This document shows positions 1 to 64,000 of a DNA stretch of 64,000 nt, piece by piece (the stretch's first letter is position 1; each line of letters begins with the position of its first letter). Source of the DNA: Gammaproteobacteria bacterium (GTDB lineage: Bacteria; Pseudomonadota; Gammaproteobacteria; SZUA-229); NCBI GenBank assembly GCA_015488885.1, contig WFMW01000070.1, positions 1-64,000 of the forward strand, read 5' to 3'. The notes beneath the pieces are model-generated. The model saw only the letters and a program-made list of their open reading frames with translations. It had not been told where the DNA came from and made no database searches. Position numbers and translations under genes: made by a program.

Positions 1-12
1 CGGGTATACATT

Positions 13-654
13 TTGAAATATACGATACGAATATTAATATGGGGATTTATACTATTTCAGCTATCTGATGGTGTATCATTTGCCAGAGAACTAAGCAGTG
101 TGCAAATTTCCCAGGCTTACTACAAGTCCTATAATTATGAGAAATCAGGTAATTATGTTGATGCAATAAAAGCCCTTCAGATTGTTTATCATGAATATAG
201 CAAGACCTATGGTGTGAATAATCGTCTTGGCTATTTATATCGCCTGCGGCATTTGTATAAAAATGCCGAAAGTCATTATAAACAGGCAATTACGGCACTG
301 CCCGACTCGTTAACACCAAAACTTGGTCTGATGTATGTTTATCTGCAGGCGCAGAATTATTCAGCAGCAAGTAAACTCGGCTATCAGATTCTAAGTATTG
401 ATTATTATAATTATTATGGAAATTTACGTCTGGCATTTGTGTTACGTAAGATGGAGAAAACTGACCTTGCAGAAAAGATACTGGTTAAAATGCTAATACG
501 CTATCCTGGTGATACACTTTATCTAACTGAACTTGGATTACTAAATTTTCAACAGAAGGATATGATAAAAACCAGAGCCATTATGAACGAAGTTCTTACC
601 CTTGATCCTGAAAACGTTGACGCAAAGTCCATTCTTCTGTCACTGGAAAAATAA
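13..654 (+). CDS. Secreted TPR-repeat protein (YaiO-type TPR module)
   Basis: A 213-residue protein starting at TTG. Residues 1-25 form a signal peptide (KYTIR, hydrophobic core, cleavage after SFA), so TTG is a credible start, although the frame is open to the left edge and an upstream start cannot be excluded. The mature part is built of TPR-like helical pairs rich in Tyr and Leu (for example NAESHYKQAITALPD, AEKILVKMLIRYPGDTLYL, then LDPENVDAKSIL). Such TPR domains precede the beta-barrel in YaiO, PgaA and PelB-type export proteins; here the barrel is a separate gene five positions downstream. Only 44 bp separate it from the decarboxylase gene. Periplasmic location and a role in assembling or exporting the cluster product are inferred. 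The TPR assignment is good; the function is unknown. Confidence 0.7.
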   Translation: MKYTIRILIWGFILFQLSDGVSFARELSSVQISQAYYKSYNYEKSGNYVDAIKALQIVYHEYSKTYGVNNRLGYLYRLRHLYKNAESHYKQAITALPDSLTPKLGLMYVYLQAQNYSAASKLGYQILSIDYYNYYGNLRLAFVLRKMEKTDLAEKILVKMLIRYPGDTLYLTELGLLNFQQKDMIKTRAIMNEVLTLDPENVDAKSILLSLEK

Positions 655-698
655 TCGTAACAGGACAGCTTTTTCATAGAAAAATACCAACAGCTATA

Positions 699-3362
699 GT
701 GAACGAGCCTATTGTGAATAAAACTGAACCTGTATTTGATCTGGAAAATTATCGCATTAAATGCTGGCGGTTAATTTATGCTGCTTCTTTAAAGGAAGAT
801 TCTCCGCTGATGGCGGATAAACTGAATGAAATTAGTCGAATTGAACGTTACTGGGCCTATCCTGGTGCAGCTACCATTCAGCGACTACAATATTATATTT
901 CAACCACCGATTTCAATGCATTCAAATTATTATGTCGAAACCTGCTGTTTGCATTAGAAAATAAAACTTTTCTGGCAGGTGAATTTATACCTTTTAGTAC
1001 AAATCTTGATAATCTTGATAAACCTCAAAGCCAGTTATTGCATTCAGGTTATGCTGATAAAGTGAGAAGGAAGGGTCTAAAACCCTGTTTTGAGGTGCTT
1101 ATTATTCATCCCGATCCCAGAGGATATGAAGCATTATATCGAAACTCGCTTTCAAGTCATATTAGCTATTATGATCAGTCACTTTATGATATTTTTTTTG
1201 TGGATAATTATCAGGATGCAGTCATTGCAATTTTATCAAATCCTTCTATCCAGGCATGTTTATATCTGGATAACTTTAGCCTGACATCTGCTGATGCAGC
1301 TGAATTTGAATACGAATTTTCACCCTTTCTTCAGGGTATTGAAAACAATAGTGAAAACATAACGGTTTCACTTAAAAAGCATTTGGCCTGTCTGCGACCT
1401 GATCTTGACCATTATTATATTTGTGAAGCTTATGCTTCTGATTCATATGTTAAAAATTTTTCACGAATTATCTATACCCAAAGTCTGAGTTTTTTTGCAG
1501 ATATTCATCATCATATACTAAGCGGTATCGAGCAGCGTTTTTCAACGCCGTTTTTCGATGCTTTGCGTGCCTACGCAAAACGACCCAAAGCTGCCTTCCA
1601 TGCTTTACCTATATCTCAGGGTCAGTCTATTCTGTCATCATACTGGATCAAGGATATTGCAGAATTTTATGGTGAGGGAATATTTTCTGCAGAAACGTCA
1701 TCTACCCTGGGTGGAATGGATTCTATCATGGATCCGAAAGGCTCAATATCGCAGGCACAGAACAAGGCAGCCAGACTGTTTCGAGCGGAAAAAACATTTT
1801 TTATTACCAATGGAACCACCACCGCAAATAAAATTGTTATGCAGGCTAATCTGCATCCAGATGATCTTGTGCTGGTATCTTCTGACTGTCATAAATCTAT
1901 TCCCTATTCAATTTTGCTTTCAGGAGCAAAACCTGTTTTTCTGGAGACTTATCCCCTTGATCAGTATGATTTATACGGCTGCGTTACCCTGGAACGTATC
2001 AAGCAGGTTTTGCTTGAATTAAAAAAGCAGAATCAGTTACATCGTGTAAAACAGATTACTTTGACAAATTCAACCTTCGATGGTGTTATCTATGATGTGA
2101 AACGTTATATGATGGATATTTTATCGATAAAACCGGATATTATATTTCACTGGGATGAAGCATGGTTCTCATCGGCATATTTCAACCCGCTTTACAAAGG
2201 AAAAACCGCAATGAGTGCGGCAAATTCCCTGAATGAGATGCTCCATGATGAAGTATACCGTACAATATATAACAACTGGAAACAGAATGTTGATCTGGAT
2301 AATGAAGATTTTCTGTTGCATAATGATCTGTACCCTGATCCTGACCTGTTTATGGTCAGGGTTTATGCCACACAATCCATCCATAAAACATTAACGGCAT
2401 TCAGACAGGCATCCATGCTACATGTCCATGATTGTCTGTTTGTCGAAGATGACTTTTATGAAGCATACCGAACCCATACTTCAACATCGCCGAATTATCA
2501 GATTATTGCTTCACTGGATTTTTCCCGTCGGCAGATGAGTCTGGAAGGTTACGCATTGGTAAAAAATTCACTGAAGCTTGCCTGGGAATTACGTAATGCC
2601 ATCAAACAATCAACACAATTGCAAAAATACTTTACGATACTTGAAGAAAAACATCTTGTGCCTGATGAATATTGTTATACCGAAGTAAATGATCAGTCAT
2701 TCTTAATGTTTTATCCTGAACTGTTCAGGTATTACAGACAGCAGAGATTTTCTGTAGATCCAACACATATTACTCTGGATATTAGTGCAACGGGTATTGA
2801 TGGTCCCAATTTTCGTCAAATGCTAATGACTCAATATGATATACAGGTAAATAAAACTTCGCATAATACTGTTTTGTTTATTATCAATATTGGCGTTAAT
2901 GCTGATGGTATTCGGTATCTTCTTGAATCATTGCATCATATTGCCAGCAAACTTGATGCGTCACCAGTCCTGATAAAGCAGAACAAATATGTAGTCAATC
3001 TTCCACTTACACGTCATTACCACAAATTATTTGTCGAGGTTCAATCGGGAAAATATTCTGATTTTCAGGCTGTTGATATCAGAAAAGCCTATTATGCAGG
3101 CCTCGAATCAGATAATGTTGAATTCATACCATTATCGGATAAGCTGATGAAACAGGTTATGAATAATACAAAGATTACTTCAGCCGGTTTTGTTACGCCT
3201 TACCCACCCGGGTTTCCCGTTATCGTTCCTGGTCAACTGATTAGCTATGACATGTTACTCTATCTGCAGAATATACGGATTAAGGAAATTCATGGTTATC
3301 ATGCTAATAAGGGGCTGAAAATATTTACCGAGACATTTTTACAGGGTAATTTACATGACTGA
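699..3362 (+). CDS. Orn/Lys/Arg decarboxylase-family PLP enzyme with N-terminal extension
   Basis: An 887-residue fold-type I PLP enzyme of the basic amino acid decarboxylase family (relatives AdiA, CadA, SpeC). The Schiff-base lysine is K563 in QSIHKTLTAFRQASMLHV, and the aspartate that pairs with the PLP ring nitrogen is D486 in HWDEAW. The PLP-phosphate region FITNGTTTANKIV and the DCHKS loop are also intact. It is longer than the usual 710-760 residues: about 130 extra N-terminal residues (WRLIYAA, RYWAYPG) precede the wing domain and are not part of the E. coli enzymes. The start is a GTG without a strong ribosome binding site. The 3' end overlaps the ATP-grasp gene by 8 bp (ATGACTGA), so the two are translationally coupled. 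The substrate cannot be read from sequence; a diamine or other amine is the likely product. Confidence 0.88.
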   Translation: MNEPIVNKTEPVFDLENYRIKCWRLIYAASLKEDSPLMADKLNEISRIERYWAYPGAATIQRLQYYISTTDFNAFKLLCRNLLFALENKTFLAGEFIPFSTNLDNLDKPQSQLLHSGYADKVRRKGLKPCFEVLIIHPDPRGYEALYRNSLSSHISYYDQSLYDIFFVDNYQDAVIAILSNPSIQACLYLDNFSLTSADAAEFEYEFSPFLQGIENNSENITVSLKKHLACLRPDLDHYYICEAYASDSYVKNFSRIIYTQSLSFFADIHHHILSGIEQRFSTPFFDALRAYAKRPKAAFHALPISQGQSILSSYWIKDIAEFYGEGIFSAETSSTLGGMDSIMDPKGSISQAQNKAARLFRAEKTFFITNGTTTANKIVMQANLHPDDLVLVSSDCHKSIPYSILLSGAKPVFLETYPLDQYDLYGCVTLERIKQVLLELKKQNQLHRVKQITLTNSTFDGVIYDVKRYMMDILSIKPDIIFHWDEAWFSSAYFNPLYKGKTAMSAANSLNEMLHDEVYRTIYNNWKQNVDLDNEDFLLHNDLYPDPDLFMVRVYATQSIHKTLTAFRQASMLHVHDCLFVEDDFYEAYRTHTSTSPNYQIIASLDFSRRQMSLEGYALVKNSLKLAWELRNAIKQSTQLQKYFTILEEKHLVPDEYCYTEVNDQSFLMFYPELFRYYRQQRFSVDPTHITLDISATGIDGPNFRQMLMTQYDIQVNKTSHNTVLFIINIGVNADGIRYLLESLHHIASKLDASPVLIKQNKYVVNLPLTRHYHKLFVEVQSGKYSDFQAVDIRKAYYAGLESDNVEFIPLSDKLMKQVMNNTKITSAGFVTPYPPGFPVIVPGQLISYDMLLYLQNIRIKEIHGYHANKGLKIFTETFLQGNLHD

Positions 3363-4863
3363 AACAACACTTCACTCCATAGAAGATATACAGCGTTATT
3401 TTATAAATAACCGAACAATCTATTATTTTATAAGTGCGACCAATTTTAATCTTATGTTTGTATCGGACTGGGTAAAAAACTGGATTAACGTTAATTTTAT
3501 TGACTGTTATAATGGTAGAAACAAAAGCGTGATGATCGCTGAATATAATGAGGCACCGGTTTTTAATGATATTGAATCAATTAATCAGTTTTTACTCGGT
3601 AATAAAACAATAGTCGAACATATAAAACAAAGTCAGCAAAAAGGCTATCAAACCAATGCTATGTTCCTGTTTTATGACAAAGAGCTGGAGAAACTGGTTG
3701 ATTCTTTAAAAATGAACCTTGTTATGCCACCCTATACTCTGGTAAAGCTGGTTGATAATAAAATTACAACAACTGAAATAGGTAATAGTGTTGATGTGCC
3801 CAGTGTACCGAATGCGCTGGTTAAAATAAAAAGTTATACCCAGTTGAGGCAGACTATCGAAAACAACGATCTGGGTGATGAAGTGGTTATCCAGACTGCT
3901 TACGGTGATTCAGGAAAAACCACCTTCTTTATTTCCAGTGAAGAAGATTATCATGCAGTCGCTGACAGCATTGAAGCAGAAGATAAAGTCAAGGTAATGA
4001 AACGCATCCAGTGCCAGCAGGTCGCCATGGAAGCCTGTGCAACACGTCAGGGAACCTTTATCGGCCCCATCCTGACTGAAATCATTGGTCATCCCAGGCT
4101 AACACCTTACCAGGGAGGGTGGTGTGGTAATGACATTAATCCTGATATTTTTGATGCTCAAACACAGAACACGATGTATGACTATACGCAACGAATTGGT
4201 CAGGCATTATATCAAAAGGGTTACAGAGGATATTTTGAAGTAGATTACCTGATTGAGACAGTTGATGCTCATTCACAGGTTTACCTTGGTGAAATTAATC
4301 CACGAATTACCGGGATCAGTGCGATTACAAATATGTCGGCATGCTGTAATCAGATGATCCCTCTATTTCTGTTTCATTTGCTTGAATTTAGTAAGGTTAA
4401 ATTTGATCTCGACCCGGATTGGTTTAATCAGCAGGTAAAGGATTTTTCACATCCGCCATTTGGTCAGCTTGTTTTTAAATATACGCAAAAAGAATTAAAG
4501 ATTGTCACTAGAATACCCGATACTGGTATCTATACAATGAAGGATAATAAGCTATATTTTGTTCGTCATTCAAATAATCCCCGCTTTCTGGACAGGAATG
4601 AGATTTTTATCCTACGAATTCTCAGTGTTGATGAATATGTATATAAAGGGGCTGATATTCTTGTTTTATTCGCTAATAAGCAACTTAAGGGTGATGATAA
4701 TAAGCTTACTGAAATTGCTGAATCACTTATTGGTTCAGTTGAAAACTCGGTTGATTATCGAGCGCTTAGCGATGAGGAATATCAGCTGACGCAACGTTAT
4801 GGTAAACGTGCCGGGTTTAAGTCTTCTATTGATACGGGGCCAGAAAGTAAAACGTATGTGTAA
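3355..4863 (+). CDS. ATP-grasp ligase (biotin-carboxylase-like / amide ligase)
   Basis: A 502-residue ATP-grasp enzyme. The family loop YGDSGKTTFF sits at residues 183-192, with K188 in the nucleotide-binding position, and the Mg-ATP ligand motif GEINPRITG has E313, N315 and R317. Residues 1-120 form an N-terminal substrate-side domain that I do not recognise. ATP-grasp enzymes activate a carboxylate as acyl phosphate and join it to an amine or thiol; there is no biotin carboxyl carrier gene nearby, so amide ligation is more likely than carboxylation. It overlaps the decarboxylase gene by 8 bp and ends 6 bp before the C45-type hydrolase, which implies one enzymatic unit. No signal peptide, so it is cytoplasmic. 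The substrates are unknown. Confidence 0.82.
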   Translation: MTETTLHSIEDIQRYFINNRTIYYFISATNFNLMFVSDWVKNWINVNFIDCYNGRNKSVMIAEYNEAPVFNDIESINQFLLGNKTIVEHIKQSQQKGYQTNAMFLFYDKELEKLVDSLKMNLVMPPYTLVKLVDNKITTTEIGNSVDVPSVPNALVKIKSYTQLRQTIENNDLGDEVVIQTAYGDSGKTTFFISSEEDYHAVADSIEAEDKVKVMKRIQCQQVAMEACATRQGTFIGPILTEIIGHPRLTPYQGGWCGNDINPDIFDAQTQNTMYDYTQRIGQALYQKGYRGYFEVDYLIETVDAHSQVYLGEINPRITGISAITNMSACCNQMIPLFLFHLLEFSKVKFDLDPDWFNQQVKDFSHPPFGQLVFKYTQKELKIVTRIPDTGIYTMKDNKLYFVRHSNNPRFLDRNEIFILRILSVDEYVYKGADILVLFANKQLKGDDNKLTEIAESLIGSVENSVDYRALSDEEYQLTQRYGKRAGFKSSIDTGPESKTYV

Positions 4864-4869
4864 TGTCGA

Positions 4870-5844
4870 ATGAAAAATACAAAGCTCGTACAATTTGTCC
4901 ATGAAGATCAACCTGGTGATAAATGGCTGGCATTTTATAAACAGGTTATTCCAGGCTACAGAAAATGGTTTTTGAATGAAGGTGAATTTGGCAGACCGAA
5001 TTACCAGGCCTGTCATAATGCAATAAAAAAATATATGCCCGAACTTGAGTCATTCTGGTTGTCATTGATTGACTTGACAGAGGCCAATGACCTTGAAGCA
5101 AGATTACTCAGTTTTTACTGTCCCTCTCCCTATGTCAGTGGTTGTAGCCAGGCTGTGTGGTCGAAGTACAGCCCTGTTCTGGTTCGTAATTATGACTATG
5201 CTCTGGATTTGTGTGAAATGAGGATACTAAAATCACACTGGTTTGATACGGATGTGATTGCTTCGACAGACTGTCTATGGGGCGTGCTTGATGGAATGAA
5301 TCAGCATGGCTTAATTGTATCGTTAGCCTTCGGTGGCACTCGTGATCGAGGCGTTGGCTTTGGAATCACGGTTATTCTTCGATATATTCTTGAGTTTTGC
5401 CAGACTACACAGCAGGCTGTCGAGGTTCTGCAGAGGGTTCCTTCCCATATGGCCTATAATGTGACTATTCTTGATGCAGGTTATAATGTGAGTACGGTAG
5501 AAATAAATCCAGGTACAATTACCCGGGTATCACATATACCGATAGCAGTTAATCATCAGGGCGACTATGAACTAACCAATTATGCGGCTTTTTCTCGATC
5601 CTACGAACGAAAGAAATTTCTTATCGACAAGCTTTATGACCCGTTGATCAATATAGAAAGTTTTATTGACAGTTTTGAATATAAACCATTGTTTGCCAAT
5701 AACTACGAGGAAGGCTTTGGTACGCTCTATACATCCGTTTACAATCCAGCACTTATGGCAACAGAATATCGATGGCCTTATGGTGTACGACGTTATAAAT
5801 CGTTTATCAATTTTGAAGATGAAGCATTTCAGGTCACTTATTAA
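4870..5844 (+). CDS. C45/AAT-like Ntn-hydrolase (self-processing amide hydrolase or acyltransferase)
   Basis: A 324-residue protein with the signature of the acyl-CoA:6-APA acyltransferase / linear amide C-N hydrolase group. Gly91-Cys92-Ser93 is followed by VLVRNYDY, the RNxDY motif that lines the active site, and then by STDCLWGVLDGMNQHGL. In this superfamily the precursor is cut between Gly and Cys so that Cys becomes the N-terminal nucleophile; the Gly91-Cys92 bond is the expected site, leaving a 91-residue propeptide chain. There is no signal peptide. Members hydrolyse or transfer amide-linked acyl groups, which fits a neighbour that forms amides. It follows the ATP-grasp gene by 6 bp and precedes the barrel gene by 19 bp. 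The substrate is unknown. Confidence 0.8.
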   Translation: MKNTKLVQFVHEDQPGDKWLAFYKQVIPGYRKWFLNEGEFGRPNYQACHNAIKKYMPELESFWLSLIDLTEANDLEARLLSFYCPSPYVSGCSQAVWSKYSPVLVRNYDYALDLCEMRILKSHWFDTDVIASTDCLWGVLDGMNQHGLIVSLAFGGTRDRGVGFGITVILRYILEFCQTTQQAVEVLQRVPSHMAYNVTILDAGYNVSTVEINPGTITRVSHIPIAVNHQGDYELTNYAAFSRSYERKKFLIDKLYDPLINIESFIDSFEYKPLFANNYEEGFGTLYTSVYNPALMATEYRWPYGVRRYKSFINFEDEAFQVTY

Positions 5845-5863
5845 CTATCTATACAGGCTATCT

Positions 5864-6778
5864 ATGAAACTAATATATAAAATCATTGTTCTATTTGTGT
5901 TTCTTCTGAGTATATTATCAAGCCAATCTGTTTTTGCCGGTGATATCTGGTATGTTTCTGCGACAGCAAGTGTTATGCCTGGAAACTATTCAGGTTCAAA
6001 GCAACGCAACAGTTTGCTATCCAGCAGTATTATATTAAACGCTGATTATCTAGACGCTTTCAGTTTTGCTGTTGCATACAATAATTTTAGAATTAATTTT
6101 AAACCGGTTAATGGTATCAGCTCGGACATTAATCAGGATCAATTCGCAGGCCGAATGCAATATCATTTTTTTAGTGATACTTTTAAGGGGAAGCTGACCG
6201 CACAACTTGTCGCCTATGATATTTCAAACGATGATATCAACAAACTCACCGATAATGTTTCTATAATATCGCCAGGTTTTTTCTACCAGAACGTCAATCG
6301 AAGTCTGTCTCTTGGTATTGAATATGTACGATCGAAATATTCCAGTAATAATGGTCTTGTGATGACGCAATGGACGCCTTCGTTTGGTTTTGGCTTTAAT
6401 AATAAAGCAGACTGGTTAGGTTTTAAAGCATTTTTAATTGATTCAAGTGATCGTAGACTTTCACAGGGTGAGGATGCCATGAAATCGCTGGATATTAAGT
6501 GGACTCACTGGCTGGCACCAGACGCATTACTTAATATTAACCATTTTTTTATAAGTGTACTTGCAGGACAACGTATTTTTGCAGTTGATAATGATGCCTT
6601 TTCTGTCTATAACCTTGCAGATGTTCAGAAAGGTTCGTTGCTTGCAGGCGTCACATGGGATCTTAATTATAATATTGATGTTACTGCATTAGCAGGTGTT
6701 GATCGATATGAAAATAAATCCATTAGTAACTCATATAATCAGCAATATCTGTACCTCGGTCTGACAAAACATTGGTAA
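5864..6778 (+). CDS. Outer-membrane beta-barrel protein, YaiO family
   Basis: A 304-residue protein. I chose the ATG at 5864 because it gives a clean signal peptide (MKLIYKIIVLFVFLLS, cleavage after SVFA, residue 25); the frame is open upstream to 5666 but that part overlaps the preceding hydrolase gene. The mature chain alternates polar and hydrophobic residues in short beta-strands (GDIWYVSATASV, LSLGIEYVRSKYS, YLYLGLTKHW) and ends in an aromatic residue, as outer-membrane barrels do. YaiO proteins carry TPRs and barrel in one chain; here the TPR parts are separate genes on both sides, so this looks like a split YaiO-type export pore. It is 24 bp upstream of the second TPR gene. Confidence 0.72.
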   Translation: MKLIYKIIVLFVFLLSILSSQSVFAGDIWYVSATASVMPGNYSGSKQRNSLLSSSIILNADYLDAFSFAVAYNNFRINFKPVNGISSDINQDQFAGRMQYHFFSDTFKGKLTAQLVAYDISNDDINKLTDNVSIISPGFFYQNVNRSLSLGIEYVRSKYSSNNGLVMTQWTPSFGFGFNNKADWLGFKAFLIDSSDRRLSQGEDAMKSLDIKWTHWLAPDALLNINHFFISVLAGQRIFAVDNDAFSVYNLADVQKGSLLAGVTWDLNYNIDVTALAGVDRYENKSISNSYNQQYLYLGLTKHW

Positions 6779-6802
6779 TGTAAAAATAATCAGGATAAAA
6801 CT

Positions 6803-7411
6803 ATGTCTCAGAAAGTAAAGTATCTATTCACAATAATATTATTTTTGTTCTCCTTTTCTTCATATTCAGCTGAGTCTGTATGGAAGGAATCCTACAGTTT
6901 GCAGGCGAAAGGCGATTATGAAAAGGCAATAACGGTTTTAGTAAAAGCTAATGCCAATGGTGAATATGCATTATTACGTTATGCCTATTTGAATTATCTG
7001 CAGGGTAACTACAACACGGCTATCAATAAATATAAACAAGCAATAAAATTAGATCCTGCCTCCATGGATGCAAAGTTGGGCGTTACCTTACCCCTGCTGG
7101 CGCAAAAACGCTGGCGCCAGGTTAAAAAATATACGCTGCAGGTACTCCAGCAATCTCACTGGAATTATACGGCACATCTTCGTCTAATGATGGCAGAGCA
7201 GGGAATGCGTAGCTGGGATGATCTTATTACCCATGCTAAACAACTGGCTAAAGTTTATCCGGCAGCTGCAATACCACTGGTCTATCTTGCTCGTGCATAC
7301 GCCTGGAAAGGAAAGGTGAGAAATGCAGTGACTATCTACAGAAAGGTATTAAAAAGAATACCTGATCATATTGAGGCCACTCAGTATATCGCGAAAAATA
7401 GCGGACATTGA
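6803..7411 (+). CDS. Secreted TPR-repeat protein
   Basis: A 202-residue protein with a signal peptide (residues 1-23, cleavage after SYSA) and several TPR motifs: GDYEKAITVLVKANANGEYALL, GNYNTAINKYKQAIKLDPASMDAKL, VYPAAAIPLVYLARAYAWKGKVRNAVTIYRKVL. It is probably periplasmic and likely partners with the beta-barrel encoded just before it. The first gene of the cluster is a similar but not identical secreted TPR protein, so the system has two scaffolds. It ends only 4 bp before the MerR-family regulator, which places that regulator in the same transcription unit. Its exact role is unknown. Confidence 0.7.
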   Translation: MSQKVKYLFTIILFLFSFSSYSAESVWKESYSLQAKGDYEKAITVLVKANANGEYALLRYAYLNYLQGNYNTAINKYKQAIKLDPASMDAKLGVTLPLLAQKRWRQVKKYTLQVLQQSHWNYTAHLRLMMAEQGMRSWDDLITHAKQLAKVYPAAAIPLVYLARAYAWKGKVRNAVTIYRKVLKRIPDHIEATQYIAKNSGH

Positions 7412-7415
7412 GTTA

Positions 7416-7832
7416 ATGTCGGAAAAAGAAAATAAAACACAAACGTATAAGATTAGTGAAGTTGCTGATACAACCGGCCTCAGTGCGGATACATTACGTT
7501 ATTATGAAAAAATCGGTTTGTTAAAAAAAATTGGCCGCGCTCCGTCAGGGGTACGTTTGTACAATAGACAGGATCTGTCCCGTCTGCGTTTTATACAACG
7601 GGCCAAAACGATGAATTTTTCATTGCTTGAGATAGAAAAGTTATTGCAGATGCGGGAAAACCCCGGCCATGCAAAAAACAGTGTACGTCAGCTTAGCAGA
7701 GACAAGCTAACAGAAGTTGAAACACATATAAAAACACTTACTACGTTACAGAAAGAACTAACACTGTTAATTAATCTATGCACCGGATCAAAACAGGGAT
7801 GTCCGATTATTGATAATATGGATGAAAAATAG
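7416..7832 (+). CDS. MerR-family metal-responsive regulator
   Basis: A 138-residue protein; start chosen at ATG 7416, where the family N-terminus begins (YKISEVADTTGLSADTLRYYEKIGLL, winged helix at about residues 11-35). A long dimerisation helix follows, then a metal-binding loop C122-TGSKQG-C129 followed by PIIDNM, like the C-terminal loop of CueR and PbrR (CueR has a seven-residue spacer, here six). The extra cysteine used by divalent-ion sensors such as ZntR at the start of the dimer helix is not seen (GHAKNSVRQLS), which hints at a monovalent-type sensor; this is inference. It lies 4 bp after the TPR gene and about 160 bp before a MerR-type operator that fronts the HMA gene. Confidence 0.85.
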   Translation: MSEKENKTQTYKISEVADTTGLSADTLRYYEKIGLLKKIGRAPSGVRLYNRQDLSRLRFIQRAKTMNFSLLEIEKLLQMRENPGHAKNSVRQLSRDKLTEVETHIKTLTTLQKELTLLINLCTGSKQGCPIIDNMDEK

Positions 7833-7940
7833 ACAGCGATTTTTAATTTCCAGCTTTCTCATTAAAAAACCTGAATACCTGTTTTTATCTTTGTTTATCC
7901 GCGTTCATCGGTGGAAATTATTCTTTTTCTGCCTGTAATC

Positions 7941-7955
7941 TGACAATTATTGTCA
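7941..7955. promoter_or_regulatory. 15-bp perfect inverted repeat upstream of the HMA gene
   Basis: TGACAAT-T-ATTGTCA is a perfect dyad with a single central base, about 36 bp upstream of the MerR-type operator. It may be a second regulator site; nothing else identifies the protein that would bind it. Confidence 0.35.
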
Positions 7956-7990
7956 TTTTCCAAAAAAAAATTCGAAAAAAACAAATCTTT

Positions 7991-8021
7991 TTGAACCTGG
8001 AGTTAACTCCATGTTGTCACA
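7991..8021 (+). promoter_or_regulatory. MerR-type promoter/operator for the HMA gene
   Basis: A -35-like TTGAAC (7991-7996) is followed by the perfect dyad TGGAGTTAACTCCA (7998-8011), which extends to 7994-8015 with one mismatched pair. In MerR-family promoters the dyad fills an overlong 19-20 bp spacer; here a 19-bp spacer would put the -10 at about 8016-8021, which is a poor match to consensus, as expected for an activator-dependent promoter. The regulator encoded just upstream is the obvious candidate. A strong Shine-Dalgarno GGAGG (8043-8047) follows before the HMA start at 8055. Confidence 0.65.
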
Positions 8022-8054
8022 AGCACCAGCAAGCTAAATATTGGAGGTAATAAT

Positions 8055-8342
8055 ATGAAGAAACTAATAATTATTTCATTTCTGATTTTGACGTGGGCAA
8101 ATACCGTACTGGCCGCAGGCAACCAGTACCAGTTACAGGTGGCCGGTCTGGCCTGTCCATTTTGCGCCTATGGGATTGAAAAGAAATTAAGTTCAATCAA
8201 AGGGGTTGAGAATACTCAGGTGGATGTAGCCAGTGGCGTGGTCATCGTTACCATGGCGGAAGGTGTTGAATTAAAAGAAAAGGCAGCACGTGAAAAAGTA
8301 AAGAAGGCGGGGTTTAGTTTACGTTCATTTAGTCGAAAATAA
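8055..8342 (+). CDS. Periplasmic heavy-metal-associated (HMA) domain protein
   Basis: A 95-residue protein with a signal peptide (residues 1-20, cleavage near VLAA) and one HMA fold: YQLQVAGLACPFC with the metal-binding pair C34 and C37, then GIEKKLSSIKGVENTQVDVASG and a final beta-strand. It has the size and layout of MerP-like periplasmic metal carriers, but the motif is GLACPFC rather than the MerP GMTCAAC. The start is set by a GGAGG site 7 bp upstream. The gene overlaps the next one by a single base (TAATG), so the pair is coupled. It sits behind a MerR-type operator, so metal-induced expression is likely; the metal is not determined. Confidence 0.85.
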   Translation: MKKLIIISFLILTWANTVLAAGNQYQLQVAGLACPFCAYGIEKKLSSIKGVENTQVDVASGVVIVTMAEGVELKEKAAREKVKKAGFSLRSFSRK

Positions 8343-9283
8343 TGAGATTAAAAATGGCTACACTGCAACAGTTAAAAACATCGAGCCAGCCGATGCGGGT
8401 TTTGTCATTCGTTTCCTTGAGTATTATCGGAATGAGTAATCAAGCCCATAGTGCACCCATTACTTTTAATACGGCTTTGCCTGTGGCCGAAGATGAATAC
8501 CTTGTACGTGAACAGTTGATTGTTAATCAGTCGGGTAATGATCCTGGTGTTACGGATAGGGATCGTACAGCGAAAGCTGCGGTATCGGTATTAGGTTATG
8601 GCGTTAATCATAAGCTGGCAATCTTTGCTGTGTTGCCTTACCAGAATATTGACCTGAAAGTGACTGTTGGTGGCAAACGCATAACACGATCTGCCTCAGG
8701 TTTTGGCGACCTCACAATATTTGGCCGTTATACATGGATTCAGCGTGACATGATGGGTAGTAATTTTCGCGTTGCGCCCTTTGCCGGGATTAAAGCACCG
8801 ACAGGCAAAGATAATGAAAGAGACAGTCTGGGTCTTCTGCCTCCAGCCGTGCAAGTTGGCTCAGGCTCCTGGGATCCGCTTGCCGGTGTTGTTATGACTT
8901 ACCAGACACTGGCTTATCAACTTGACAGTCAGTTCAGCTACCAGATTAAAAATGAGGCAAATGGTTTCGAAGCGGGTGATGTCGCACGCTTTGATGCTTC
9001 ACTGCAGTATCGTTTATTGCCCCGGGAATTCACTGGTGGACTGCCTGACTTCCTTTATGGTGTGGTTGAAGTCAATCTTGTCAACCAGCAGAAAAATCGT
9101 ATTAATGGTAATACTGAACCTGACTCAGGCGGGACGCGCCTGTTTCTGACACCGGGCATACAGTACGTCACCAAACGCTGGATTGGTGAAGCGGCGCTGC
9201 AAATTCCAGTAGTACAGAATCTGAATGGAACAGCACTGGAAAATGATTACATTGGCCGACTGAGCGTACGATTTAATTTTTAA
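8342..9283 (+). CDS. Outer-membrane barrel of the MetA/transporter (PF13557-like) type
   Basis: A 313-residue exported protein. The N-terminus has a hydrophobic stretch ending at AHSAPITF. The mature chain shows repeated beta-hairpins: VLGYGVNHKLAIFAVLPYQ, GFGDLTIFGRYTW, VAPFAGIKAPTGKDNERD, ALQYRLLPREF-like segments and a terminal RLSVRFNF ending in Phe. The motif GDLTIFGRYTW and the following PTG loop are typical of the outer-membrane protein family named after MetA of phenol degradation, many members of which have no known substrate. The start overlaps the HMA stop by one base; an in-frame ATG at 8354 is an alternative. Its place between a metal-binding periplasmic protein and a beta-propeller suggests metal-linked transport, by inference. 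Confidence 0.7.
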   Translation: MRLKMATLQQLKTSSQPMRVLSFVSLSIIGMSNQAHSAPITFNTALPVAEDEYLVREQLIVNQSGNDPGVTDRDRTAKAAVSVLGYGVNHKLAIFAVLPYQNIDLKVTVGGKRITRSASGFGDLTIFGRYTWIQRDMMGSNFRVAPFAGIKAPTGKDNERDSLGLLPPAVQVGSGSWDPLAGVVMTYQTLAYQLDSQFSYQIKNEANGFEAGDVARFDASLQYRLLPREFTGGLPDFLYGVVEVNLVNQQKNRINGNTEPDSGGTRLFLTPGIQYVTKRWIGEAALQIPVVQNLNGTALENDYIGRLSVRFNF

Positions 9284-9304
9284 AATTAAAAAAGGATAAG
9301 TGAG

Positions 9305-10288
9305 ATGAACAGTAAAAATATCAAAAAGTATCTGTATCGGCTTTTCTTAGTAGTAATAGCTTTGATAGTGCTTATCTGGTTGTTCTTTATTCCCTCATCA
9401 AAAGAGCCAGACTATGTGTTTGATATGAGCTGGGGAACAGCGGGGAAGGCTGCGGGCGAATTTCACGATCCTACCGGCATTGCCGTATTTAAAAATGAAG
9501 TGTTTGTCAGTGATGCGCGCAATGCACGGATACAGGTTTTTGATTTGAATGGTCATTTTAAACGCCAGTTTGGATCAAAAGGGGATGGCCCGGGTCAACT
9601 TGGTCGGCCAATGAATCTGACGATAGCGAATAACGAATTGTATGTTGCCGATTACTGGAATGATCGTATTGAGGTTTTTGGGCTTGATGGCAAGCCGCAT
9701 CGTGATATTGGTCATACTGGTACCGGTCCGGGTGAGTTTAGTTCACCTGGCGGGGTTGCGGTTGCTAACAACGGTGATCTGTATGTGGCAGACTTTTACG
9801 GCCAGCGTATACAGCACCTTGATGCTAATGGAACGTTTATTGGACAATGGGGTAACACAGGTAAAATTGGTATTACGGCTGGAAAATTTAATTACCCCAC
9901 TGATGTCGCCATAGCAAAAAACGGGATGATCTATGTTGCAGATGGTTACAATGATCGAATACAGGTTTTTAATGCTAATGGTGAATTTGTGCGTAAGTGG
10001 GGTGGGCCTTTTGCAAGCAATATCTGGGGACCGTTTAATGGCTGGTTTGCTACTGTGACAAGTATTAACTTTGACAAAAAAGATAATGTGTATGTGGCAG
10101 ATTTTTATAACAACCGTATTCAAAAATTCTCACCAGAGGGCGTTTTTCTGACATCACTGGGCCATCGTGGAACAGGTCAAGGTGAATTTGAAAAAGCAAT
10201 TGCGGTCGCTGTTGCGGATGATGGATCAGTATTTGCTGTCGATTTTGCTAATAACCGAATTCAAAAGTGGCGACAGAAACAGGAGTAG
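9305..10288 (+). CDS. Membrane-anchored NHL-repeat beta-propeller protein
   Basis: A 327-residue protein with one N-terminal membrane anchor (about residues 10-30, LFLVVIALIVLIWLFFI) followed by about six NHL repeats, each with the pattern G-x-F-x-x-P-x-G-I/V-A and V-x-D-x-x-N-x-R-I-Q-x-F (for example VFVSDARNARIQVF, LYVADYWNDRIEVF, IYVADGYNDRIQVF, VYVADFYNNRIQKF). The propeller is predicted to face the periplasm. Such domains bind partners or small ligands; no catalytic residues stand out. It starts 21 bp after the outer-membrane barrel gene and ends the metal operon. Immediately downstream begins the group II intron and cassette region. Confidence 0.85.
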   Translation: MNSKNIKKYLYRLFLVVIALIVLIWLFFIPSSKEPDYVFDMSWGTAGKAAGEFHDPTGIAVFKNEVFVSDARNARIQVFDLNGHFKRQFGSKGDGPGQLGRPMNLTIANNELYVADYWNDRIEVFGLDGKPHRDIGHTGTGPGEFSSPGGVAVANNGDLYVADFYGQRIQHLDANGTFIGQWGNTGKIGITAGKFNYPTDVAIAKNGMIYVADGYNDRIQVFNANGEFVRKWGGPFASNIWGPFNGWFATVTSINFDKKDNVYVADFYNNRIQKFSPEGVFLTSLGHRGTGQGEFEKAIAVAVADDGSVFAVDFANNRIQKWRQKQE

Positions 10289-10342
10289 CTGGCTACCCAA
10301 AGCAAGTTTTTAGGGTTTACATTTTCACGAGGTAATATCCAA

Positions 10343-10762
10343 TGGCACAGCAAAACAGTACACAAGTTTAAACAAAAGGTGCGCGAACTCACCAACCGAA
10401 ACTGGGGTGTGAGTATGCAGTATTAATTATATAAGATCACACTTTATCTCAGAGGCTGGATTAACTATTACGGTATCGCAAACGCCTACCAAAAATGCAT
10501 TGATCTAGATCACAGGATAAGGCGGCGTGTACGCATGTGCTACTGGCGTCAGTGGCGCAAGCCCCGTACAAAAGTAGCTAAACTGTTGAAGCTTGGTGTA
10601 TCTACAAAATGGGCAGTGACTTGTGGCAGCACAAGAAAAGGTCCATGGCGAAGTTCAAAAACACCCGGTATTCAACAGGCGTTGAGCAATAACTGTTTGA
10701 AAGAGGAAGGTCTCTTCTCATTGATGGAGGGTTGGATAAAGGTTCATTATCCTAACGGATAA
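10343..10762 (+). pseudogene. C-terminal remnant of a group II intron reverse transcriptase/maturase
   Basis: Translated from 10343, the frame reads FKQKVRELTNRNWGVSMQY, then an in-frame TAA, then LYLRGWINYYGIANAYQ and RIRRRVRMCYWRQWRKPRTK up to the stop at 10760. These are the maturase (GIIM) and C-terminal parts of group II intron-encoded proteins. The whole reverse-transcriptase domain is missing and the internal stop confirms decay. The intron domain V-VI follows at 10770-10840. Confidence 0.85.
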
Positions 10763-10840
10763 TTTAAGTGAACCACCCTGTGCGGAGCCGCATGCAGGGT
10801 GGTGTGGGGAGGGCTGATTAGTAGTCAGCCCTTACCCGAT
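10343..10840 (+). mobile_element. 3' part of a group IIC-attC-type intron (intron A)
   Basis: The maturase remnant is followed by the intron's 3' RNA: a long hairpin (arms CCACCCTG and CAGGGTGG, 10773-10797) and a second hairpin ending in TTACCCGAT at 10840. The last 74 bp (10770-10843) are repeated with one change at 13327-13400. The base after the intron begins TTATGT, the reverse complement of ACATAA, which is the R'' box of the attC of the adjoining minus-strand cassette. The intron is therefore inserted at G/TTATGT of an attC, in the opposite direction to the cassette genes, as known for the IIC-attC class. The 5' part is gone. Confidence 0.75.
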
Positions 10841-11107
10841 TTATGTAATCTTTGCCTTAAGGGGAAATCTCTCTGGATGTTCAATCATTTCCTCTGTTAA
10901 ATCAACATCAATGTCAGGCCAGTAATAATGACCAGATGATAATTCTTCTACATTAATGATAGATTCAATAATTTGATTTTTAAACCATGGAAAATCATCA
11001 AATGACATAAATAGTTCAGTTTTACGAGTTAATAGCCATACACCATGAGTTGAAATATTTGTTACTTCAACTGCTGAAGTGTTTTTCCCATGCGCTAATG
11101 AGTTCAT
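10841..11107 (-). CDS. DUF2442 protein (partner of DUF4160)
   Basis: An 88-residue protein whose core VTNISTHGVWLLTRKTELFM and the PWFKNQIIESIINVEE segment followed by YWPDIDVDLTEEMIEHPE are typical of DUF2442. It overlaps the upstream DUF4160 gene by 41 bp. The pair is common in toxin-antitoxin-rich and cassette regions; a toxin-antitoxin role is proposed rather than shown. Its stop codon TAA lies inside a truncated attC R'' box (ACATAA) that abuts the 3' end of intron A, as expected for the last gene of an integron cassette. Confidence 0.75.
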   Translation of the reverse strand: MNSLAHGKNTSAVEVTNISTHGVWLLTRKTELFMSFDDFPWFKNQIIESIINVEELSSGHYYWPDIDVDLTEEMIEHPERFPLKAKIT

Positions 11108-11306
11108 GGTAATGAACCTCCACTAATGATTCGATTTCTTTAAGACTTTTTCTTGAATAGTTATAATTTTTTGCCAGTTCAATTTCTGGCTCAAGCCAAA
11201 ATTTAGCCTCACCATCACCTGATAAGATATGAACATGCATACGATTTTCTTCTCTTGAGAAAAAGAAAAATCTATATCCACTATCTCTAAATACTGTAGG
11301 ACTCAT
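11067..11306 (-). CDS. DUF4160 protein
   Basis: A 79-residue protein with the DUF4160 pattern SPTVFRDSGYRFFFFSREE, then HVHILSGDGEAKFWLEPEIELAKNYN and a C-terminal helix. In this family the His-Val-His segment and the aromatic strand are conserved. A strong ribosome binding site AAGGAG (reverse strand, 11311-11316) lies directly before the ATG and directly after the attC R' box (11317-11323), so the cassette contains almost no leader and no visible promoter of its own; read-through from the higBA-like operon would express it. Function unknown; it pairs with DUF2442. Confidence 0.75.
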   Translation of the reverse strand: MSPTVFRDSGYRFFFFSREENRMHVHILSGDGEAKFWLEPEIELAKNYNYSRKSLKEIESLVEVHYHELISAWEKHFSS

Positions 11307-11316
11307 TTTTCTCCTT

Positions 11317-11374
11317 ACATAACGACCGAATTAATCGGCGCGTTTTTTGTGTCCGATTGAATGATTTGTTATGT
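11317..11374 (-). other. attC recombination site (58 bp)
   Basis: Read on the minus strand, the site has R'' ACATAAC (11374-11368), an L'' arm with TTCAATCGG, a short loop, an L' arm CCGATTAATTCGG and R' GTTATGT (11323-11317). R'' and R' are exact reverse complements, and the L arms (AATCGG/CCGATT) pair with unpaired bases left over, as in integron attC sites. Size is within the normal 55-140 bp range. It separates the HigB/HigA-like cassette from the DUF4160/DUF2442 cassette. No integrase gene is in the window. Confidence 0.72.
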
Positions 11375-11666
11375 GATTTTTAGGTTTAAATTTTATTTCT
11401 ATATCGTAGCCTATTGCGTCAGCATATTGCTCAATTGTTGATAGCTTTGGTGAGATAATAGAGTTTGCATTTTCAAGACGAGAAATATTGCTTTTTTTTG
11501 TGTGCAAAACCTCTGCAATCTGCTCCTGGGTAACCCCTGCTTTTTGACGTAATGCTATTAATTTTTTACGCAAGGCATATGCTGGAGATAAAGATTGATA
11601 CTCTTTATTAACCGCCGGATTAGAAAGTGCTTTTTTCTTAAACTCTGCTAATGATGTTCTGCTCAT
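11331..11666 (-). CDS. XRE-family antitoxin (HigA-like)
   Basis: A 111-residue protein with a helix-turn-helix at about residues 33-85: LRKKLIALRQKAGVTQEQIAEVL, TKKSNISRLENAN, then SPKLSTIEQYADAIGYDIEIKF. It is the antitoxin and DNA-binding partner of the toxin gene that precedes it with a 4-bp overlap (toxin first, the order seen in higBA). The last 14 or so codons (NHITNHSIGHKKRAD) run through the attC site, so the tail of the protein is encoded by recombination-site DNA; the natural domain probably ends near KFKPK. It likely represses its own promoter at the dyad 11992-12009. Confidence 0.82.
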   Translation of the reverse strand: MSRTSLAEFKKKALSNPAVNKEYQSLSPAYALRKKLIALRQKAGVTQEQIAEVLHTKKSNISRLENANSIISPKLSTIEQYADAIGYDIEIKFKPKNHITNHSIGHKKRAD

Positions 11667-11986
11667 AATAAAACCTCTTTCATTCGCTTTTTTGCTAAGT
11701 CCAGATCTTTTTTAGATGTCTTTTGTGTTTTTTTAATAAATGAATGAAGAATTACAACTTCTTTGCCCTTAACCACACAATAAGAAGACCTACCGATACC
11801 TTCTTTTCCTTTTGCTCTTATTTCATAAAGCCCTGAATCTAATTTACCAACATAAGGTTTACCTAAATTTGGACCTGATTTTTCTATCATTTCAGCTATG
11901 TGCAGGAAGTTAGCCAAAATACCTGTTGGGAATTTTAGTGTTTGAGATTCAACTTTTCCGCTGTAAAACGTAACTTTCCACTTCAT
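11663..11986 (-). CDS. RelE/HigB-like toxin (Gp49/DUF891 family)
   Basis: A 107-residue protein of the phage Gp49-like / HigB group: KWKVTFYSGKVESQTLKFPTG, then LGKPYVGKLDSGLYEIRAKGKEGIGRSSYCVVKGKEVVILHSFIKKTQKTSKKDLDLAKKRMKE. The pattern GLYEIR...GIGRSSY...VVILHSFIKKTQKT is the RelE-fold core; the basic C-terminal residues are those used to bind ribosomal RNA and mRNA in homologues. The gene is first in its operon and its -10 box lies only 8 bp before the ATG, so the transcript is predicted to be nearly leaderless. Confidence 0.82.
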   Translation of the reverse strand: MKWKVTFYSGKVESQTLKFPTGILANFLHIAEMIEKSGPNLGKPYVGKLDSGLYEIRAKGKEGIGRSSYCVVKGKEVVILHSFIKKTQKTSKKDLDLAKKRMKEVLL

Positions 11987-11991
11987 ACGAA

Positions 11992-12023
11992 GTTATCATA
12001 ATTGATAACATAAAGAATAGCAA
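11992..12023 (-). promoter_or_regulatory. Promoter and operator of the higBA-like operon
   Basis: On the minus strand: -35 TTGCTA (12023-12018), 17-bp spacer, -10 TATGAT (12000-11995). The perfect dyad GTTATCA-TAAT-TGATAAC (11992-12009) overlaps the -10, a natural site for autorepression by the XRE antitoxin. The start codon of the toxin is 8 bp beyond the -10. Confidence 0.65.
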
Positions 12024-12049
12024 GTTTGATGATTTTTTTTTCACACCGG

Positions 12050-12990
12050 GTAGGTCAGGGTCTTACGACCCGTTCCCCCCTAAGAACTGTACGCGATAGT
12101 TTCCCATCATACAGCTCAAGCCTTTCTTAAGCCGATCACTTACGACCCGGCTGCTTATTTGTAATAAAGTTATTTCCATTGCGTAATAGTACACAAGGAA
12201 AAAGCCGCGTGCCAGTATTGTTTAGGTGTTTTCCACGGTACCTTGTCAATGCCCGGCGTTTTGGCTCCCTTATTACTCATAATCATTTTGACAGCCAGTA
12301 ATTTGGCTGACTTTGAGCAGCTTAAGATCCGTTGTAAGGCTTTTACCTTACCCCAGCGCTTTTCCTGCACAGCCTTTGCGATACGCAATTGCATACGATA
12401 GACATTACGACGAATCTGCTTCCAGTTTACATGGTTCCAGTTGTGCGTAGTGTTTGAAGCTGCACCAGCTACGATGGCTGTCATTTGCTTTTCTTCATAA
12501 AATCGTTTGGTTCAATTTATCTCGCAATGAAACACCGAATGGACGTGGGCACATTTTCATGTCGGGCAAAGTTTGAACCCGTATATCTTCCATTACAGAA
12601 AATCATTCGCTTTTTCCATCTTCTTATCGACGCATTGTCACCGGCACCCCTCACGGGCAGCTTTCTTCAGCCTTGAAGGACAATACGACATTGCCACGTT
12701 CTGCATATTTACCATTACGACTTACTTAGGTATTCGCTGTCTTGCGGTGATGCGGTGTCTGTGTATTGCCCACGTTATCAAACAATACCGGGATCACTTA
12801 CCTTTTGGTTACAGCCTGTCAGTGCTTTTGGCTGTTTGCAAGATAACGCAATGTCAACACGAATTCACTTGTGTTTACCGTATAAGTCTTTCCTTGCCCC
12901 CGACCGCTTTGCACTAGCAGTTCCGATCCACCTCACGGCTTCATCTTAACAGGGTACGTTGTCCCAAACGCTTTATACCCATTCCGTTTC
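12050..12990 (-). mobile_element. Group II intron with internal deletion (intron B)
   Basis: On the minus strand a 34-nt domain V hairpin (12117-12084, starting GAGCTGTATG and ending CGTACAGTTC) is followed by a domain VI-like hairpin ending GACCTACCCG near 12050, so this is the intron 3' end. The N-terminal piece of the intron protein (12170-12484) lies upstream, and the ORF-free stretch 12485-12990 is the probable 5' RNA (domains I-IV). The middle and C-terminal parts of the protein are deleted. The 5' boundary is not resolved; the coordinate is approximate. Domain V differs from that of introns A and C, so it is another intron type. Confidence 0.6.
12170..12484 (-). pseudogene. N-terminal remnant of a group II intron reverse transcriptase
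   Basis: A 104-codon frame. HVNWKQIRRNVYRMQLRIAK, KALQRILSCSKSAKLLAVK and NKGAKTPGIDKVPWKTP match the N-terminal domain (RVT_N) of group II intron proteins, which ends at the GxDG-like turn. The last 15 codons are unrelated because the frame runs across a deletion junction. The catalytic reverse-transcriptase core is absent, so it cannot be active. Confidence 0.8.
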
Positions 12991-13107
12991 GCATAGTTTG
13001 GTAGGAAACTGCTGACAGAACAGCAGGTTGAAAAATTTAATAAAATGTTAAAAAAAACTTTTAAACTTTATTAAACCTCAACAAATAAATATGCAACATC
13101 GTGTCGC

Positions 13108-13403
13108 AAATAACGCCCATGCTAACTTGCAGGCGCGTTTTCTGCGCCTGTCAATGTTGAGCTAATTGGTACGCCTAGCATGGGCGTGAACTAATGAGGT
13201 GAAAGTCCTCTGTTGCATCTCAATTTATCATACCCGACCGGGCTTAGATGAATTGGTGGTGTAATATAGTAGCCAGCACTGGAGTAATTGGGAGCTTATC
13301 GGCCTGATTATTTTAAACACTTTCAGGAACCGCCCTGTGCGGAGCCGCATGCAGGGTGGTGTGGGGAGGGCTGATTAGTAGTCAGCCCTTACCCGATTTA
13401 GCC
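13108..13403 (-). other. attC site split by intron C
   Basis: If bases 13169-13397 are removed, 13108-13168 joins 13398-13403 into a complete attC. On the minus strand: R'' GGCTAAC (13403-13398 plus 13168), AATTAGCTCAAC as the L'' side, a GC-rich inner stem (GGCGC/GCGCC, 13132-13149) with a 7-base loop, GTTAGCATGGGC on the L' side and R' GTTATTT (13114-13108). The R'' side closely resembles the well-known TAACAATTCGTTCAA start of class 1 integron attC sites. The junction lies at G/TTAGCC, the integrase cleavage position. Confidence 0.68.
13169..13397 (+). mobile_element. ORF-less deletion derivative of a group IIC-attC intron (intron C)
   Basis: The element starts with GTACGCCTAGCATGGGCGTG, then AGGTGAAAGTCCTC, a typical domain I beginning, and ends with domain V and VI hairpins (13327-13397) that are identical to those of intron A apart from one base. 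Nothing of the maturase gene is left: 229 bp replace the usual 2 kb. It sits in the bottom strand of the attC, opposite to the PIN/Phd cassette. It could only move if a maturase acted in trans. Confidence 0.65.
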
Positions 13404-13616
13404 CAATCTTGATTCTCTGACAGCACTTAATACGTCTTTCATTGTTGCTTTTGTTTTTATTCCACTCACATCGAAAGGCGATTTTGCTTTTTTTCTTTTG
13501 GACATAAGAGAAAAAGTGGATCCATCTCTTCGCTGAATTTCAACTTCTTCTTTCTGTGCAATATTTAATAGCTTAGACAAATTTTGACGAGCTTCTGAAT
13601 AGGTAAATACTTTCAT
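13398..13616 (-). CDS. Phd/YefM-like antitoxin
   Basis: A 72-residue protein: MKVFTYSEARQNLSKLLNIAQKEEVEIQRRDGSTFSLM is the Phd/YefM N-terminal dimerisation and DNA-binding fold, followed by a flexible toxin-wrapping tail (SPFDVSGIKTKATMKDVLSAVRES). It lies 6 bp downstream of the PIN toxin gene, which is the reverse of the usual vapBC order. The TAA stop is part of the attC R'' box (GGCTAA), and intron C begins at the next base, so the protein end is set by the cassette boundary. Confidence 0.8.
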   Translation of the reverse strand: MKVFTYSEARQNLSKLLNIAQKEEVEIQRRDGSTFSLMSKRKKAKSPFDVSGIKTKATMKDVLSAVRESRLG

Positions 13617-13622
13617 TTCAAC

Positions 13623-14012
13623 TTACTCCATCACTTCAATATTGAGATTGTACGCAACTTTCTTCATGCGTTTATCTAATGTTATTAATGGGATTGATAA
13701 ATGATTTGCACATTGTAAAAAATATGCGTCATAAGCATAAATGTTATAATCAAGCGCTAATTTTAATGCTCTTTGAATATCAACAGAAACCAGTCGCACA
13801 GGAATTGAGCTGGCCGCATCAAATGCTGATAATGCTTCATCACCCGTTAGTTGCTTTCGTTTAACCATGGCAGTTAATGCATTGCCAATTTCATAGGGTA
13901 GGATTTCAGGTGCAATTGCATTGGATTCTGATGTGAGCTGGATAATATTGTCTTTTTCCGGCTCATCTAGAGCAACCGCCAAAAAGATATTTGTATCAGA
14001 TATAATGTCCAT
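13623..14012 (-). CDS. PIN-domain ribonuclease toxin (VapC-like)
   Basis: A 129-residue PIN domain. The acidic active-site residues are visible: D5/N7 in ISDTNIFLAVAL, E in PEILPYEIGNALT, D in IYAYDAYFLQCA, and the final ITLDKRM. PIN toxins cleave RNA with Mg ions. The partner is the Phd-like protein encoded 6 bp downstream. A consensus promoter (TTGACA, 16 bp, TACAAT) ends 7 bp before the ATG, so translation probably starts from a leaderless transcript; no Shine-Dalgarno sequence would fit. The cassette begins at the attC R' box 14050-14056. Confidence 0.85.
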   Translation of the reverse strand: MDIISDTNIFLAVALDEPEKDNIIQLTSESNAIAPEILPYEIGNALTAMVKRKQLTGDEALSAFDAASSIPVRLVSVDIQRALKLALDYNIYAYDAYFLQCANHLSIPLITLDKRMKKVAYNLNIEVME

Positions 14013-14019
14013 GAAGACA

Positions 14020-14047
14020 ATTGTACAACTGCATGATTTTTTGTCAA
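14020..14047 (-). promoter_or_regulatory. Promoter of the PIN/Phd cassette (predicted leaderless)
   Basis: On the minus strand: -35 TTGACA (14047-14042), 16-bp spacer, -10 TACAAT (14025-14020). The start codon of the toxin is at 14012, so a start 6-7 bp past the -10 coincides with the ATG. The -10 overlaps the dyads ACAATTGT (14018-14023 area) and TTGTACAA, possible antitoxin sites. The promoter lies right behind the attC R' box. Confidence 0.65.
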
Positions 14048-14049
14048 GG

Positions 14050-14080
14050 GGCTAACGCCGAGCTAACTTGACGTTAAACA
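14050..14080 (-). other. Partial attC site (L'-R' half)
   Basis: Minus-strand GTTAGCTCGGC-GTTAGCC (14067-14050) matches the L'-R' half of an attC, with R' GTTAGCC at 14056-14050. The remainder is interrupted or replaced by intron D, whose 3' end lies at about 14083. It marks the upstream border of the PIN/Phd cassette and carries the same core heptamer as the R'' box at its other end (GGCTAAC). Confidence 0.55.
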
Positions 14081-14082
14081 CA

Positions 14083-14946
14083 GTCGAGTAGGCCGAGGGA
14101 ACCTCCCCCTCAGCCTCTCACAGAACCGTACGTGAAACTCTCGCTTCATACGGCTCTTATCATTCAACCTTAAAAACATACTCTACTCCAGTGTGCGAAC
14201 AGGTTTATATTTTTACTCCTGAAGAGCTGTACTCTGCTTGCCGCCTGTGCAATCGAATTGATCTTTTTATATTTATGCATCGCCCAGCGACTGAGTCTCT
14301 TATCAAAGTGAAACAGGACGTAAACAATTGCTTTACGCCCATGGATACTATAATAATTCATCCAGCCACGTAGCTTGCTCTGACAATGTTGTATGATAAT
14401 ATTTATATCACACTGCTGCCATTTCTGCCAAGACCAATTCGTTATCTCGGTTCTTATCCGCTTTGCTGCTTTTTGACTAATCGCTGGTGTAAAACCCACT
14501 ACGTATTTCCCCTTTTTCGTTCTGCCTAATCTCGGGCGAAAGGTGAACCCTAGAAAGTCAAAACTTATTCGGTCATACTTGGCTTTATTTTTCCAGCTTT
14601 TACAATAGACGATTTTTGTTTTCTCCGGGTGTAGCGTTAAACCACATTGTTGAAACCGGTCTGTTATAACCGCTTTTAACTTTATCGCTTCCTGTTCAGT
14701 TCTGCAGTGGCAGATAATATCATCTGCATAGCGTTCAAACTGTATCCCTTCACAGTGTTGCTCTACCCATTGATCAAACACATAGTGCAGGTACAAGTTG
14801 CCAATAGTGGACTGATTACGCCTTGTGGTGTGCCTTGCGTGCGCTGTTCTATGCGACCGTCTTTATATTGCACCGGAACTTGCAACCATCTTTTGATATA
14901 CAACCGTTGCCAGCTTTCATGGACGTGCTTTTCTACAGCACGCAAC
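14083..14946 (-). mobile_element. 5'-truncated group II intron (intron D)
   Basis: The 3' RNA is clear on the minus strand: a 34-nt domain V hairpin (14156-14123, GAGCCGTATG ... CGTACGGTTC) and a domain VI hairpin ending GGCCTACTCGAC at about 14083. The maturase remnant (14170-14945) precedes it. The 5' RNA, and the N-terminal part of the protein, are missing: the homology stops at 14946, where a fragment of an unrelated ATPase gene on the other strand begins. Confidence 0.75.
14170..14945 (-). pseudogene. Frameshifted, 5'-truncated group II intron reverse transcriptase/maturase
   Basis: Two overlapping frames make one protein. The first (14945-14763) has VEKHVHESWQRLYIKRWLQ and the RT motif QRTQGTPQGVISPLLA; the second (14796-14170) continues with LYLHYVFDQW, the metal-binding RYADDIICHC, TLHPEKTKIVY, FDFLGFTFRPR and the maturase WMNYYSIHG. 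The frames join at about 14790-14797, where one base appears lost (LLAN-LYLHY reads correctly if an A is restored). RT domains 0-3 are absent. The YADD active site is intact, so inactivation is by truncation and frameshift. Confidence 0.85.
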
Positions 14947-15117
14947 TACCTGGGAAGAGACATCAGGGGCTTGTTCCCCAGGCTGAATATCCATAATTTC
15001 AGGCGTTTTCTCATTCTCCTGGCGCAATTTTCAGGGCATCAGTTAAATATGAGCGATATGGCCGGGGTGCTTGAGGTAAGTGTCTCCACGGTTAACCTGG
15101 ATATTTCATGGGAATAG
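14947..15117 (+). pseudogene. Fragment of an AAA ATPase with DUF4143
   Basis: Plus-strand frame: YLGRDIRGLFPRLNIHNF, RRFLILLAQFSGHQLNMSD, MAGVLEVSVSTVN. This is the middle of the ATP-binding DUF4143 family, where RD(V/I)R is followed by FxRFLxLLAxxxGQxLNxSxLA and a winged-helix turn. The ATPase P-loop and the nuclease-like end are missing on both sides, so only a piece of about 55 residues survives, cut by intron D on the left and by unrelated sequence on the right. Confidence 0.6.
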
Positions 15118-15164
15118 ACAATAGTCGGGTTAATTCCCCGGCTTATTATCTACTGAATGCTGAT

Positions 15165-15833
15165 CTATGAATCTGGCTTGCTTCCTGTCTCAATGGGCAG
15201 ACCGGCGGTTTTCCATTCCGGGAAACCATCCTGCAGACGCCGGGCGGTGATATTCCGGTCACGCAGTCTGGCGACAGCATCAAAGGCCAGAATGCAGTGC
15301 GGACCCCGGCAATAGGCCACAATCTCGCTGTTTTTATCCAGTTCAGCCAGCCGTTGCTCCAGCTCATTGAGCGGGATATTAATGGCACCAGGTACGTGTC
15401 CGGCGGTGTATTCTTCAGGCGGACGCACGTCAAGTACCGTTACCAGTCCATCCTGTACACGTTGCAGTAGTTCGGTTCGCGGTACCGGTTCAAGATTATC
15501 TTTCACGGTTAAATAGGTGTTGACCAGATATTGAACATCGGTGACGTGACGTTCTGCTACCTTGCGCAGGGCATCGAGCAGATGAATAACATCGTCACTG
15601 CTCAAGCGGTAAAAAACCTTTAACCCCTGCTTGCGACAGCTAACCAGCCCCGCATGTCGAAGTTGCTGCAAATGCTGTGAAGTATTGGCCATGCTCAGAT
15701 TGGCCAGCTTACCAAGCTGTTCGACACTGCGTTCACTCTGGGCAATAAATTCCAGCAATTCCAGTCGGTTACCATTGCTGAGAGCTTTGCCAACGCGGGC
15801 GAACTGCGTAAATAGATCCTGTTTAAAAGCCAT
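15165..15833 (-). CDS. ArsR-family regulator fused to a rhodanese domain
   Basis: A 222-residue two-domain protein. Residues 1-100 are an ArsR/SmtB winged helix (RLELLEFIAQSERSVEQLGKL, ANLSMANTSQHLQQLRHAGLV, then CRKQGLKVFYRLS) with C66. Residues 118-215 are a rhodanese domain (TVLDVRPPEEYTAGHVPGAINI) with the active-site loop C175-RGPH-C180, which can carry persulfide. Fusion of the two suggests sensing of reactive sulfur or thiol state by persulfidation of the rhodanese domain, an inference from the family. It is divergent from the hydroxylase-like gene at 15994, over a 160-bp shared promoter region that it probably controls. Confidence 0.85.
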   Translation of the reverse strand: MAFKQDLFTQFARVGKALSNGNRLELLEFIAQSERSVEQLGKLANLSMANTSQHLQQLRHAGLVSCRKQGLKVFYRLSSDDVIHLLDALRKVAERHVTDVQYLVNTYLTVKDNLEPVPRTELLQRVQDGLVTVLDVRPPEEYTAGHVPGAINIPLNELEQRLAELDKNSEIVAYCRGPHCILAFDAVARLRDRNITARRLQDGFPEWKTAGLPIETGSKPDS

Positions 15834-15868
15834 GCGTCTTCCTCAAACTTGACATTATGAAAATATTC

Positions 15869-15910
15869 GTTATTCTATTAATCAACTAATCACTTGAATA
15901 GTGGAATAAC
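15869..15910. promoter_or_regulatory. Inverted repeat in the divergent promoter region
   Basis: GTTATTC (15869-15875) and GAATAAC (15904-15910) form a dyad, with TATTC/GAATA nested inside. AT-rich imperfect dyads of this sort are typical ArsR-family operators. It lies between the ArsR-rhodanese gene and the hydroxylase-like gene and could control both. Confidence 0.4.
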
Positions 15911-15993
15911 AATAAGTATAACACAGGCATTTATCTGCATAAACGTGTTTGCGGTGTTGGTGTCTATGACTTTCTTGCAATGAGATAATTAAT

Positions 15994-16848
15994 ATGAATG
16001 AATTTATTATGCATAACGAAGCGCTAATCCGCCTGAGTTTTTTCTGCGGTGTATTTGCGACGATGGCTATCTGGGAACTTATTGCGCCACGGCGTAGCTT
16101 AACCGTTTCCAAAACTGTACGCTGGCTTAATAACATGGGTCTGGTTTTTCTTAATACGATGATATTACGACTGATATTTCCACTGGCGGCAACAGGGATG
16201 GCTTTATTTGCCCAACGCCAGGGCTGGGGTCTGTTTAATTATTACTCATTGCCACCGCTTATAACTATTATAGCTTCGGTTGTGGTGCTTGATTTTATTA
16301 TTTATCTGCAACACGTTATGGTGCATGCAGTACCCGTTCTGTGGCGATTGCACCGGGTGCATCATGCTGACCTGAACTATGATGTCACGACGGGTGCCCG
16401 ATTTCATCCTGTTGAAATTGTGCTTTCCATGCTAATCAAATTTGCCACCATTGCGGTGTTGGGTCCGCCGGTGGTTGCTGTGGTTATTTTTGAAGTGTTA
16501 CTAAACGCCATGGCCATGTTTAATCATGCAAATATTGCATTACCTGCAAGGCTGGATAAATTATTACGTTTTTTTATTGTCACACCAGATATGCACCGGG
16601 TACATCATTCCATTGAAGATGATGAAACCAACAGTAATTTTGGTTTTAACCTGAGCTGTTGGGATCGCCTGCTGGGGACGTATCGTGAACAACCACGCGC
16701 CGGCCAGCAGGGGATGATATTCGGCATTCACGGGTTTCGTGAACCCGCCATGAGTTCATGGCTTAGTGGTATGCTGTTAATGCCTTTTGTCGGCAAAATA
16801 TCCGGTTATGTTATTAATCGGCGCGAGTGGGAAGAAAATGAAAAATAA
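15994..16848 (+). CDS. Fatty-acid hydroxylase / sterol desaturase-family membrane protein
   Basis: A 284-residue integral membrane protein with four or five hydrophobic segments and the three histidine clusters of the di-iron hydroxylase family: HVMVH (in YLQHVMVHAVPV), HRVHH (in LWRLHRVHHADLNYD) and a second HRVHH (in DMHRVHHSIED), plus FNHAN. These bind two irons for O2-dependent hydroxylation or desaturation of lipid substrates. The 3' end overlaps the TVP38-rhodanese gene by 11 bp, so the two are coupled. In this locus it is first in an operon controlled by an ArsR-rhodanese protein. Substrate not known. Confidence 0.85.
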   Translation: MNEFIMHNEALIRLSFFCGVFATMAIWELIAPRRSLTVSKTVRWLNNMGLVFLNTMILRLIFPLAATGMALFAQRQGWGLFNYYSLPPLITIIASVVVLDFIIYLQHVMVHAVPVLWRLHRVHHADLNYDVTTGARFHPVEIVLSMLIKFATIAVLGPPVVAVVIFEVLLNAMAMFNHANIALPARLDKLLRFFIVTPDMHRVHHSIEDDETNSNFGFNLSCWDRLLGTYREQPRAGQQGMIFGIHGFREPAMSSWLSGMLLMPFVGKISGYVINRREWEENEK

Positions 16849-17803
16849 ACTAATACGGCTGCTTATCTTTGTCATCATGGTGGCCGGTATTAGCCTGGCT
16901 ATCAACTATCATCATCAACTGGATATTGCTTCGATACAAAGCTGGATAACCCGGGCAGGTAGTGCTGCGCCTTTGTTATTTATATTCATTTACATAACAG
17001 CTACTGTTTTTTTCTTTCCGGCAACCTTGCTAACACTGCTTGGCGGGGCATTATTCGGCCCGGTTGCCGGTACCTTTTATAATCTGACTGCAGCAACCAC
17101 AGGTTCAGCCCTGTCCTTTCTTATCTCCCGTTATCTGGCGGCTGACTGGATAGAAAAGAAAACCGGGGGAAAGTTAAAACGACTCATCAACGGGGTTGAA
17201 AAGGAGGGCTGGCGCTTTGTTGCTTTTACCCGTCTGGTACCTTTGTTTCCCTTTAATTTTTTAAACTATGGCCTTGGCTTGACAAAAATAAAATTAACGC
17301 ATTTTACCCTGGCATCCTTTATTTTTATGCTTCCCGGTGCACTGGCCTATACCTGGCTGGGCTACCTTGGCAAAGAAGCGGCAACTGGTGGTGAAGGTAT
17401 GATTCAGAAAATGATGCTGGGTATTGCTCTGCTTGCTTTTGTGGCTTTTCTACCCCGAATAATTGGTCATTTGCGTGAAGGTAAAATGTTACAGCTTGAT
17501 GCGCTTAAGCAACGTCTGGATAATGGGGAGGATTTTTTATTGCTGGATGTCCGAACCGAGAAAGATTTTCATGGTGAGCAGGGGCATATTGCCGGTGCCA
17601 GGTTATTGCCGCTGGATGAGCTTGAAGATCGCCTGGATGAAATCAATGAGTATCTGGAAAAACCGGTAGTAACCATTTGTCGAACCGATAAAAAATCCTG
17701 TAAAGCGGCTTTATACCTGGCTGAACAGGGTTTTGCCGATGTGCATGTGGCAGCAACCGGCATGACGGGCTGGCTGAAAAAGCATTATCCGGTTGAGGTA
17801 TAA
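16838..17803 (+). CDS. TVP38/TMEM64 (DedA-like) membrane protein fused to a rhodanese domain
   Basis: A 321-residue fusion; start ATG 16838 chosen because the N-terminal membrane segment (LIRLLIFVIMVAGISLAI) begins there. Residues up to about 205 are a TVP38/TMEM64 (SNARE-associated, VTT) domain: VFFFPATLLTLLGGALFGPVAG, FTRLVPLFPFNFLNYGLGLT. Residues about 220-321 are a rhodanese domain with active-site cysteine C281 in CRTDKKS. Fusion of VTT membrane domains with rhodanese domains is known in bacteria, but the transported or handled sulfur species is not. It is the second rhodanese protein of this locus, next to an ArsR-rhodanese regulator. Confidence 0.85.
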   Translation: MKNKLIRLLIFVIMVAGISLAINYHHQLDIASIQSWITRAGSAAPLLFIFIYITATVFFFPATLLTLLGGALFGPVAGTFYNLTAATTGSALSFLISRYLAADWIEKKTGGKLKRLINGVEKEGWRFVAFTRLVPLFPFNFLNYGLGLTKIKLTHFTLASFIFMLPGALAYTWLGYLGKEAATGGEGMIQKMMLGIALLAFVAFLPRIIGHLREGKMLQLDALKQRLDNGEDFLLLDVRTEKDFHGEQGHIAGARLLPLDELEDRLDEINEYLEKPVVTICRTDKKSCKAALYLAEQGFADVHVAATGMTGWLKKHYPVEV

Positions 17804-17933
17804 GTGCGTTTTGCTGGTGCTGCACTGGCTGTCCGGGTAAAAGCCAGTGATAGTTTGATAGTGTTTTGAATAACAGTTGATAACAAAATGGTATGTCAGA
17901 TTCCTTAATTTTTGATTTCTATCATTGTAAACC

Positions 17934-19280
17934 ATGATCCAGCTAATAAAAAAACACTATCTGCTTATTTTTCTGCTTGCCTTTATCGTATTTATGGGCT
18001 GGCGTCTTATTCGTCCATTAAATATATTTGTAGTAAGTGATCGTTTTGCCTGGCCGGTGGATACATCAAAAGTACCTACGGTGCTTGGTCAGTTAAAAGC
18101 ACAGCAATGTGGTGCCTGCCATCCTGATTTTTATAAAGAGTGGAAAACCACGATTCACAGTCAGGCATGGACGGATCCATACTTCCAGACTGACTGGCAG
18201 TTCGATGGCTCACAGGATAATTGTCGACTTTGTCACACCCCACTGGATAAACAGCAACCACAAACGATTCTGGCCTACCGAGATAAAGATAAGTGGGATC
18301 CGGTATTAAAAAATAATCCTGCCTTCGACCATCAACTTCAACATGAGGGTGTTACCTGTGCCGGTTGTCATTATCGTAATGGTAAAATAGTTGGTGTACT
18401 CAATAATACGCACGCCCCGCATCCGGTAAAAATACTTAAAGATCCGAATCAGGTCTGTGTGCGCTGTCATGTTGTAAAAGGAAAACGCTGGGATACTTTT
18501 TTTCGTTTTCCTCCCTGTGGCACTGTCGCTGAAATAAGTGCTACCCGAAAGGATGTGCAGAAGAATAAACAGCTGGTCGCTCAAAAAAATTCTGACAAAA
18601 CTTTAAATGACCTGGTTAAAAAAACTGTCGCCAGCATAACGCCAATCATACAAACTCCTAAAACGGAGGAAATCCCGGTTAATGATTATAAGTCGCTCGG
18701 TTGTGTGCAATGTCATATGCCTCTGATTAAACGATCACTTGTTATCGGTGGTAAGGTACGTATTACCCGGCAGCATTTATGGCGTGGTGGACATGACCCG
18801 AGCATGGTTAAAAAAGCACTGAATATCATCTTTGCTGAAAGCAAAGCCGTTGCTGGTAGCAGAAAATTTATCCTGACTATAACCAATACCGGTGCAGAAC
18901 ATTATGTGCCGACCGGTCTGCCTGATCGCTATCTTTCTGTTTCTTTGCGTGTGCTGGGCAAACATGGGCAGGTGCTGGATGAACAGTATGATACGATTAA
19001 ACGTACACTGATGTGGCGACCCTTTATCGTTGATCTTTGGGATACCCGATTACCCCGCTGGCAACCACGTCATTATGAAATAAAAGTCGCCGATAATAGT
19101 GCTGCACTAAAAGTAGAGGCAGTGGTAAAGTATCATCTACTGGGCGAAGATCGGCGTAAACGCATTCGTTATAAAAATACCACACTCATTAATTATGACG
19201 TATTTCATAAACAGATTTTATTGTCAGCGGGTAACACGCTTACCGGGCCTGCACAAAAACATAAACAGGAAAATAAATGA
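17934..19280 (+). CDS. Pentahaem c-type cytochrome, membrane-anchored
   Basis: A 448-residue protein with an N-terminal membrane anchor (residues 8-22) and five CxxCH haem sites: C59-H63 (CGACH), C97-H101 (CRLCH), C142-H146 (CAGCH), C175-H179 (CVRCH), C257-H261 (CVQCH). The first four lie in a c554-type multihaem domain (HPDFYKEWKTTIHSQAW); the last 180 residues form a haem-free beta-rich domain (FILTITNTGAEHYVPTGLPDR). It should work in the periplasm as an electron carrier or reductase subunit. Its stop overlaps the next gene by 4 bp (ATGA), so it is coupled to the flavin disulfide reductase. Confidence 0.87.
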   Translation: MIQLIKKHYLLIFLLAFIVFMGWRLIRPLNIFVVSDRFAWPVDTSKVPTVLGQLKAQQCGACHPDFYKEWKTTIHSQAWTDPYFQTDWQFDGSQDNCRLCHTPLDKQQPQTILAYRDKDKWDPVLKNNPAFDHQLQHEGVTCAGCHYRNGKIVGVLNNTHAPHPVKILKDPNQVCVRCHVVKGKRWDTFFRFPPCGTVAEISATRKDVQKNKQLVAQKNSDKTLNDLVKKTVASITPIIQTPKTEEIPVNDYKSLGCVQCHMPLIKRSLVIGGKVRITRQHLWRGGHDPSMVKKALNIIFAESKAVAGSRKFILTITNTGAEHYVPTGLPDRYLSVSLRVLGKHGQVLDEQYDTIKRTLMWRPFIVDLWDTRLPRWQPRHYEIKVADNSAALKVEAVVKYHLLGEDRRKRIRYKNTTLINYDVFHKQILLSAGNTLTGPAQKHKQENK

Positions 19281-20755
19281 ATAAATCATCAGGCATAATG
19301 CATCAAGCCAGCCCCGAAGGGGGACGTACCAGGGAGGGTTTAAATAATAAACGTGATTTGCTTATTATTGGTGGTGGTGCCGGTGGACTGGTTATCGCCA
19401 GTGTTGCTGCACAACTGGGTTTAAACGTTACGCTGATTGAGAAAGAAGAGAAACTTGGTGGTGATTGTTTACACTATGGCTGTGTACCCAGCAAAACATT
19501 AATTCAGGCAGCTAAGGTGGCTTCATTAATGCGTCGTGGTGAGGAGTTTGGCCTGCCTGCGGTCAATCCTGAAGTTGATCTAGCTAAAGTTAATGCGCAT
19601 GTACGCTCGGTGATTGAACATATACAAGCGCATGATGATCCGCAGCGGTTTCGCAACTATGGCTGTGAAGTGCTTTTCGGCAAGGCGGAATTTATTGATG
19701 CGCATACCATAAAAATAAATGAGCAGACGATAAGCAGTAAACGTTTTGTTATCGCAACCGGTTCACGTGCCTTTGTGCCACCGATAGATGGCCTGGCGGC
19801 AGCAGGGTATTTAACCAATACCGATATCTTTTCACTGCAACAGCTGCCTGAACGCCTGGTGGTTCTGGGTGGCGGGCCGATTGGTCTGGAAATGGCACAG
19901 GCATTTCACCGGCTTGGCAGTCAGGTGAGTGTTGTCGAACGCCTGCCGCATCTATTACCGCAGGAAGACCCTGAAGTGTCTGATGCCCTGCAACAGAAAC
20001 TGGCTGCTGAAGGCATAACTTTTTATATGGGTATCAGTGCTGAACGCGTTGTTAAGGAAGACGTGTGCCGAAAAGTTTATTGCAGTGATGGCATTAGCAT
20101 TGAATGTGAACAGATTCTGGTTGCCGTGGGGCGTCGCCCCAATACTGAAAACCTGGGGCTGGACAGGGCCGGTGTCAGCGTGACACCTAAAGGCATTACT
20201 ATCGACCGACGAATGCGCACGTCACAGAAACATATTTATGCCGTGGGTGATGTCTGCGGGCCGTTTCCGTTTACCCATATGGCCGAGTATCAGGCGGGTA
20301 TTATTATCAGCAATGCCATTTTTCGTTTTCCGAAAAAAACCGATTACCGGGTCGTGCCGTGGGTAACGTATACCGATCCGGAACTGGCGCGTGTGGGTTT
20401 AACCGAACAGCAGGCAAAACAACAGGGCATAGAACCAACGGTACTGCGCTTTGATTTCAGTGATATCGACCGTGCCCTGGCGGAAGTTGAGACGACCGGT
20501 TTCAGCAAACTGGTTACCCATAAAGGTAAAATACTCGGGGCCAGTGTACTCGGGCCGCATGCCGGTGAGCTGATTCATGAAATAGTCCTGGCGATGCAAA
20601 CGGGGATAAAACTCAGTGAAATTTCGGCCACCATTCATGCCTATCCAACACTGGCACAGATCCACCGGCGTACGGTTAATACGCTGTATGGCCCAAAGCT
20701 GTTTAGCGCTCGCACTAGAAAAGTGGTGAAGTGGATTAATCGTCTGTTGCCCTGA
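19277..20755 (+). CDS. FAD-dependent pyridine nucleotide-disulfide oxidoreductase
   Basis: A 492-residue class I flavin disulfide reductase. FAD site GGGAGG (residues 32-37), redox pair GGDC64-LHYG-C69-VPSK, NAD(P) site VVLGGGPIGLEMAQAF, second FAD site YAVGDVCGPFPFTHMAEYQ, and the C-terminal dimer domain with HAYPTLAQIHRRTVN, where the His-Glu-type catalytic base lies. It resembles mercuric reductase but lacks the C-terminal Cys-Cys pair and any HMA domain, so MerA is not supported. It follows a cytochrome and a VTT-rhodanese protein; reduction of a disulfide, persulfide or metalloid is plausible. The first 22 residues are a poorly conserved extension. Confidence 0.85.
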   Translation: MNKSSGIMHQASPEGGRTREGLNNKRDLLIIGGGAGGLVIASVAAQLGLNVTLIEKEEKLGGDCLHYGCVPSKTLIQAAKVASLMRRGEEFGLPAVNPEVDLAKVNAHVRSVIEHIQAHDDPQRFRNYGCEVLFGKAEFIDAHTIKINEQTISSKRFVIATGSRAFVPPIDGLAAAGYLTNTDIFSLQQLPERLVVLGGGPIGLEMAQAFHRLGSQVSVVERLPHLLPQEDPEVSDALQQKLAAEGITFYMGISAERVVKEDVCRKVYCSDGISIECEQILVAVGRRPNTENLGLDRAGVSVTPKGITIDRRMRTSQKHIYAVGDVCGPFPFTHMAEYQAGIIISNAIFRFPKKTDYRVVPWVTYTDPELARVGLTEQQAKQQGIEPTVLRFDFSDIDRALAEVETTGFSKLVTHKGKILGASVLGPHAGELIHEIVLAMQTGIKLSEISATIHAYPTLAQIHRRTVNTLYGPKLFSARTRKVVKWINRLLP

Positions 20756-21020
20756 AAATTTAACTATTCAATGCAGGTGGTTGATCCAGCCGGTTTATTT
20801 TTTTTCAGTCAGTGTTTTTATGTGCAATGCTATATTTTTATAATTTTACCTGCCTGACTGTCATAATGCATTATGGAAACTGGATAAGATATACGTTATA
20901 GTTGTTCTAGATTGTCTGTAATCAGATAATTTTCTGCTTCCAATCTATATCATCAATGAATAGACATAATCAAAGCGAATACGTTTTATCAGAACTTAAT
21001 AACAGGCGAGATATAATAAT

Positions 21021-23558
21021 ATGGCAATATTTGTATCAATAAAATCACGACTGCTATTATTAACCCTGTTCATTGTTGTACTATTTATTGCTATTGCTGT
21101 TTACACAAATATCCCTCAGCGCATTGAACATGGTCTCAGTGCACAGATAGCAATTAAAAAACTGGATAAAATGCGACGGCCATTAATAAGAATAAAAAAC
21201 ATTGAAAATCAGCTTATGTCGGGCACAGTTACATTAGATGCAGTTGATAAAATTAAAGTTGTTGATAGCGAAGCAAGGCGTACATTAACGGCTTTCATTA
21301 AAGCAAGTCAGTACAATAAGGCATTATTAACAATTGTTGAACGATTCTCTAAGTCATATAAAAAATGGATTACAGAAGAATTAGCTATTTTTCAACATAG
21401 TAAAGATAATGTTAATTATGTACATGAACATCTGATAAACGCAGACAGGATGTTGCTTGGTACACTGAACATACTTGGTAATGCAGAAAAGCCAATACAT
21501 AAAGATATTCGTGATGGTTCATTAGTAAGGTTTTATGTTCAGGTTACCGTAGCAGGATTTATTTTTTATCTTTTTCTGATTATTCTGATATTACAGAATA
21601 TATCACGTCGTAAACTGTCTGAGCGTGAAAAAAATCTTTCCACTATTCTGCATTCTATTGGTGATGCCGTCATTTCAACGGATATATATGGTTGTATTCA
21701 GCAGATGAATCCGGTTGCTGAACAGTTGACCGGCTGGTTATTTAAACAGGCAAGGGGGAAATTACTTCCTGAGGTGTTTGTAGTTGAACATGCTGTTACT
21801 GGTGAGGTTGTTACTAACCCGGTGGATAGCGTGCTTAAAAATGGCCGGATTACTGGTCTGGCAAATCACACTGTTCTGACCTCACGTACGGGTGAGCGTT
21901 ATCAAATTGCAGACAGTGCGGCACCGATACAAAGCAATACTAATGAAATACTGGGCGTGGTGCTGGTGTTTCACGATGTAACTGAAAATTCCAGAATGCA
22001 ACGTGACAGGGAAGATCAGGCTTCACGTCTGGATCAGATTATCGAAAGTTCGATGGATGCCATTATTGCCGCTGATGAAAACAATATTATCGTTGAATGG
22101 AACAGGCAGGCAGAGAAAATATTTGGCTGGCTACGTGAGGAAGCTATTGGAAAAACACTTTATGAAACAATTATCCCCATGCAATATAGAGAAAAACAGC
22201 TTAATGGCATTAATCTGTTCAGGCAGGCGGGTGAAAAAACACTGCCAGGTAAACGTTTTGAGGCGAGTGCTTTAAATAAAAAAGGTGAGTTATTCCCTAT
22301 AGAGCTATCTATTTCCAAATCTGATCCCAGGTGCGGGTGTATTTTTGTTGCTTACATACGTGATCTGTCAGAAGTAAAAAAAGCCGAGCAGGAGCGGATA
22401 AAATTGCAGGCTCAGATTGAACACACGCAAAGACTTGATTCACTAGGCGTGCTGGCAGGTGGCATTGCCCACGACTTTAATAATATTCTTACTGCCATTT
22501 TGGGTAATGCTTCTATGGCAGAACACAAGGTACTGCTCCACCCACAGGCTGCAAAAAAATATCTGGCAAATATTGTTAGCTCCAGTGAGCGGGCAGCTGA
22601 ACTGTGTAAACAGATGCTGGCTTATTCGGGTAAGGGTAAGTTTGTGGTGAAAGCCCTTGACCTGTCTGTCATGGTAGAAGAAATTACTCGCCTGCTGGAA
22701 GTTTCCATTGCCAGCAATGTGATATTGAAATACCACCTGATTGAAAACCTGCCAGCGGTGGAAGCGGATGCTGCTCAGATGCAACAGGTAATTATGAATC
22801 TGGTGATGAATGCTTCTGATGCCATTGATGATAACAGTGGGGTGATTTCTATTGCAACTGGATTAATTAAGGCGGATACCGCCTATCTTGCCTCAACCTG
22901 TCTGGACGATGACCTCTCTGTCGGGTCATATGTTTATCTTGAGGTGAGTGATACTGGTTGCGGCATGAACAAAGAAACACAGGACAGGTTGTTTGAACCT
23001 TTTTTTACCACCAAATTTACCGGCCACGGTCTTGGAATGAGTGCGGTGATGGGTATTGTGCGTGGTCATCACGGCGCTATCAAGGTTTATTCAGAATCTG
23101 GTCGTGGTACAACGTTCAAGGTGCTTTTGCCAGTATGTAATCAGCCAGCACAGAAAACATCATCCGCCATGCCGGACAAAGACAGCTGGCAGGGCAGTGG
23201 CACAGTACTTGTAGTGGATGATGAAGAAAGTATCCGGGAAATTGCCAGTGTTATGCTTGAAGATATGGGTTTTTCTATACTCACGGCAGTTGATGGTGAA
23301 GATGCAGTAAACATTTATCGTCAACACCATAATGAAATTGTTGCGGTGTTGATGGATATGACCATGCCGAATATGGATGGCAAAACCTGCTTCACCGAAC
23401 TTCGACGCATTAATACGGCAGTAAAAGTAGTGCTTTCCAGCGGTTATAACGAGCAGGAAGCAACCAGCCGTTTTGCCGGCCAGGGGCTGGCCGGTTTTAT
23501 CCAGAAACCCTATCTACCAGAAACATTGCAGTTAAAAATGCAGGCGATTTTGTTGTAA
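21021..23558 (+). CDS. Hybrid sensor histidine kinase with PAS domains and receiver
   Basis: An 845-residue protein: membrane segments at residues 10-30 and about 172-193 frame a periplasmic sensor; a PAS domain (LSTILHSIGDAVISTDIYG) and a second PAS (ESSMDAIIAADENN with a PAC-like end) follow. The HisKA phospho-acceptor is H484 (GGIAHDFNNILT), the ATPase domain has NLVMNASDAI and GLGMSAVMGIV, and a C-terminal receiver carries D779 in LMDMTMP with VVDDEES and K in IQKPY. The sequence is of the type with its own receiver and no partner response regulator next door. Ligand and target are unknown; it precedes the metal efflux operon but no link is shown. Confidence 0.9.
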   Translation: MAIFVSIKSRLLLLTLFIVVLFIAIAVYTNIPQRIEHGLSAQIAIKKLDKMRRPLIRIKNIENQLMSGTVTLDAVDKIKVVDSEARRTLTAFIKASQYNKALLTIVERFSKSYKKWITEELAIFQHSKDNVNYVHEHLINADRMLLGTLNILGNAEKPIHKDIRDGSLVRFYVQVTVAGFIFYLFLIILILQNISRRKLSEREKNLSTILHSIGDAVISTDIYGCIQQMNPVAEQLTGWLFKQARGKLLPEVFVVEHAVTGEVVTNPVDSVLKNGRITGLANHTVLTSRTGERYQIADSAAPIQSNTNEILGVVLVFHDVTENSRMQRDREDQASRLDQIIESSMDAIIAADENNIIVEWNRQAEKIFGWLREEAIGKTLYETIIPMQYREKQLNGINLFRQAGEKTLPGKRFEASALNKKGELFPIELSISKSDPRCGCIFVAYIRDLSEVKKAEQERIKLQAQIEHTQRLDSLGVLAGGIAHDFNNILTAILGNASMAEHKVLLHPQAAKKYLANIVSSSERAAELCKQMLAYSGKGKFVVKALDLSVMVEEITRLLEVSIASNVILKYHLIENLPAVEADAAQMQQVIMNLVMNASDAIDDNSGVISIATGLIKADTAYLASTCLDDDLSVGSYVYLEVSDTGCGMNKETQDRLFEPFFTTKFTGHGLGMSAVMGIVRGHHGAIKVYSESGRGTTFKVLLPVCNQPAQKTSSAMPDKDSWQGSGTVLVVDDEESIREIASVMLEDMGFSILTAVDGEDAVNIYRQHHNEIVAVLMDMTMPNMDGKTCFTELRRINTAVKVVLSSGYNEQEATSRFAGQGLAGFIQKPYLPETLQLKMQAILL

Positions 23559-23581
23559 GGTTTTGTTATAAGGTTTTGTTA
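23556..23581 (+). repeat. 13-bp tandem duplication at the kinase gene stop
   Basis: TAAGGTTTTGTTA occurs twice in a row (23556-23568 and 23569-23581). The first copy includes the TAA stop codon of the sensor kinase gene. Confidence 0.85.
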
Positions 23582-23692
23582 TAAAATGGCTGCATATTCA
23601 TTCTGGAAACATGCCAGAAGTGCTTGCAAATACGGATGATTAATGTATTATGCATCAGGTTTCTGGCTGTGTTAGTAACACTCAAGGTATTA

Positions 23693-24034
23693 ATGAAAGT
23701 TCAACTTAAAAAATATCTGCTGTATGTGCTTGTCCTCTGTACGTTGGGGTATGGTAGTGCATGGGCGTATGATATACATGCGGTTGAATCTGATCATCTC
23801 GATCCCACTGATCATCTGATTCCTTTATTTATTGATAATGCCAGTCACGCCTCTAATCAAACTGCCAGTACAACCGTCTGTGACCATAGCTGTCATGCCT
23901 TTGCCCATATGCTGGCGATAGCTACACAAAATAGCTGGCAGGTTAGCAGTTATAAAATAACACCACGGCTGAATAATGCACCAGCGCTTGTATCGCTGAT
24001 TATCAGTCCCGTACAAAGACCTCCTCGCGTTTAA
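23693..24034 (+). CDS. Small Cys/His-rich periplasmic protein (CzcI-like)
   Basis: About 113 residues; ATG 23693 chosen because it gives a good signal peptide (KVQLKKYLLYVLVLCTLGYG, cleavage near AWA). The mature part has a string of Asp, His and Cys (HAVESDHLDPTDH, and CDHSCHAFAHML), typical of metal-binding leaders of Czc-type efflux operons. It sits 155 bp upstream of the TolC-like gene and probably belongs to the efflux operon. The track-length upstream extension to 23624 is hydrophobic but has no signal-peptide pattern. Function inferred from position and composition. Confidence 0.55.
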   Translation: MKVQLKKYLLYVLVLCTLGYGSAWAYDIHAVESDHLDPTDHLIPLFIDNASHASNQTASTTVCDHSCHAFAHMLAIATQNSWQVSSYKITPRLNNAPALVSLIISPVQRPPRV

Positions 24035-24188
24035 TTCCTTAGCTTTCCCTGTAACAGGAACTTTTTCCACAAGATTCTACTGTGGGCTATCGGCCTGAAG
24101 CTGATTATTTCCTGTTATATGTTTAGGACAATACCCGGAAGAAGACTTCCGTTTCTATTGTCTGTTGTATTCGTACAGGAATTAGATC

Positions 24189-25460
24189 ATGTTATTAAAG
24201 TTATATTTCAGGCGCTGCCTGTTTATATTGTTATTCGCTATTATTCCCCCTTTTGTCAGCGCTGCTGTTGCGCAATCACTACCGAAAAAACAGTCTGTTG
24301 ATACAGATTTACTGCTACGCTGGTTGAATCGAAGTATTGAAACTCATCCTCAGGTGCTTGCAGCCAGGGCAGCGCTGGATGCTGCCAACTATCGAACGGT
24401 TGCAGCCGATAAGGCGTTGTATAACCCCGAGCTTGAACTTGATGCAGAAAATGCTGAAACCAGAGTCAGATCAATTGGTTTAAGCCAGAAGATTGACTGG
24501 GGAGATATTCGTGGTGCCCGAACAAAAATGGCGACGGCACAGAAACTGGCTGCCAGGTTTAAACTTGAAAGTATCCGCCGTGATGTGGCAGCTAAATTAC
24601 TTGATGCACTGGCCGAATATCATACTGATTTATCATTAAAAGCCCTGGCCGGGCAAACAAAACAGTTGATGCAACGGTTTGCAACACTGGCCAAACGCCG
24701 GTTTGAGGCCGGTGATATAAGTCAGGTTGAAGTTGATCTGGCGAATCTGGCTTATGCGCAGGCAAGCTTCAAACTGGCTGATGCCATGACAAAACTGGCA
24801 CACGCCCGGCAGAACCTTATTATCCTGACCGGAACCGGCAATGCACATTTGCCCGATTTTATTTCCAGCTTTCCCGACCCGCAGGCAAGTCAACAGAATA
24901 TAGAACAGACCATACAGCAGCTGCCACAGATACAGTCATTGCTTGCCCGTATTGCGGCTTCGCGGCAAAAGGTAAATGTGCGTCGTGGCGAAGCGACTGC
25001 AAAACCAACCATTGCAATTCGTGCCGGCAATGAAAATCAGGACAGCTTGCTTGGTGTTAGCCTTTCTATTCCTCTGCAGGTGCGTAATAACTTCAATGCT
25101 GAAGTTGATGTTGCCAATGCACAAATGATCCAGCTTGAAGCTGAATCACAGGCCAGCTTTCGTAAACTCAAAGCCCGCTTAAATATTGCCAGATTGTCTT
25201 ATGCGGTCAGTCGCAGGGCATGGCTTGCCTGGCAGGCCAGTGCCGCCGGTAGTTTAAATCGCCAGATCACCTTGCTTGAGCGTCTGTGGAAAGCCGGTGA
25301 ACTCAGTACCACCGATTATCTGGTGCAATTAAAACAGGCGCTGGAAACCCGTGCCAGTGCGATTCAACAACGCGGTCAGATGTGGACGAACTGGAGTGCG
25401 TGGTTGCTGGCTTCAGGAAAAATCAAACACTGGTTGCAAACCTCAACAAACAAAGAATAG
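24189..25460 (+). CDS. Outer-membrane factor of an RND metal efflux system (CzcC/TolC family)
   Basis: A 423-residue TolC-family protein with a signal peptide (LYFRRCLFILLFAIIPPFVS, cleavage near SAAVAQ) and long amphipathic helices: HPQVLAARAALDAANYRT, ADKALYNPELELDAENAE, then the second half RARIAASRQKVNVRRGEA and FNAEVDVANAQMIQLEAES. Two repeated halves form the channel trimer through the outer membrane. The two following genes encode the adaptor and the RND pump; the adaptor gene starts 52 bp downstream. Substrate class is heavy metals, inferred from the pump. Confidence 0.85.
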   Translation: MLLKLYFRRCLFILLFAIIPPFVSAAVAQSLPKKQSVDTDLLLRWLNRSIETHPQVLAARAALDAANYRTVAADKALYNPELELDAENAETRVRSIGLSQKIDWGDIRGARTKMATAQKLAARFKLESIRRDVAAKLLDALAEYHTDLSLKALAGQTKQLMQRFATLAKRRFEAGDISQVEVDLANLAYAQASFKLADAMTKLAHARQNLIILTGTGNAHLPDFISSFPDPQASQQNIEQTIQQLPQIQSLLARIAASRQKVNVRRGEATAKPTIAIRAGNENQDSLLGVSLSIPLQVRNNFNAEVDVANAQMIQLEAESQASFRKLKARLNIARLSYAVSRRAWLAWQASAAGSLNRQITLLERLWKAGELSTTDYLVQLKQALETRASAIQQRGQMWTNWSAWLLASGKIKHWLQTSTNKE

Positions 25461-25512
25461 ACACAGCGTATCCCTGGGCAAAATCTGTTTGAAAATTTAT
25501 AGAGAGAAAAAT

Positions 25513-26625
25513 ATGTCACCTTATATACTTATTTTACTAACCTTGTTTTGTTTCACTGCGCAGGCAGGTGAAGCGGACAAGGAAGATGAACAAAATACGA
25601 ATTTTATTACCATGACGGCACAGCAACGTACGCAACTGGGTGTTAAAACAGCACCGGCTGGTCTGCGTGCATTAAATGCCACGATTCAGGCACCGGGCGA
25701 AGTAAAGATAGATATGTATCGCTCGGCGCAGGTTACTCCACGCATTTCCGCGCAGATTGTTTCACGTCATGCCAGGCTGGGTGAACGGGTAAAAAAAGCT
25801 CAGCAACTGGTCACCCTTTCCAGCGTCGCGATGGCTGAAGCCCAGGGGGCGCTGATTGATGCTGAGCGTGAATGGAAACGGGTAAAAAAACTTGGTCGTA
25901 AAGTGGTTTCAGAAAAACGTTATCTATCATCACAGGTTGCACGTCAGCGAGCCTATGCCACGGTGCTGGCGTACGGTATGAATCAGCAGGAGGTAAAACA
26001 GTTACTGTCCAGACGCGATGCCTCACTGGCAACAGGCAAATTTAATTTATTAAGCCCGCAGACAGGTACCATTATTTTCGACAACTTTGTTATTGGTGAA
26101 GTCGTCAAAACCGGGCGTTTGTTATTTGAAGTCAGTGATGAGTCTGTTCTCTGGGTTGAAGCAAAGCTACGCCCGCAGCAGGCAGCGAGTATTCAAATTG
26201 GTGCATTGGCCAATATTAGTGTGGATGGTAAGAAGTGGCTGACAGGTCGCGTCATACAGTTGCACCAGCGGCTTAATGCTGACAGTCGGACGCTGGGTGT
26301 GCGTATAGAAGTTTCTCGCAACAATGAAAAATACAACAATGTATTACTGTTTCCCGGTGAATATGTCCAGGTCAGTTTGCAAACCAGAGCGAGTAAAAAA
26401 CAGATTGCCGTTCCCGAATCCGCGGTGGTGATATTACGTGGTTCACCAACCGTATTTAAACTTGATGGTGACAGTTTATTACCAACCCCGGTCGAAACCG
26501 GTGACAGTAGTGCCGGCTGGGTTGCAATAACGGCGGGACTGGCAAAAGGAGAAAAAATCGCCGTTAAAGGTGTGTTTATGCTCAAGTCATTATTACTTAA
26601 ATCCCAGATTGGCGATGCGGATTAA
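25513..26625 (+). CDS. Periplasmic adaptor subunit of an RND metal efflux system (HlyD/CzcB family)
   Basis: A 370-residue protein with a signal peptide (residues 1-18, TLFCFTAQAGE), start chosen at ATG 25513. It has the lipoyl/barrel layout: APGEVKIDMYRSAQVTPRISAQ, a short hairpin RHARLGERVKKAQQLVTLSSV, the coiled coil around AQGALIDAEREWKRVKKLGRKV, and FNLLSPQTGTIIFDNFVIGEVV. It bridges the inner-membrane pump and the outer-membrane channel. The pump gene begins 12 bp after its stop. The N-terminal DEDEQ-rich tail of the mature protein (DKEDEQN) may contact metal. Confidence 0.85.
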   Translation: MSPYILILLTLFCFTAQAGEADKEDEQNTNFITMTAQQRTQLGVKTAPAGLRALNATIQAPGEVKIDMYRSAQVTPRISAQIVSRHARLGERVKKAQQLVTLSSVAMAEAQGALIDAEREWKRVKKLGRKVVSEKRYLSSQVARQRAYATVLAYGMNQQEVKQLLSRRDASLATGKFNLLSPQTGTIIFDNFVIGEVVKTGRLLFEVSDESVLWVEAKLRPQQAASIQIGALANISVDGKKWLTGRVIQLHQRLNADSRTLGVRIEVSRNNEKYNNVLLFPGEYVQVSLQTRASKKQIAVPESAVVILRGSPTVFKLDGDSLLPTPVETGDSSAGWVAITAGLAKGEKIAVKGVFMLKSLLLKSQIGDAD

Positions 26626-26637
26626 TTCCGGGAGAAT

Positions 26638-29600
26638 ATGATGTTAGAAAAACTGGTTGAACTTTCACTGCGCTATAAATTTCTGGTGCTGGTTATTTTT
26701 CTGGTGGTAGCCTTTGCAGGTGTGCGTGCGGTCATGACCTTGCCGATTGATGCATTTCCCGATGTTACGCCGGTACAGGTTAATATTTATACTGAATCGG
26801 CAGGTCTGGCTGCCGAAGATGTTGAACAGTTGCTGACATTTCCAGTGGAATCGGGTATGGCCGGGTTGCCCGGTGTGCAGCAGATTCGTTCCGTATCCCT
26901 GTTCGGTCTGTCTTATGTTTCCGTTTATTTCAAAGATGATGTGGATATTTATTTTGCGCGTCGTCTGGTGATGGAACGCCTGCAGGAAGTTGCCAGCCGC
27001 ATTCCTGAGGGTTATGGGAAACCTGAAATGGGGCCGAATACATCCGGTCTCGGCCAGGTATTCTGGTACACCCTGGAACGCAGCGACAAAAAGCTGAAAC
27101 ATATTAGTGACATGGATTTACGTAGCTGGCAGGACTGGACGGTGCGGTTGATTTTGCGCACTGCGCCGGGTGTTGATGATGTTATGTCGTGGGGTGGTCA
27201 GGAACGCCAGTATCAGGTGGTTATCAATCCATTAGGTTTAATCAAATATAAACTGGATTACCGTGCGGTGATAAAGGCCATCACCGCTAACAATCGGCAG
27301 GTCGGCGGACAATATGTCAATATCGGCCCGGAGCAATATCTTGTCCGTGGTCTCGGGCTGGTAAAAAATGTGGATGATATCGGCAAGATTGTGGTCAAAG
27401 TGGACAAAGGTGTGCCGGTTTATCTGCGTGATGTCGCGCAGATTAAACAGGCGCCCGCTTTGCGCACCGGGGCAGTTACGCGAGATGGAAAAGAGGTTGT
27501 TCTGGGGATGGCGCTGGCGCGTATTGGTGAGAATGCCAAAAATGTTGTGAGTGCTGTTAAGGAAAAATTAAAAATTGCTGCTTCTGCACTGCCGGAAGGA
27601 ATAAAAATACGCCCGGTTTATGATCGCACTGATCTGGTCGAAAAAGCCGTTGATACTGCTGAACGTGCGCTGATTGAAGGTTCGATACTGGTTGCCATTG
27701 TATTGTTTTTATTTCTGGGAGAAATCCGTTCGGCACTGGTAGTGATAGCGGCGTTGCCACTGGCGATGTTGATTGCTTTTATTATGATGGGGCAGGTTGG
27801 TTTATCCGCAAATTTAATGTCGCTGGCGGGTTTGGCCATTGGTATAGGTATGATGGTCGATGGCGCAGTGGTGATGACAGAAAATGCTTTTCGTATTATG
27901 GCAGAACGACGTAAAAGCGGTGAGTCGGTGAATCGTACTGCGGCAGTATTAACTGCTGCACGTGAAGTTGCCAACCCGGTTACCTTTGCCATTATCATTA
28001 TTATTGTGGTGTTTTTGCCACTATTCAGCCTGCAGGGGCTGGAAGGCAAACTGTTTAAACCGATGGCTTTTAATATCAGTTTTGCCATGGCGGGCTCATT
28101 GTTGTTAACCCTGACCTTGATTCCGGTACTGGCCGCCTTGATTCTCAAACCGAAAGAGGAACGTGATACCCTGTTGGTGCGCTGGATTAAACGTGGCTAT
28201 CTGCCGGTACTGGCGTGGTCGCTGGCGAACAAAAAAACCGTCGTATTGTCTGCGGTATTGCTGTTGATTGTCAGCCTGCTGCTGTTCCCGCTGTTAGGTA
28301 AAGAATTTATGCCACAGTTACAGGAGGGTTCCATTATGTGGCGAGTCACCTCGATTCCCTCCACCTCACTGGAACAGTCGATTAAAATTTCCAGGAAGGT
28401 TTCAAAGATTTTAACGAAATTTCCTGAGGTAAAAACAACCCTGGCAATGATTGGCCGGGCGGAAAAAGGCGAAACTGCCGATGTGAATTATATGGAAATT
28501 TATACCGAACTTAAACCACATGACGAGTGGGGAACCAGCCGTAGCTATGACTCACTTGCCGAAGCCATGCGTGAACGGCTGGAAAAAGCTATCCCAACAT
28601 CGGTCATTGCCTTTACCCAGCCGATACAGATGCGTGTGGAAGAGTTGATTTCCGGGGTACGCGCAACCCTCGCGGTAAAACTGTACGGTAAGGATTTAGC
28701 CAGGCTTGATAGCCTGAGTGAGGAAATTAAAAATGCTGTCAGCAGTGTTCCAGGGGTGGCCGATTTGTCACTGGAGGCCAATATTGGTAAACCACAAATC
28801 CGTATTCAGGTGAATCGTACCGAACTTGCCCGTTATGGTCTTAGTGCTGATGATGTTCTCACGGTAGTACGCACCGGTATCGGTGATGAGCGTGTATCCA
28901 CCCTGATTGATGGGGTTAAACGTTTCAATATCACCGCGCCGCTTAATCCGGCATCGAAAATGGATGTGCAGGCGATAAAAAATATTCCATTACAAACCCC
29001 CAGCGGTGCAATTGTTCTCCTGTCACGTGTTGCTGATGTGAGTGTGGCTGAGGGTTATTCCTTTATTCGTCGTGAACAACTACAACGTTATGCGGTTATT
29101 CAGATGGATGTGCGCGGTCGGGATGTGGATGGCTTTGTTAAGGATGCCAGTGCTGCTATCAAACAGAAAGTAACCATGCCACCAGGTTACTGGATTGAAT
29201 GGGGCGGTGCATTCGAAAATCAGCAGCGCGCCATGCATCGACTTGCTATTATTGTTCCGCTGACTATCTTCTTTATTTTTGTATTGTTATATACCGCGTT
29301 TAATTCAGTAAGGTATGCGACTTTGATTATCGCCAATGTTCCTTTTGCTACCATTGGCGGTATTGTGTCTTTATACATCAGCAATCAATACCTGTCGGTG
29401 CCTTCAGCGATTGGTTTTATTGCCGTATTCGGGGTGGCAATGCTCAATGGTATCGTCCTGGTAAACTTTATCAATGAACTGCGTGAAAAAGGCATGAGTG
29501 TTGCCGAGGCGGTTCGTCGGGGCACAGAACTTCGTTTACGACCGGTATTGATGACAGCCAGTGTGGCGATACTCGGTTTAATCCCGATGTTGTTATCATC

Positions 29601-29766
29601 AGGGGTGGGGGCAGAAACCCAGCGGCCACTGGCTACCGTAGTGGTGGGTGGTTTAATTACCTCGACGCTGTTAACGCTGTTATTGTTGCCAGTAATTTAT
29701 GAATGGATGGAAACCCGTAAGGAAAAATCCGATCAGCAAACCGATGCTTCAACAGGAGAAAAATAA
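26638..29766 (+). CDS. Heavy-metal RND efflux permease (CzcA/CusA family)
   Basis: A 1042-residue, twelve-helix RND pump. The start FRVAGVRAVMTLPIDAFPDVTPVQV motif region (26.7 kb) and LSQVSVYF segments are the HME-RND type. The proton-relay helix reads AIGIGMMVDGAVVMTEN, so the DFG triad of zinc, cobalt and nickel pumps and the MVDAAIVM of copper/silver pumps are both missing; this pattern resembles the less well known HME5 subgroup. Proton-driven export of a metal ion from periplasm or cytoplasm is expected but the metal is open. The stop overlaps the PII-like gene by one base (TAATG). Confidence 0.87.
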   Translation: MMLEKLVELSLRYKFLVLVIFLVVAFAGVRAVMTLPIDAFPDVTPVQVNIYTESAGLAAEDVEQLLTFPVESGMAGLPGVQQIRSVSLFGLSYVSVYFKDDVDIYFARRLVMERLQEVASRIPEGYGKPEMGPNTSGLGQVFWYTLERSDKKLKHISDMDLRSWQDWTVRLILRTAPGVDDVMSWGGQERQYQVVINPLGLIKYKLDYRAVIKAITANNRQVGGQYVNIGPEQYLVRGLGLVKNVDDIGKIVVKVDKGVPVYLRDVAQIKQAPALRTGAVTRDGKEVVLGMALARIGENAKNVVSAVKEKLKIAASALPEGIKIRPVYDRTDLVEKAVDTAERALIEGSILVAIVLFLFLGEIRSALVVIAALPLAMLIAFIMMGQVGLSANLMSLAGLAIGIGMMVDGAVVMTENAFRIMAERRKSGESVNRTAAVLTAAREVANPVTFAIIIIIVVFLPLFSLQGLEGKLFKPMAFNISFAMAGSLLLTLTLIPVLAALILKPKEERDTLLVRWIKRGYLPVLAWSLANKKTVVLSAVLLLIVSLLLFPLLGKEFMPQLQEGSIMWRVTSIPSTSLEQSIKISRKVSKILTKFPEVKTTLAMIGRAEKGETADVNYMEIYTELKPHDEWGTSRSYDSLAEAMRERLEKAIPTSVIAFTQPIQMRVEELISGVRATLAVKLYGKDLARLDSLSEEIKNAVSSVPGVADLSLEANIGKPQIRIQVNRTELARYGLSADDVLTVVRTGIGDERVSTLIDGVKRFNITAPLNPASKMDVQAIKNIPLQTPSGAIVLLSRVADVSVAEGYSFIRREQLQRYAVIQMDVRGRDVDGFVKDASAAIKQKVTMPPGYWIEWGGAFENQQRAMHRLAIIVPLTIFFIFVLLYTAFNSVRYATLIIANVPFATIGGIVSLYISNQYLSVPSAIGFIAVFGVAMLNGIVLVNFINELREKGMSVAEAVRRGTELRLRPVLMTASVAILGLIPMLLSSGVGAETQRPLATVVVGGLITSTLLTLLLLPVIYEWMETRKEKSDQQTDASTGEK

Positions 29767-30092
29767 TGAAACAGATAAAAGCATTTATTCATCGTAACAG
29801 AGTCGCGGACGTGGTTAATGCATTAAAAAGTGAAGCTTATGACGGGGCGTATAATAGTCTATCCATCGTTCATGTTCAGGGTGCATCACTGCAGGCGCTG
29901 GATGCAAAAGAACAGAACTATTCAATTGAGCTGGGTATAGAAATGATAACGGAAGTGAAAATAGAAATTTTCTGTCAGGATGATTATGTTGATAAGGCAG
30001 TCAGTATTATTCGTGAAAAAGGTCGTACCGGACAGGACAATGCTGGCTGGATTTATGTAATGACCATTCAACAGAGTCATCCCGTTGAGTAA
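29766..30092 (+). CDS. PII/CutA-like signalling protein linked to the efflux pump
   Basis: A 108-residue protein with the PII-superfamily fold: MKQIKAFIHRNRVADVVNAL, a T-loop region (VQGASLQALDAKEQNYSIELG), VKIEIFCQDDYVDKAVSIIRE and the GRTGQDNAGWIYVM ending that corresponds to the GlnB C-terminal strand. The tyrosine of the uridylylation loop is not in a matching position. It is coupled to the pump gene by a one-base overlap. PII-like proteins next to metal RND pumps are a known but poorly explained association; gating or ligand sensing is likely. Confidence 0.8.
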   Translation: MKQIKAFIHRNRVADVVNALKSEAYDGAYNSLSIVHVQGASLQALDAKEQNYSIELGIEMITEVKIEIFCQDDYVDKAVSIIREKGRTGQDNAGWIYVMTIQQSHPVE

Positions 30093-30158
30093 ATATACTC
30101 AGGGCATCTCGGAATGAAAGTAAAATTTCGTAATAAAATAATGCCTGGAGGTTAAAGC

Positions 30159-30773
30159 ATGGCCGGTTGTGGTTGTGAGGTTGAAATAACGAATAAAGAG
30201 CAAAAAAATGTATTAGTCCGTTTGCTGGCTATCAATGCTGTATTGTTTATGGTTGAAATTATACTGGGATGGTATGCGCAGTCCACAGGTTTAATTGCGG
30301 ATTCTTTTGATATGCTGGCCGATGCACTGGTTTACGCTATTGGTTTGTATGCGATTGGTAAAAGTTTGCAAATTAAAGCCAGAGCAGCATTAATCAGTGG
30401 CTGGTTTCAGGCTGGCCTGGGACTGCTTATACTGGTTGATATTGTACGCCGACTCTTTGTTGGCAGCGAACCGGCTTCGGTTTTTATGATGGCGGTGGGA
30501 GTGGTAGCACTGTTTGCGAATATTTACTGTTTGCTGCTTATCGAAAAACACAGGCACGGCGAAGTCCATATGCGCGCCAGCTGGATATTTCAGAAAAATG
30601 ATGTCATTGCCAATGTTGGTGTCATTATCGGTGGTCTGTTGGTCTGGATGCTGGATGCGCGCTGGCCGGATCTGTTAATAGGAAGTTTTATTGCAATGGT
30701 GATCTTTAACGGTGCGCGACAGATCATCAGGGATGCACAGCGTGAGCTTACGGAAAATAATGCACATTGCTGA
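30159..30773 (+). CDS. Cation diffusion facilitator-like membrane protein
   Basis: A 204-residue protein with five to six membrane segments and the CDF metal-site motifs: DSFDMLAD in the second helix and KNDVIANVGVIIG in the fifth. The usual cytoplasmic C-terminal domain is absent, and the N-terminus MAGCGCEVEI carries two Cys. Short CDFs without the C-terminal domain occur near RND metal operons and may load metal into the periplasm. It lies 66 bp after the PII-like gene, so it is probably part of the efflux operon. Whether it transports alone is uncertain. Confidence 0.8.
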   Translation: MAGCGCEVEITNKEQKNVLVRLLAINAVLFMVEIILGWYAQSTGLIADSFDMLADALVYAIGLYAIGKSLQIKARAALISGWFQAGLGLLILVDIVRRLFVGSEPASVFMMAVGVVALFANIYCLLLIEKHRHGEVHMRASWIFQKNDVIANVGVIIGGLLVWMLDARWPDLLIGSFIAMVIFNGARQIIRDAQRELTENNAHC

Positions 30774-30839
30774 CGAATTTATCCTGAGAAATCATTTTAT
30801 TCCAATGGTAACAAGCTGATTCAGTATAATCACAATCTG

Positions 30840-30867
30840 TTCGACCCAGACTTTTCGACCCAGACTT
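30840..30867 (+). repeat. 14-bp tandem duplication in the intergenic region
   Basis: TTCGACCCAGACTT occurs twice in a row (30840-30853 and 30854-30867), between the CDF gene and the tRNA. Confidence 0.85.
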
Positions 30868-30913
30868 GTTGATAACTTCGCTGATTAACTGGACAGACGT
30901 GGGTACGGAAAAT

Positions 30914-30940
30914 ACAGGTGTTATTCAAAGCCTGTTTTTT
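30914..30940 (+). terminator. Possible rho-independent terminator of the efflux operon
   Basis: ACAGG (30914) pairs with CCTGT (30931) around a 12-base loop and is followed by a T-run. The stem is short, so this is a weak candidate; it lies 140 bp after the CDF gene. Confidence 0.35.
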
Positions 30941-31051
30941 GTGCTTCTATTAGGTGTGGGTCGCTAACAAAATGTTAATCAGGGAGGTATTAATTAATAA
31001 TGGAAACAATGTCTTACGTTATGATGCCTGGCCTGTTTCTGCAAGAAGAAA

Positions 31052-31138
31052 TGGTGCCGAGAAGAGGACTTGAACCTCCACGAGCCAAAGCTCACTAGCA
31101 CCTGAAGCTAGCGCGTCTACCAATTCCGCCACCTCGGC
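31052..31138 (-). tRNA. tRNA-Leu (anticodon CAG)
   Basis: Minus strand, 87 nt: acceptor arm GCCGAGG, D arm with GGAATTGGTAGAC, anticodon arm CTAGC-TTCAGGT-GCTAG (loop anticodon CAG), a long variable arm typical of class II tRNA (TGAGCTTTGGCTCGT), T arm with TTCAAGT and an encoded CCA end (31052-31054). Complete and able to fold. A strong promoter with GC-rich discriminator lies just upstream. Confidence 0.96.
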
Positions 31139-31163
31139 AAAGTGTTGAAATTACAAGTCGCGA

Positions 31164-31192
31164 ACTTTACAAGGCAGCAATCCTGCTGTCAA
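31164..31192 (-). promoter_or_regulatory. Sigma70 promoter of tRNA-Leu with GC-rich discriminator
   Basis: Minus strand: -35 TTGACA (31192-31187), 17-bp spacer, -10 TAAAGT (31169-31164), then the GC-rich TCGCGAC that typically makes stable-RNA promoters sensitive to ppGpp. The predicted start is near 31157, about 19 bp before the tRNA. Confidence 0.75.
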
Positions 31193-31397
31193 TCAATTAT
31201 AAAGAAATTTAGCTGATAAAATTGATTAATCCGGGGGCATTAGATTATTGTTTGCTGACAAAAAAGCCCCTATCTGCCCGGAAGTCCGTTACAATAGCCT
31301 ACCCGGATATTTTCTCAACATTCTATATTTTCATGAAGTATCTGGACTAACCCGATAAGGAATTTTCTATCGAATTTGTATTTATTATGTTGGAATT

Positions 31398-33815
31398 ATG
31401 TTGAAGTCGATTAAAAAAAAATCAGTTGCTAAAAAAAAGCGCACCAGCAAGAAAGCAGTAATAAAAGCTACTGCTGTTACAGAACCTGTCAAACCAGGAA
31501 AACGCACAACTCGCAAGGGCATCGCTAAAAAAGTAGCTAAAAAAGTGCCTGAAAAGACGGTAAAAAAACCGGCTAAAAATCAGCAGCATGCAGGCAAAGG
31601 GCGGTCTGAACATAAACGAGTATCTGCTGATTCAACCTCTTTATCAAATATTGACCCGGACGCAGCGATTGAAGCCACGCGCTATGAAAATCCGGTAGCC
31701 AGTCGTCGTTTATTGCTGGATACCATTCGTAACAAAGGCACCATGACGATGATGGCTTTGCTGCGTGAACTTAAGGTGCAGCCTGAACAGGAAGAAGGGG
31801 TTAGTCGTCGGCTGGGTGCGATGGTGCGTGATGGCCAGCTGGTGCGTAACCGGCGTGGCGGTTTCTTAGCTGTTGATGAAAAACACCTGATTAAAGGTCA
31901 TGTTATTGCTCACCCTGATGGTTTTGGTTTTCTGGTACCTGATGAAGGTGGAGACGATCTGTTTCTGTCTGCCAAACAAATGCGTACCCTGTTGCACGGT
32001 GACCGTGCAGTAGTAACAGTCGCCGGCATCGATCGTCGGGGGCGCCGTGAAGGTGCGGTAGTCAGTGTCATCGAACGGGCCAATAAAACGCTGGTTGGGC
32101 GGCTGTTTTCCGATGATGGTGTGGCCTTTGTGGTGGCAGATAATAAACGTATTACTCAGGATATTTTTATTCCTGATGATGCACTTGCTGGTGCCGAAAC
32201 TGGCCAGATTGTGAAAATTGAAATTGTCAAACAGCCAACATTCAGGCGGCAGGCCATTGGTCGTATTATTGATATTATCGGTGACCATATGGCACCGGGT
32301 ATGGAAGTTGAAATTGCCATTCATAGCCATGGTTTACCCGCCCAGTTTTCAGTGGATGTTATTGAACAGGCACAGGTGCTGGGTGATACTGTTAAAACAG
32401 CCGATAAACAGGATCGGGTAGATTTGCGTGATGTTCCACTGATAACCATAGATGGTGAAGATGCCCGGGATTTTGATGATGCGGTCTATTGTGAACCGCG
32501 TGGTAAAAAAGCAAAACAAGGTTGGCGTTTGCTGGTAGCTATTGCTGATGTGGCACATTATGTTCCCATTGATTCGGCGCTGGATGCATCTGCTTATGAA
32601 CGTGCTACGTCGGTTTATTTTCCGGGTCGGGTGCTGCCAATGCTACCGGAAGAAATCTCCAACGGTCTGTGTTCTATTAACCCGGATGTCGATCGTTTAT
32701 GTATGGTTTGCGAAATGATGGTTAGCCCTGATGGAGGCATAGACAGTTATCATTTTTTTGAAGCAGTGATGCGTTCACATGCACGTTTAACCTACAAACA
32801 GGTAGCCAATGCGCTAGAGGACAGGGAAAAGATCAATACCGAGGAAGCATCCGTGGCAGCGGTGTATGAACAACTTACCGATTTATCTGCCATGTATCAG
32901 CAGCTCGATATAAAACGCAGGCAACGTGGCGCAATTGAATTTGAAACTACCGAAAGCGTGATTGAATTTAATGATGAAAAACGTATTAACCATATCCACC
33001 CGACAGAAAGAAATGAAGCCCATAAGATCATTGAAGAATGCATGATTGCAGCGAATGTATGTGCGGCAAAATATGTGGCGAAAAGTAAATTACCCTGTCT
33101 TTACCGGGTACATGAAGCACCGACTGACGAAAAACTTGAAGATTTGCGCGGTTTTCTGCGTCCGCTGGGTCTGTCTCTAGGTGAACCACAACGTAAGATT
33201 ACCCCGCAGGATTATGCGGTATTAGCCGATCAGATCAAGGAGCGTGATGATGTGCTGGTGATTCAGACTTTAATGTTGCGTTCCATGAAACAGGCCGTGT
33301 ATAAAGCGGAGAATATGGGGCACTTTGGTCTGGCTTTGAGCCATTATGCGCATTTTACTTCACCGATACGGCGCTATCCCGATTTACTGGTTCATCGCGC
33401 CATCAAACATATTATCCATAAACGGGCGTATCGGGATTATAGCTACCCGATGGATCATATGATGAAAATGGGAGAACACTGTTCCACTAACGAACGCCGT
33501 GCCAATGAAGCTTCGCGAGACGCTGAATCGGCACTGAAATGTGAATATATGCTAGATAAAATCGGTCGCGAATATGCCGGTCATATCAGCAGTGTCTTAC
33601 CGTTTGGTATTTTTGTTGAGCTTGATGATGAATATGTTGAAGGCCTGGTACATATTACCAGTCTGCCCAAAGATTTTTATGAATTTGAACCTGCCAGCCA
33701 TGAGCTGGTGGGTGAAAATCATCAGCTTAAATTTGGTTTAAACGATCAGGTAACGATACGTGTGGTTCGCGTCGATATGGATGAACGCAAGATTGATTTT
33801 GAACTGGTTTCATAA
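31398..33815 (+). CDS. rnr: Ribonuclease R
   Basis: An 805-residue 3'-5' exoribonuclease of the RNB family: OB-fold cold-shock domains (GHVIAHPDGFGFLVPDEGGDDLFL, VVGIDRRGRREGAVV), the RNB core with D355, D358, D360 and D361 (DGEDARDFDDAV), LPEEISNGLCSINPDVDR, then a C-terminal S1 domain (EYAGHISSVLPFGIFVELDDEYVEGL). The usual lysine-rich end is missing; instead a lysine-rich segment of about 65 residues lies at the N-terminus (KKKSVAKKKRTSKK, GIAKKVAKKVPEK). The start is an ATG at 31398 after a weak GGA site. Processes structured RNA, including tRNA and tmRNA-tagged transcripts. Confidence 0.92.
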   Translation: MLKSIKKKSVAKKKRTSKKAVIKATAVTEPVKPGKRTTRKGIAKKVAKKVPEKTVKKPAKNQQHAGKGRSEHKRVSADSTSLSNIDPDAAIEATRYENPVASRRLLLDTIRNKGTMTMMALLRELKVQPEQEEGVSRRLGAMVRDGQLVRNRRGGFLAVDEKHLIKGHVIAHPDGFGFLVPDEGGDDLFLSAKQMRTLLHGDRAVVTVAGIDRRGRREGAVVSVIERANKTLVGRLFSDDGVAFVVADNKRITQDIFIPDDALAGAETGQIVKIEIVKQPTFRRQAIGRIIDIIGDHMAPGMEVEIAIHSHGLPAQFSVDVIEQAQVLGDTVKTADKQDRVDLRDVPLITIDGEDARDFDDAVYCEPRGKKAKQGWRLLVAIADVAHYVPIDSALDASAYERATSVYFPGRVLPMLPEEISNGLCSINPDVDRLCMVCEMMVSPDGGIDSYHFFEAVMRSHARLTYKQVANALEDREKINTEEASVAAVYEQLTDLSAMYQQLDIKRRQRGAIEFETTESVIEFNDEKRINHIHPTERNEAHKIIEECMIAANVCAAKYVAKSKLPCLYRVHEAPTDEKLEDLRGFLRPLGLSLGEPQRKITPQDYAVLADQIKERDDVLVIQTLMLRSMKQAVYKAENMGHFGLALSHYAHFTSPIRRYPDLLVHRAIKHIIHKRAYRDYSYPMDHMMKMGEHCSTNERRANEASRDAESALKCEYMLDKIGREYAGHISSVLPFGIFVELDDEYVEGLVHITSLPKDFYEFEPASHELVGENHQLKFGLNDQVTIRVVRVDMDERKIDFELVS

Positions 33816-33937
33816 CCTGGTTTAATAATCTTGTTTAATCATTCTGGTATTAATAAATCTGTTTGAGCCTGTGAAACAATATCAAAGATGAGCTGTTCAT
33901 ATAAAAACAATGAATTGTAATCATAATAAATAATCAC

Positions 33938-34693
33938 GTGAATAATCATACTGAAATTATTTTTGGATACCATGCGGTTGAATCAGCAGTGCGTCATCAT
34001 GCAGCCGATATTTTACAACTGTGGATGCAACAGGGCAGGCATGATAAGCGTTTTCAGCATTTATCCCAGCTGGCAAAAACAGCTGGTATCACCGTGCAGG
34101 CGATCAGCAGTGATAAATTAAAGAAAAAATGCCCACATGGTCATCATCAGGGGGTGGTTGCTGAACGGCGTTCAAACGGTAAAAATACACGTTCCCTCGA
34201 ACAGCTGTTTGCGCGTAAAAGTCTGCTATTGTTAATTCTTGATGAAGTTCAGGATCCACATAATATCGGTGCCTGTTTACGTACTGCTGATGCGAGTGGT
34301 GTGGATGCAGTGATTGTTTCAAAAAATCGTAGTCCAGCCTTAACGCCGATTATAAGTCATGTTGCCAGCGGTGGGGCGGAAACAGTTCCCTATATTCAGG
34401 TCTCTAATCTGGCACGTACTATTAGACAGCTACAGGATAACAATATCTGGGTAGCGGGTGCCAGTGGTGATGCTGAAGTTAGCCTTTATGACATGGATAC
34501 TACCCGGCGTATGGCATTGGTGATGGGTTCTGAAGGCAAGGGTATGCGCCGTTTGACGCGAGAATCCTGTGACCAGCTTATTGCTATCCCCATGCAGGGA
34601 TCGGTAGAAAGTTTGAATGTTTCAGTGGCTACCGGTATCTGTCTGTTTACGATTCGCCAGCGGATGCATGGCATGAATGCATCGCAGGGATGA
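33938..34693 (+). CDS. rlmB: 23S rRNA (Gm2251) 2'-O-methyltransferase RlmB
   Basis: A 251-residue SpoU-family enzyme with a deep trefoil knot. Motif I LDEVQDPHNIGACLRTAD (Asn and Arg for catalysis), motif II VMGSEGKGMRRL and motif III SLNVSVATGICLF are intact. N-terminal residues (GYHAVESAVRHHAADI) form the RNA-binding L30e-like domain. The GTG start at 33938 gives the normal length. It methylates G2251 in the peptidyl-transferase region. It lies directly downstream of rnr, the usual order in gammaproteobacteria, and 18 bp before the RpfE-like gene. Confidence 0.9.
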   Translation: MNNHTEIIFGYHAVESAVRHHAADILQLWMQQGRHDKRFQHLSQLAKTAGITVQAISSDKLKKKCPHGHHQGVVAERRSNGKNTRSLEQLFARKSLLLLILDEVQDPHNIGACLRTADASGVDAVIVSKNRSPALTPIISHVASGGAETVPYIQVSNLARTIRQLQDNNIWVAGASGDAEVSLYDMDTTRRMALVMGSEGKGMRRLTRESCDQLIAIPMQGSVESLNVSVATGICLFTIRQRMHGMNASQG

Positions 34694-34711
34694 TAAAAAA
34701 ATTGTACTGAT

Positions 34712-35866
34712 ATGTCAGCCACTGTGCAGTTACAACTTCTGGTTCCCGGTTTGTGTGGGCCATTACCCGATAATAAGCAGCTTGAACATGACCCGGTTTT
34801 AATCCGTTTATTCAATACGCTGGCACGAGCCAGGGTTGCGACGGGGGAAGAAAATAATGCCATAGAAAAGGATAATGCAGTAGAAAAAGAAAATGGCTAT
34901 GCATTATTATCAACGTTATTTGCGATGCATGTCAGCGCTGAATTTCCCGCAGCGGCCCTAAGTCTGTCAGCTTATCTTCAATATAAACCGGCTGATATGC
35001 TATTTGGTTCAACCGCTGATATTGCTCATTATCTGCAGGCAGGCTATTATTTTTTACATGCCGATCCAGTACATCTGCGGGTTGAAATGGATCATGCTAT
35101 TTTACAGAGTCCGGCGGATTTACAGCTAACACCAGCAGAAACCATCGCCTTTTGTGAACAGCAGCAGGCCCATTTTTCAGCCGATGGCATTCACTTTTTT
35201 GCGACTGATGCGAGTCACTGCTATGTCTGTATCAAAAAGCCACAGTTGCTGCATACAACCCGTCTGCAACACGCCATCGGGCGTAATATTCATTTTATTC
35301 TGCCTGCCGGTGAAGATGCGATATACTGGAAACAGTTTCTGAATGAATCTCAGATGCTGCTGTTTAATCATCCAGCCAATCAGCGTCGGGAGCAAACCGG
35401 GCAATTGACCTTAAACAGTCTGTGGTTACACGGTGGTGGTTGTTTACCGGCTGCTGAGTCCAGGGGGACAGGCGATATCGACCTGGTATGCGCGAATGAT
35501 TTTTTATTAGCAGGGCTGGCAGATTATTTTAAGATACCGTGGTGTGAAATAGACGATATAAAAGCCGGTAACTGGTCGGTTGATTTTTATCGGCGTATAA
35601 AAAATTACCGCAAACCGCTGTTATATTTTGACTGTTTATTACCCTGGTTACATTATACGGATACACGGATGTGGCAGCAGCAGGTAAATTTATTTTATCA
35701 ATACTGCCTGCTACCTTTGCTGGTTCTGGTGCGTCAGGGTAAATTAAATATTGACCTGTATCCACTTAACGATACTATGCCAGATAAAAAATACCATTTT
35801 CATCACTATTATGCCTGCCGGTTCTGGCGCCGGGCAAAAATAAAAAATTATGTCGATACTTACTGA
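34712..35866 (+). CDS. RpfE-type regulatory protein (phosphoglycerate-mutase-like)
   Basis: A 384-residue protein of the group called RpfE in Xanthomonas: LLVPGLCGPLPDNKQLEHDPVLIRLFNTLARA, then PADMLFGSTADIAHYLQAGYYFLHADPVHLRVEMDHAIL, NSLWLHGGGCLP and IKNYRKPLLYFDCLLPWL. It is related to cofactor-independent phosphoglycerate mutase but catalytic residues were not identified. A short acidic and lysine insert (ENNAIEKDNAVEKEN) lies at about residues 47-63. It overlaps recJ by 17 bp, and recJ next to rpfE is a known arrangement. Its true function is unclear. Confidence 0.72.
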   Translation: MSATVQLQLLVPGLCGPLPDNKQLEHDPVLIRLFNTLARARVATGEENNAIEKDNAVEKENGYALLSTLFAMHVSAEFPAAALSLSAYLQYKPADMLFGSTADIAHYLQAGYYFLHADPVHLRVEMDHAILQSPADLQLTPAETIAFCEQQQAHFSADGIHFFATDASHCYVCIKKPQLLHTTRLQHAIGRNIHFILPAGEDAIYWKQFLNESQMLLFNHPANQRREQTGQLTLNSLWLHGGGCLPAAESRGTGDIDLVCANDFLLAGLADYFKIPWCEIDDIKAGNWSVDFYRRIKNYRKPLLYFDCLLPWLHYTDTRMWQQQVNLFYQYCLLPLLVLVRQGKLNIDLYPLNDTMPDKKYHFHHYYACRFWRRAKIKNYVDTY

Positions 35867-37658
35867 AGCAGCTGCTGAAACAGATACTGATACTGAAGCG
35901 GTTATGTCTGCCTGTATTTCGAAAATTCAACCATGCAAGCGTCCGGTTAGTGAAGAATTAGCCAGCAGCGAGCTTAATCCACTGTTGCAGCAACTGTATG
36001 CCAACCGGGGTGTTACGCGTCTGGATCAACTGGATTATTCATTGTCACAGCTGGCTGATTACCATGAGCTGAAAGATATTCAACCGGCAGCTGATATTAT
36101 CGCCGAACATATTATCGAAAACAGAAAAATTATTATTGTAGGCGATTTCGATGTTGATGGCGCCACCAGTTCTGCATTGATGATAAGAGCATTGCAAGCC
36201 TTTGGTGCAACCCGAGTCAGTTACCTGGTACCGAATCGGTTTAAAACCGGATATGGGCTTGGTCCGGAAATCGTTGCGCTTGCCGATGAACAGTCTGCTG
36301 AGCTGATTATTACGGTTGATAATGGCATTGCCAGTATTGAAGGCGTTGCCGAAGCCAACCAACGGCATATTAAAGTTGTGGTCACCGACCATCATTTACC
36401 GGCTGAGACAACACCGGCAGCGGCAGCGATTGTTAATCCCAATCAACATGGGTGTTTGTTTCCCTGTAAAAATACCGCAGGTGTCGGGGTGGCCTTTTAT
36501 GTGATGCTGGCAGTACGCGCCCGATTGCGTGAAAGTGGCCGCTTTAGTGCGGCCACACAGCCAAATATGGCCGTTCTTCTGGATCTGGTAGCGTTGGGTA
36601 CGGTTGCTGATGTGGTGCCACTGGACAGGAATAACCGCCTGCTGGTAGCGCTGGGTTTACAACGTATTCAACAAAATCGGGGCTGTGCAGGAATTAATGC
36701 TTTATTAAGTATTGCCGGTAAAAATAGTGCTCGTTGCAGCAGTCAGGATTTTGGTTTTGTGATTGGTCCCCGGCTTAATGCAGCAGGCAGGCTTGAAGAT
36801 ATGTCTATCGGTATTGAATGCCTGCTTAGTGATGATGATGCGCAAGCCCTGTCACTGGCGCAACAGCTTGATGATATCAATCATCAACGCCGACAGATTG
36901 AAGCTGATATGCTCAGCCAGGCATTACACAAACTGGAAACAGACTGTGCCCTGCCTGATCCAGCAAATCAGTCCACACCGATCGACGCGGGTCTGGCACT
37001 GTATCACCCGGACTGGCATCAGGGGGTGGTCGGGCTGATTGCTTCTCGCGTCAAGGAAAAATATCACCGTCCAGTATTTGCTTTTGCTAACGCAGAACAG
37101 GTCGGCGTGTTAAAAGGCTCAGGTCGTTCTATTCCAGGCCTGCATATTCGTGATACTCTGGATTTGCTGGCCAAATCCAGTCCCGATTTAATCCTTAAAT
37201 TTGGTGGTCATGCGATGGCGGCAGGTTTGAGTATCAGGACTGAAAAATTCGAATTGTTCAGACAGTTGTTTAATCATCAGGTTAGTCTATTGCTCGATGA
37301 AAAAGATTTAACCATGGTCAGACAAACCGATGGTTCTGTACCACCGGATTTTATGACCATAGATTTTTCATTACTGATTAAATATGCCGGACCCTGGGGG
37401 CAGGCTTTTCCCGAGCCCTTATTCGATGATGTGTTCAGCGTTGATAACTGGTCTATTGTGGGCAAAAAACACCTGAAGATGCGTTTAAAACAGATTGATC
37501 ATCAGCGTGTGTATAATGCCATCGCCTTTAATATGGATGAATCTGTCCTACCGGCTGGAGATATACCTGTTCGTGTTGTCTACCGTCTGGATGTTAATGA
37601 ATTTCGAGGCAATCGAAGCCTGCAACTGATTGTTAATCATATCGAAGCGGCAGCATAA
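35850..37658 (+). CDS. recJ: Single-stranded-DNA exonuclease RecJ
   Basis: A 602-residue DHH/DHHA1 nuclease. The metal-binding motifs are visible: IVGDFDVDGATSSAL (DHH motif I), FVDNGIAS-like VDNGIASIEG, the DHH triad VVVTDHHLP and the glycine-rich GGHAMAAGLSI of DHHA1. It degrades single-stranded DNA from the 5' end in mismatch and recombination repair. The start ATG lies inside the end of the RpfE-like gene (17-bp overlap), so the two are coupled. The gene is 5 bp before pyrD; length matches the family (about 570-600 residues). Confidence 0.93.
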   Translation: MSILTEAAAETDTDTEAVMSACISKIQPCKRPVSEELASSELNPLLQQLYANRGVTRLDQLDYSLSQLADYHELKDIQPAADIIAEHIIENRKIIIVGDFDVDGATSSALMIRALQAFGATRVSYLVPNRFKTGYGLGPEIVALADEQSAELIITVDNGIASIEGVAEANQRHIKVVVTDHHLPAETTPAAAAIVNPNQHGCLFPCKNTAGVGVAFYVMLAVRARLRESGRFSAATQPNMAVLLDLVALGTVADVVPLDRNNRLLVALGLQRIQQNRGCAGINALLSIAGKNSARCSSQDFGFVIGPRLNAAGRLEDMSIGIECLLSDDDAQALSLAQQLDDINHQRRQIEADMLSQALHKLETDCALPDPANQSTPIDAGLALYHPDWHQGVVGLIASRVKEKYHRPVFAFANAEQVGVLKGSGRSIPGLHIRDTLDLLAKSSPDLILKFGGHAMAAGLSIRTEKFELFRQLFNHQVSLLLDEKDLTMVRQTDGSVPPDFMTIDFSLLIKYAGPWGQAFPEPLFDDVFSVDNWSIVGKKHLKMRLKQIDHQRVYNAIAFNMDESVLPAGDIPVRVVYRLDVNEFRGNRSLQLIVNHIEAAA

Positions 37659-37663
37659 TAACG

Positions 37664-38791
37664 ATGAATTTTTATCCTGTTATCAGAAAATGCCTGTTTC
37701 TGTTTAATGCAGAAAAAACACATGTATTATCATTAACACTGATGTCATTCATGCACCGTATTGGCCTGTTAGTACCGGGGCTGTATTTTCTTGGCTGTGG
37801 TCAAAAAAAGACGGGCCATAAGCGTCGCGTTAATCATTCTGTTGAAGTTATGGGTCTGTGTTTTGCTCATCCTGTTGGCCTGGCAGCCGGGCTGGATAAG
37901 GATGGTGAACATATTGCTGCACTGGAACAATGCGGTTTCAGTTTTATTGAAATTGGTACGGTTACACCGTTGCCACAACCGGGAAATGCCAAACCGCGTT
38001 TATTCAGATTGCAGGCGGATCAGGCCATTATTAACCGGATGGGTTTTAACAATAAAGGGGTTAAAGCCATGCTGGAACAGGTTAAACTTTACCGTAATCG
38101 ACTGGATCATAAACGGCAGGATCAAAAAAAGCTGACGCATCGGGTCGCTTACCCATGTCTTATCGGTATCAATATTGGCAAGAATAAAATCACCCCACTG
38201 GAACATGCAGTGGATGATTATGTATTCTGTCTGCAACAGGTTTATGCTTATGCGGATTATGTCACGATCAATATATCCTCACCAAACACACCGGGCTTAA
38301 GAAAACTTCAGCATGGTGCAGGTCTGGTATCTTTACTTACTGAACTCAAGCAGCAACAGGCGGTTTTAGCCAGAAAGACCGGTCGCTATGTACCCCTGGT
38401 AGTAAAAATAGCCCCTGATCTGACGGATGAGGATTTACAGACAATGGTACAGGTATTTATCGATACCGGCATGGATGGCATCATCTCAGGTAATACCACC
38501 TGTCAGCGACCGCCAACCCTGCTGGCTCAGGACCTGGTACAGCAGAGCGGTGGTCTGAGCGGGGCACCATTAACGCCGATTGCTGATAAAATTCTGCTCA
38601 GGCTGGTTGAGCTACTGCAGGGTAAAATTCCGGTGATTGCCGCCGGAGGCATTATGACAGCTGAAGATGCCAGACGAAAATTACAGTTCGGTGCCTCACT
38701 GGTGCAGATCTATACGGGGTTTATCTATAGTGGTCCGGCATTGGTCTCGCAATCAATTGATTTAGCAGGTAAAAAAAATAATATTGTTTGA
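37664..38791 (+). CDS. pyrD: Dihydroorotate dehydrogenase, class 2
   Basis: A 375-residue FMN enzyme, membrane-linked by its N-terminal helix (SFMHRIGLLVPGLYF). FMN and substrate motifs: PVGLAAGLDKDGE, GFNNKG, NIGKNK, the catalytic loop NISSPNTPGLRKL and a conserved ISGNTTCQRP, then GGLSGAPL and AAGGIMTAEDARRKLQFGASLVQIYTGFIY. It oxidises dihydroorotate to orotate with quinone in pyrimidine synthesis. It lies 5 bp behind recJ. The length is slightly above the usual 336-350 because of an insert around residue 150 (RNRLDHKRQDQKK). Confidence 0.93.
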   Translation: MNFYPVIRKCLFLFNAEKTHVLSLTLMSFMHRIGLLVPGLYFLGCGQKKTGHKRRVNHSVEVMGLCFAHPVGLAAGLDKDGEHIAALEQCGFSFIEIGTVTPLPQPGNAKPRLFRLQADQAIINRMGFNNKGVKAMLEQVKLYRNRLDHKRQDQKKLTHRVAYPCLIGINIGKNKITPLEHAVDDYVFCLQQVYAYADYVTINISSPNTPGLRKLQHGAGLVSLLTELKQQQAVLARKTGRYVPLVVKIAPDLTDEDLQTMVQVFIDTGMDGIISGNTTCQRPPTLLAQDLVQQSGGLSGAPLTPIADKILLRLVELLQGKIPVIAAGGIMTAEDARRKLQFGASLVQIYTGFIYSGPALVSQSIDLAGKKNNIV

Positions 38792-38887
38792 GTAATAAAT
38801 AGCAGGTATAAAAGCTGGATTACATATCTAATTGGTGTGATCTGCTATAGTTTAACATCTATAGATGTTATTCGAGTAATCTGATTT

Positions 38888-39283
38888 ATGAGTGAACGCA
38901 GTTACCTTATTCTTGTTGGCGCAGTCATTATAGTGGCTCTGTATTTTGTCCAGAATATTATTATTTATGGTTTATGTTTTTGGTTGATTGTTGAAGGTAT
39001 GACGGATATACGCTTGACGACTTTAATACAGAAGGCAAGACATATCACGATATCCGCAGGTTTAACCGTATTTAAACACCAGCAACGGTTTTCATTTGAT
39101 GCATTTCGAGCCTGGCGTTTAACGGTTGCTTTCGTGTTGGGTAGCGCAATGCTTCTATTACAGAACTACAGTATGGATGTGCTCTGGTTTTTGCCATGGT
39201 TTATGGGGTTTGCTATTATGGGTGCGGGTGTCAGTGGGATTTGTCCAATGCTGCTTTTTTTGCGCTGGATCGGGTTTAGATAA
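38888..39283 (+). CDS. Small membrane protein (DUF2892-like)
   Basis: A 131-residue protein with three or four membrane helices: YLILVGAVIIVALYFVQNII, YGLCFWLIVEG, AWRLTVAFVLGSAMLLL, and FAIMGAGVSGICPMLLFLRW. The end of the protein has the GxSGxCP motif common in DUF2892/YgaP-type membrane domains, with a Cys that often neighbours rhodanese proteins. No partner domain is present. It ends 11 bp before the GGDEF-EAL gene and may be cotranscribed with it. Function unknown. Confidence 0.6.
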   Translation: MSERSYLILVGAVIIVALYFVQNIIIYGLCFWLIVEGMTDIRLTTLIQKARHITISAGLTVFKHQQRFSFDAFRAWRLTVAFVLGSAMLLLQNYSMDVLWFLPWFMGFAIMGAGVSGICPMLLFLRWIGFR

Positions 39284-39294
39284 AGGATATCGAT

Positions 39295-41733
39295 ATGGAA
39301 TTAGAGCAATTTGAAGAAAAACTACCTGCACGCATAACCGGCCTGGTTTTCTGGGGGCTGGTTTTTATAGGTTTACTGGCTGCTGTTATTTTTCTGCACA
39401 ATATTGAAAAGGATGTCAAGCAGCGTAATTTAGTCAATTTACGCGTTTTAGCTTATGAAATTGAAAACATTATTGAACAACACCCACAGGCATCCGTGCT
39501 CGAAACAACCGCTAGTCGTTTAAGACTGAAAATTCATTCACTTCAATCAATCATGAATTTTCATGCAGTTAAACTTTCTGAAAATAATAAAATATTATCT
39601 GTTGGCGTTATTAATAAGCAGGATAATGTTTATACCGAACAGATTCATTATTACTCGCCCCATACAGCCCAATTACAGACAATACAGTTAAAACTCTATT
39701 GTCCTTCTGTGGCATCGACAATTGCCCGCATGCGTAAACAAATTCTGTTTTCAGTTGGTATCAGTGTTATTGTTTTCGGTTTCTTTCTACAGATGTTGTT
39801 ACAGAGAATATTATCTACGCCGTTTCAAAAAATGGTAACCACTGCCAGCGCATTCTCACAGGGTGATGAGAATGCCCGATTTGATGATAAACGTCAGGAT
39901 GAATTTGGCTATCTTGGCGGCTTTATTAATAATGCCATTGATACGATTGTGGCGCATAAAAACCAGCTTCTGGCTGCGTTAAAACGGGTAGAGAAATCCG
40001 AACAGGCATTAAATGTACAGAAAGAATATGCAGAAATAACCCTGCATTCAATTACTGATTCGGTGATTACCGTAGATCAACAGGAATCTATTTCATTTGT
40101 TAATCCGGCAACGGAATTACTGGTCGGAAAAACGGCAAATCAGCTGAAAGGTAAACCATTTAAGGATGTTTTCAATATTATTAATGAGAAAACATTGGTT
40201 GCATTTGATGATCCGATACATCAGTGTTTTGCAAGCCGACAGATCATTCATCTGCCAGAACATTCTTCTTTAATCATTAAAGATGGCAGTCTGGTTTCAG
40301 TAGAGGCCTCCATTGCACCGATGAAATCAGAACATGATGATCTTATCGGAGCGGTGGTCGTTATTCAGGATGTAAGTCATACCCGGCGTTTAACCCGACA
40401 GTTATCCTATCAGGCAAGCCACGACCTGTTAACCGGTTTGTATAATCGCAGGAAGTTTGAAGAGCGCCTTGAGGAAATTTTACTTAATGTGGTCGAAAAT
40501 GAGCGGTTTCATGCGCTTTTTTATATGGATCTGGATAATTTTAAAATTGTTAATGATACCTGTGGTCACGTTGCGGGGGACGAATTATTAAAACAGTTGC
40601 CTGCATTATTTAATAATGTGTTACGCAGTGGTGATCTGATTGCCAGGCTGGGTGGCGATGAATTCGGGATTCTACTGGAGAACTGTAAATTACCGCAGGC
40701 AGTCATTATTGCCGATAAAATTCGTCAGACAATCAAAGACTACCGTTTTGTCTGGAATGATAAAACATTCGAAATAGGTATTAGTATTGGCGTTGTCGGC
40801 ATAGACAGTAAACATTCCAGTATGGCCGAAATACTCAGTTCAGCAGATATTGCCTGTTATGCTGCTAAAGATTCAGGTAGAAATCGAGTGCATATTTTTG
40901 AATCAACAGATGAAGTTGTTTCTGAACGTTTTGGGCAGATGCACTGGACGGCAAGAATATCAGACGCATTTGTCAATGATCGATTACGAATATTTCAGCA
41001 ACCAATAATGTGTATTTCAGAGGAAGTTACTGATCACTATGAAATCCTGATACGGATGCTGGATGAAACCGGTGATATTATCCCCCCGGGGGCTTTTTTA
41101 CCGGCAGCAGAACGTTATGGTTTAATGCCGGATATCGATCGATGGGTGATTGCAGAAGCTTTTAAATACATGGCGAGTAAAGGCAGGGGTGGTAAGAATA
41201 TTGCTGAACAGATTACCAGTACAGACGGAATAATTACCATCAATCTTTCAGGTGACTCAATCAATGATGATTCGCTGTTAGACTTTATTCTACAGCAGAA
41301 AACGCTTTACAATATATCGTTATCCAATATCTGTTTTGAAGTTACTGAAACGGTCGCGATCAGTAATTTAACCAAAGCCACATCTTTTATCAATGCATTA
41401 AAGCAACATGGCTGTAAATTTGCCCTCGATGATTTTGGCAGCGGCCTCAGCTCGTTTACCTATTTAAAAACCTTACCGGTTGACTATCTTAAGATTGATG
41501 GTAGTTTTGTCCGTGGTGTTGCGATAGATGAAGTGGATCGTGCCATGGTAGAGTCCATCCATCAAGTAGGTAAAGCCATGAATCTAAAAACGATTGCTGA
41601 ACAGGTTGAAGATGAAGCAACATTATCTGTGTTAAAAGAAATTGGTATAGATTATGTTCAGGGTTACCTTATAGGAAAACCCCAGATGCTTGAGGCTGAG
41701 AATGAGTGTTTGTCATTATCGCATTATGGATAA
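39295..41733 (+). CDS. Membrane GGDEF-EAL protein with PAS domain (c-di-GMP turnover)
   Basis: An 812-residue protein with two membrane helices (residues about 15-35 and 145-165) around a periplasmic sensor, a HAMP-like linker, a PAS domain (EITLHSITDSVITVDQQES), a GGDEF domain with intact RLGGDEFG and I-site region, and an EAL domain. The first EAL motif reads EILIRM (E present, general E-x-L-x-R form), and DDFGSGLSSFTYLKTLPVDYLKIDG and ENV-type downstream residues are intact; QGYLIGKPQ closes the domain. So both cyclase and phosphodiesterase activity are possible. The signal is unknown. Confidence 0.9.
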   Translation: MELEQFEEKLPARITGLVFWGLVFIGLLAAVIFLHNIEKDVKQRNLVNLRVLAYEIENIIEQHPQASVLETTASRLRLKIHSLQSIMNFHAVKLSENNKILSVGVINKQDNVYTEQIHYYSPHTAQLQTIQLKLYCPSVASTIARMRKQILFSVGISVIVFGFFLQMLLQRILSTPFQKMVTTASAFSQGDENARFDDKRQDEFGYLGGFINNAIDTIVAHKNQLLAALKRVEKSEQALNVQKEYAEITLHSITDSVITVDQQESISFVNPATELLVGKTANQLKGKPFKDVFNIINEKTLVAFDDPIHQCFASRQIIHLPEHSSLIIKDGSLVSVEASIAPMKSEHDDLIGAVVVIQDVSHTRRLTRQLSYQASHDLLTGLYNRRKFEERLEEILLNVVENERFHALFYMDLDNFKIVNDTCGHVAGDELLKQLPALFNNVLRSGDLIARLGGDEFGILLENCKLPQAVIIADKIRQTIKDYRFVWNDKTFEIGISIGVVGIDSKHSSMAEILSSADIACYAAKDSGRNRVHIFESTDEVVSERFGQMHWTARISDAFVNDRLRIFQQPIMCISEEVTDHYEILIRMLDETGDIIPPGAFLPAAERYGLMPDIDRWVIAEAFKYMASKGRGGKNIAEQITSTDGIITINLSGDSINDDSLLDFILQQKTLYNISLSNICFEVTETVAISNLTKATSFINALKQHGCKFALDDFGSGLSSFTYLKTLPVDYLKIDGSFVRGVAIDEVDRAMVESIHQVGKAMNLKTIAEQVEDEATLSVLKEIGIDYVQGYLIGKPQMLEAENECLSLSHYG

Positions 41734-41796
41734 CAGCTCTATCTTATTCAGAGCATCAGGAAATATCGGTCATCTTATTTCAGTCTTATTTCAAAT

Positions 41797-41949
41797 GCAA
41801 CGACTCAGCGAGTAGTCAAATATAATTGTAACTGCTCAGATTGCCGCTGAAATTCAACAGATCAAGGCTAAAAAATGTGAGTTTACAAGTGTAAATGTCC
41901 ATTTTTCAACGCATAGCTGGTGGATTTTAGCGGTTAGCTGAGTCGTTGC
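41797..41949. mobile_element. 153-bp MITE-like element with perfect 13-bp terminal inverted repeats and 8-bp target duplication
   Basis: The ends GCAACGACTCAGC (41797-41809) and GCTGAGTCGTTGC (41937-41949) are perfect inverted repeats. They are flanked by the identical 8-mer TTTCAAAT (41789-41796 and 41950-41957), which is the expected target duplication. The right copy includes the stop codon of purB, so the insertion occurred at the end of that gene without changing its protein. No ORF is inside. The interior has the dyad TTTACA-AG-TGTAAA. A diverged relative lies at 57177-57320. Confidence 0.8.
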
Positions 41950-41951
41950 TT

Positions 41952-43457
<1,506 letters not shown>

Positions 43458-43459
<2 letters not shown>

Positions 43460-44843
43460 GACTGAATACAGAATAGAAAAAGACAGTATGGGTGAACTGG
43501 AAGTACCTGCCGATGCCATGTATGGTGCCCAGACGCAACGTGCTGTGAATAATTTTCCGGTTAGCGGGCTGGCTATGCCGACACCATTTATTCATGCATT
43601 AGGGCGGGTAAAATGTGCCTGCGCACGAGCTAACCACAAGCTTGGTCTGCTTGATAAAGACCGGGCAACAGCGATCGAGTCAGTGTGTGAACGCATAATC
43701 CATGGCGAGCTGGATACGCAGTTTCCGATTGATGTCTTTCAGACCGGCTCAGCGACCAGTACCAATATGAATGCCAATGAAGTAATTGCTCATCTTGCAA
43801 CACAGCAACTGGCGGGACAATCGGTTCATCCCAATGATCATGTTAATATGAGCCAGAGTTCCAACGATGTCATTCCTACAGCTATTCATGTGTCAGCCAG
43901 TATTGTCTGCACACAGCAATTATTGCCTGCACTGGCGCATTTACAGCAGGTTATCGAACAGCGAGAAGAAGAACTGGCAACAGTGATAACCACCGGTCGT
44001 ACCCATCTAATGGATGCGACGCCGGTGAGTCTGGGGCAGGAGCTATCCGGTTGGGCGGCGCAGATAAACCATAGTAGCAGGCGTATTCAGGCAATGTTGC
44101 CGGGCTTGCAGCAACTGGCCATTGGTGGCACGGCGGTGGGTACAGGAATCAACGCGGATGTGCGTTTTGGCGATGAGGTTGCCATTGCCTTAAGCGCGGG
44201 TAGCGGGATAGCCTTTTCTACTGCGGATAATTATTTTGAGGCCTTGAGTTCACAGGATGCGGCCGTTGCCTTAAGCGGGCAGTTAAAAACGCTGGCAGTC
44301 AGCTTGATGAAAATTGCCAATGACTGCCGCTGGATGAACAGTGGTCCAATGGCTGGCATTGGTGAAATTGCACTGCCGACTTTGCAGCCAGGTAGCAGTA
44401 TTATGCCGGGCAAAGTCAATCCGGTTATTCCTGAATCGGTCGCCATGGTGTGCGCGCAGGTGATCGGCAATGATACGGCTATTACCCTTGCCGGGCAGTC
44501 GGGTAATTTTCAGTTAAACGTCATGTTGCCACTGGTTGCCCACAATTTATTACAGAGCCTGGTTATTTTATCGAATGCGTCGCTGATTCTGGCAGACAAG
44601 GCGATTGCCGGGTTTAAAGTCCAACGGCAGACTATTACCGCAACGCTGTCCAGAAACCCGATACTGGTCACCGCGTTAAATCGGGTTATCGGTTATGAGC
44701 TGGGGGCGAAGATTGCCAAAACCGCTTATGCTGAAAACCGTGCAGTGATTGATGTGGCAATGGAATTAACCAACTTAAAAGAAGCAGAACTGAAAAAACT
44801 GCTTGATCCAGCGCAGCTGATCAAGGGTGGTGTGGCGCATTAA
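43458..44843 (+). CDS. fumC: Class II fumarate hydratase
   Basis: A 461-residue homotetrameric enzyme: GSATSTNMNANEVIAHLA, the catalytic His region TGRTHLMDATPVSLGQELSGW, and the signature GSSIMPGKVNPVIPE. It hydrates fumarate to malate in the citric acid cycle. It runs tail to tail with mltD with a 4-bp overlap (44840-44843) and divergent from purB. The upstream region carries a tandem duplication that abuts the ATG, so no clear ribosome binding site is seen. The length is the family norm. Some class II fumarases resemble aspartase; the signature fits fumarase better. Confidence 0.9.
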
Positions 44844-46684
44844 CTCGATTGTCTGCTTACATCAATATAGACTTTTAACCGTTGACCAGGCTGTAGATAT
44901 TTACCTTTCAGCCGGTTCCAGCGATGCAGATCTTTAATTCTCACATTATAGCGACTGGCAATACGTGAGAGTGAGTCGCCTGATTTCACCGTATAGGAAA
45001 TCGACCGGATATACATGGGTTTACTATATCTCGACTGGGTAGATAAAACCGGTCTACTTGAAAGTTTATGTTTTGTGTGATGCCTGCCATGCTTGTTTAA
45101 CCAGATAACCAGTGTGTGCCCCGGTTTTAATATGTCATGGGTTGACATGCCATTCCATCTGGCCAGTTGGTGCATATTGACGTGAAACTTGCGTGCGATA
45201 GTCCAGAAACTTTCATTTGATTTGACCGTATGTTTAATGCGTTGTGCATGACGATGGCCACTGGACTGTAAGGTTCTTAAGCGTTCACGGGCACTGAGGG
45301 CATAATCTGAGCGATGGCGACTGGCAACAGGAATTAACAGATATTTACCTGCACGAATATATTTTCTGTGAAGATGATTCACTTTACGTAAATGTCGAAC
45401 CGAGGTTTCATACTTCACTGCCAGCACACTCAGCGATTCACCCGATTTAATTTTGTGGCGGATCCATTTTAAATGTTTATCTGCGGGCAGGCTGGCATAA
45501 TTTTGTTTAAAGGTTTTCGCGGCCTGTGCAGGCAGAATAAATGTATAGGGGCCATCAGGATCAGTAGCCCAACGATTAAATGCCGGATTATAACGGTACA
45601 GATCATTGAGTTTTATATCGGCCAGTTTTGCTGCCAGTGCCAGGTCAATCTGGGCGTGAGTTTTAACCTGGACAAAACCGGGAGCATTGGCGATGTAACG
45701 TAAACGGATATGATATTTTTCAGGCTGTTCAATAATGGCTTTTAAAGCCAGTAATTTCGGGACATACGCTCTGGTTTCATCAGGCAGCTTTAAATGCCAG
45801 AAATCAGTCGGGCGGTGCAGGCGTTTATTACGGCGGATAGCGCGTTTTACTGTGCCGGAACCTGAGTTATAGGCGGCGAGAGCCAGTAGCCAGTCACCTT
45901 TAAAAATTTTATTTAAATTACTTAAGTAATTAAGTGCTGCCTGGGTGGAAGCATGAATATCTCGCCGTCCATCATACCACCAGTTCTGTTTCAAACCATA
46001 TAAACGTCCGGTGGAAGGAATAAATTGCCAGATTCCTGCGGCTCGCCCCTGTGAGTAGGCAAAGGGCTGATAGGCACTTTCAACAATGGGCAAAAGTACC
46101 AGTTCTGTGGGTAAACCTCGTTTTTCAGTTTCCTGCGTAATATAATATAAAAAGGGATCAGCCCGTTTCATTACCCGACCCAGATAGTTGTCATGTCGGC
46201 TAAACCAGGCAATTTCACTTTTCAAAGCGGGATGGGTAATATCGTCAGGTAGTTCAAAACCAGCTCGTATACGCGGCCAGATATTATCATTTCGAGTAAC
46301 AGGCGTAGGCTGGTCATTGGCAATGGATTCGACAGTGCTGTTCTTATCTATCTCAGAAGTAGCTGGATGGCTCGTTTCAGGTAGTTTGTCATCAGCGTTC
46401 ACCGGGGTTATAACGATAGCGTCGTGATTCAGGCATTCTGCCTGTATTTGACTGCTTAATGCTGGTTGCGCTGGTGTTTTGTTAATATCTGTCTGATTAA
46501 GTATTACAGCAGTGTTATTTTGCGTTAAAGTGTCCTGATTATCGGGTTTCTGGTTGGCGCAGGCACTGAGAAAAATGGACATAAACAGGCACAGGTATAA
46601 ATAGTAAAGATTAATCCTACGTTGGGGATAATCAGTATAACGGTTAGAAACAGGTTGGAATATATTTGGCAAAATAAATTTCAT
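44840..46684 (-). CDS. mltD: Membrane-bound lytic murein transglycosylase D with three LysM domains
   Basis: A 614-residue lipoprotein-type enzyme: a cleavable N-terminus with LSAC-like lipobox (FLSACANQKPD) and a long Thr/Asn/Asp-rich spacer, then the SLT catalytic domain with the ES motif (LVLLPIVESAYQPFAYS), GRAAGIWQFIPSTGRLYGL and LALAAYNSGSGTVKRAI. Three LysM repeats follow (KSGESLSVLAVKYETSVRHL; KSNESFWTIARKFHVNMHQL; KSGDSLSRIASRYNVRIKDL). It cleaves peptidoglycan glycan strands at the inner face of the outer membrane. The usual neighbour rnhA/dnaQ block is divergent from it. Confidence 0.92.
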   Translation of the reverse strand: MKFILPNIFQPVSNRYTDYPQRRINLYYLYLCLFMSIFLSACANQKPDNQDTLTQNNTAVILNQTDINKTPAQPALSSQIQAECLNHDAIVITPVNADDKLPETSHPATSEIDKNSTVESIANDQPTPVTRNDNIWPRIRAGFELPDDITHPALKSEIAWFSRHDNYLGRVMKRADPFLYYITQETEKRGLPTELVLLPIVESAYQPFAYSQGRAAGIWQFIPSTGRLYGLKQNWWYDGRRDIHASTQAALNYLSNLNKIFKGDWLLALAAYNSGSGTVKRAIRRNKRLHRPTDFWHLKLPDETRAYVPKLLALKAIIEQPEKYHIRLRYIANAPGFVQVKTHAQIDLALAAKLADIKLNDLYRYNPAFNRWATDPDGPYTFILPAQAAKTFKQNYASLPADKHLKWIRHKIKSGESLSVLAVKYETSVRHLRKVNHLHRKYIRAGKYLLIPVASRHRSDYALSARERLRTLQSSGHRHAQRIKHTVKSNESFWTIARKFHVNMHQLARWNGMSTHDILKPGHTLVIWLNKHGRHHTKHKLSSRPVLSTQSRYSKPMYIRSISYTVKSGDSLSRIASRYNVRIKDLHRWNRLKGKYLQPGQRLKVYIDVSRQSS

Positions 46685-46870
46685 CAGTGATACAGGGTAT
46701 ATTTGTGAAGCTATTCTATGGTTATATAATAGGTGTTAAAAATCAAATTAACCTGAATATGTTCAAAATGGGTTGATGTTATTTTAATGCAAATTTAAAC
46801 GGGCCGATACGACCAGATGCATCTAAATAACTAGAAAGTGACCTTTGTACAATAATATTTATCAATAAAA

Positions 46871-47347
46871 ATGACTAAACCCCAGAAACTTGTAAAATCA
46901 TTTTCAAACGTTGAAATTTATACGGATGGTGCCTGTCGAGGTAACCCGGGGCCAGGTGGCTGGGGTGCCAGTTTGCGTTTTAATGGGCATCGTAAAGATT
47001 TATACGGGGCTGAGGCTGAAACAACCAATAACCGTATGGAACTTATGGCAGTGATACAGGGCTTAAATTCATTGAGCAGGTCTTGCTCCGTACGAATATA
47101 TACTGATTCTAAGTATGTGCTCAATGGTGTTACCCAATGGTTATCCAACTGGAAAAAAAATGGCTGGAAAACAGCAGCTAGAAAACCAGTGAAAAATGTA
47201 CAGTTATGGCAGCAACTGGATGCCGCTTTAGAAAAGCATCAGGTGGACTGGAAATGGGTAAAAGGCCATTCAGGTGACGAAGGAAATGAATGCGCGGATG
47301 CGTTGGCTAATCAGGGTATTGATGAAATGTTGAGTGAAAAATCATGA
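46871..47347 (+). CDS. rnhA: Ribonuclease HI
   Basis: A 158-residue RNase [20 protein letters not shown] (catalytic Asp), [15 protein letters not shown] (Glu), [12 protein letters not shown] (Asp) and [17 protein letters not shown] (His, Asp) are all in place. It cleaves the RNA strand of RNA-DNA hybrids. The stop overlaps dnaQ by 4 bp (ATGA); rnhA-dnaQ is the common gammaproteobacterial pair, although usually divergent in E. coli. Length matches E. coli (155). Confidence 0.95.
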
Positions 47348-48051
47348 CACGGCAAATTGTACTGGATACTGAAACCACCGGTCTGGATCCGGCACAGGGG
47401 CATAAGATAATAGAAATTGGTTGTGTCGAATTACTTAATCGACGCTTGACCGGGAATAATTATCACCAGTATTTACAGCCAGATCGTGAAATAGACGAAG
47501 GCGCACAGGCGGTGCATGGCATTTCGAATGAATTTCTGGCGGATAAACCTCGTTTCGCTGATATCGTGGCTGATTTTCTTGAATATGTGAACGAGGCTGA
47601 ACTAATCATCCATAACGCCCCCTTTGATGTGGGTTTTCTAGATGCAGAACTAAAGCAGATCGGGCCTGAGTATGGCAGTGTCAATACTTATTGCCGCATC
47701 ACGGATACGCTGGTGATGGCCAGGAAAAAACGCCCGGGCAAGAAGAATAATCTCGATGTGCTGTGTAAGGAATACGAGGTCAATAATTCGCAACGTGATT
47801 TGCACGGCGCATTGCTTGATGCCGAATTACTGGCTGAAGTCTATTTGCGCATGACTGGTGGGCAAAGCGCATTATTATTAGATAGCGAAGCCGTACAGAG
47901 CGGGCAGCAGGCAACAGCCAGCAATCAGCCCAGGCGACTATCAGCAGATCGGTCGGCACTGAAAATTGTGCACCCCAGTGAGGAAGAGTTGCTGGAACAT
48001 CAGGCCTTTATCGAAAAAATGGGCGAGAAATGCCTATGGGGTCGGGAATAA
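47344..48051 (+). CDS. dnaQ: DNA polymerase III epsilon subunit (3'-5' proofreading exonuclease)
   Basis: A 235-residue DEDDh exonuclease: [13 protein letters not shown] (Asp, Glu), [11 protein letters not shown] (Asp), [15 protein letters not shown] (His, Asp). It proofreads replication errors as part of the core polymerase. Translation is coupled to rnhA by the 4-bp overlap. The C-terminal tail ([19 protein letters not shown]) is the flexible part that binds the alpha subunit. It ends 21 bp before the convergent smpB. Confidence 0.94.
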
Positions 48052-48072
48052 AGGCATTCCATAAATTTTCTA

Positions 48073-48552
48073 TTAACGAATTTTTAACATACGGGATTTT
48101 TCACGATTCCATTCGCGTTCTTTAATGGCAGCGCGTTTATCGTGTTCTTTTTTGCCTTTGGCAAGGCCGATATCCATCTTGACACGGCCTTTTTTGTTCC
48201 AGTATAAAGCCAGCGGTACCAGCGTATAACCTTTGCGCTCAATCTGACCGATAAGACGGTCGATTTCCAGCCGGTGCAGTAATAATTTACGGCTGCGGGT
48301 TGGTGAGGCAAAGATATGTGTTGACGTGCTTATCAGTGGGGTAATGGTACCACCTACCCATTCAAGTTCCCCGTCTTTTACCATCACATAACTGTCATCA
48401 ATCTGCACTTTACCCGCACGCAGACTTTTTACTTCCCAGCCTTCCAGTACCAGACCGGTTTCATAATTCGATTCAATGCTGTAGTCAAAGCGGGCACGGC
48501 GATTGCGGGCAATCGTATTATCATTGGATTTTTTTCTGGATTGTTTTGCCAT
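48073..48552 (-). CDS. smpB: SsrA-binding protein SmpB
   Basis: A 159-residue protein: IARNRRARFDYSIESNYETGLVLEGWEVKSLRAGKVQIDDSYV, RSRKLLLHRLEIDRLIGQIERKGYTLVPLALYW and a basic tail DKRAAIKEREWNREKSRMLK. It binds tmRNA and takes it to stalled ribosomes for trans-translation. The C-terminal tail, which enters the ribosome mRNA channel, is complete. It belongs to the smpB / ratA-rnfH / bamE / fur neighbourhood, here with an NSS transporter inserted between smpB and ratA. Confidence 0.96.
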   Translation of the reverse strand: MAKQSRKKSNDNTIARNRRARFDYSIESNYETGLVLEGWEVKSLRAGKVQIDDSYVMVKDGELEWVGGTITPLISTSTHIFASPTRSRKLLLHRLEIDRLIGQIERKGYTLVPLALYWNKKGRVKMDIGLAKGKKEHDKRAAIKEREWNREKSRMLKIR

Positions 48553-48715
48553 AAAGTCGATTCCTGCCTGCCTTCAGAAGGTCTGCAAGTATAGATTATG
48601 CATTAAAAGCTGTCATTTATTATTCATAAACATGAATAAATTATCCATTTTGCTATTGAGTCATGCCGCTAAATTGTTGAAAATGCCTCTTTGATTATTT
48701 TCTCCCTGGATTTTT

Positions 48716-50086
48716 ATGGCCACACAAAAGAAATTGATACATGAACAATGGTCGAGTCGCACTGCTTTCATTCTGGCAGCTACCGGCTCTGCTGTTGGTC
48801 TGGGGAATATCTGGAAGTTCCCTTATATCACTGGTGAAAACGGCGGTGGAACTTTTGTGCTTATATATCTGTGTTGTGTTGCGCTGATCGGTATTCCCAT
48901 TATGATTGCGGAAATCATGCTGGGTCGGCGTGGTAAACAAAGCCCGATTAATACCATGGCGGCACTGGCACGTGAAGAAGGCAGGCATCCGGGGTGGAAA
49001 TATCTGGGCTGGATGGGAGTGATTGCCGGGTTTTTAATTTTATCCTACTACAGTGTGATTGCCGGCTGGGCGCTGGCTTATGTTTTTCGTACTGGTAGCG
49101 GCCTGTTTCTTGGTGCCACGGCAGATGGTGTTAACAGTATTTTTAATGATTTTGTCGGTGATCCCGAAAAATTACTGCTCTGGCATACATTGTTTATGGT
49201 AATGACCATGGTTGTGGTGGCGCGTGGGGTAAAAAACGGTCTGGAAACGGCGGTGACTTTTCTGATGCCCATGCTATTTGTTTTATTGCTTGTTGTGGTG
49301 ATCTACGCCATGAGTACCGGTTATTTTTATCAGGGGCTTGAGTTTCTATTTACCCCGGGAAAAATTACCGGTAAAGCTATTCTTATTGCCATGGGACATG
49401 CGTTTTTTACTCTGAGTCTCGGTATGGGAGCAATTATGGTTTATGGCTCCTATCTGACAAAAGACCATTCCATCGTGCAGGCATCAATTGTCATTGCACT
49501 AGCTGACACTCTGGTGGCTCTGCTTGCGGGAATGGCTATTTTCCCTGTTGTTTTTGCTAATGGTCTTCAGCCAGGTGCCGGGCCGGGGTTGATTTTTCAA
49601 ACCTTACCGATTGCTTTTGGACATATGCCTGGTGGCACACTGGTGGGGGTGATGTTTTTTACCCTGTTGGTATTTGCTGCCTGGACATCGGCTATTTCAT
49701 TAATTGAACCGGCGGTTGCCTGGCTGGTTGAAAATCGTGGGCATAGTCGGGTTTATGCTTCTGTGGTGATGGGAATCATGACGTGGCTGGTTGGCTTAGG
49801 CACTATTTTTTCATTTAATATCTGGAAAGATGTTACCTGGAGCATTCCGTTTCTATTTAAAAATTACCGGTTTTTCGATACGCTGGATTATTTAACTGCA
49901 AATATTATGTTGCCATTGGGTGGATTATTTATTGCCCTGTTTGCAGGCTGGATAATGCATAAAACGTCGTCGAGTGATGAACTGGCCACAACAGCCGGAA
50001 TATATAAAACCTGGCGTTTTCTGGTTCGTTATGTTGCGCCCGTTGCGGTGATTATTGTTTTCCTTAAAGCGGTAGGTGCTGTTTAA
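48716..50086 (+). CDS. Sodium-dependent transporter, NSS family
   Basis: A 456-residue membrane protein with about twelve helices and the NSS sodium-site motifs: AFILAATGSAVGLGNIWKFPYITGENGGGTFVLIYL in helix 1, NTMAALAREEGR loop, and SLGMGAIMVYGSY in helix 6. NSS proteins import amino acids or similar molecules with sodium. The member type is the bacterial 450-residue group. It sits between smpB and ratA, which is an insertion relative to the usual order. The substrate is not predictable. Confidence 0.87.
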   Translation: MATQKKLIHEQWSSRTAFILAATGSAVGLGNIWKFPYITGENGGGTFVLIYLCCVALIGIPIMIAEIMLGRRGKQSPINTMAALAREEGRHPGWKYLGWMGVIAGFLILSYYSVIAGWALAYVFRTGSGLFLGATADGVNSIFNDFVGDPEKLLLWHTLFMVMTMVVVARGVKNGLETAVTFLMPMLFVLLLVVVIYAMSTGYFYQGLEFLFTPGKITGKAILIAMGHAFFTLSLGMGAIMVYGSYLTKDHSIVQASIVIALADTLVALLAGMAIFPVVFANGLQPGAGPGLIFQTLPIAFGHMPGGTLVGVMFFTLLVFAAWTSAISLIEPAVAWLVENRGHSRVYASVVMGIMTWLVGLGTIFSFNIWKDVTWSIPFLFKNYRFFDTLDYLTANIMLPLGGLFIALFAGWIMHKTSSSDELATTAGIYKTWRFLVRYVAPVAVIIVFLKAVGAV

Positions 50087-50169
50087 TTTTGATTTCCTAA
50101 CCCCTGTTTTCTATCAGGGTCTCGCTGTACAATACAGTTTTCTTAAATATAACTAAACAGGTTAGTTAC

Positions 50170-50613
50170 TTGTCACATATACAACGTAGTGCACTGGTAC
50201 ATTATTCACCGGCTGAAATGTATGAACTGGTCAATAATGTTGATGCCTATCCCGGTTTTTTACCCTGGTGTCGCTCTGCCCGTACCCTGTCAGCAACCGA
50301 AACCGAGAGTGTTGCCTGTATAGAAATTGCCAAAGGGGTGTTAAATAAAACCTTTACTACTCACAATATTTTAATTAAAGGTAAGCGTATCGATCTTAAA
50401 CTGGCTGATGGGCCATTTAAGAAATTACAGGGTTTCTGGCAGTTTGATGCGTTAAAGATGCCCAATACCTGTAAAATTAACCTTGATCTTGAATTTGAAT
50501 TTGATAGTGCAATGATTTCGATTGCAGCAAAACCCATATTTATGCAAATTGCCAACACGCTGGTCGAAGCTTTTTGCAAGCGTGCTGTGGAGGTATATGG
50601 TGAGCGTTTCTGA
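50170..50613 (+). CDS. ratA: RatA (START/Coq10-type ubiquinone-binding protein)
   Basis: A 147-residue START-fold protein: SALVHYSPAEMYELVNNVDAYPGFLPWCRSAR, IEIAKGVLNKTFTTHN, QFDALKMPNTCKINLDLEFEFDS and ANTLVEAFCKRAVEVYG. The family is close to Coq10, a ubiquinone-binding chaperone; in E. coli RatA (YfjG) has also been described as blocking 70S ribosome association. A TTG start at 50170 gives the usual N-terminus. It overlaps rnfH by 17 bp, the normal ratA-rnfH arrangement. Confidence 0.87.
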   Translation: MSHIQRSALVHYSPAEMYELVNNVDAYPGFLPWCRSARTLSATETESVACIEIAKGVLNKTFTTHNILIKGKRIDLKLADGPFKKLQGFWQFDALKMPNTCKINLDLEFEFDSAMISIAAKPIFMQIANTLVEAFCKRAVEVYGERF

Positions 50614-50968
50614 AGGCAATACAGTTGAACAGATGAATGTTAATGAACAGGTATCGACTGCTGAGAAAAAATCCATTAATGTTGAAGTGGCTTATGCCAC
50701 ATTAAAAAAACAGAAAATACGCGCTGTTAATGTTGATGCCGGCACCACGCTGGGTGCGGCAATTGTGCAGTCCGGTATTATGATGGACTTTCCTGAACTT
50801 GATCTGGAAAATGCCAAAGTAGGCATATATGGCAAGGTTGCCAGCATGACAACCGTATTAAACGATCATGATCGGGTTGAAATATACCATCCGCTTATTG
50901 CCGACCCCAAAGAAGTTCGGCGTAAACGTGCTGCCGAAGGTAAGGTGATGAAAAAAGGTAGCGGCTAA
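50597..50968 (+). CDS. rnfH: RnfH family protein
   Basis: A 123-residue protein with a ubiquitin-like fold: INVEVAYATLKKQKIRAVNVDAGTTLGAAIVQSGIMMDFPE, KVGIYGKVASMTTVLNDHDRVEIYHPLIADPKEVRRKRAAEG. Start ATG 50597 chosen over the longer frame because GGAGGT (50589-50594) precedes it and homologues start here; it overlaps ratA by 17 bp. Partner of the Rnf/ubiquitin-like set in name only; its true role is unclear. The first 25 residues are a charged extension. Confidence 0.85.
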   Translation: MVSVSEGNTVEQMNVNEQVSTAEKKSINVEVAYATLKKQKIRAVNVDAGTTLGAAIVQSGIMMDFPELDLENAKVGIYGKVASMTTVLNDHDRVEIYHPLIADPKEVRRKRAAEGKVMKKGSG

Positions 50969-51033
50969 TTCCTGTTGATACTGCGAGTCTGTCGGCTTTT
51001 TCACCGTAGATTGCGTTCAACGCAACAGGACTC

Positions 51034-51396
51034 TTAAGGTTCAACATAGTCGGTTTTATCGATGCTTTTTAGCCGGTTATGGTCAAAATAGAGGGTTAGT
51101 CTGGATTTTCTTTCAAAACCCTTGTCAGGAATGAAGCGGTAGATATAATCCCAGCGCTGGTTATGAAAGGGATCGGCAAGCATGGGTAAGCCGATTACTT
51201 TGCGGACTTCGGTTTTGCTCATGCCGGGTTTAAGTTTTTTAAGTTGTTCCAGGGTTACCGTATTTCCCTGTTGCAAATCCATGCGGTGGGCACGTGGTAG
51301 CCATTGTGCACAGGCGCTCAGTGCAAATAGCATTAAAATACCAAGCAGACATGAATAGCTGTTGTATTGAACTTTCAGGCTTGTTCCAGGACGCAT
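51034..51396 (-). CDS. bamE: Outer-membrane assembly lipoprotein BamE
   Basis: A 120-residue SmpA/OmlA lipoprotein: signal with lipobox LSAC (FALSACAQWLP), then GNTVTLEQLKKLKPGMSKTEVRKVIGLPMLADPFHNQRWDYIYRF and a final RLTLYFDHNRLKSID. It is part of the BAM complex that folds outer-membrane proteins. Gene order bamE divergent from fur is standard in gammaproteobacteria. It is convergent with rnfH over a 65-bp gap. The start may be internal, since the first 15 residues before the hydrophobic core are long for a lipoprotein signal. Confidence 0.92.
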   Translation of the reverse strand: MRPGTSLKVQYNSYSCLLGILMLFALSACAQWLPRAHRMDLQQGNTVTLEQLKKLKPGMSKTEVRKVIGLPMLADPFHNQRWDYIYRFIPDKGFERKSRLTLYFDHNRLKSIDKTDYVEP

Positions 51397-51471
51397 AGAG
51401 ATAAAAATCAGGGTTTCTATTAAAGAATGGAAATGATACCGTAAATACTATGATTAATCAGCAGGAAATAT

Positions 51472-51879
51472 ATGGAATCGAGTGATTTAAAAAAAGCCGG
51501 GCTTAAAGTTACCTTGCCCCGAATGAAAATTCTTGAACTTCTGGAAGCATCCAAAGTTCGCCACCAGAGCGCAGAAGATGTTTACCGGGCCTTGCTTGAT
51601 GATGGTGAAGAAATTGGCCTGGCAACGGTATATCGCGTGTTAACCCAGTTTGAAGCAGCTGGACTGGTTGAGCGCCATCATTTTGAAGGTGGTCAGGCGG
51701 TCTTTGAACTCAGTGAACAGGGGCATCACGATCATGTGGTCTGCATTGTTTGCGGTAAGGTCGAAGAATTTGTCGATGAAGTGATTGAACAGCGCCAGCG
51801 TGAAATTGCCCGTAAACTGGGCTATGAAGTCACTGAACACAGTCTCACATTGTATGGTAAATGTCCCGACTGTCAATAA
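51472..51879 (+). CDS. fur: Ferric uptake regulator Fur
   Basis: A 135-residue metalloregulator: winged helix KAGLKVTLPRMKILELLEAS and LATVYRVLTQFEAAGLV, metal sites HHDHVVCIVCGKVEEF (His triad and Cys pair), HSLTLYGKCPDC end with a second CPDC pair. It represses iron uptake genes with Fe(II). It is divergent from bamE, typical. Length is the E. coli-like 140 minus a short tail. Confidence 0.95.
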   Translation: MESSDLKKAGLKVTLPRMKILELLEASKVRHQSAEDVYRALLDDGEEIGLATVYRVLTQFEAAGLVERHHFEGGQAVFELSEQGHHDHVVCIVCGKVEEFVDEVIEQRQREIARKLGYEVTEHSLTLYGKCPDCQ

Positions 51880-51926
51880 TCTCCAGAATAACCTTACTCG
51901 CTAAAACTTCAGTGTAATGATGTACT

Positions 51927-54101
51927 ATGCGGCGCACACAACGTTTTAACCAGATCCCACAGGATTACAGTATTGACGAATATCTGTATCAGTTAACCGG
52001 TAAAACGCTTGCTGCAGACAGTTTATTACGCCGCGCCTGTGAACGGGTCTGGGATTTACCCATAGAGGGGAGCGTACCCTCAAGTCTGGATGTGGCCTTT
52101 TTATTAAGTGAACTGGGTGTGGATGAAACCACATTAATCGCCGCATTATTAAGTACCAGCCGTTTACAGCAACAGGATGATGCCGTGCAACCGATGTTAT
52201 CGCTGGAACAACAGTTTGGCGATAAAATCATGCGGCTGGTGAAGAGCGTCTTGCAGCTGCATGATTTTCACGGTGAAAAAATATCGTCTGCGCCAGAACA
52301 GGCAGAACGGCTGCGGCGTATGTTACTGTCGATGGTTGATGATGTGCGGGCAGTGTTGATCAAACTGGCTTATCGGGTGCAGCGTTTGCGACAGTTAAAA
52401 CTGGCTTCACCGGAGGAACAGCTTGAAATCGCCCAGGAAAGTCTGGAAATTCTCGCGCCTGTTGCCAATCGTCTTGGTATTGGCCAGTTAAAGTGGGAAC
52501 TGGAAGATCTGTCCTTTCGTTATCTTGAACCAGCTACTTATCGCTCTATTGCTTCGCACCTCGATGAAAAACGTGATGAACGTGAGCAGTTTATCACTGA
52601 TGTGGTCGCAAAAATCAAAACTATTACGGACCAGGAAGCTATTACCGCTGATATTTACGGGCGACCTAAACATATCTTCAGTATCTGGAAAAAAATGTCA
52701 TCGAAACAGCGCAGTTTTGATGAATTATTTGATGTGCGTGCCGTGCGCGTGGTGGTGGAAACGGTTGCTGAATGTTATGTCGTGCTGGGGCTGGTACATG
52801 CACAATGGCGACATATCAATAAAGAATTTGATGATTATATTGCCAACCCCAAAAAGAATGGTTACCAGTCTCTGCACACGGCAGTCTATGGCCCTCAGGG
52901 TAAGCCGGTAGAAATACAGATTCGTACCCGTAAAATGCATGAGTTTGCCGAAAATGGCGTGGCCGCTCACTGGCGTTACAAGGAATCAGGCAGTGGTGCC
53001 AGCATGCAATCCAGCATCGATTCATTACGAAAATTACTGGATAGTTCTATCACCAGCGATGAAGAACTGCTGGAAAATTTCAACGCCGAAATGTTTCAGG
53101 ACAGGGTGTTTGTATTAACCCCGGAAGGCAGGGTAATCGATTTGCCCGAGGGCGCGACCCCGGTCGATTTTGCTTATGCTGTGCATACCGAAATTGGTCA
53201 TCGTTGCCGTGGTGCTAAAGTGAATGGGCGTATTGTGCAATTAACCTGCCCGCTGCAAAATGGCCAACGTGTAGAAATCTTAACGTCAAAAGAAGCGGCA
53301 CCACGGCGTGACTGGATGATTGCGCATCTGGGTTTTATTAAAACCTCACGCGCGCGCAACCGGATACGCAGCTGGTTTCGCAAACAGGATCGTGAAAAAA
53401 ATAGCCAGGATGGAAAAAATCTTTTTGAACGTGAATGGAAACGCCATGGTATCAAACCAGAGCTGGACAAAATTGTACAGCATTTCAAACAGCAATCAGC
53501 CGATGATCTGTATGTCGCACTGGGTTGTGGTGACATCAGTGTGGCACAGCTATCCGCTATATTGCATGAACAATCTGCGCAAAAAACACCGCTGGATTTT
53601 CCCCTTCATCCACCTGCGCATCGAGAAAAAAAACAGGCATCAGGTAGCAGTGTCAATGTTTCCGGCGTGGGTAATTTACTGACCTCAATTGCGCACTGCT
53701 GTATGCCAGTACCGAATGATGAGATTATCGGTTATATCACCAAAGACAGAGGTGTCAGCGTGCATCGTAAAGACTGCAAGAATATCCTCTACCTGCAGGA
53801 GAAAGATCAGTCGCGCCTGATTGAAGTGGAATGGGGTGAAGGCGAACTCCATAATTATCCGGTAACGCTTTTCATTCAGGCAATCGACCGTCGTGGTCTG
53901 CTCAGCGACATTACTTCCACTTTATCAATGGACAAAATAAATGTCATCGCCGTCAATACCCAGTCGAATAAAAAAGACCAGACAGCAAAAATGTCTGTCA
54001 CCATAGAAATACGTGATTTGCTGCAGTTAAACCGGGTTATGGATAAGCTCAGTCTGTTAAGAAATATCCTGCAGGTAAGCAGAGCAAGCAATGGGGATTA
54101 G
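51927..54101 (+). CDS. relA: (p)ppGpp synthetase RelA
   Basis: A 724-residue long Rel protein. The synthetase domain is intact (DIYGRPKHIFSIWKKM, EFDDYIANPKKNGYQSLHT with the ExDD acidic site, EIQIRTRKMHEFAENGVAAHWRY). The hydrolase region lacks the HDxxED motif (SELGVDETTLIAALLSTS and DVRAVLIKLAYRVQ), so it is a RelA-type, synthesis-only enzyme rather than SpoT. TGS domain (VFVLTPEGRVIDLPEGATPVDFAYAVHTE), a helical/zinc-finger part (HCCMPVPNDEIIGYITKDRG) and ACT domain (RGLLSDITSTLSMDKINV) follow. Makes the stringent alarmone on starved ribosomes. Confidence 0.93.
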   Translation: MRRTQRFNQIPQDYSIDEYLYQLTGKTLAADSLLRRACERVWDLPIEGSVPSSLDVAFLLSELGVDETTLIAALLSTSRLQQQDDAVQPMLSLEQQFGDKIMRLVKSVLQLHDFHGEKISSAPEQAERLRRMLLSMVDDVRAVLIKLAYRVQRLRQLKLASPEEQLEIAQESLEILAPVANRLGIGQLKWELEDLSFRYLEPATYRSIASHLDEKRDEREQFITDVVAKIKTITDQEAITADIYGRPKHIFSIWKKMSSKQRSFDELFDVRAVRVVVETVAECYVVLGLVHAQWRHINKEFDDYIANPKKNGYQSLHTAVYGPQGKPVEIQIRTRKMHEFAENGVAAHWRYKESGSGASMQSSIDSLRKLLDSSITSDEELLENFNAEMFQDRVFVLTPEGRVIDLPEGATPVDFAYAVHTEIGHRCRGAKVNGRIVQLTCPLQNGQRVEILTSKEAAPRRDWMIAHLGFIKTSRARNRIRSWFRKQDREKNSQDGKNLFEREWKRHGIKPELDKIVQHFKQQSADDLYVALGCGDISVAQLSAILHEQSAQKTPLDFPLHPPAHREKKQASGSSVNVSGVGNLLTSIAHCCMPVPNDEIIGYITKDRGVSVHRKDCKNILYLQEKDQSRLIEVEWGEGELHNYPVTLFIQAIDRRGLLSDITSTLSMDKINVIAVNTQSNKKDQTAKMSVTIEIRDLLQLNRVMDKLSLLRNILQVSRASNGD

Positions 54102-54512
54102 CGCGTAGTAACCGGTTCTTCAACGCTGGTTGGGTGAATGGTGGTGGTATCATCCAGGTCATTTTTGCTTGCTCCCATTATAGCTACGCTTTTCGTCGAA
54201 TCATCCAAATTGATTCACTGAGATTGTCCCAAAATCCTGCATTCCCATGAAAAATCCGGGTTAAAGTCTGTGTTTGTGGTTTTCTTCCAATAGTGCAGAT
54301 TAAATGGTCAATGCCGCTATTTTTGGTCTATACACGTACTATCCACTCTGCAATGTTACAGTACAGTATGTCCCTGATGTAAAATGTATTCAGGAGTCTG
54401 CATCGGGCGAGATGCTGGTGTAAAATTGTCTTCATGAGTCTGTCAGATTTACAATTATTTTTTCCATATTGACTAAAAAATGAACAGTATGTTCTACACT
54501 GAAAGGTAAGAC
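54102..54512. other. 411-bp gap between relA and clpS
   Basis: No ORF with a recognisable product was found on either strand; frames in it are short and lack family motifs. No clear dyad with T-run was seen close to the relA stop. A promoter for clpS-clpA is expected toward the right end (TTGACT at 54469 is a -35-like element, with an AT-rich stretch behind it) but is not clear-cut. Confidence 0.5.
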
Positions 54513-54836
54513 ATGAGTAATGCTGATTTTGAACATGATAATGATAGTGGGCTTGCCGTTGAGGAAGAGAAGCCAAAACTGAAACCTCCGAAACGTTATA
54601 AGGTCATAATTAATAATGATGATTACACACCCATGGAATTTGTGGTAGAAGTTTTGATGATGTTTTTTGCGATGGATAATACCAGAGCAACACGTGTGAT
54701 GATGTCTGTCCATACTAAAGGCAAGGGCATTTGTGGTACGTTCAGCCATGAAATTGCCGAGACCAAGGTTGATCAGGTGAATGAGTTTTCTCGCATTAAT
54801 CAACATCCGTTATTATGTACGATGGAAGAGGCATAG
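54513..54836 (+). CDS. clpS: ATP-dependent Clp protease adaptor ClpS
   Basis: A 107-residue adaptor: [30 protein letters not shown] is the N-degron binding core (N and D of NNDDYT, M of the lid), then [30 protein letters not shown]. It hands N-end-rule substrates to ClpA. Start ATG 54513; the N-terminal 25 residues are the flexible acidic extension. It is 37 bp before clpA. Confidence 0.94.
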
Positions 54837-54873
54837 GTTTAAATTATAAATAATTTTTGTTGCAGGTACTGAC

Positions 54874-57138
54874 ATGTTAAGTAAAGAGCTGGAGTTATCA
54901 TTAAACAAAGCGTTTAATGATGCACGAGAAAAACGACATGAATATATTACAGTAGAGCATTTACTGCTTGCATTGCTGGAAAATAACAGTGCCAATGTTG
55001 TTCTGCAGGCATGTGGTGCCGATATTGAATTACTGAGTCGTGAACTAAGCGAATATTTGCAGCATAATACACCGGTATTTGGTGATGTGGTGGGTGGTGA
55101 AGTTCAGCCCACACTGGGCTTTCAACGAGTGTTACAGCGTGCCGTTTTTCATGTGCAGTCATCGGGTAAAAAGGAAGTGGTGGGGGCAAATGTTCTGGTT
55201 GCCATGTTTGGTGAGCAGGAATCGCAGGCCGTGTATCTATTAAATCAGCAGAATATCAGCCGACTGGATATTGTTAATTACATCTCTCATGGCATTACCA
55301 AAGTGCCTGACAATGCCGAAAAGCTTGATGATGTTTCACCACAGGCGGGTGCCTCAGAAGCTGAATCACAACCTCTGGAAAATTTTACGACCAATTTAAA
55401 TCAGCGCGCCATGCGTGGTCTGGTTGACCCATTAATTGGCCGTGAAGCAGAAGTGGAGCGCACCGTACAGGTATTATGTCGACGCAGAAAAAACAATCCA
55501 TTACTGGTTGGCGAGGCTGGAGTAGGTAAAACGGCGCTGGCCGAAGGTCTGGCCAAACGTATTGTCGATAAAGAAGTGCCGGAAGTGTTACTGGAAAGTA
55601 CGATATTTTCGCTTGATCTTGGCTCGCTGGTTGCCGGCACAAAATACCGTGGTGATTTTGAGAAACGCCTGAAAGGCGTATTAAAACAGCTAAAACAACA
55701 TGTTGGCTCAATATTATTTATTGATGAAATACATACGATTATTGGTGCGGGATCAGCTTCTGGCGGGGTGATGGATGCGTCTAATTTAATTAAACCCATG
55801 CTGGCCAGTGGTGATCTTAAATGTATTGGTTCTACTACTTATAGTGAATTTAGAAGTGTGTTTGAAAAGGATCATGCCCTGTCTCGCCGTTTCCAGAAAA
55901 TTGATCTGGAAGAACCCAGTGTCGAAGAAACCGTAGAAATATTGAAGGGTCTAAAAACACGTTTTGAAGAACATCATGATGTGAAATACAGTAACAGGGC
56001 TTTACGTGCTGCGGCTGAATTGTCTGAACGATATATTATGGACAGGTTTCTGCCCGATAAAGCTATTGATGTGATTGATGAGGCGGGTGCCAGTCGGCAA
56101 TTACAATCCAGTGAAGCACGCAAGAACAACAAAAAAGCCATCAGTGTGCATGATATTGAAAATATTGTCGCAAAAATTGCCCGGATTCCTGAAAAAACCG
56201 TGAACACTTCGGATATGCAAACCCTGAAGAATCTGGAACGTGATTTAAATCTGGTTGTCTTCGGTCAGGGCGAAGCCATCAGTACGCTGGTTACCTCCAT
56301 TCGTATGTCGCGTTCCGGGCTGGCGGAACCGGAAAAACCTATTGGTTCTTTTCTGTTTGCCGGGCCTACCGGTGTGGGTAAAACAGAAGTCTGTCGTCAG
56401 CTTGCCAGAGCGCTTGGTGTTGAACTGATACGTTTTGATATGTCTGAATATATGGAACGTCATACCGTCTCACGCTTGATTGGTGCACCGCCGGGTTATG
56501 TCGGTTTTGATGATGGCGGTTTGTTAACCGAAGCGGTAAATAAACATCCGCATTGTGTATTATTGCTTGATGAAATTGAAAAGGCGCATCCTGAAGTCTT
56601 TAATATTTTATTGCAGGTAATGGATCATGGCACATTGACAGACAGTAATGGGCGTAAAACTGATTTCCGTAATGTTATTTTAGTGATGACCAGTAATGCC
56701 GGGGCGCAGCTAATGTCGCGCCGTTCAATGGGCTTTACCGAACAACAGAATGAACTTGATGGTATGGAGGAAATCAAAAAAATCTTCACACCGGAATTTC
56801 GTAACCGTCTTGACTCTGTTGTGCATTTTGACTCACTGGATGCCAATACACTGGCTAATGTGGTAGATAAATTTCTGGTGGCACTGGAAATACAGCTCAA
56901 TGAAAAGAAAGTCACTTTAAGTGTTGATAAGGCTGCCCGAGCCTGGTTGGCAGAAAAAGGCTATGACCCTAAAATGGGCGCCAGACCTATGGCACGGGTA
57001 ATTCAGGAACAGCTTAAAAAACCCCTGGCCAATGAACTTCTATTCGGTGAACTGAAAAAAGGCGGGCATGTTGAGGTGAAAGTTACCTCTGCACACGAAC
57101 TGGACATTTCGGTTGAATCTGAATCGGTTAAAGTATAA
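54874..57138 (+). CDS. clpA: ATP-dependent Clp protease ATP-binding subunit ClpA
   Basis: A 754-residue HSP100 unfoldase: N-domain ([34 protein letters not shown]), first AAA with GEAGVGKTA and [16 protein letters not shown], second AAA with GPTGVGKTE and [15 protein letters not shown], and the ClpP-binding loop region near IGL-type sequences. It unfolds proteins and feeds them to ClpP. Partner adaptor ClpS is encoded just upstream. Length matches E. coli (758). Confidence 0.95.
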
Positions 57139-57176
57139 AACAGACTGACTCAACCATCAGGAACCTGTCAGGAATG

Positions 57177-57320
57177 ATTGTAACGGCCCAGGCTCCTGGA
57201 TTGGCGCCGACATTAGTCAGAATCAAGGCAAAAATGGATATTTACACTTGTAAATCCTGTTTTTTAGCTTTGAATTTAATCAGCAGAACCAGTAGATTTC
57301 AGCAATTAGCTGAGTAATTA
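57177..57320. repeat. Diverged copy of the 153-bp MITE-like repeat
   Basis: Common blocks with 41824-41947 in the same order: ATTGTAAC-GC-CAG, ATCAAGGC-AAAAATG, the dyad TTTACA-nn-TGTAAA (57241-57254) and TTAGCTGAGT near the right end. The terminal repeats are not perfect here. Like the first copy it sits between two convergent genes (clpA and infA). Confidence 0.6.
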
Positions 57321-57329
57321 CCAATGATT

Positions 57330-57548
57330 TTATTTTGCGCGGTAAACGATGCGGCCTTTTTCCAGGTCGTACGGGGTTAATTCAACCGTTACCTTGTCAC
57401 CGGTCATAATGCGGATATAATGTTTTCTCATTTTACCGGATATGTGAGCGATTACTGTGTGACCGTTTTCCAGTTCAACGCGAAACATGGTATTTGGCAG
57501 GGTTTCTGTTACCGTGCCTTCCATTTGTATTGCTTCTTCTTTAGCCAT
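57330..57548 (-). CDS. infA: Translation initiation factor IF-1
   Basis: A 72-residue OB-fold protein ([29 protein letters not shown], then [38 protein letters not shown]), full length and almost canonical. It binds the ribosomal A site in initiation. Location next to clpA is standard in gammaproteobacteria. Convergent to clpA over about 190 bp that contains the diverged MITE-like repeat. Confidence 0.97.
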
Positions 57549-57707
57549 AATAAATTAGTCGTGTATAGAAATCAGTAGGGAATCCCAGTCGGGAATCTTT
57601 TATAAAGTTGGCGCAATTATCGTCGTTTTTACGCCGAGCGCAAGTGTTTTTTATCGTTTTGCTGTAATTTTGGCAGAAAAACAGGCTTATTCACGGGTTC
57701 TGCTGTT

Positions 57708-58535
57708 TTATTTAACCGAGGCGGTGCTTTTTATTGGTAACATCAGTATTGGATCGATCAGATTCTGATTGGCAATGACCGCAAAATGCAGATGCGGACC
57801 TGTGGCACGTCCGGTATGTCCGACTTTGCCAATAATTTCGCCCTGTTTGACAACATCGCCCGGTTTAACATTAATTTTGCTGAGGTGTGCATACAGGCTG
57901 ATAATGCCCTCGCCATGATCAATAAAAATCATATTACCGCTAAAAAAGAAATTGCCGGCATCAATCACTCTGCCGCTGGCTGTTGCTCTAACCGCAGTAC
58001 CTTCCTTTGCTGCAATATCCAGACCGTTATGCGGGCGGCGTTCCTGGCCGTTAAAAAAACGCCTTAAACCAAAAATGCTGCTGATTGGACCATGTACGGG
58101 CCAGATAAAATTTACCGTAGGTAAGTTATCGCTATAAAGGTGTTTGGCATATTTTTTACGTTTGGCTTCGGCGATAATTCGTATCATATCGGCTTTATCC
58201 GGGTTGACCTTATGTTTATTTTTAATAATAAGGTGCTGTTCGGGGTAATGTTTGGTTTTAATATGAACTTTACTGTTAAAAGTAATACCGTTATGCTGAT
58301 GCACAGAAAATTCGTAGTCGCCGGGTCTGGTTCTGAGCCCAATACCGGCCATTGCTATCCAGCTCTTTTTATAGGCAAACACCGCCACGCGTTTTCCCCT
58401 GAAATACACCTTTGTGTCAGGTTTGTATTGCGGCAGCTGTAATAAAGCAATACCACCGGGTACCAAAGCCTGTTGCGGCAGGGCAAAGAGAACGGGGGAA
58501 AAGATGAGGCAGAAAATAAATAATAAGCGTTGCAT
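57708..58535 (-). CDS. M23-family peptidoglycan endopeptidase (LytM-like)
   Basis: A 275-residue secreted protein: signal peptide (LLFIFCLIFSPVLFALPQQ), an N-terminal beta-domain (VYFRGKRVAVFAYKKSWIAMAGIG), and the M23 metallopeptidase domain (PHNGLDIAAKEGTAVRATASGRVIDAG, YAHLSKINVKPGDVVKQGEIIGKVGHTGRATGPHLHFAV). The zinc ligands HxxxD and HxH are intact, so it should be an active endopeptidase that cuts peptide crosslinks. No LysM or SH3 domain is fused. It is divergent from the aminotransferase gene. Confidence 0.88.
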   Translation of the reverse strand: MQRLLFIFCLIFSPVLFALPQQALVPGGIALLQLPQYKPDTKVYFRGKRVAVFAYKKSWIAMAGIGLRTRPGDYEFSVHQHNGITFNSKVHIKTKHYPEQHLIIKNKHKVNPDKADMIRIIAEAKRKKYAKHLYSDNLPTVNFIWPVHGPISSIFGLRRFFNGQERRPHNGLDIAAKEGTAVRATASGRVIDAGNFFFSGNMIFIDHGEGIISLYAHLSKINVKPGDVVKQGEIIGKVGHTGRATGPHLHFAVIANQNLIDPILMLPIKSTASVK

Positions 58536-58631
58536 GTTTTTGAGTCTACATGTTATCGGATTTAATAGTGTAGGATTTCAAGCTGCTATTGTAGTGTACT
58601 TTGTCCCCAAATATTAATTAGTTTTCTAAAA

Positions 58632-59855
58632 ATGAGCAAATTCAGAGTATCCAGTTCAAATTTAAAAGAGCAAGATTCGTCTTCCTGCAGGCTGTCAGAT
58701 CGTGCAGCCAGGTTGAACCCGTTTCATGTTATGTCCATACTGGCGCGAGCCAGGCAGTTACAGGCTGAGGGACGGTCGGTAGTACATCTGGAAGTGGGAG
58801 AGCCAGATTTTATTACCCCGGCACCGATCATTGAAGCTGGTATTGCCGCCCTTTCAGCAGGTAAAACCCATTATACGCCAGCAACTGGTCTGCCTGAATT
58901 ACGTCAGGCAATTGCAGGTTATTATCAGCGTAAATTTGGACTTTCTATTGATAGTCACCGAATTATTATAACGCCTGGTGCATCCGGTGCATTGCAACTG
59001 GCTTTACTGGTACTGCTTGATGCGGGTGACAGTGTTTTGCTGACGGATCCAGGTTATCCCTGTAATCGGAATATTACCCAGATACTGGCCGCAAAAGAAA
59101 TTGCCGTGCCGGTAAGCGCCGACACTGGCTATCAGTTAACAGCGCAGCATATTGAACAATACTGGCAAGCCTCCACGCGGGCGGCCATGGTGGCCAGCCC
59201 CTCAAATCCGACGGGTACGATTATAAAACCCGTGCATTTACAGCGGTTACTGGATGCTGTCAGGCAAAAAAATGGCATGCTGATTATTGATGAAATTTAT
59301 CAGGGGCTGGTTTATGATGTCGCAGACTCGACGGCACTGGCATTAAGTGATGACTGTTTTGTTATTAATAGTTTTTCAAAATATTTTGCCATGACTGGCT
59401 GGCGCCTTGGCTGGATGGTGGTTCCAACAGCATATATAGGGGCGATTGAGCGGATCAGCCAGAATATTTTTCTGGCACCATCAACCATTGCGCAATATGC
59501 GGCCATCACCGCATTACAGCCTGAAACAGAAAATATTTTACAACAGCATCGAGATGAATTTAAAATCCGCCGGGATTATTTTCTGCCTGCCTTGGCCTCG
59601 CTAGGGTTTAAGCTGGCAGTAAAACCACAGGGGGCGTTTTATGTTTACGCAAAGTGTGACGCCTTCACTGATAACAGTTTTACCTGGACCCGGCAATTAC
59701 TTGAGGCGCAGGGTATTGCTGTTACCCCCGGGGTGGATTTTGGTGATTTTAATGCACACCATTATTGTCGATTTGCCTATACCCGGCCTGTTGATGTGCT
59801 GGTGCAGGCAATATCAGGTATGAAACGTTTTATTGAAATATCCGGGCTAAAATAA
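58632..59855 (+). CDS. PLP-dependent class I/II aminotransferase
   Basis: A 407-residue enzyme: HLEVGEPDFITPAPIIEA, HYTPATGLPELRQAIAGYY, the PLP site Asn-Pro-Thr-Gly of PSNPTGTI, the Lys of NSFSKYFAMTGWRLGW and the substrate Arg of YCRFAYTRP. It belongs to aspartate aminotransferase family I-gamma (ArAT-like). The 20-residue N-terminal stretch (SKFRVSSSNLKEQDSSS) precedes the normal start and may be an over-extension. No pathway partner is next to it except a DUF2797 gene 14 bp downstream, so substrate cannot be set. Confidence 0.85.
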   Translation: MSKFRVSSSNLKEQDSSSCRLSDRAARLNPFHVMSILARARQLQAEGRSVVHLEVGEPDFITPAPIIEAGIAALSAGKTHYTPATGLPELRQAIAGYYQRKFGLSIDSHRIIITPGASGALQLALLVLLDAGDSVLLTDPGYPCNRNITQILAAKEIAVPVSADTGYQLTAQHIEQYWQASTRAAMVASPSNPTGTIIKPVHLQRLLDAVRQKNGMLIIDEIYQGLVYDVADSTALALSDDCFVINSFSKYFAMTGWRLGWMVVPTAYIGAIERISQNIFLAPSTIAQYAAITALQPETENILQQHRDEFKIRRDYFLPALASLGFKLAVKPQGAFYVYAKCDAFTDNSFTWTRQLLEAQGIAVTPGVDFGDFNAHHYCRFAYTRPVDVLVQAISGMKRFIEISGLK

Positions 59856-59869
59856 CCGTTGGAGAATCA

Positions 59870-60688
59870 ATGCAAGGTAATATTAAAAAAATGCAAACTT
59901 CACTGGTTCAGCCGGTTGCCTACCATTTGCCAGTTGGTGATGATCTGCTGGCAATGGATGAACATATCGGTGAGACAGTTAGTCTGCATTATCAGGGTGA
60001 AATAAATTGTGTGGCCTGTGGACGTAAAACCGGTAAAAGTTTTGCCCAGGGGCATTGTTACCCCTGTTTTCGCCGTCTGGCTGCCTGTGATATGTGTATT
60101 ATGAAACCCGAAACCTGTCATTATGCGGCAGGTACCTGTCGTGAACCGGCATGGGGGGAACAACATTGTTTTCAGCCGCATTATGTGTACCTGGCGAATT
60201 CATCCGGTTTAAAAGTGGGGATTACCCGTGGCACCCAGATTCCTACGCGCTGGATGGATCAGGGTGCCACCCAGGCATTGCCCGTATTCCGAGTCGCTTC
60301 ACGTTATCAATCCGGGTTGCTTGAGGTTGTCTTGAAACAACACGTGTCAGATCGTACTGACTGGCGTAAAATGCTCAAAGCGATTGCAGAACCGCTTGAC
60401 CTGAAACAGATTGCTGATGATTTACTGGCGAAATGTAATGTCGAGATAAGTGCAATACAACAGCAGCACGGTGAAGGGGAAATTGTCCGGCTGGATGAGT
60501 CAGTGATAGATATTCAGTATCCGGTTAATACGTACCCACTAAAAATCAAATCATTAAACTTTGATAAGCAACCACAAATTGAAGGTAAGTTGCTGGGTAT
60601 TAAAGGCCAGTATTTAATCCTTGATACAGGTGTGTTGAATATTCGTAAGTTTTCGGGGTATAACATCAGTATCAAATTTTTTACTTAA
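59870..60688 (+). CDS. DUF2797 zinc-ribbon protein
   Basis: A 272-residue protein of the DUF2797 type. Cysteine clusters ([37 protein letters not shown]) can bind two zinc ions. After them comes [16 protein letters not shown] followed by [13 protein letters not shown], a pattern like the GIY-YIG nuclease core strand-helix. The function of the family is not known; proximity to the aminotransferase (14 bp) suggests cotranscription. The last 60 residues form a beta-domain ([50 protein letters not shown]). Confidence 0.75.
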
Positions 60689-60717
60689 GGATATTCTGTC
60701 CATATATCCATACGGGC

Positions 60718-61554
60718 TTGAGCAACCATCCTTTTCATTCATTTGAGTATTACCTGACTAACGGAGTCATTATTATTAAAATTCGTGAAGATATTCAATG
60801 TGTGTTTGAACGTGATCCGGCAGCGCGTAATACGCTGGAGGTATTAACGGCCTATCCGGGGGTGCATGCCGTCATTATTCACCGCCTTAACCATTTTTTA
60901 TGGCAATCGGGTTTTAAATGGCTGGCTCGTATCTCCTCACATATGGTGCGCTGGTTTACTGGAATTGAAATTCATCCGGGGGCAACCATCGGGCGGCGTT
61001 TTTTTATTGATCACGGCATGGGGGTAGTCATTGGAGAAACGGCGGAAATTGGTGATGACTGTACGCTGTATCATGGGGTAACGCTGGGAGGTACCAGCTG
61101 GGAGAAAGGCAAACGTCATCCAACATTAAAAAATAATGTGGTGGTGGGGGCCGGTGCTAAAGTGCTGGGGCCGATTATACTCAGTGATGGTGTACGTGTC
61201 GGCTCTAATGCCGTGGTGACAAAATCGGTTGAAGCGGATATGACCGTGGTTGGCGTGCCCGGTCATGTTGTACACCGCGCGGATGATAATGCGGCCAAAC
61301 GTCAGGCAGTGGCCGCGAAGCTGGGCTTTGATGCTTACGGGGTAACCAGTGATGCACCCGATCCAGTGGCATCGGCCATTAATAAAATGCTTGATCATAT
61401 TCATCTTATGGATAAAAAAATGGAAACCATGTGTGGGGCGTTAAAGCAGTTTGGTGCTGAAATTGATGTTTCTCGTTTACCAGAACTGGATGCCTGTTCG
61501 TTTTCTTCAGGCAAAGATGATCTGGACGAGGAAAAAGAAAAAATTGATTCCTGA
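60718..61554 (+). CDS. cysE: Serine O-acetyltransferase
   Basis: A 278-residue protein with the CysE N-terminal helix bundle ([41 protein letters not shown]) and left-handed beta-helix of hexapeptide repeats ([45 protein letters not shown]), with the catalytic His-Asp of DHGMG and HGVTLGGTS. It makes O-acetylserine for cysteine. The annotated TTG start (60718) is uncertain: CGGAG (60762-60766) fits an ATT start at 60769-60774 where homologues begin, and the first 17-18 residues would then not be made. It precedes iscR by 234 bp, so cysteine and iron-sulfur genes are adjacent. Confidence 0.92.
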
Positions 61555-61722
61555 AGCTTGTCTGCGCATAAATTACGGATAATATTGCTTGATTATTGAT
61601 TAAATGGAGGTGGGTTATATTATATAATAAACATTAACTATACGTCCTATAGTATTGATATATATTGTAAACAAATAGTTTAATTAATCTTTTCTTTTGT
61701 TTTTTACCGTACGACAGGGATA

Positions 61723-61756
61723 ATACTTGACTAATTTACTCGGGATTAAGTAAAAT
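61723..61756 (+). promoter_or_regulatory. iscR promoter with type 1 IscR binding site
   Basis: The 25-bp window 61723-61747 beginning ATACTTGACT matches the type 1 IscR consensus (ATASYYGACTRWWWYAGTCRRSTAT) at 22 positions by eye. A -35 TTGACT (61727-61732) and -10 TAAAAT (61751-61756) with an 18-bp spacer lie in the site, so binding of IscR with its cluster would block RNA polymerase. iscR starts at 61789. Confidence 0.85.
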
Positions 61757-61788
61757 GAGTTAAAATTTATCAGTACAGGTGAAAAATT

Positions 61789-62253
61789 ATGCGTTTAACC
61801 ACAAAAGGCCGCTATGCGGTAACCGCCGTTCTAGATCTGGCTCTGCATCAGGATGCTGGCCCGGTATCGCTGGCGGCAATTTCAGCACGCCAGGGTATTT
61901 CGCTTTCTTATCTTGAACAATTATTTGCCAAACTACGACGTAATGAAATTGTCAGCAGTACCCGCGGGCCGGGTGGTGGCTACACATTAAAAGGCAGCAC
62001 CGAGGATATCAGTGTGTCAGATATTATTATTGCTGTTGATGAAGTCTGTCAGGTTGTTGACTGTGATCAGGATAGTGATGGTTGTCAGGATGGTTATCAA
62101 TGCCTCACGCATGATTTATGGCAGGAATTAAGTAATGAAATTCGGGGATTTCTGGACGGTATCAGTCTGGCAGAGGTTATGTCAGCAGAATCTGTGCATG
62201 AGATTAGCGCCCGTCAGGAAAATTTAAATTCTAATGGTGTGAATCCAGGTTAA
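61789..62253 (+). CDS. iscR: Iron-sulfur cluster regulator IscR
   Basis: A 154-residue Rrf2-family regulator. HTH: MRLTTKGRYAVTAVLDLAL and ISLSYLEQLFAKLRRNEIVSSTRGPGGGY. The [2Fe-2S] ligands are C92, C99, C105 and the following His (CLTH), with C87 in front; spacing is slightly longer than in E. coli (C92, C98, C104, H107). It senses cluster supply and autorepresses through the site at 61723. The next gene, a cysteine desulfurase, starts 12 bp later, so the isc operon begins here. Confidence 0.94.
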   Translation: MRLTTKGRYAVTAVLDLALHQDAGPVSLAAISARQGISLSYLEQLFAKLRRNEIVSSTRGPGGGYTLKGSTEDISVSDIIIAVDEVCQVVDCDQDSDGCQDGYQCLTHDLWQELSNEIRGFLDGISLAEVMSAESVHEISARQENLNSNGVNPG

Positions 62254-62265
62254 ACGCAGAATACC

Positions 62266-63432
62266 ATGGCGATTTATCTAGACAACAACGCAACCACAGC
62301 ATTAAACCAGCAGGTGCTGGATGTTATGTTGCCTTTTATGAGGCGTGTTTGTGGTAATCCGTCCAGTCTGCATCGTTTCGGTCGCCTGCAGCGTGATGCG
62401 ATTGAGCAGGCGCGTGAACAGGTGGCTAAACTGGCCGGTGCACAGGCAGATCAGGTCATTTTTACCAGCGGTGGTACAGAATCCAATAATTTGATCTTGC
62501 GGGGGCTGTCGGCCTGTGCCGGACGGGTGCAGAAAAAAAAACCTGTTAAGCGTATTGCAGTGAGTACGATTGAACATATGTCAGTGCTTAAGCCTGCGCA
62601 AGCTCTGTTTGATAAGGTAGATTATATTGCAGTGGATGCACAGGGTTATGTCAATCAACAAAACCTGGAACAGGTTCTAGATACTGATACAGGGCTGGTA
62701 TCGGTCATGACAGCAAACAATGAAACAGGTGTTATTCAGTCTCTTGTGCCATTAATACATTGCTGTCGGCAAAGAGGTATCCTGTTTCATACCGATGCAA
62801 CACAGGCAGCAGGCAAGATTGCGCTGAATTTTATTGCGGATGGCATCCATGCGATGACTTTATCCGCCCATAAAATATATGGCCCTGCTGGCGTTGGTGC
62901 CTTAATCGTTGATCAGACAGTACCATTAAATGCGATACAGTTTGGTGGTTCACAGGAAAAAAGCCAGCGCGCAGGTACGGAAAACGTTGCCGCTATTGCT
63001 GGTTTTGGTAAAGCCGCTGAAATGGCGAGTGAAGGTTTGTTACAAAGGCAGACACATACCCGGCAGCTATGTATTTTACTGGAACAGGGGCTGAAAAAAA
63101 TACCGGCAGTGACCATTTTTGCTGAACAGGCAGATCGTTTACCCAATACTGTACAGTTTGCGGTGGCTGGTTTTGAGGGTGAAAGTTTACTCATGCAGCT
63201 GGATAGAAAAGCTATTGCAGTTTCATCCGGTTCGGCCTGTAGCAGTGGTAAAACACAGCCCAGTCATGTGCTGCAGGCTATGCATATCCCCGATGATATC
63301 GCATTAGCTGCCATACGCGTGAGTTTTGGTGAGAACAATACGGTTGCAGAGGTTGAAACATTGTTAAACGTTCTGCATGAAATTATTAATGCTAATCGGC
63401 GCTCGCCGGTCATGATGGCAGCGAGTCTTTGA
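62266..63432 (+). CDS. NifS-like cysteine desulfurase
   Basis: A 388-residue PLP enzyme: IYLDNNATTALNQQVLDVMLPFM, SGGTESNNLILRGL, ATQAAGKIALNF, the PLP lysine in LSAHKIYGPAGVGALI and the persulfide cysteine in SSGSACSSGKTQPSH. It releases sulfur from cysteine. It is more like NifS than IscS and is followed by a separate IscS gene, so this operon has two desulfurases in tandem. The tail after the active-site loop (VLHEIINANRRSPVMMAASL) is a family-typical end. Confidence 0.88.
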   Translation: MAIYLDNNATTALNQQVLDVMLPFMRRVCGNPSSLHRFGRLQRDAIEQAREQVAKLAGAQADQVIFTSGGTESNNLILRGLSACAGRVQKKKPVKRIAVSTIEHMSVLKPAQALFDKVDYIAVDAQGYVNQQNLEQVLDTDTGLVSVMTANNETGVIQSLVPLIHCCRQRGILFHTDATQAAGKIALNFIADGIHAMTLSAHKIYGPAGVGALIVDQTVPLNAIQFGGSQEKSQRAGTENVAAIAGFGKAAEMASEGLLQRQTHTRQLCILLEQGLKKIPAVTIFAEQADRLPNTVQFAVAGFEGESLLMQLDRKAIAVSSGSACSSGKTQPSHVLQAMHIPDDIALAAIRVSFGENNTVAEVETLLNVLHEIINANRRSPVMMAASL

Positions 63433-63451
63433 AACGGTTTATATAACCCAG

Positions 63452-63483
63452 TTTGTAAGATGAGTCTTTTGTAAGATGAGTCT
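63452..63483 (+). repeat. 16-bp tandem duplication between the two desulfurase genes
   Basis: TTTGTAAGATGAGTCT occurs twice (63452-63467 and 63468-63483), upstream of the IscS ribosome binding site. Confidence 0.85.
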
Positions 63484-63505
63484 ATAGAATTAAGAAGGTG
63501 AAAAA

Positions 63506-64000
63506 GTGAGCAAACAAATCAGTCAGGCAATAGATAATCAGGCCGCTAATAGTCAAATCAGTGATCGGCCCATTTATATGGATTATTCAGCCACCACACC
63601 CATTGATGAACGAGTTGTCACAGAAATGTTAAAATACATGGGGCCAGCCAGTACGTTCGGTAACCCTGCTTCACGCAGCCATAGTTATGGCTGGGAGGCC
63701 GAAGCAGCGGTTGAACAGGCACGTAAAAATATTGCTGATCTGGTTGGGGCTAATCCAAAAGAAATTATCTTTACTTCTGGCGCAACTGAATCGGATAACC
63801 TGGCAATTAAAGGCTCAGCGCATTTTAATCAAAAACGCGGTAAGCATATTATTACCAGTAAAACTGAGCATAAAGCGGTGCTGGATTCCTGTCGTCAGCT
63901 GGAACGCGAAGGTTTTGAAGTGACGTATCTTGATCCCATGGAAAACGGTTTGATTGATCTGGATGTATTTAGTAATGCCATTCGTGAAGACACTATTCTG
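63506..64000 (+). CDS. iscS: Cysteine desulfurase IscS (5' part, cut by window edge)
   Basis: The first 165 codons of the second desulfurase, starting GTG at 63506 after [78 protein letters not shown] and [20 protein letters not shown] are the IscS N-terminal half. The frame is open to the last base of the window; the PLP lysine and persulfide Cys lie beyond it. A 22-residue extension ([20 protein letters not shown]) precedes the conserved start. It should supply sulfur to IscU, which would be next downstream. Confidence 0.9.

Follow-up and report, generated by a model that had tools for sequence, protein, structure and literature searches.

Analysis of a 64-kb stretch of gammaproteobacterial DNA (contig WFMW01000070.1, positions 1 to 64,000; termed here the window) revealed six ORFs on the forward strand between positions 13 and 7411. 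The ORF list and the Pfam/NCBIfam matches agreed with the positions given in a first-pass annotation of the sequence. Only the barrel start was revised: this ORF had been listed from position 5666, and a start scan identified the ATG at 5864, which is followed by a signal peptide, as the real start. The features are as follows.

C47:10989-13061, off the window, 43 bp upstream of TPR1: urea-transporter–M23-peptidase (UT-M23) fusion
13 to 654, forward: TPR1, secreted TPR protein, 213 aa, TTG start, TPR families over the cut-off
699 to 3362, forward: pyridoxal phosphate (PLP) fold-I decarboxylase of the OKR family, 887 aa
2385 to 2387, forward: codon of the predicted PLP Schiff-base lysine K563 (S-I-H-K), invariant in 25/25, role taken from the OKR family
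3355 to 4863, forward: ATP-grasp amide-ligase candidate of the NF005096/PRK06524 group, 502 aa
4870 to 5844, forward: C45 Ntn-hydrolase proenzyme, 324 aa, predicted self-cleavage between G91 and C92
5143 to 5145, forward: codon of the predicted nucleophile Cys92 of C45
5864 to 6778, forward: OMP, outer-membrane beta-barrel candidate, 304 aa, signal peptide, C-terminal Trp
6803 to 7411, forward: TPR2, secreted TPR protein, 202 aa, TPR families over the cut-off

The decarboxylase and ATP-grasp ORFs overlap by 8 bp, and a gap of 6 bp separates the latter from C45. The operon is flanked on one side by a heavy-metal RND pump and a metal P-type ATPase and on the other side by a MerR/HMA pair. Promoter and terminator scans yielded match numbers similar to those in shuffled sequences. 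A possible reverse-transcriptase remnant at 10520-10696, noted on visual inspection, was discarded when no Pfam family matched it.

Base 1 of the window is a contig end. Contig C47 of the same genome shares 96 identical overlapping bases with the window, followed in C47 by a Nextera adaptor, and this join places the UT-M23 gene at the head of the operon. Its UT domain matched PF03253 with 197 bits (gathering score 25). The six-gene set of the first-pass annotation is thus fully present but lacks this seventh gene. Family searches of the host genome revealed no urease, urea carboxylase or arginase-family enzyme (ureohydrolase) over the cut-off. Therefore, the UT protein probably does not serve urea use in this host, and that role was rejected.

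The decarboxylase matched PF01276 (OKR_DC_1) with 253 bits against a gathering score of 27, and its residues 42 to 881 align with PDB entry 9n0o (E 3e-175), which makes it a full-length relative of Rv2531c from Mycobacterium tuberculosis. The motifs CHKS, WDEAW and SxHKxL are conserved across 25 decarboxylase loci. On the basis of the family score and the PLP residues, the protein is a fold I decarboxylase of the OKR family. Rv2531c, whose activity is not established (PMC12910592), shares the same N-terminal region but lies on a long branch that the tree places only loosely, outside the clade of decarboxylases whose loci carry the envelope genes. The members of this envelope clade group together with a support of 100/100. 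Standalone relatives of the decarboxylase adjoin AspT antiporters in rhizobia and Rhodobacter; four such AspT-linked proteins form a branch of their own, with neither a ligase nor a C45 gene annotated alongside.

The ATP-grasp protein matched NF005096, named "biotin carboxylase," with 473 bits, which is below the curated cut-off of 684. Since ligases of the same trio from seven genomes exceed this cut-off, the protein represents a divergent branch of the NF005096/PRK06524 group. Comparison of 21 ligases revealed eight invariant ATP/Mg residues, K136, K213, E226, E242, D297, E313, N315, and R317 (21/21), by which the protein is a ligase of the ATP-grasp superfamily. In all 21, the stretch E313-x-N-P-R-x-x-G-(I/A) places Ile or Ala at the position of the catalytic Glu of the biotin-carboxylase Q-V-E-H motif. 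Family searches found no biotin carrier protein among the operon genes, and AccC/AccB-type matches of the host are located at contig C72, away from the operon. Biotin carboxylase identity was ruled out on these grounds, and the NCBI label appears to be a misnomer because the ligase lacks the biotin-carboxylase motif. A PDB sequence search revealed no close structure for the ligase, the weak profile matches being biotin-carboxylase/CPS-type ATP-grasps, and none for C45. AlphaFold models built from three sequences only reached a pLDDT of 41 for the ligase and 36 for C45.

The C45 protein matched NF040521 (C45_proenzyme) with 149 bits (cut-off 85) and PF03417 with 114 bits. Residues G91, C92, R106, N107, D109, and N228 are invariant in 21/21 proteins. 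The score and the Gly-Cys site identify the protein as a member of the C45 autoproteolytic acyltransferase/hydrolase family, with predicted self-cleavage.

The distribution of these three enzymes (the trio) was analyzed in a sample of 399 genomes of Pseudomonadota. The decarboxylase was found in 18 genomes and C45 in 14, and both sets contain all 11 genomes that carry the ligase, where the three genes adjoin (11/11). The hypergeometric values for co-occurrence with the ligase, calculated with no correction for relatedness, were 4e-17 for the decarboxylase and 4e-19 for C45. Among 33 ligase loci, C45 was present in 32 and the decarboxylase in 29, with varying gene order. Pairwise distances among the three enzymes correlate (r 0.67-0.88; 0/2000 permutations), and every copy examined has retained its catalytic residues. 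Synteny of the trio extends across Pseudomonadota, with blocks of six and seven genes conserved in other genomes. The trio occurs in alpha-, beta-, and gammaproteobacteria, in part on symbiotic plasmids, where it adjoins nif genes. These results indicate that the trio is a conserved unit, as the first-pass annotation had supposed. Neither a lack of co-occurrence nor a biotin-carrier ligase combined with an inactive hydrolase, the two outcomes on which that annotation had staked its pathway model, was found at the sequence level.

Most copies of the trio adjoin a CN-hydrolase gene and genes of GABA, arginine or ectoine catabolism. The ketoarginine route adjoins the ligase and C45 at L012, L045, and L071, and copies at L054 and L055 lie within ectoine degradation clusters. 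An agmatinase-family gene (L080), GabT (L010, L074, L078), and GabD (L075) were found near trio genes. The arginine/GABA context is drawn from neighbours in loci without the envelope module. The CN-hydrolase, present at 18/33 ligase loci, is absent from every envelope-clade locus and was rejected as a cassette member.

Most trio loci have no envelope genes; the well-supported clade that includes the window's copy carries UT-M23, TPR, and barrel genes. UT-M23 is the first gene in 5/5 envelope-clade loci having upstream sequence. TPR1 has orthologues in the same position at L048 (68%) and L004 (40%), TPR2 has orthologues at L003, L048, and L076, and the barrel is kept at the end of the trio at L003, L048, L050, L059, L060, and L076. 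The same gene order in relatives supports the earlier assignment of the envelope genes to the system. The barrel candidate matched no Pfam family, and its putative outer-membrane location is suggested by the signal peptide, the C-terminal Trp, and its conservation. The TPR proteins matched the PgaA/BcsC models with 17.6 and 21.4 bits, far below the cut-offs (366.65 for PgaA); by these scores, they do not fall within the YaiO/PgaA type of TPR-barrel exporters. At two further loci (L088/L089), UT-M23, barrel, and TPR genes follow a CPS/PylC-like ATP-grasp gene and an FslC/LysA-like decarboxylase gene, and the TPR protein of this second cassette type is 42% identical to TPR2. The PLP decarboxylase there is FslC-like (228 bits, below the cut-off; PDB 7kh2, E 4e-58) and differs in fold from the OKR type; its ATP-grasp protein is also different. 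Because the module there follows a different enzyme pair, the combination of decarboxylase, ligase, and envelope module recurs with swapped enzymes.

The cassette has a GC content of 0.378, compared to 0.440 in the rest of the window and 0.410-0.467 in other 7.4-kb segments. Its AT richness had previously been taken as a sign of transfer. This view is partly supported by two genomes of family f1, in which the cassette is AT-richer than its flanks, and by its patchy presence within the family (4/54 genomes), but not by Hydrogenovibrio, where the cassette is not AT-richer, or by the two f87-family loci, where the cassette is GC-richer than the flanks.

Searches of the literature, covering both the gene set and UT-M23 fusions, found no description of such a system, in keeping with the earlier statement that no named system was known. 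The trio and its channel-like system probably make up a pathway that handles a small nitrogen compound and has not been described. The cytosolic PLP decarboxylase would remove CO2 from a basic amino acid, most likely of the arginine/ornithine type, or from the conjugated form. The ATP-grasp enzyme would convert a carboxylate to an acyl phosphate and join it to the amine. After cutting itself at Gly91-Cys92, the C45 proenzyme would hydrolyze or transfer the amide made by the ligase. The UT domain may form a pore in the inner membrane through which a small neutral nitrogen compound passes passively. The M23 domain would anchor this pore to the wall, and the barrel and TPR proteins may extend the path through the outer membrane. 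Very small amides are the normal permeants of UT channels, so the whole conjugate may not fit the pore. We consider it somewhat favored that the operon comprises seven genes (UT-M23 fusion, TPR1, decarboxylase, ATP-grasp ligase, C45, barrel, TPR2) and, jointly with this, that they encode a pathway which makes and breaks an amine conjugate and is coupled to a channel through the envelope, where the amide chemistry, substrate class, order of steps, permeant, and direction are inferred. Only tentatively can a further proposal be made, namely, a new envelope-spanning metabolite system in which a UT pore, a wall-binding M23 domain, and a barrel and TPR proteins of its own handle a small nitrogen compound from a "decarboxylase plus ATP-grasp" core that has been supplied with different enzymes at least twice in evolution.

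PuuA is known to mask an amine with glutamate and PuuD to deprotect it, and the operon might similarly be catabolic: after arginine-like decarboxylation, the ligase would mask the amine, other enzymes would oxidize it, C45 would free GABA or another omega-amino acid, and the envelope module would import the starting material. The recurrent neighbours (GabT, GabD, aldehyde dehydrogenases, class III aminotransferases, ureohydrolases, and importers) fit this scheme, and the same enzyme classes occur in an arginine-to-succinate network (PMC7268258). However, the neighbour statistics are descriptive only, no oxidase or aminotransferase lies in the window's operon or among the genes that recur at the other envelope-clade loci, and the host has no arginase-family enzyme; we regard this scheme as rather unlikely. 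Less probable still is an excreted N-acyl-amine metallophore or secondary metabolite, in which ligation would precede decarboxylation of the conjugate and C45 would act as acyltransferase or in metal release. The FslC-like decarboxylase of the second cassette type is suggestive here, as FslC decarboxylates a conjugate, N-citrylornithine, and so is the position of the operon among metal genes. Those genes, however, are not common to the other envelope-clade loci, the operons yielded no identified siderophore synthetase, and copies elsewhere are embedded in loci for amino-acid catabolism.

An acid-stress or proton-motive system built on the decarboxylase, with the remaining genes as accessories, is very unlikely, although standalone relatives adjoin AspT antiporters and some bacteria use UT proteins for acid resistance. 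The AspT-linked relatives are on the separate branch described above, the operon has no antiporter, and an ATP-consuming ligase is ill-suited to an energy-saving cycle. A biotin-dependent carboxylase cluster, as the NF005096 name and the weak profile matches would have it, is practically excluded by the replaced catalytic Glu, the missing operon carrier, and the AccC/AccB of the host at C72. Hardly any probability attaches to functionally unrelated chance neighbours, either: the envelope genes are missing from most trio loci, but the proximity in 11/11 genomes, the six- and seven-gene synteny, and the envelope genes beside another enzyme pair oppose this explanation, and chance adjacency of the trio is refuted by synteny and co-occurrence.

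In the alpha-, beta-, and gammaproteobacteria that carry it, the trio is mis-annotated as "biotin carboxylase" and "peptidase," and it provides the uncharacterised Rv2531c decarboxylase family with a testable partner set. The UT-M23/barrel/TPR module would give urea-transporter proteins a novel function, in a host without the urea-use routes searched for. Since one envelope module accompanies two non-homologous enzyme sets, the biochemical question is directly testable.

Several known systems share parts of this arrangement. AspT/decarboxylase pairs contain relatives of the same decarboxylase but have an antiporter instead of a channel. In the FslC rhizoferrin pathway, the decarboxylase resembles that of the second cassette type, where the FslC-like protein lies beside the envelope module, scores below the FslC cut-off, and is accompanied by an ATP-grasp protein in place of the NIS synthetase. 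YaiO/PgaA/BcsC-type exporters also combine TPR and barrel proteins, whereas those of the operon are separate, short, and not accompanied by a polysaccharide synthase. Penicillin acyltransferase and insect Tan belong to the C45 family and have the Gly-Cys processing site; the C45 protein described here is bacterial, has no visible signal peptide, and is encoded in a fixed operon with a ligase and a decarboxylase. The Puu pathway comprises ATP-driven amine conjugation and release by an amide hydrolase, followed by GabT/GabD, and the proposed pathway likewise conjugates an amine and frees it through an amide hydrolase. PuuA, the gamma-glutamylputrescine synthetase, resembles glutamine synthetase, and PuuD resembles class I amidotransferases; the operon genes belong to other families, so this is not the gamma-glutamyl polyamine pathway. 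In the glutathionylspermidine synthetase/amidase (Gss) of Escherichia coli, an ATP-grasp ligase forms a polyamine amide that a cysteine amidase breaks. Gss unites both functions in a single protein, its amidase is of the CHAP type, its ATP-grasp domain belongs to another branch, and it has neither a decarboxylase nor an envelope module; the operon, with its separate proteins and a C45 enzyme instead of CHAP, is not a Gss system but resembles it in the make-and-break pairing of ligase and amidase.

Analysis of the window start revealed all six open reading frames of the first-pass annotation (13 to 7411), and the overlap and gap between the enzyme genes were confirmed; only the start of the outer-membrane barrel was refined, to ATG 5864. 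In gene order, the products are a TPR protein, a PLP decarboxylase (OKR_DC_1), an ATP-grasp ligase (NF005096 group), a C45 Ntn-hydrolase proenzyme, the barrel, which had no match in the family profile search, and a second TPR protein. In the relative G035, a urea transporter-M23 peptidase fusion (UT-M23) is positioned upstream of the same genes. Base 1 of the window is base 1 of contig C70, and the UT-M23 homologue of this genome (G000) is located at the extreme end of another contig, C47. The two contigs share 96 identical bases, followed on C47 by untrimmed adaptor-type sequence (bases 13189-13215; CTGTCTCTTATACACATCT..., which we take to be the Nextera adaptor). This arrangement indicates that the contig break is an assembly artefact: C47 and C70 can be joined across the 96 bases, and it is the adaptor that divides the assembled operon. 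A 43-bp gap separates the end of the UT-M23 gene from TPR1, and therefore the operon comprises at least seven genes, with UT-M23 at its head, rather than six.

To survey the three enzymes, a phylum sample of 399 genomes was searched (ligase threshold, E below 1e-100). The ligase was found in 11 genomes, the decarboxylase in 18, and the C45 hydrolase in 14. The trio is kept together elsewhere, as the pathway model of the first-pass annotation requires: all three families are near neighbours in 11/11 ligase genomes, with a chance probability under random placement of about 1e-17 or less when relatedness is ignored. Broader sampling yielded 33 ligase loci, of which 32 carry C45 (the remaining locus is cut by a contig end) and 29 the decarboxylase. 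Pairwise distances of the three proteins are correlated. Gene order differs among lineages, which argues for selection for linkage rather than mere common descent. The trio is also carried by Rhizobium leguminosarum plasmids (L070, L013, L047, and L046); it adjoins nifHDKEN in L070, Nif11-type RiPP genes lie nearby in L046 and L047, and the trio is disrupted in L013 and L047.

The ATP/Mg residues of the ligase, the PLP residues of the decarboxylase, and the Gly-Cys site and partner residues of C45 are kept in every copy examined. The ligase has the motif E-x-N-P-R-x-x-G-(I/A) where biotin carboxylases have their catalytic Glu. Because this Glu is replaced by (I/A) and the AccC- and AccB-type genes of the host are located elsewhere in the genome, the family name "biotin carboxylase" looks wrong, judging from sequence.

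Loci of the envelope type form one decarboxylase clade (support, 100/100) and carry UT-M23, TPR, and barrel genes; among the 33 ligase loci surveyed, no CN-hydrolase was found in this clade. UT-M23 comes first in all five clade loci with upstream sequence, which represent three bacterial families, and H354, D363, H438, H471, and H473 of its M23 domain are invariant. Hydrogenovibrio has, between UT-M23 and TPR1, a gene for another kind of secreted protein, which is 300 aa long, ends in Phe, and is perhaps also a barrel (L004:5855-6757).

A genome search revealed that the ligase family is absent from two relatives, G023 and G028, where UT-M23 is accompanied by a barrel and a TPR protein with identities of 30% and 42%, respectively. 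The genes ahead of them encode an ATP-grasp that resembles CPS and PylC and, as the decarboxylase, a fold-III PLP enzyme of FslC/LysA-like type; a further 0.8 kb along in G023 are a second ATP-grasp, Ddl-like, and asparaginase II.

Second cassette type:
L088:6443-15736, CPS/PylC-like ATP-grasp, FslC-like decarboxylase, UT-M23, barrel, TPR, Ddl-like ATP-grasp, asparaginase II

The envelope module is thus again combined with a decarboxylase and an ATP-grasp, but the enzymes are different ones. This swap, seen in two related genomes, is the strongest evidence tying the envelope genes to the enzymes.

In most loci without envelope genes, and in 18 of the 33 ligase loci overall, a CN-hydrolase adjoins the trio. 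A descriptive listing, with no background comparison, of genes around these loci includes GabT, GabD, aldehyde dehydrogenases, class III aminotransferases, and oligopeptide importers; open reading frames in GC-rich loci were called mechanically. Ectoine-degradation genes surround the trio in L054 and L055. In L012, L045, and L071, the decarboxylase is missing from the locus and a ketoarginine route takes its place, with an agmatinase-family enzyme and 5-guanidino-2-oxopentanoate decarboxylase among its members, which suggests that the decarboxylase may supply arginine-type carbon to the same step. Caution is needed here: the plasmid of Roseateles sp. XES5 that carries L012 also encodes a decarboxylase relative at another site. 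Standalone decarboxylase relatives adjoin AspT antiporters in L065 to L068, candidate decarboxylase/antiporter systems; the relative in L066 (Phyllobacterium) also adjoins eutB and other ectoine-type genes.

The AT-rich composition had been read as a mark of transfer. The cassette is indeed AT-richer than its flanks in the window (GC, 0.378 versus 0.440) and G035 (0.445 versus 0.505), and the ligase occurs in 4 of 54 genomes of the window's family, but GC equals that of the flanks in Hydrogenovibrio and exceeds it in G138 and G166. Horizontal spread remains likely from these comparisons. The cassette lies in a heavy-metal resistance region, with efflux genes (C47) on one side and a MerR/HMA pair on the other, and group II intron matches are a sign of mobile elements nearby.

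Surroundings of the cassette:
G000:C47:483-10908, upstream RND efflux, metal P-type ATPase, YHS protein
window 7416-9283, downstream MerR regulator, HMA protein, outer-membrane protein
window 9305-10288, NHL-repeat protein, ScyF-like (205 bits, under the cut-off of 350)
window 12045-13397, both strands, group II introns, three Rfam matches

In the proposed mechanism, decarboxylation would yield an amine, the ATP-grasp would couple it to an acid, and C45 would then cleave or transfer the product. The UT pore, anchored to the cell wall through its M23 domain, would act with the barrel and TPR proteins to pass a small neutral nitrogen compound through the envelope, whether inward or outward. Because family searches of the host genome revealed no arginase-family enzyme, urease, or urea carboxylase over the cut-off, the permeant is probably something other than urea imported as a nitrogen source. 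No published description of the gene set was found in the open-licence literature, and an account elsewhere is possible. The structure of Rv2531c, the full-length Mycobacterium tuberculosis homologue of the decarboxylase, is known, without an assigned activity. By analogy with the FslC pathway, the reverse order, with ligation first and decarboxylation second, is also possible.
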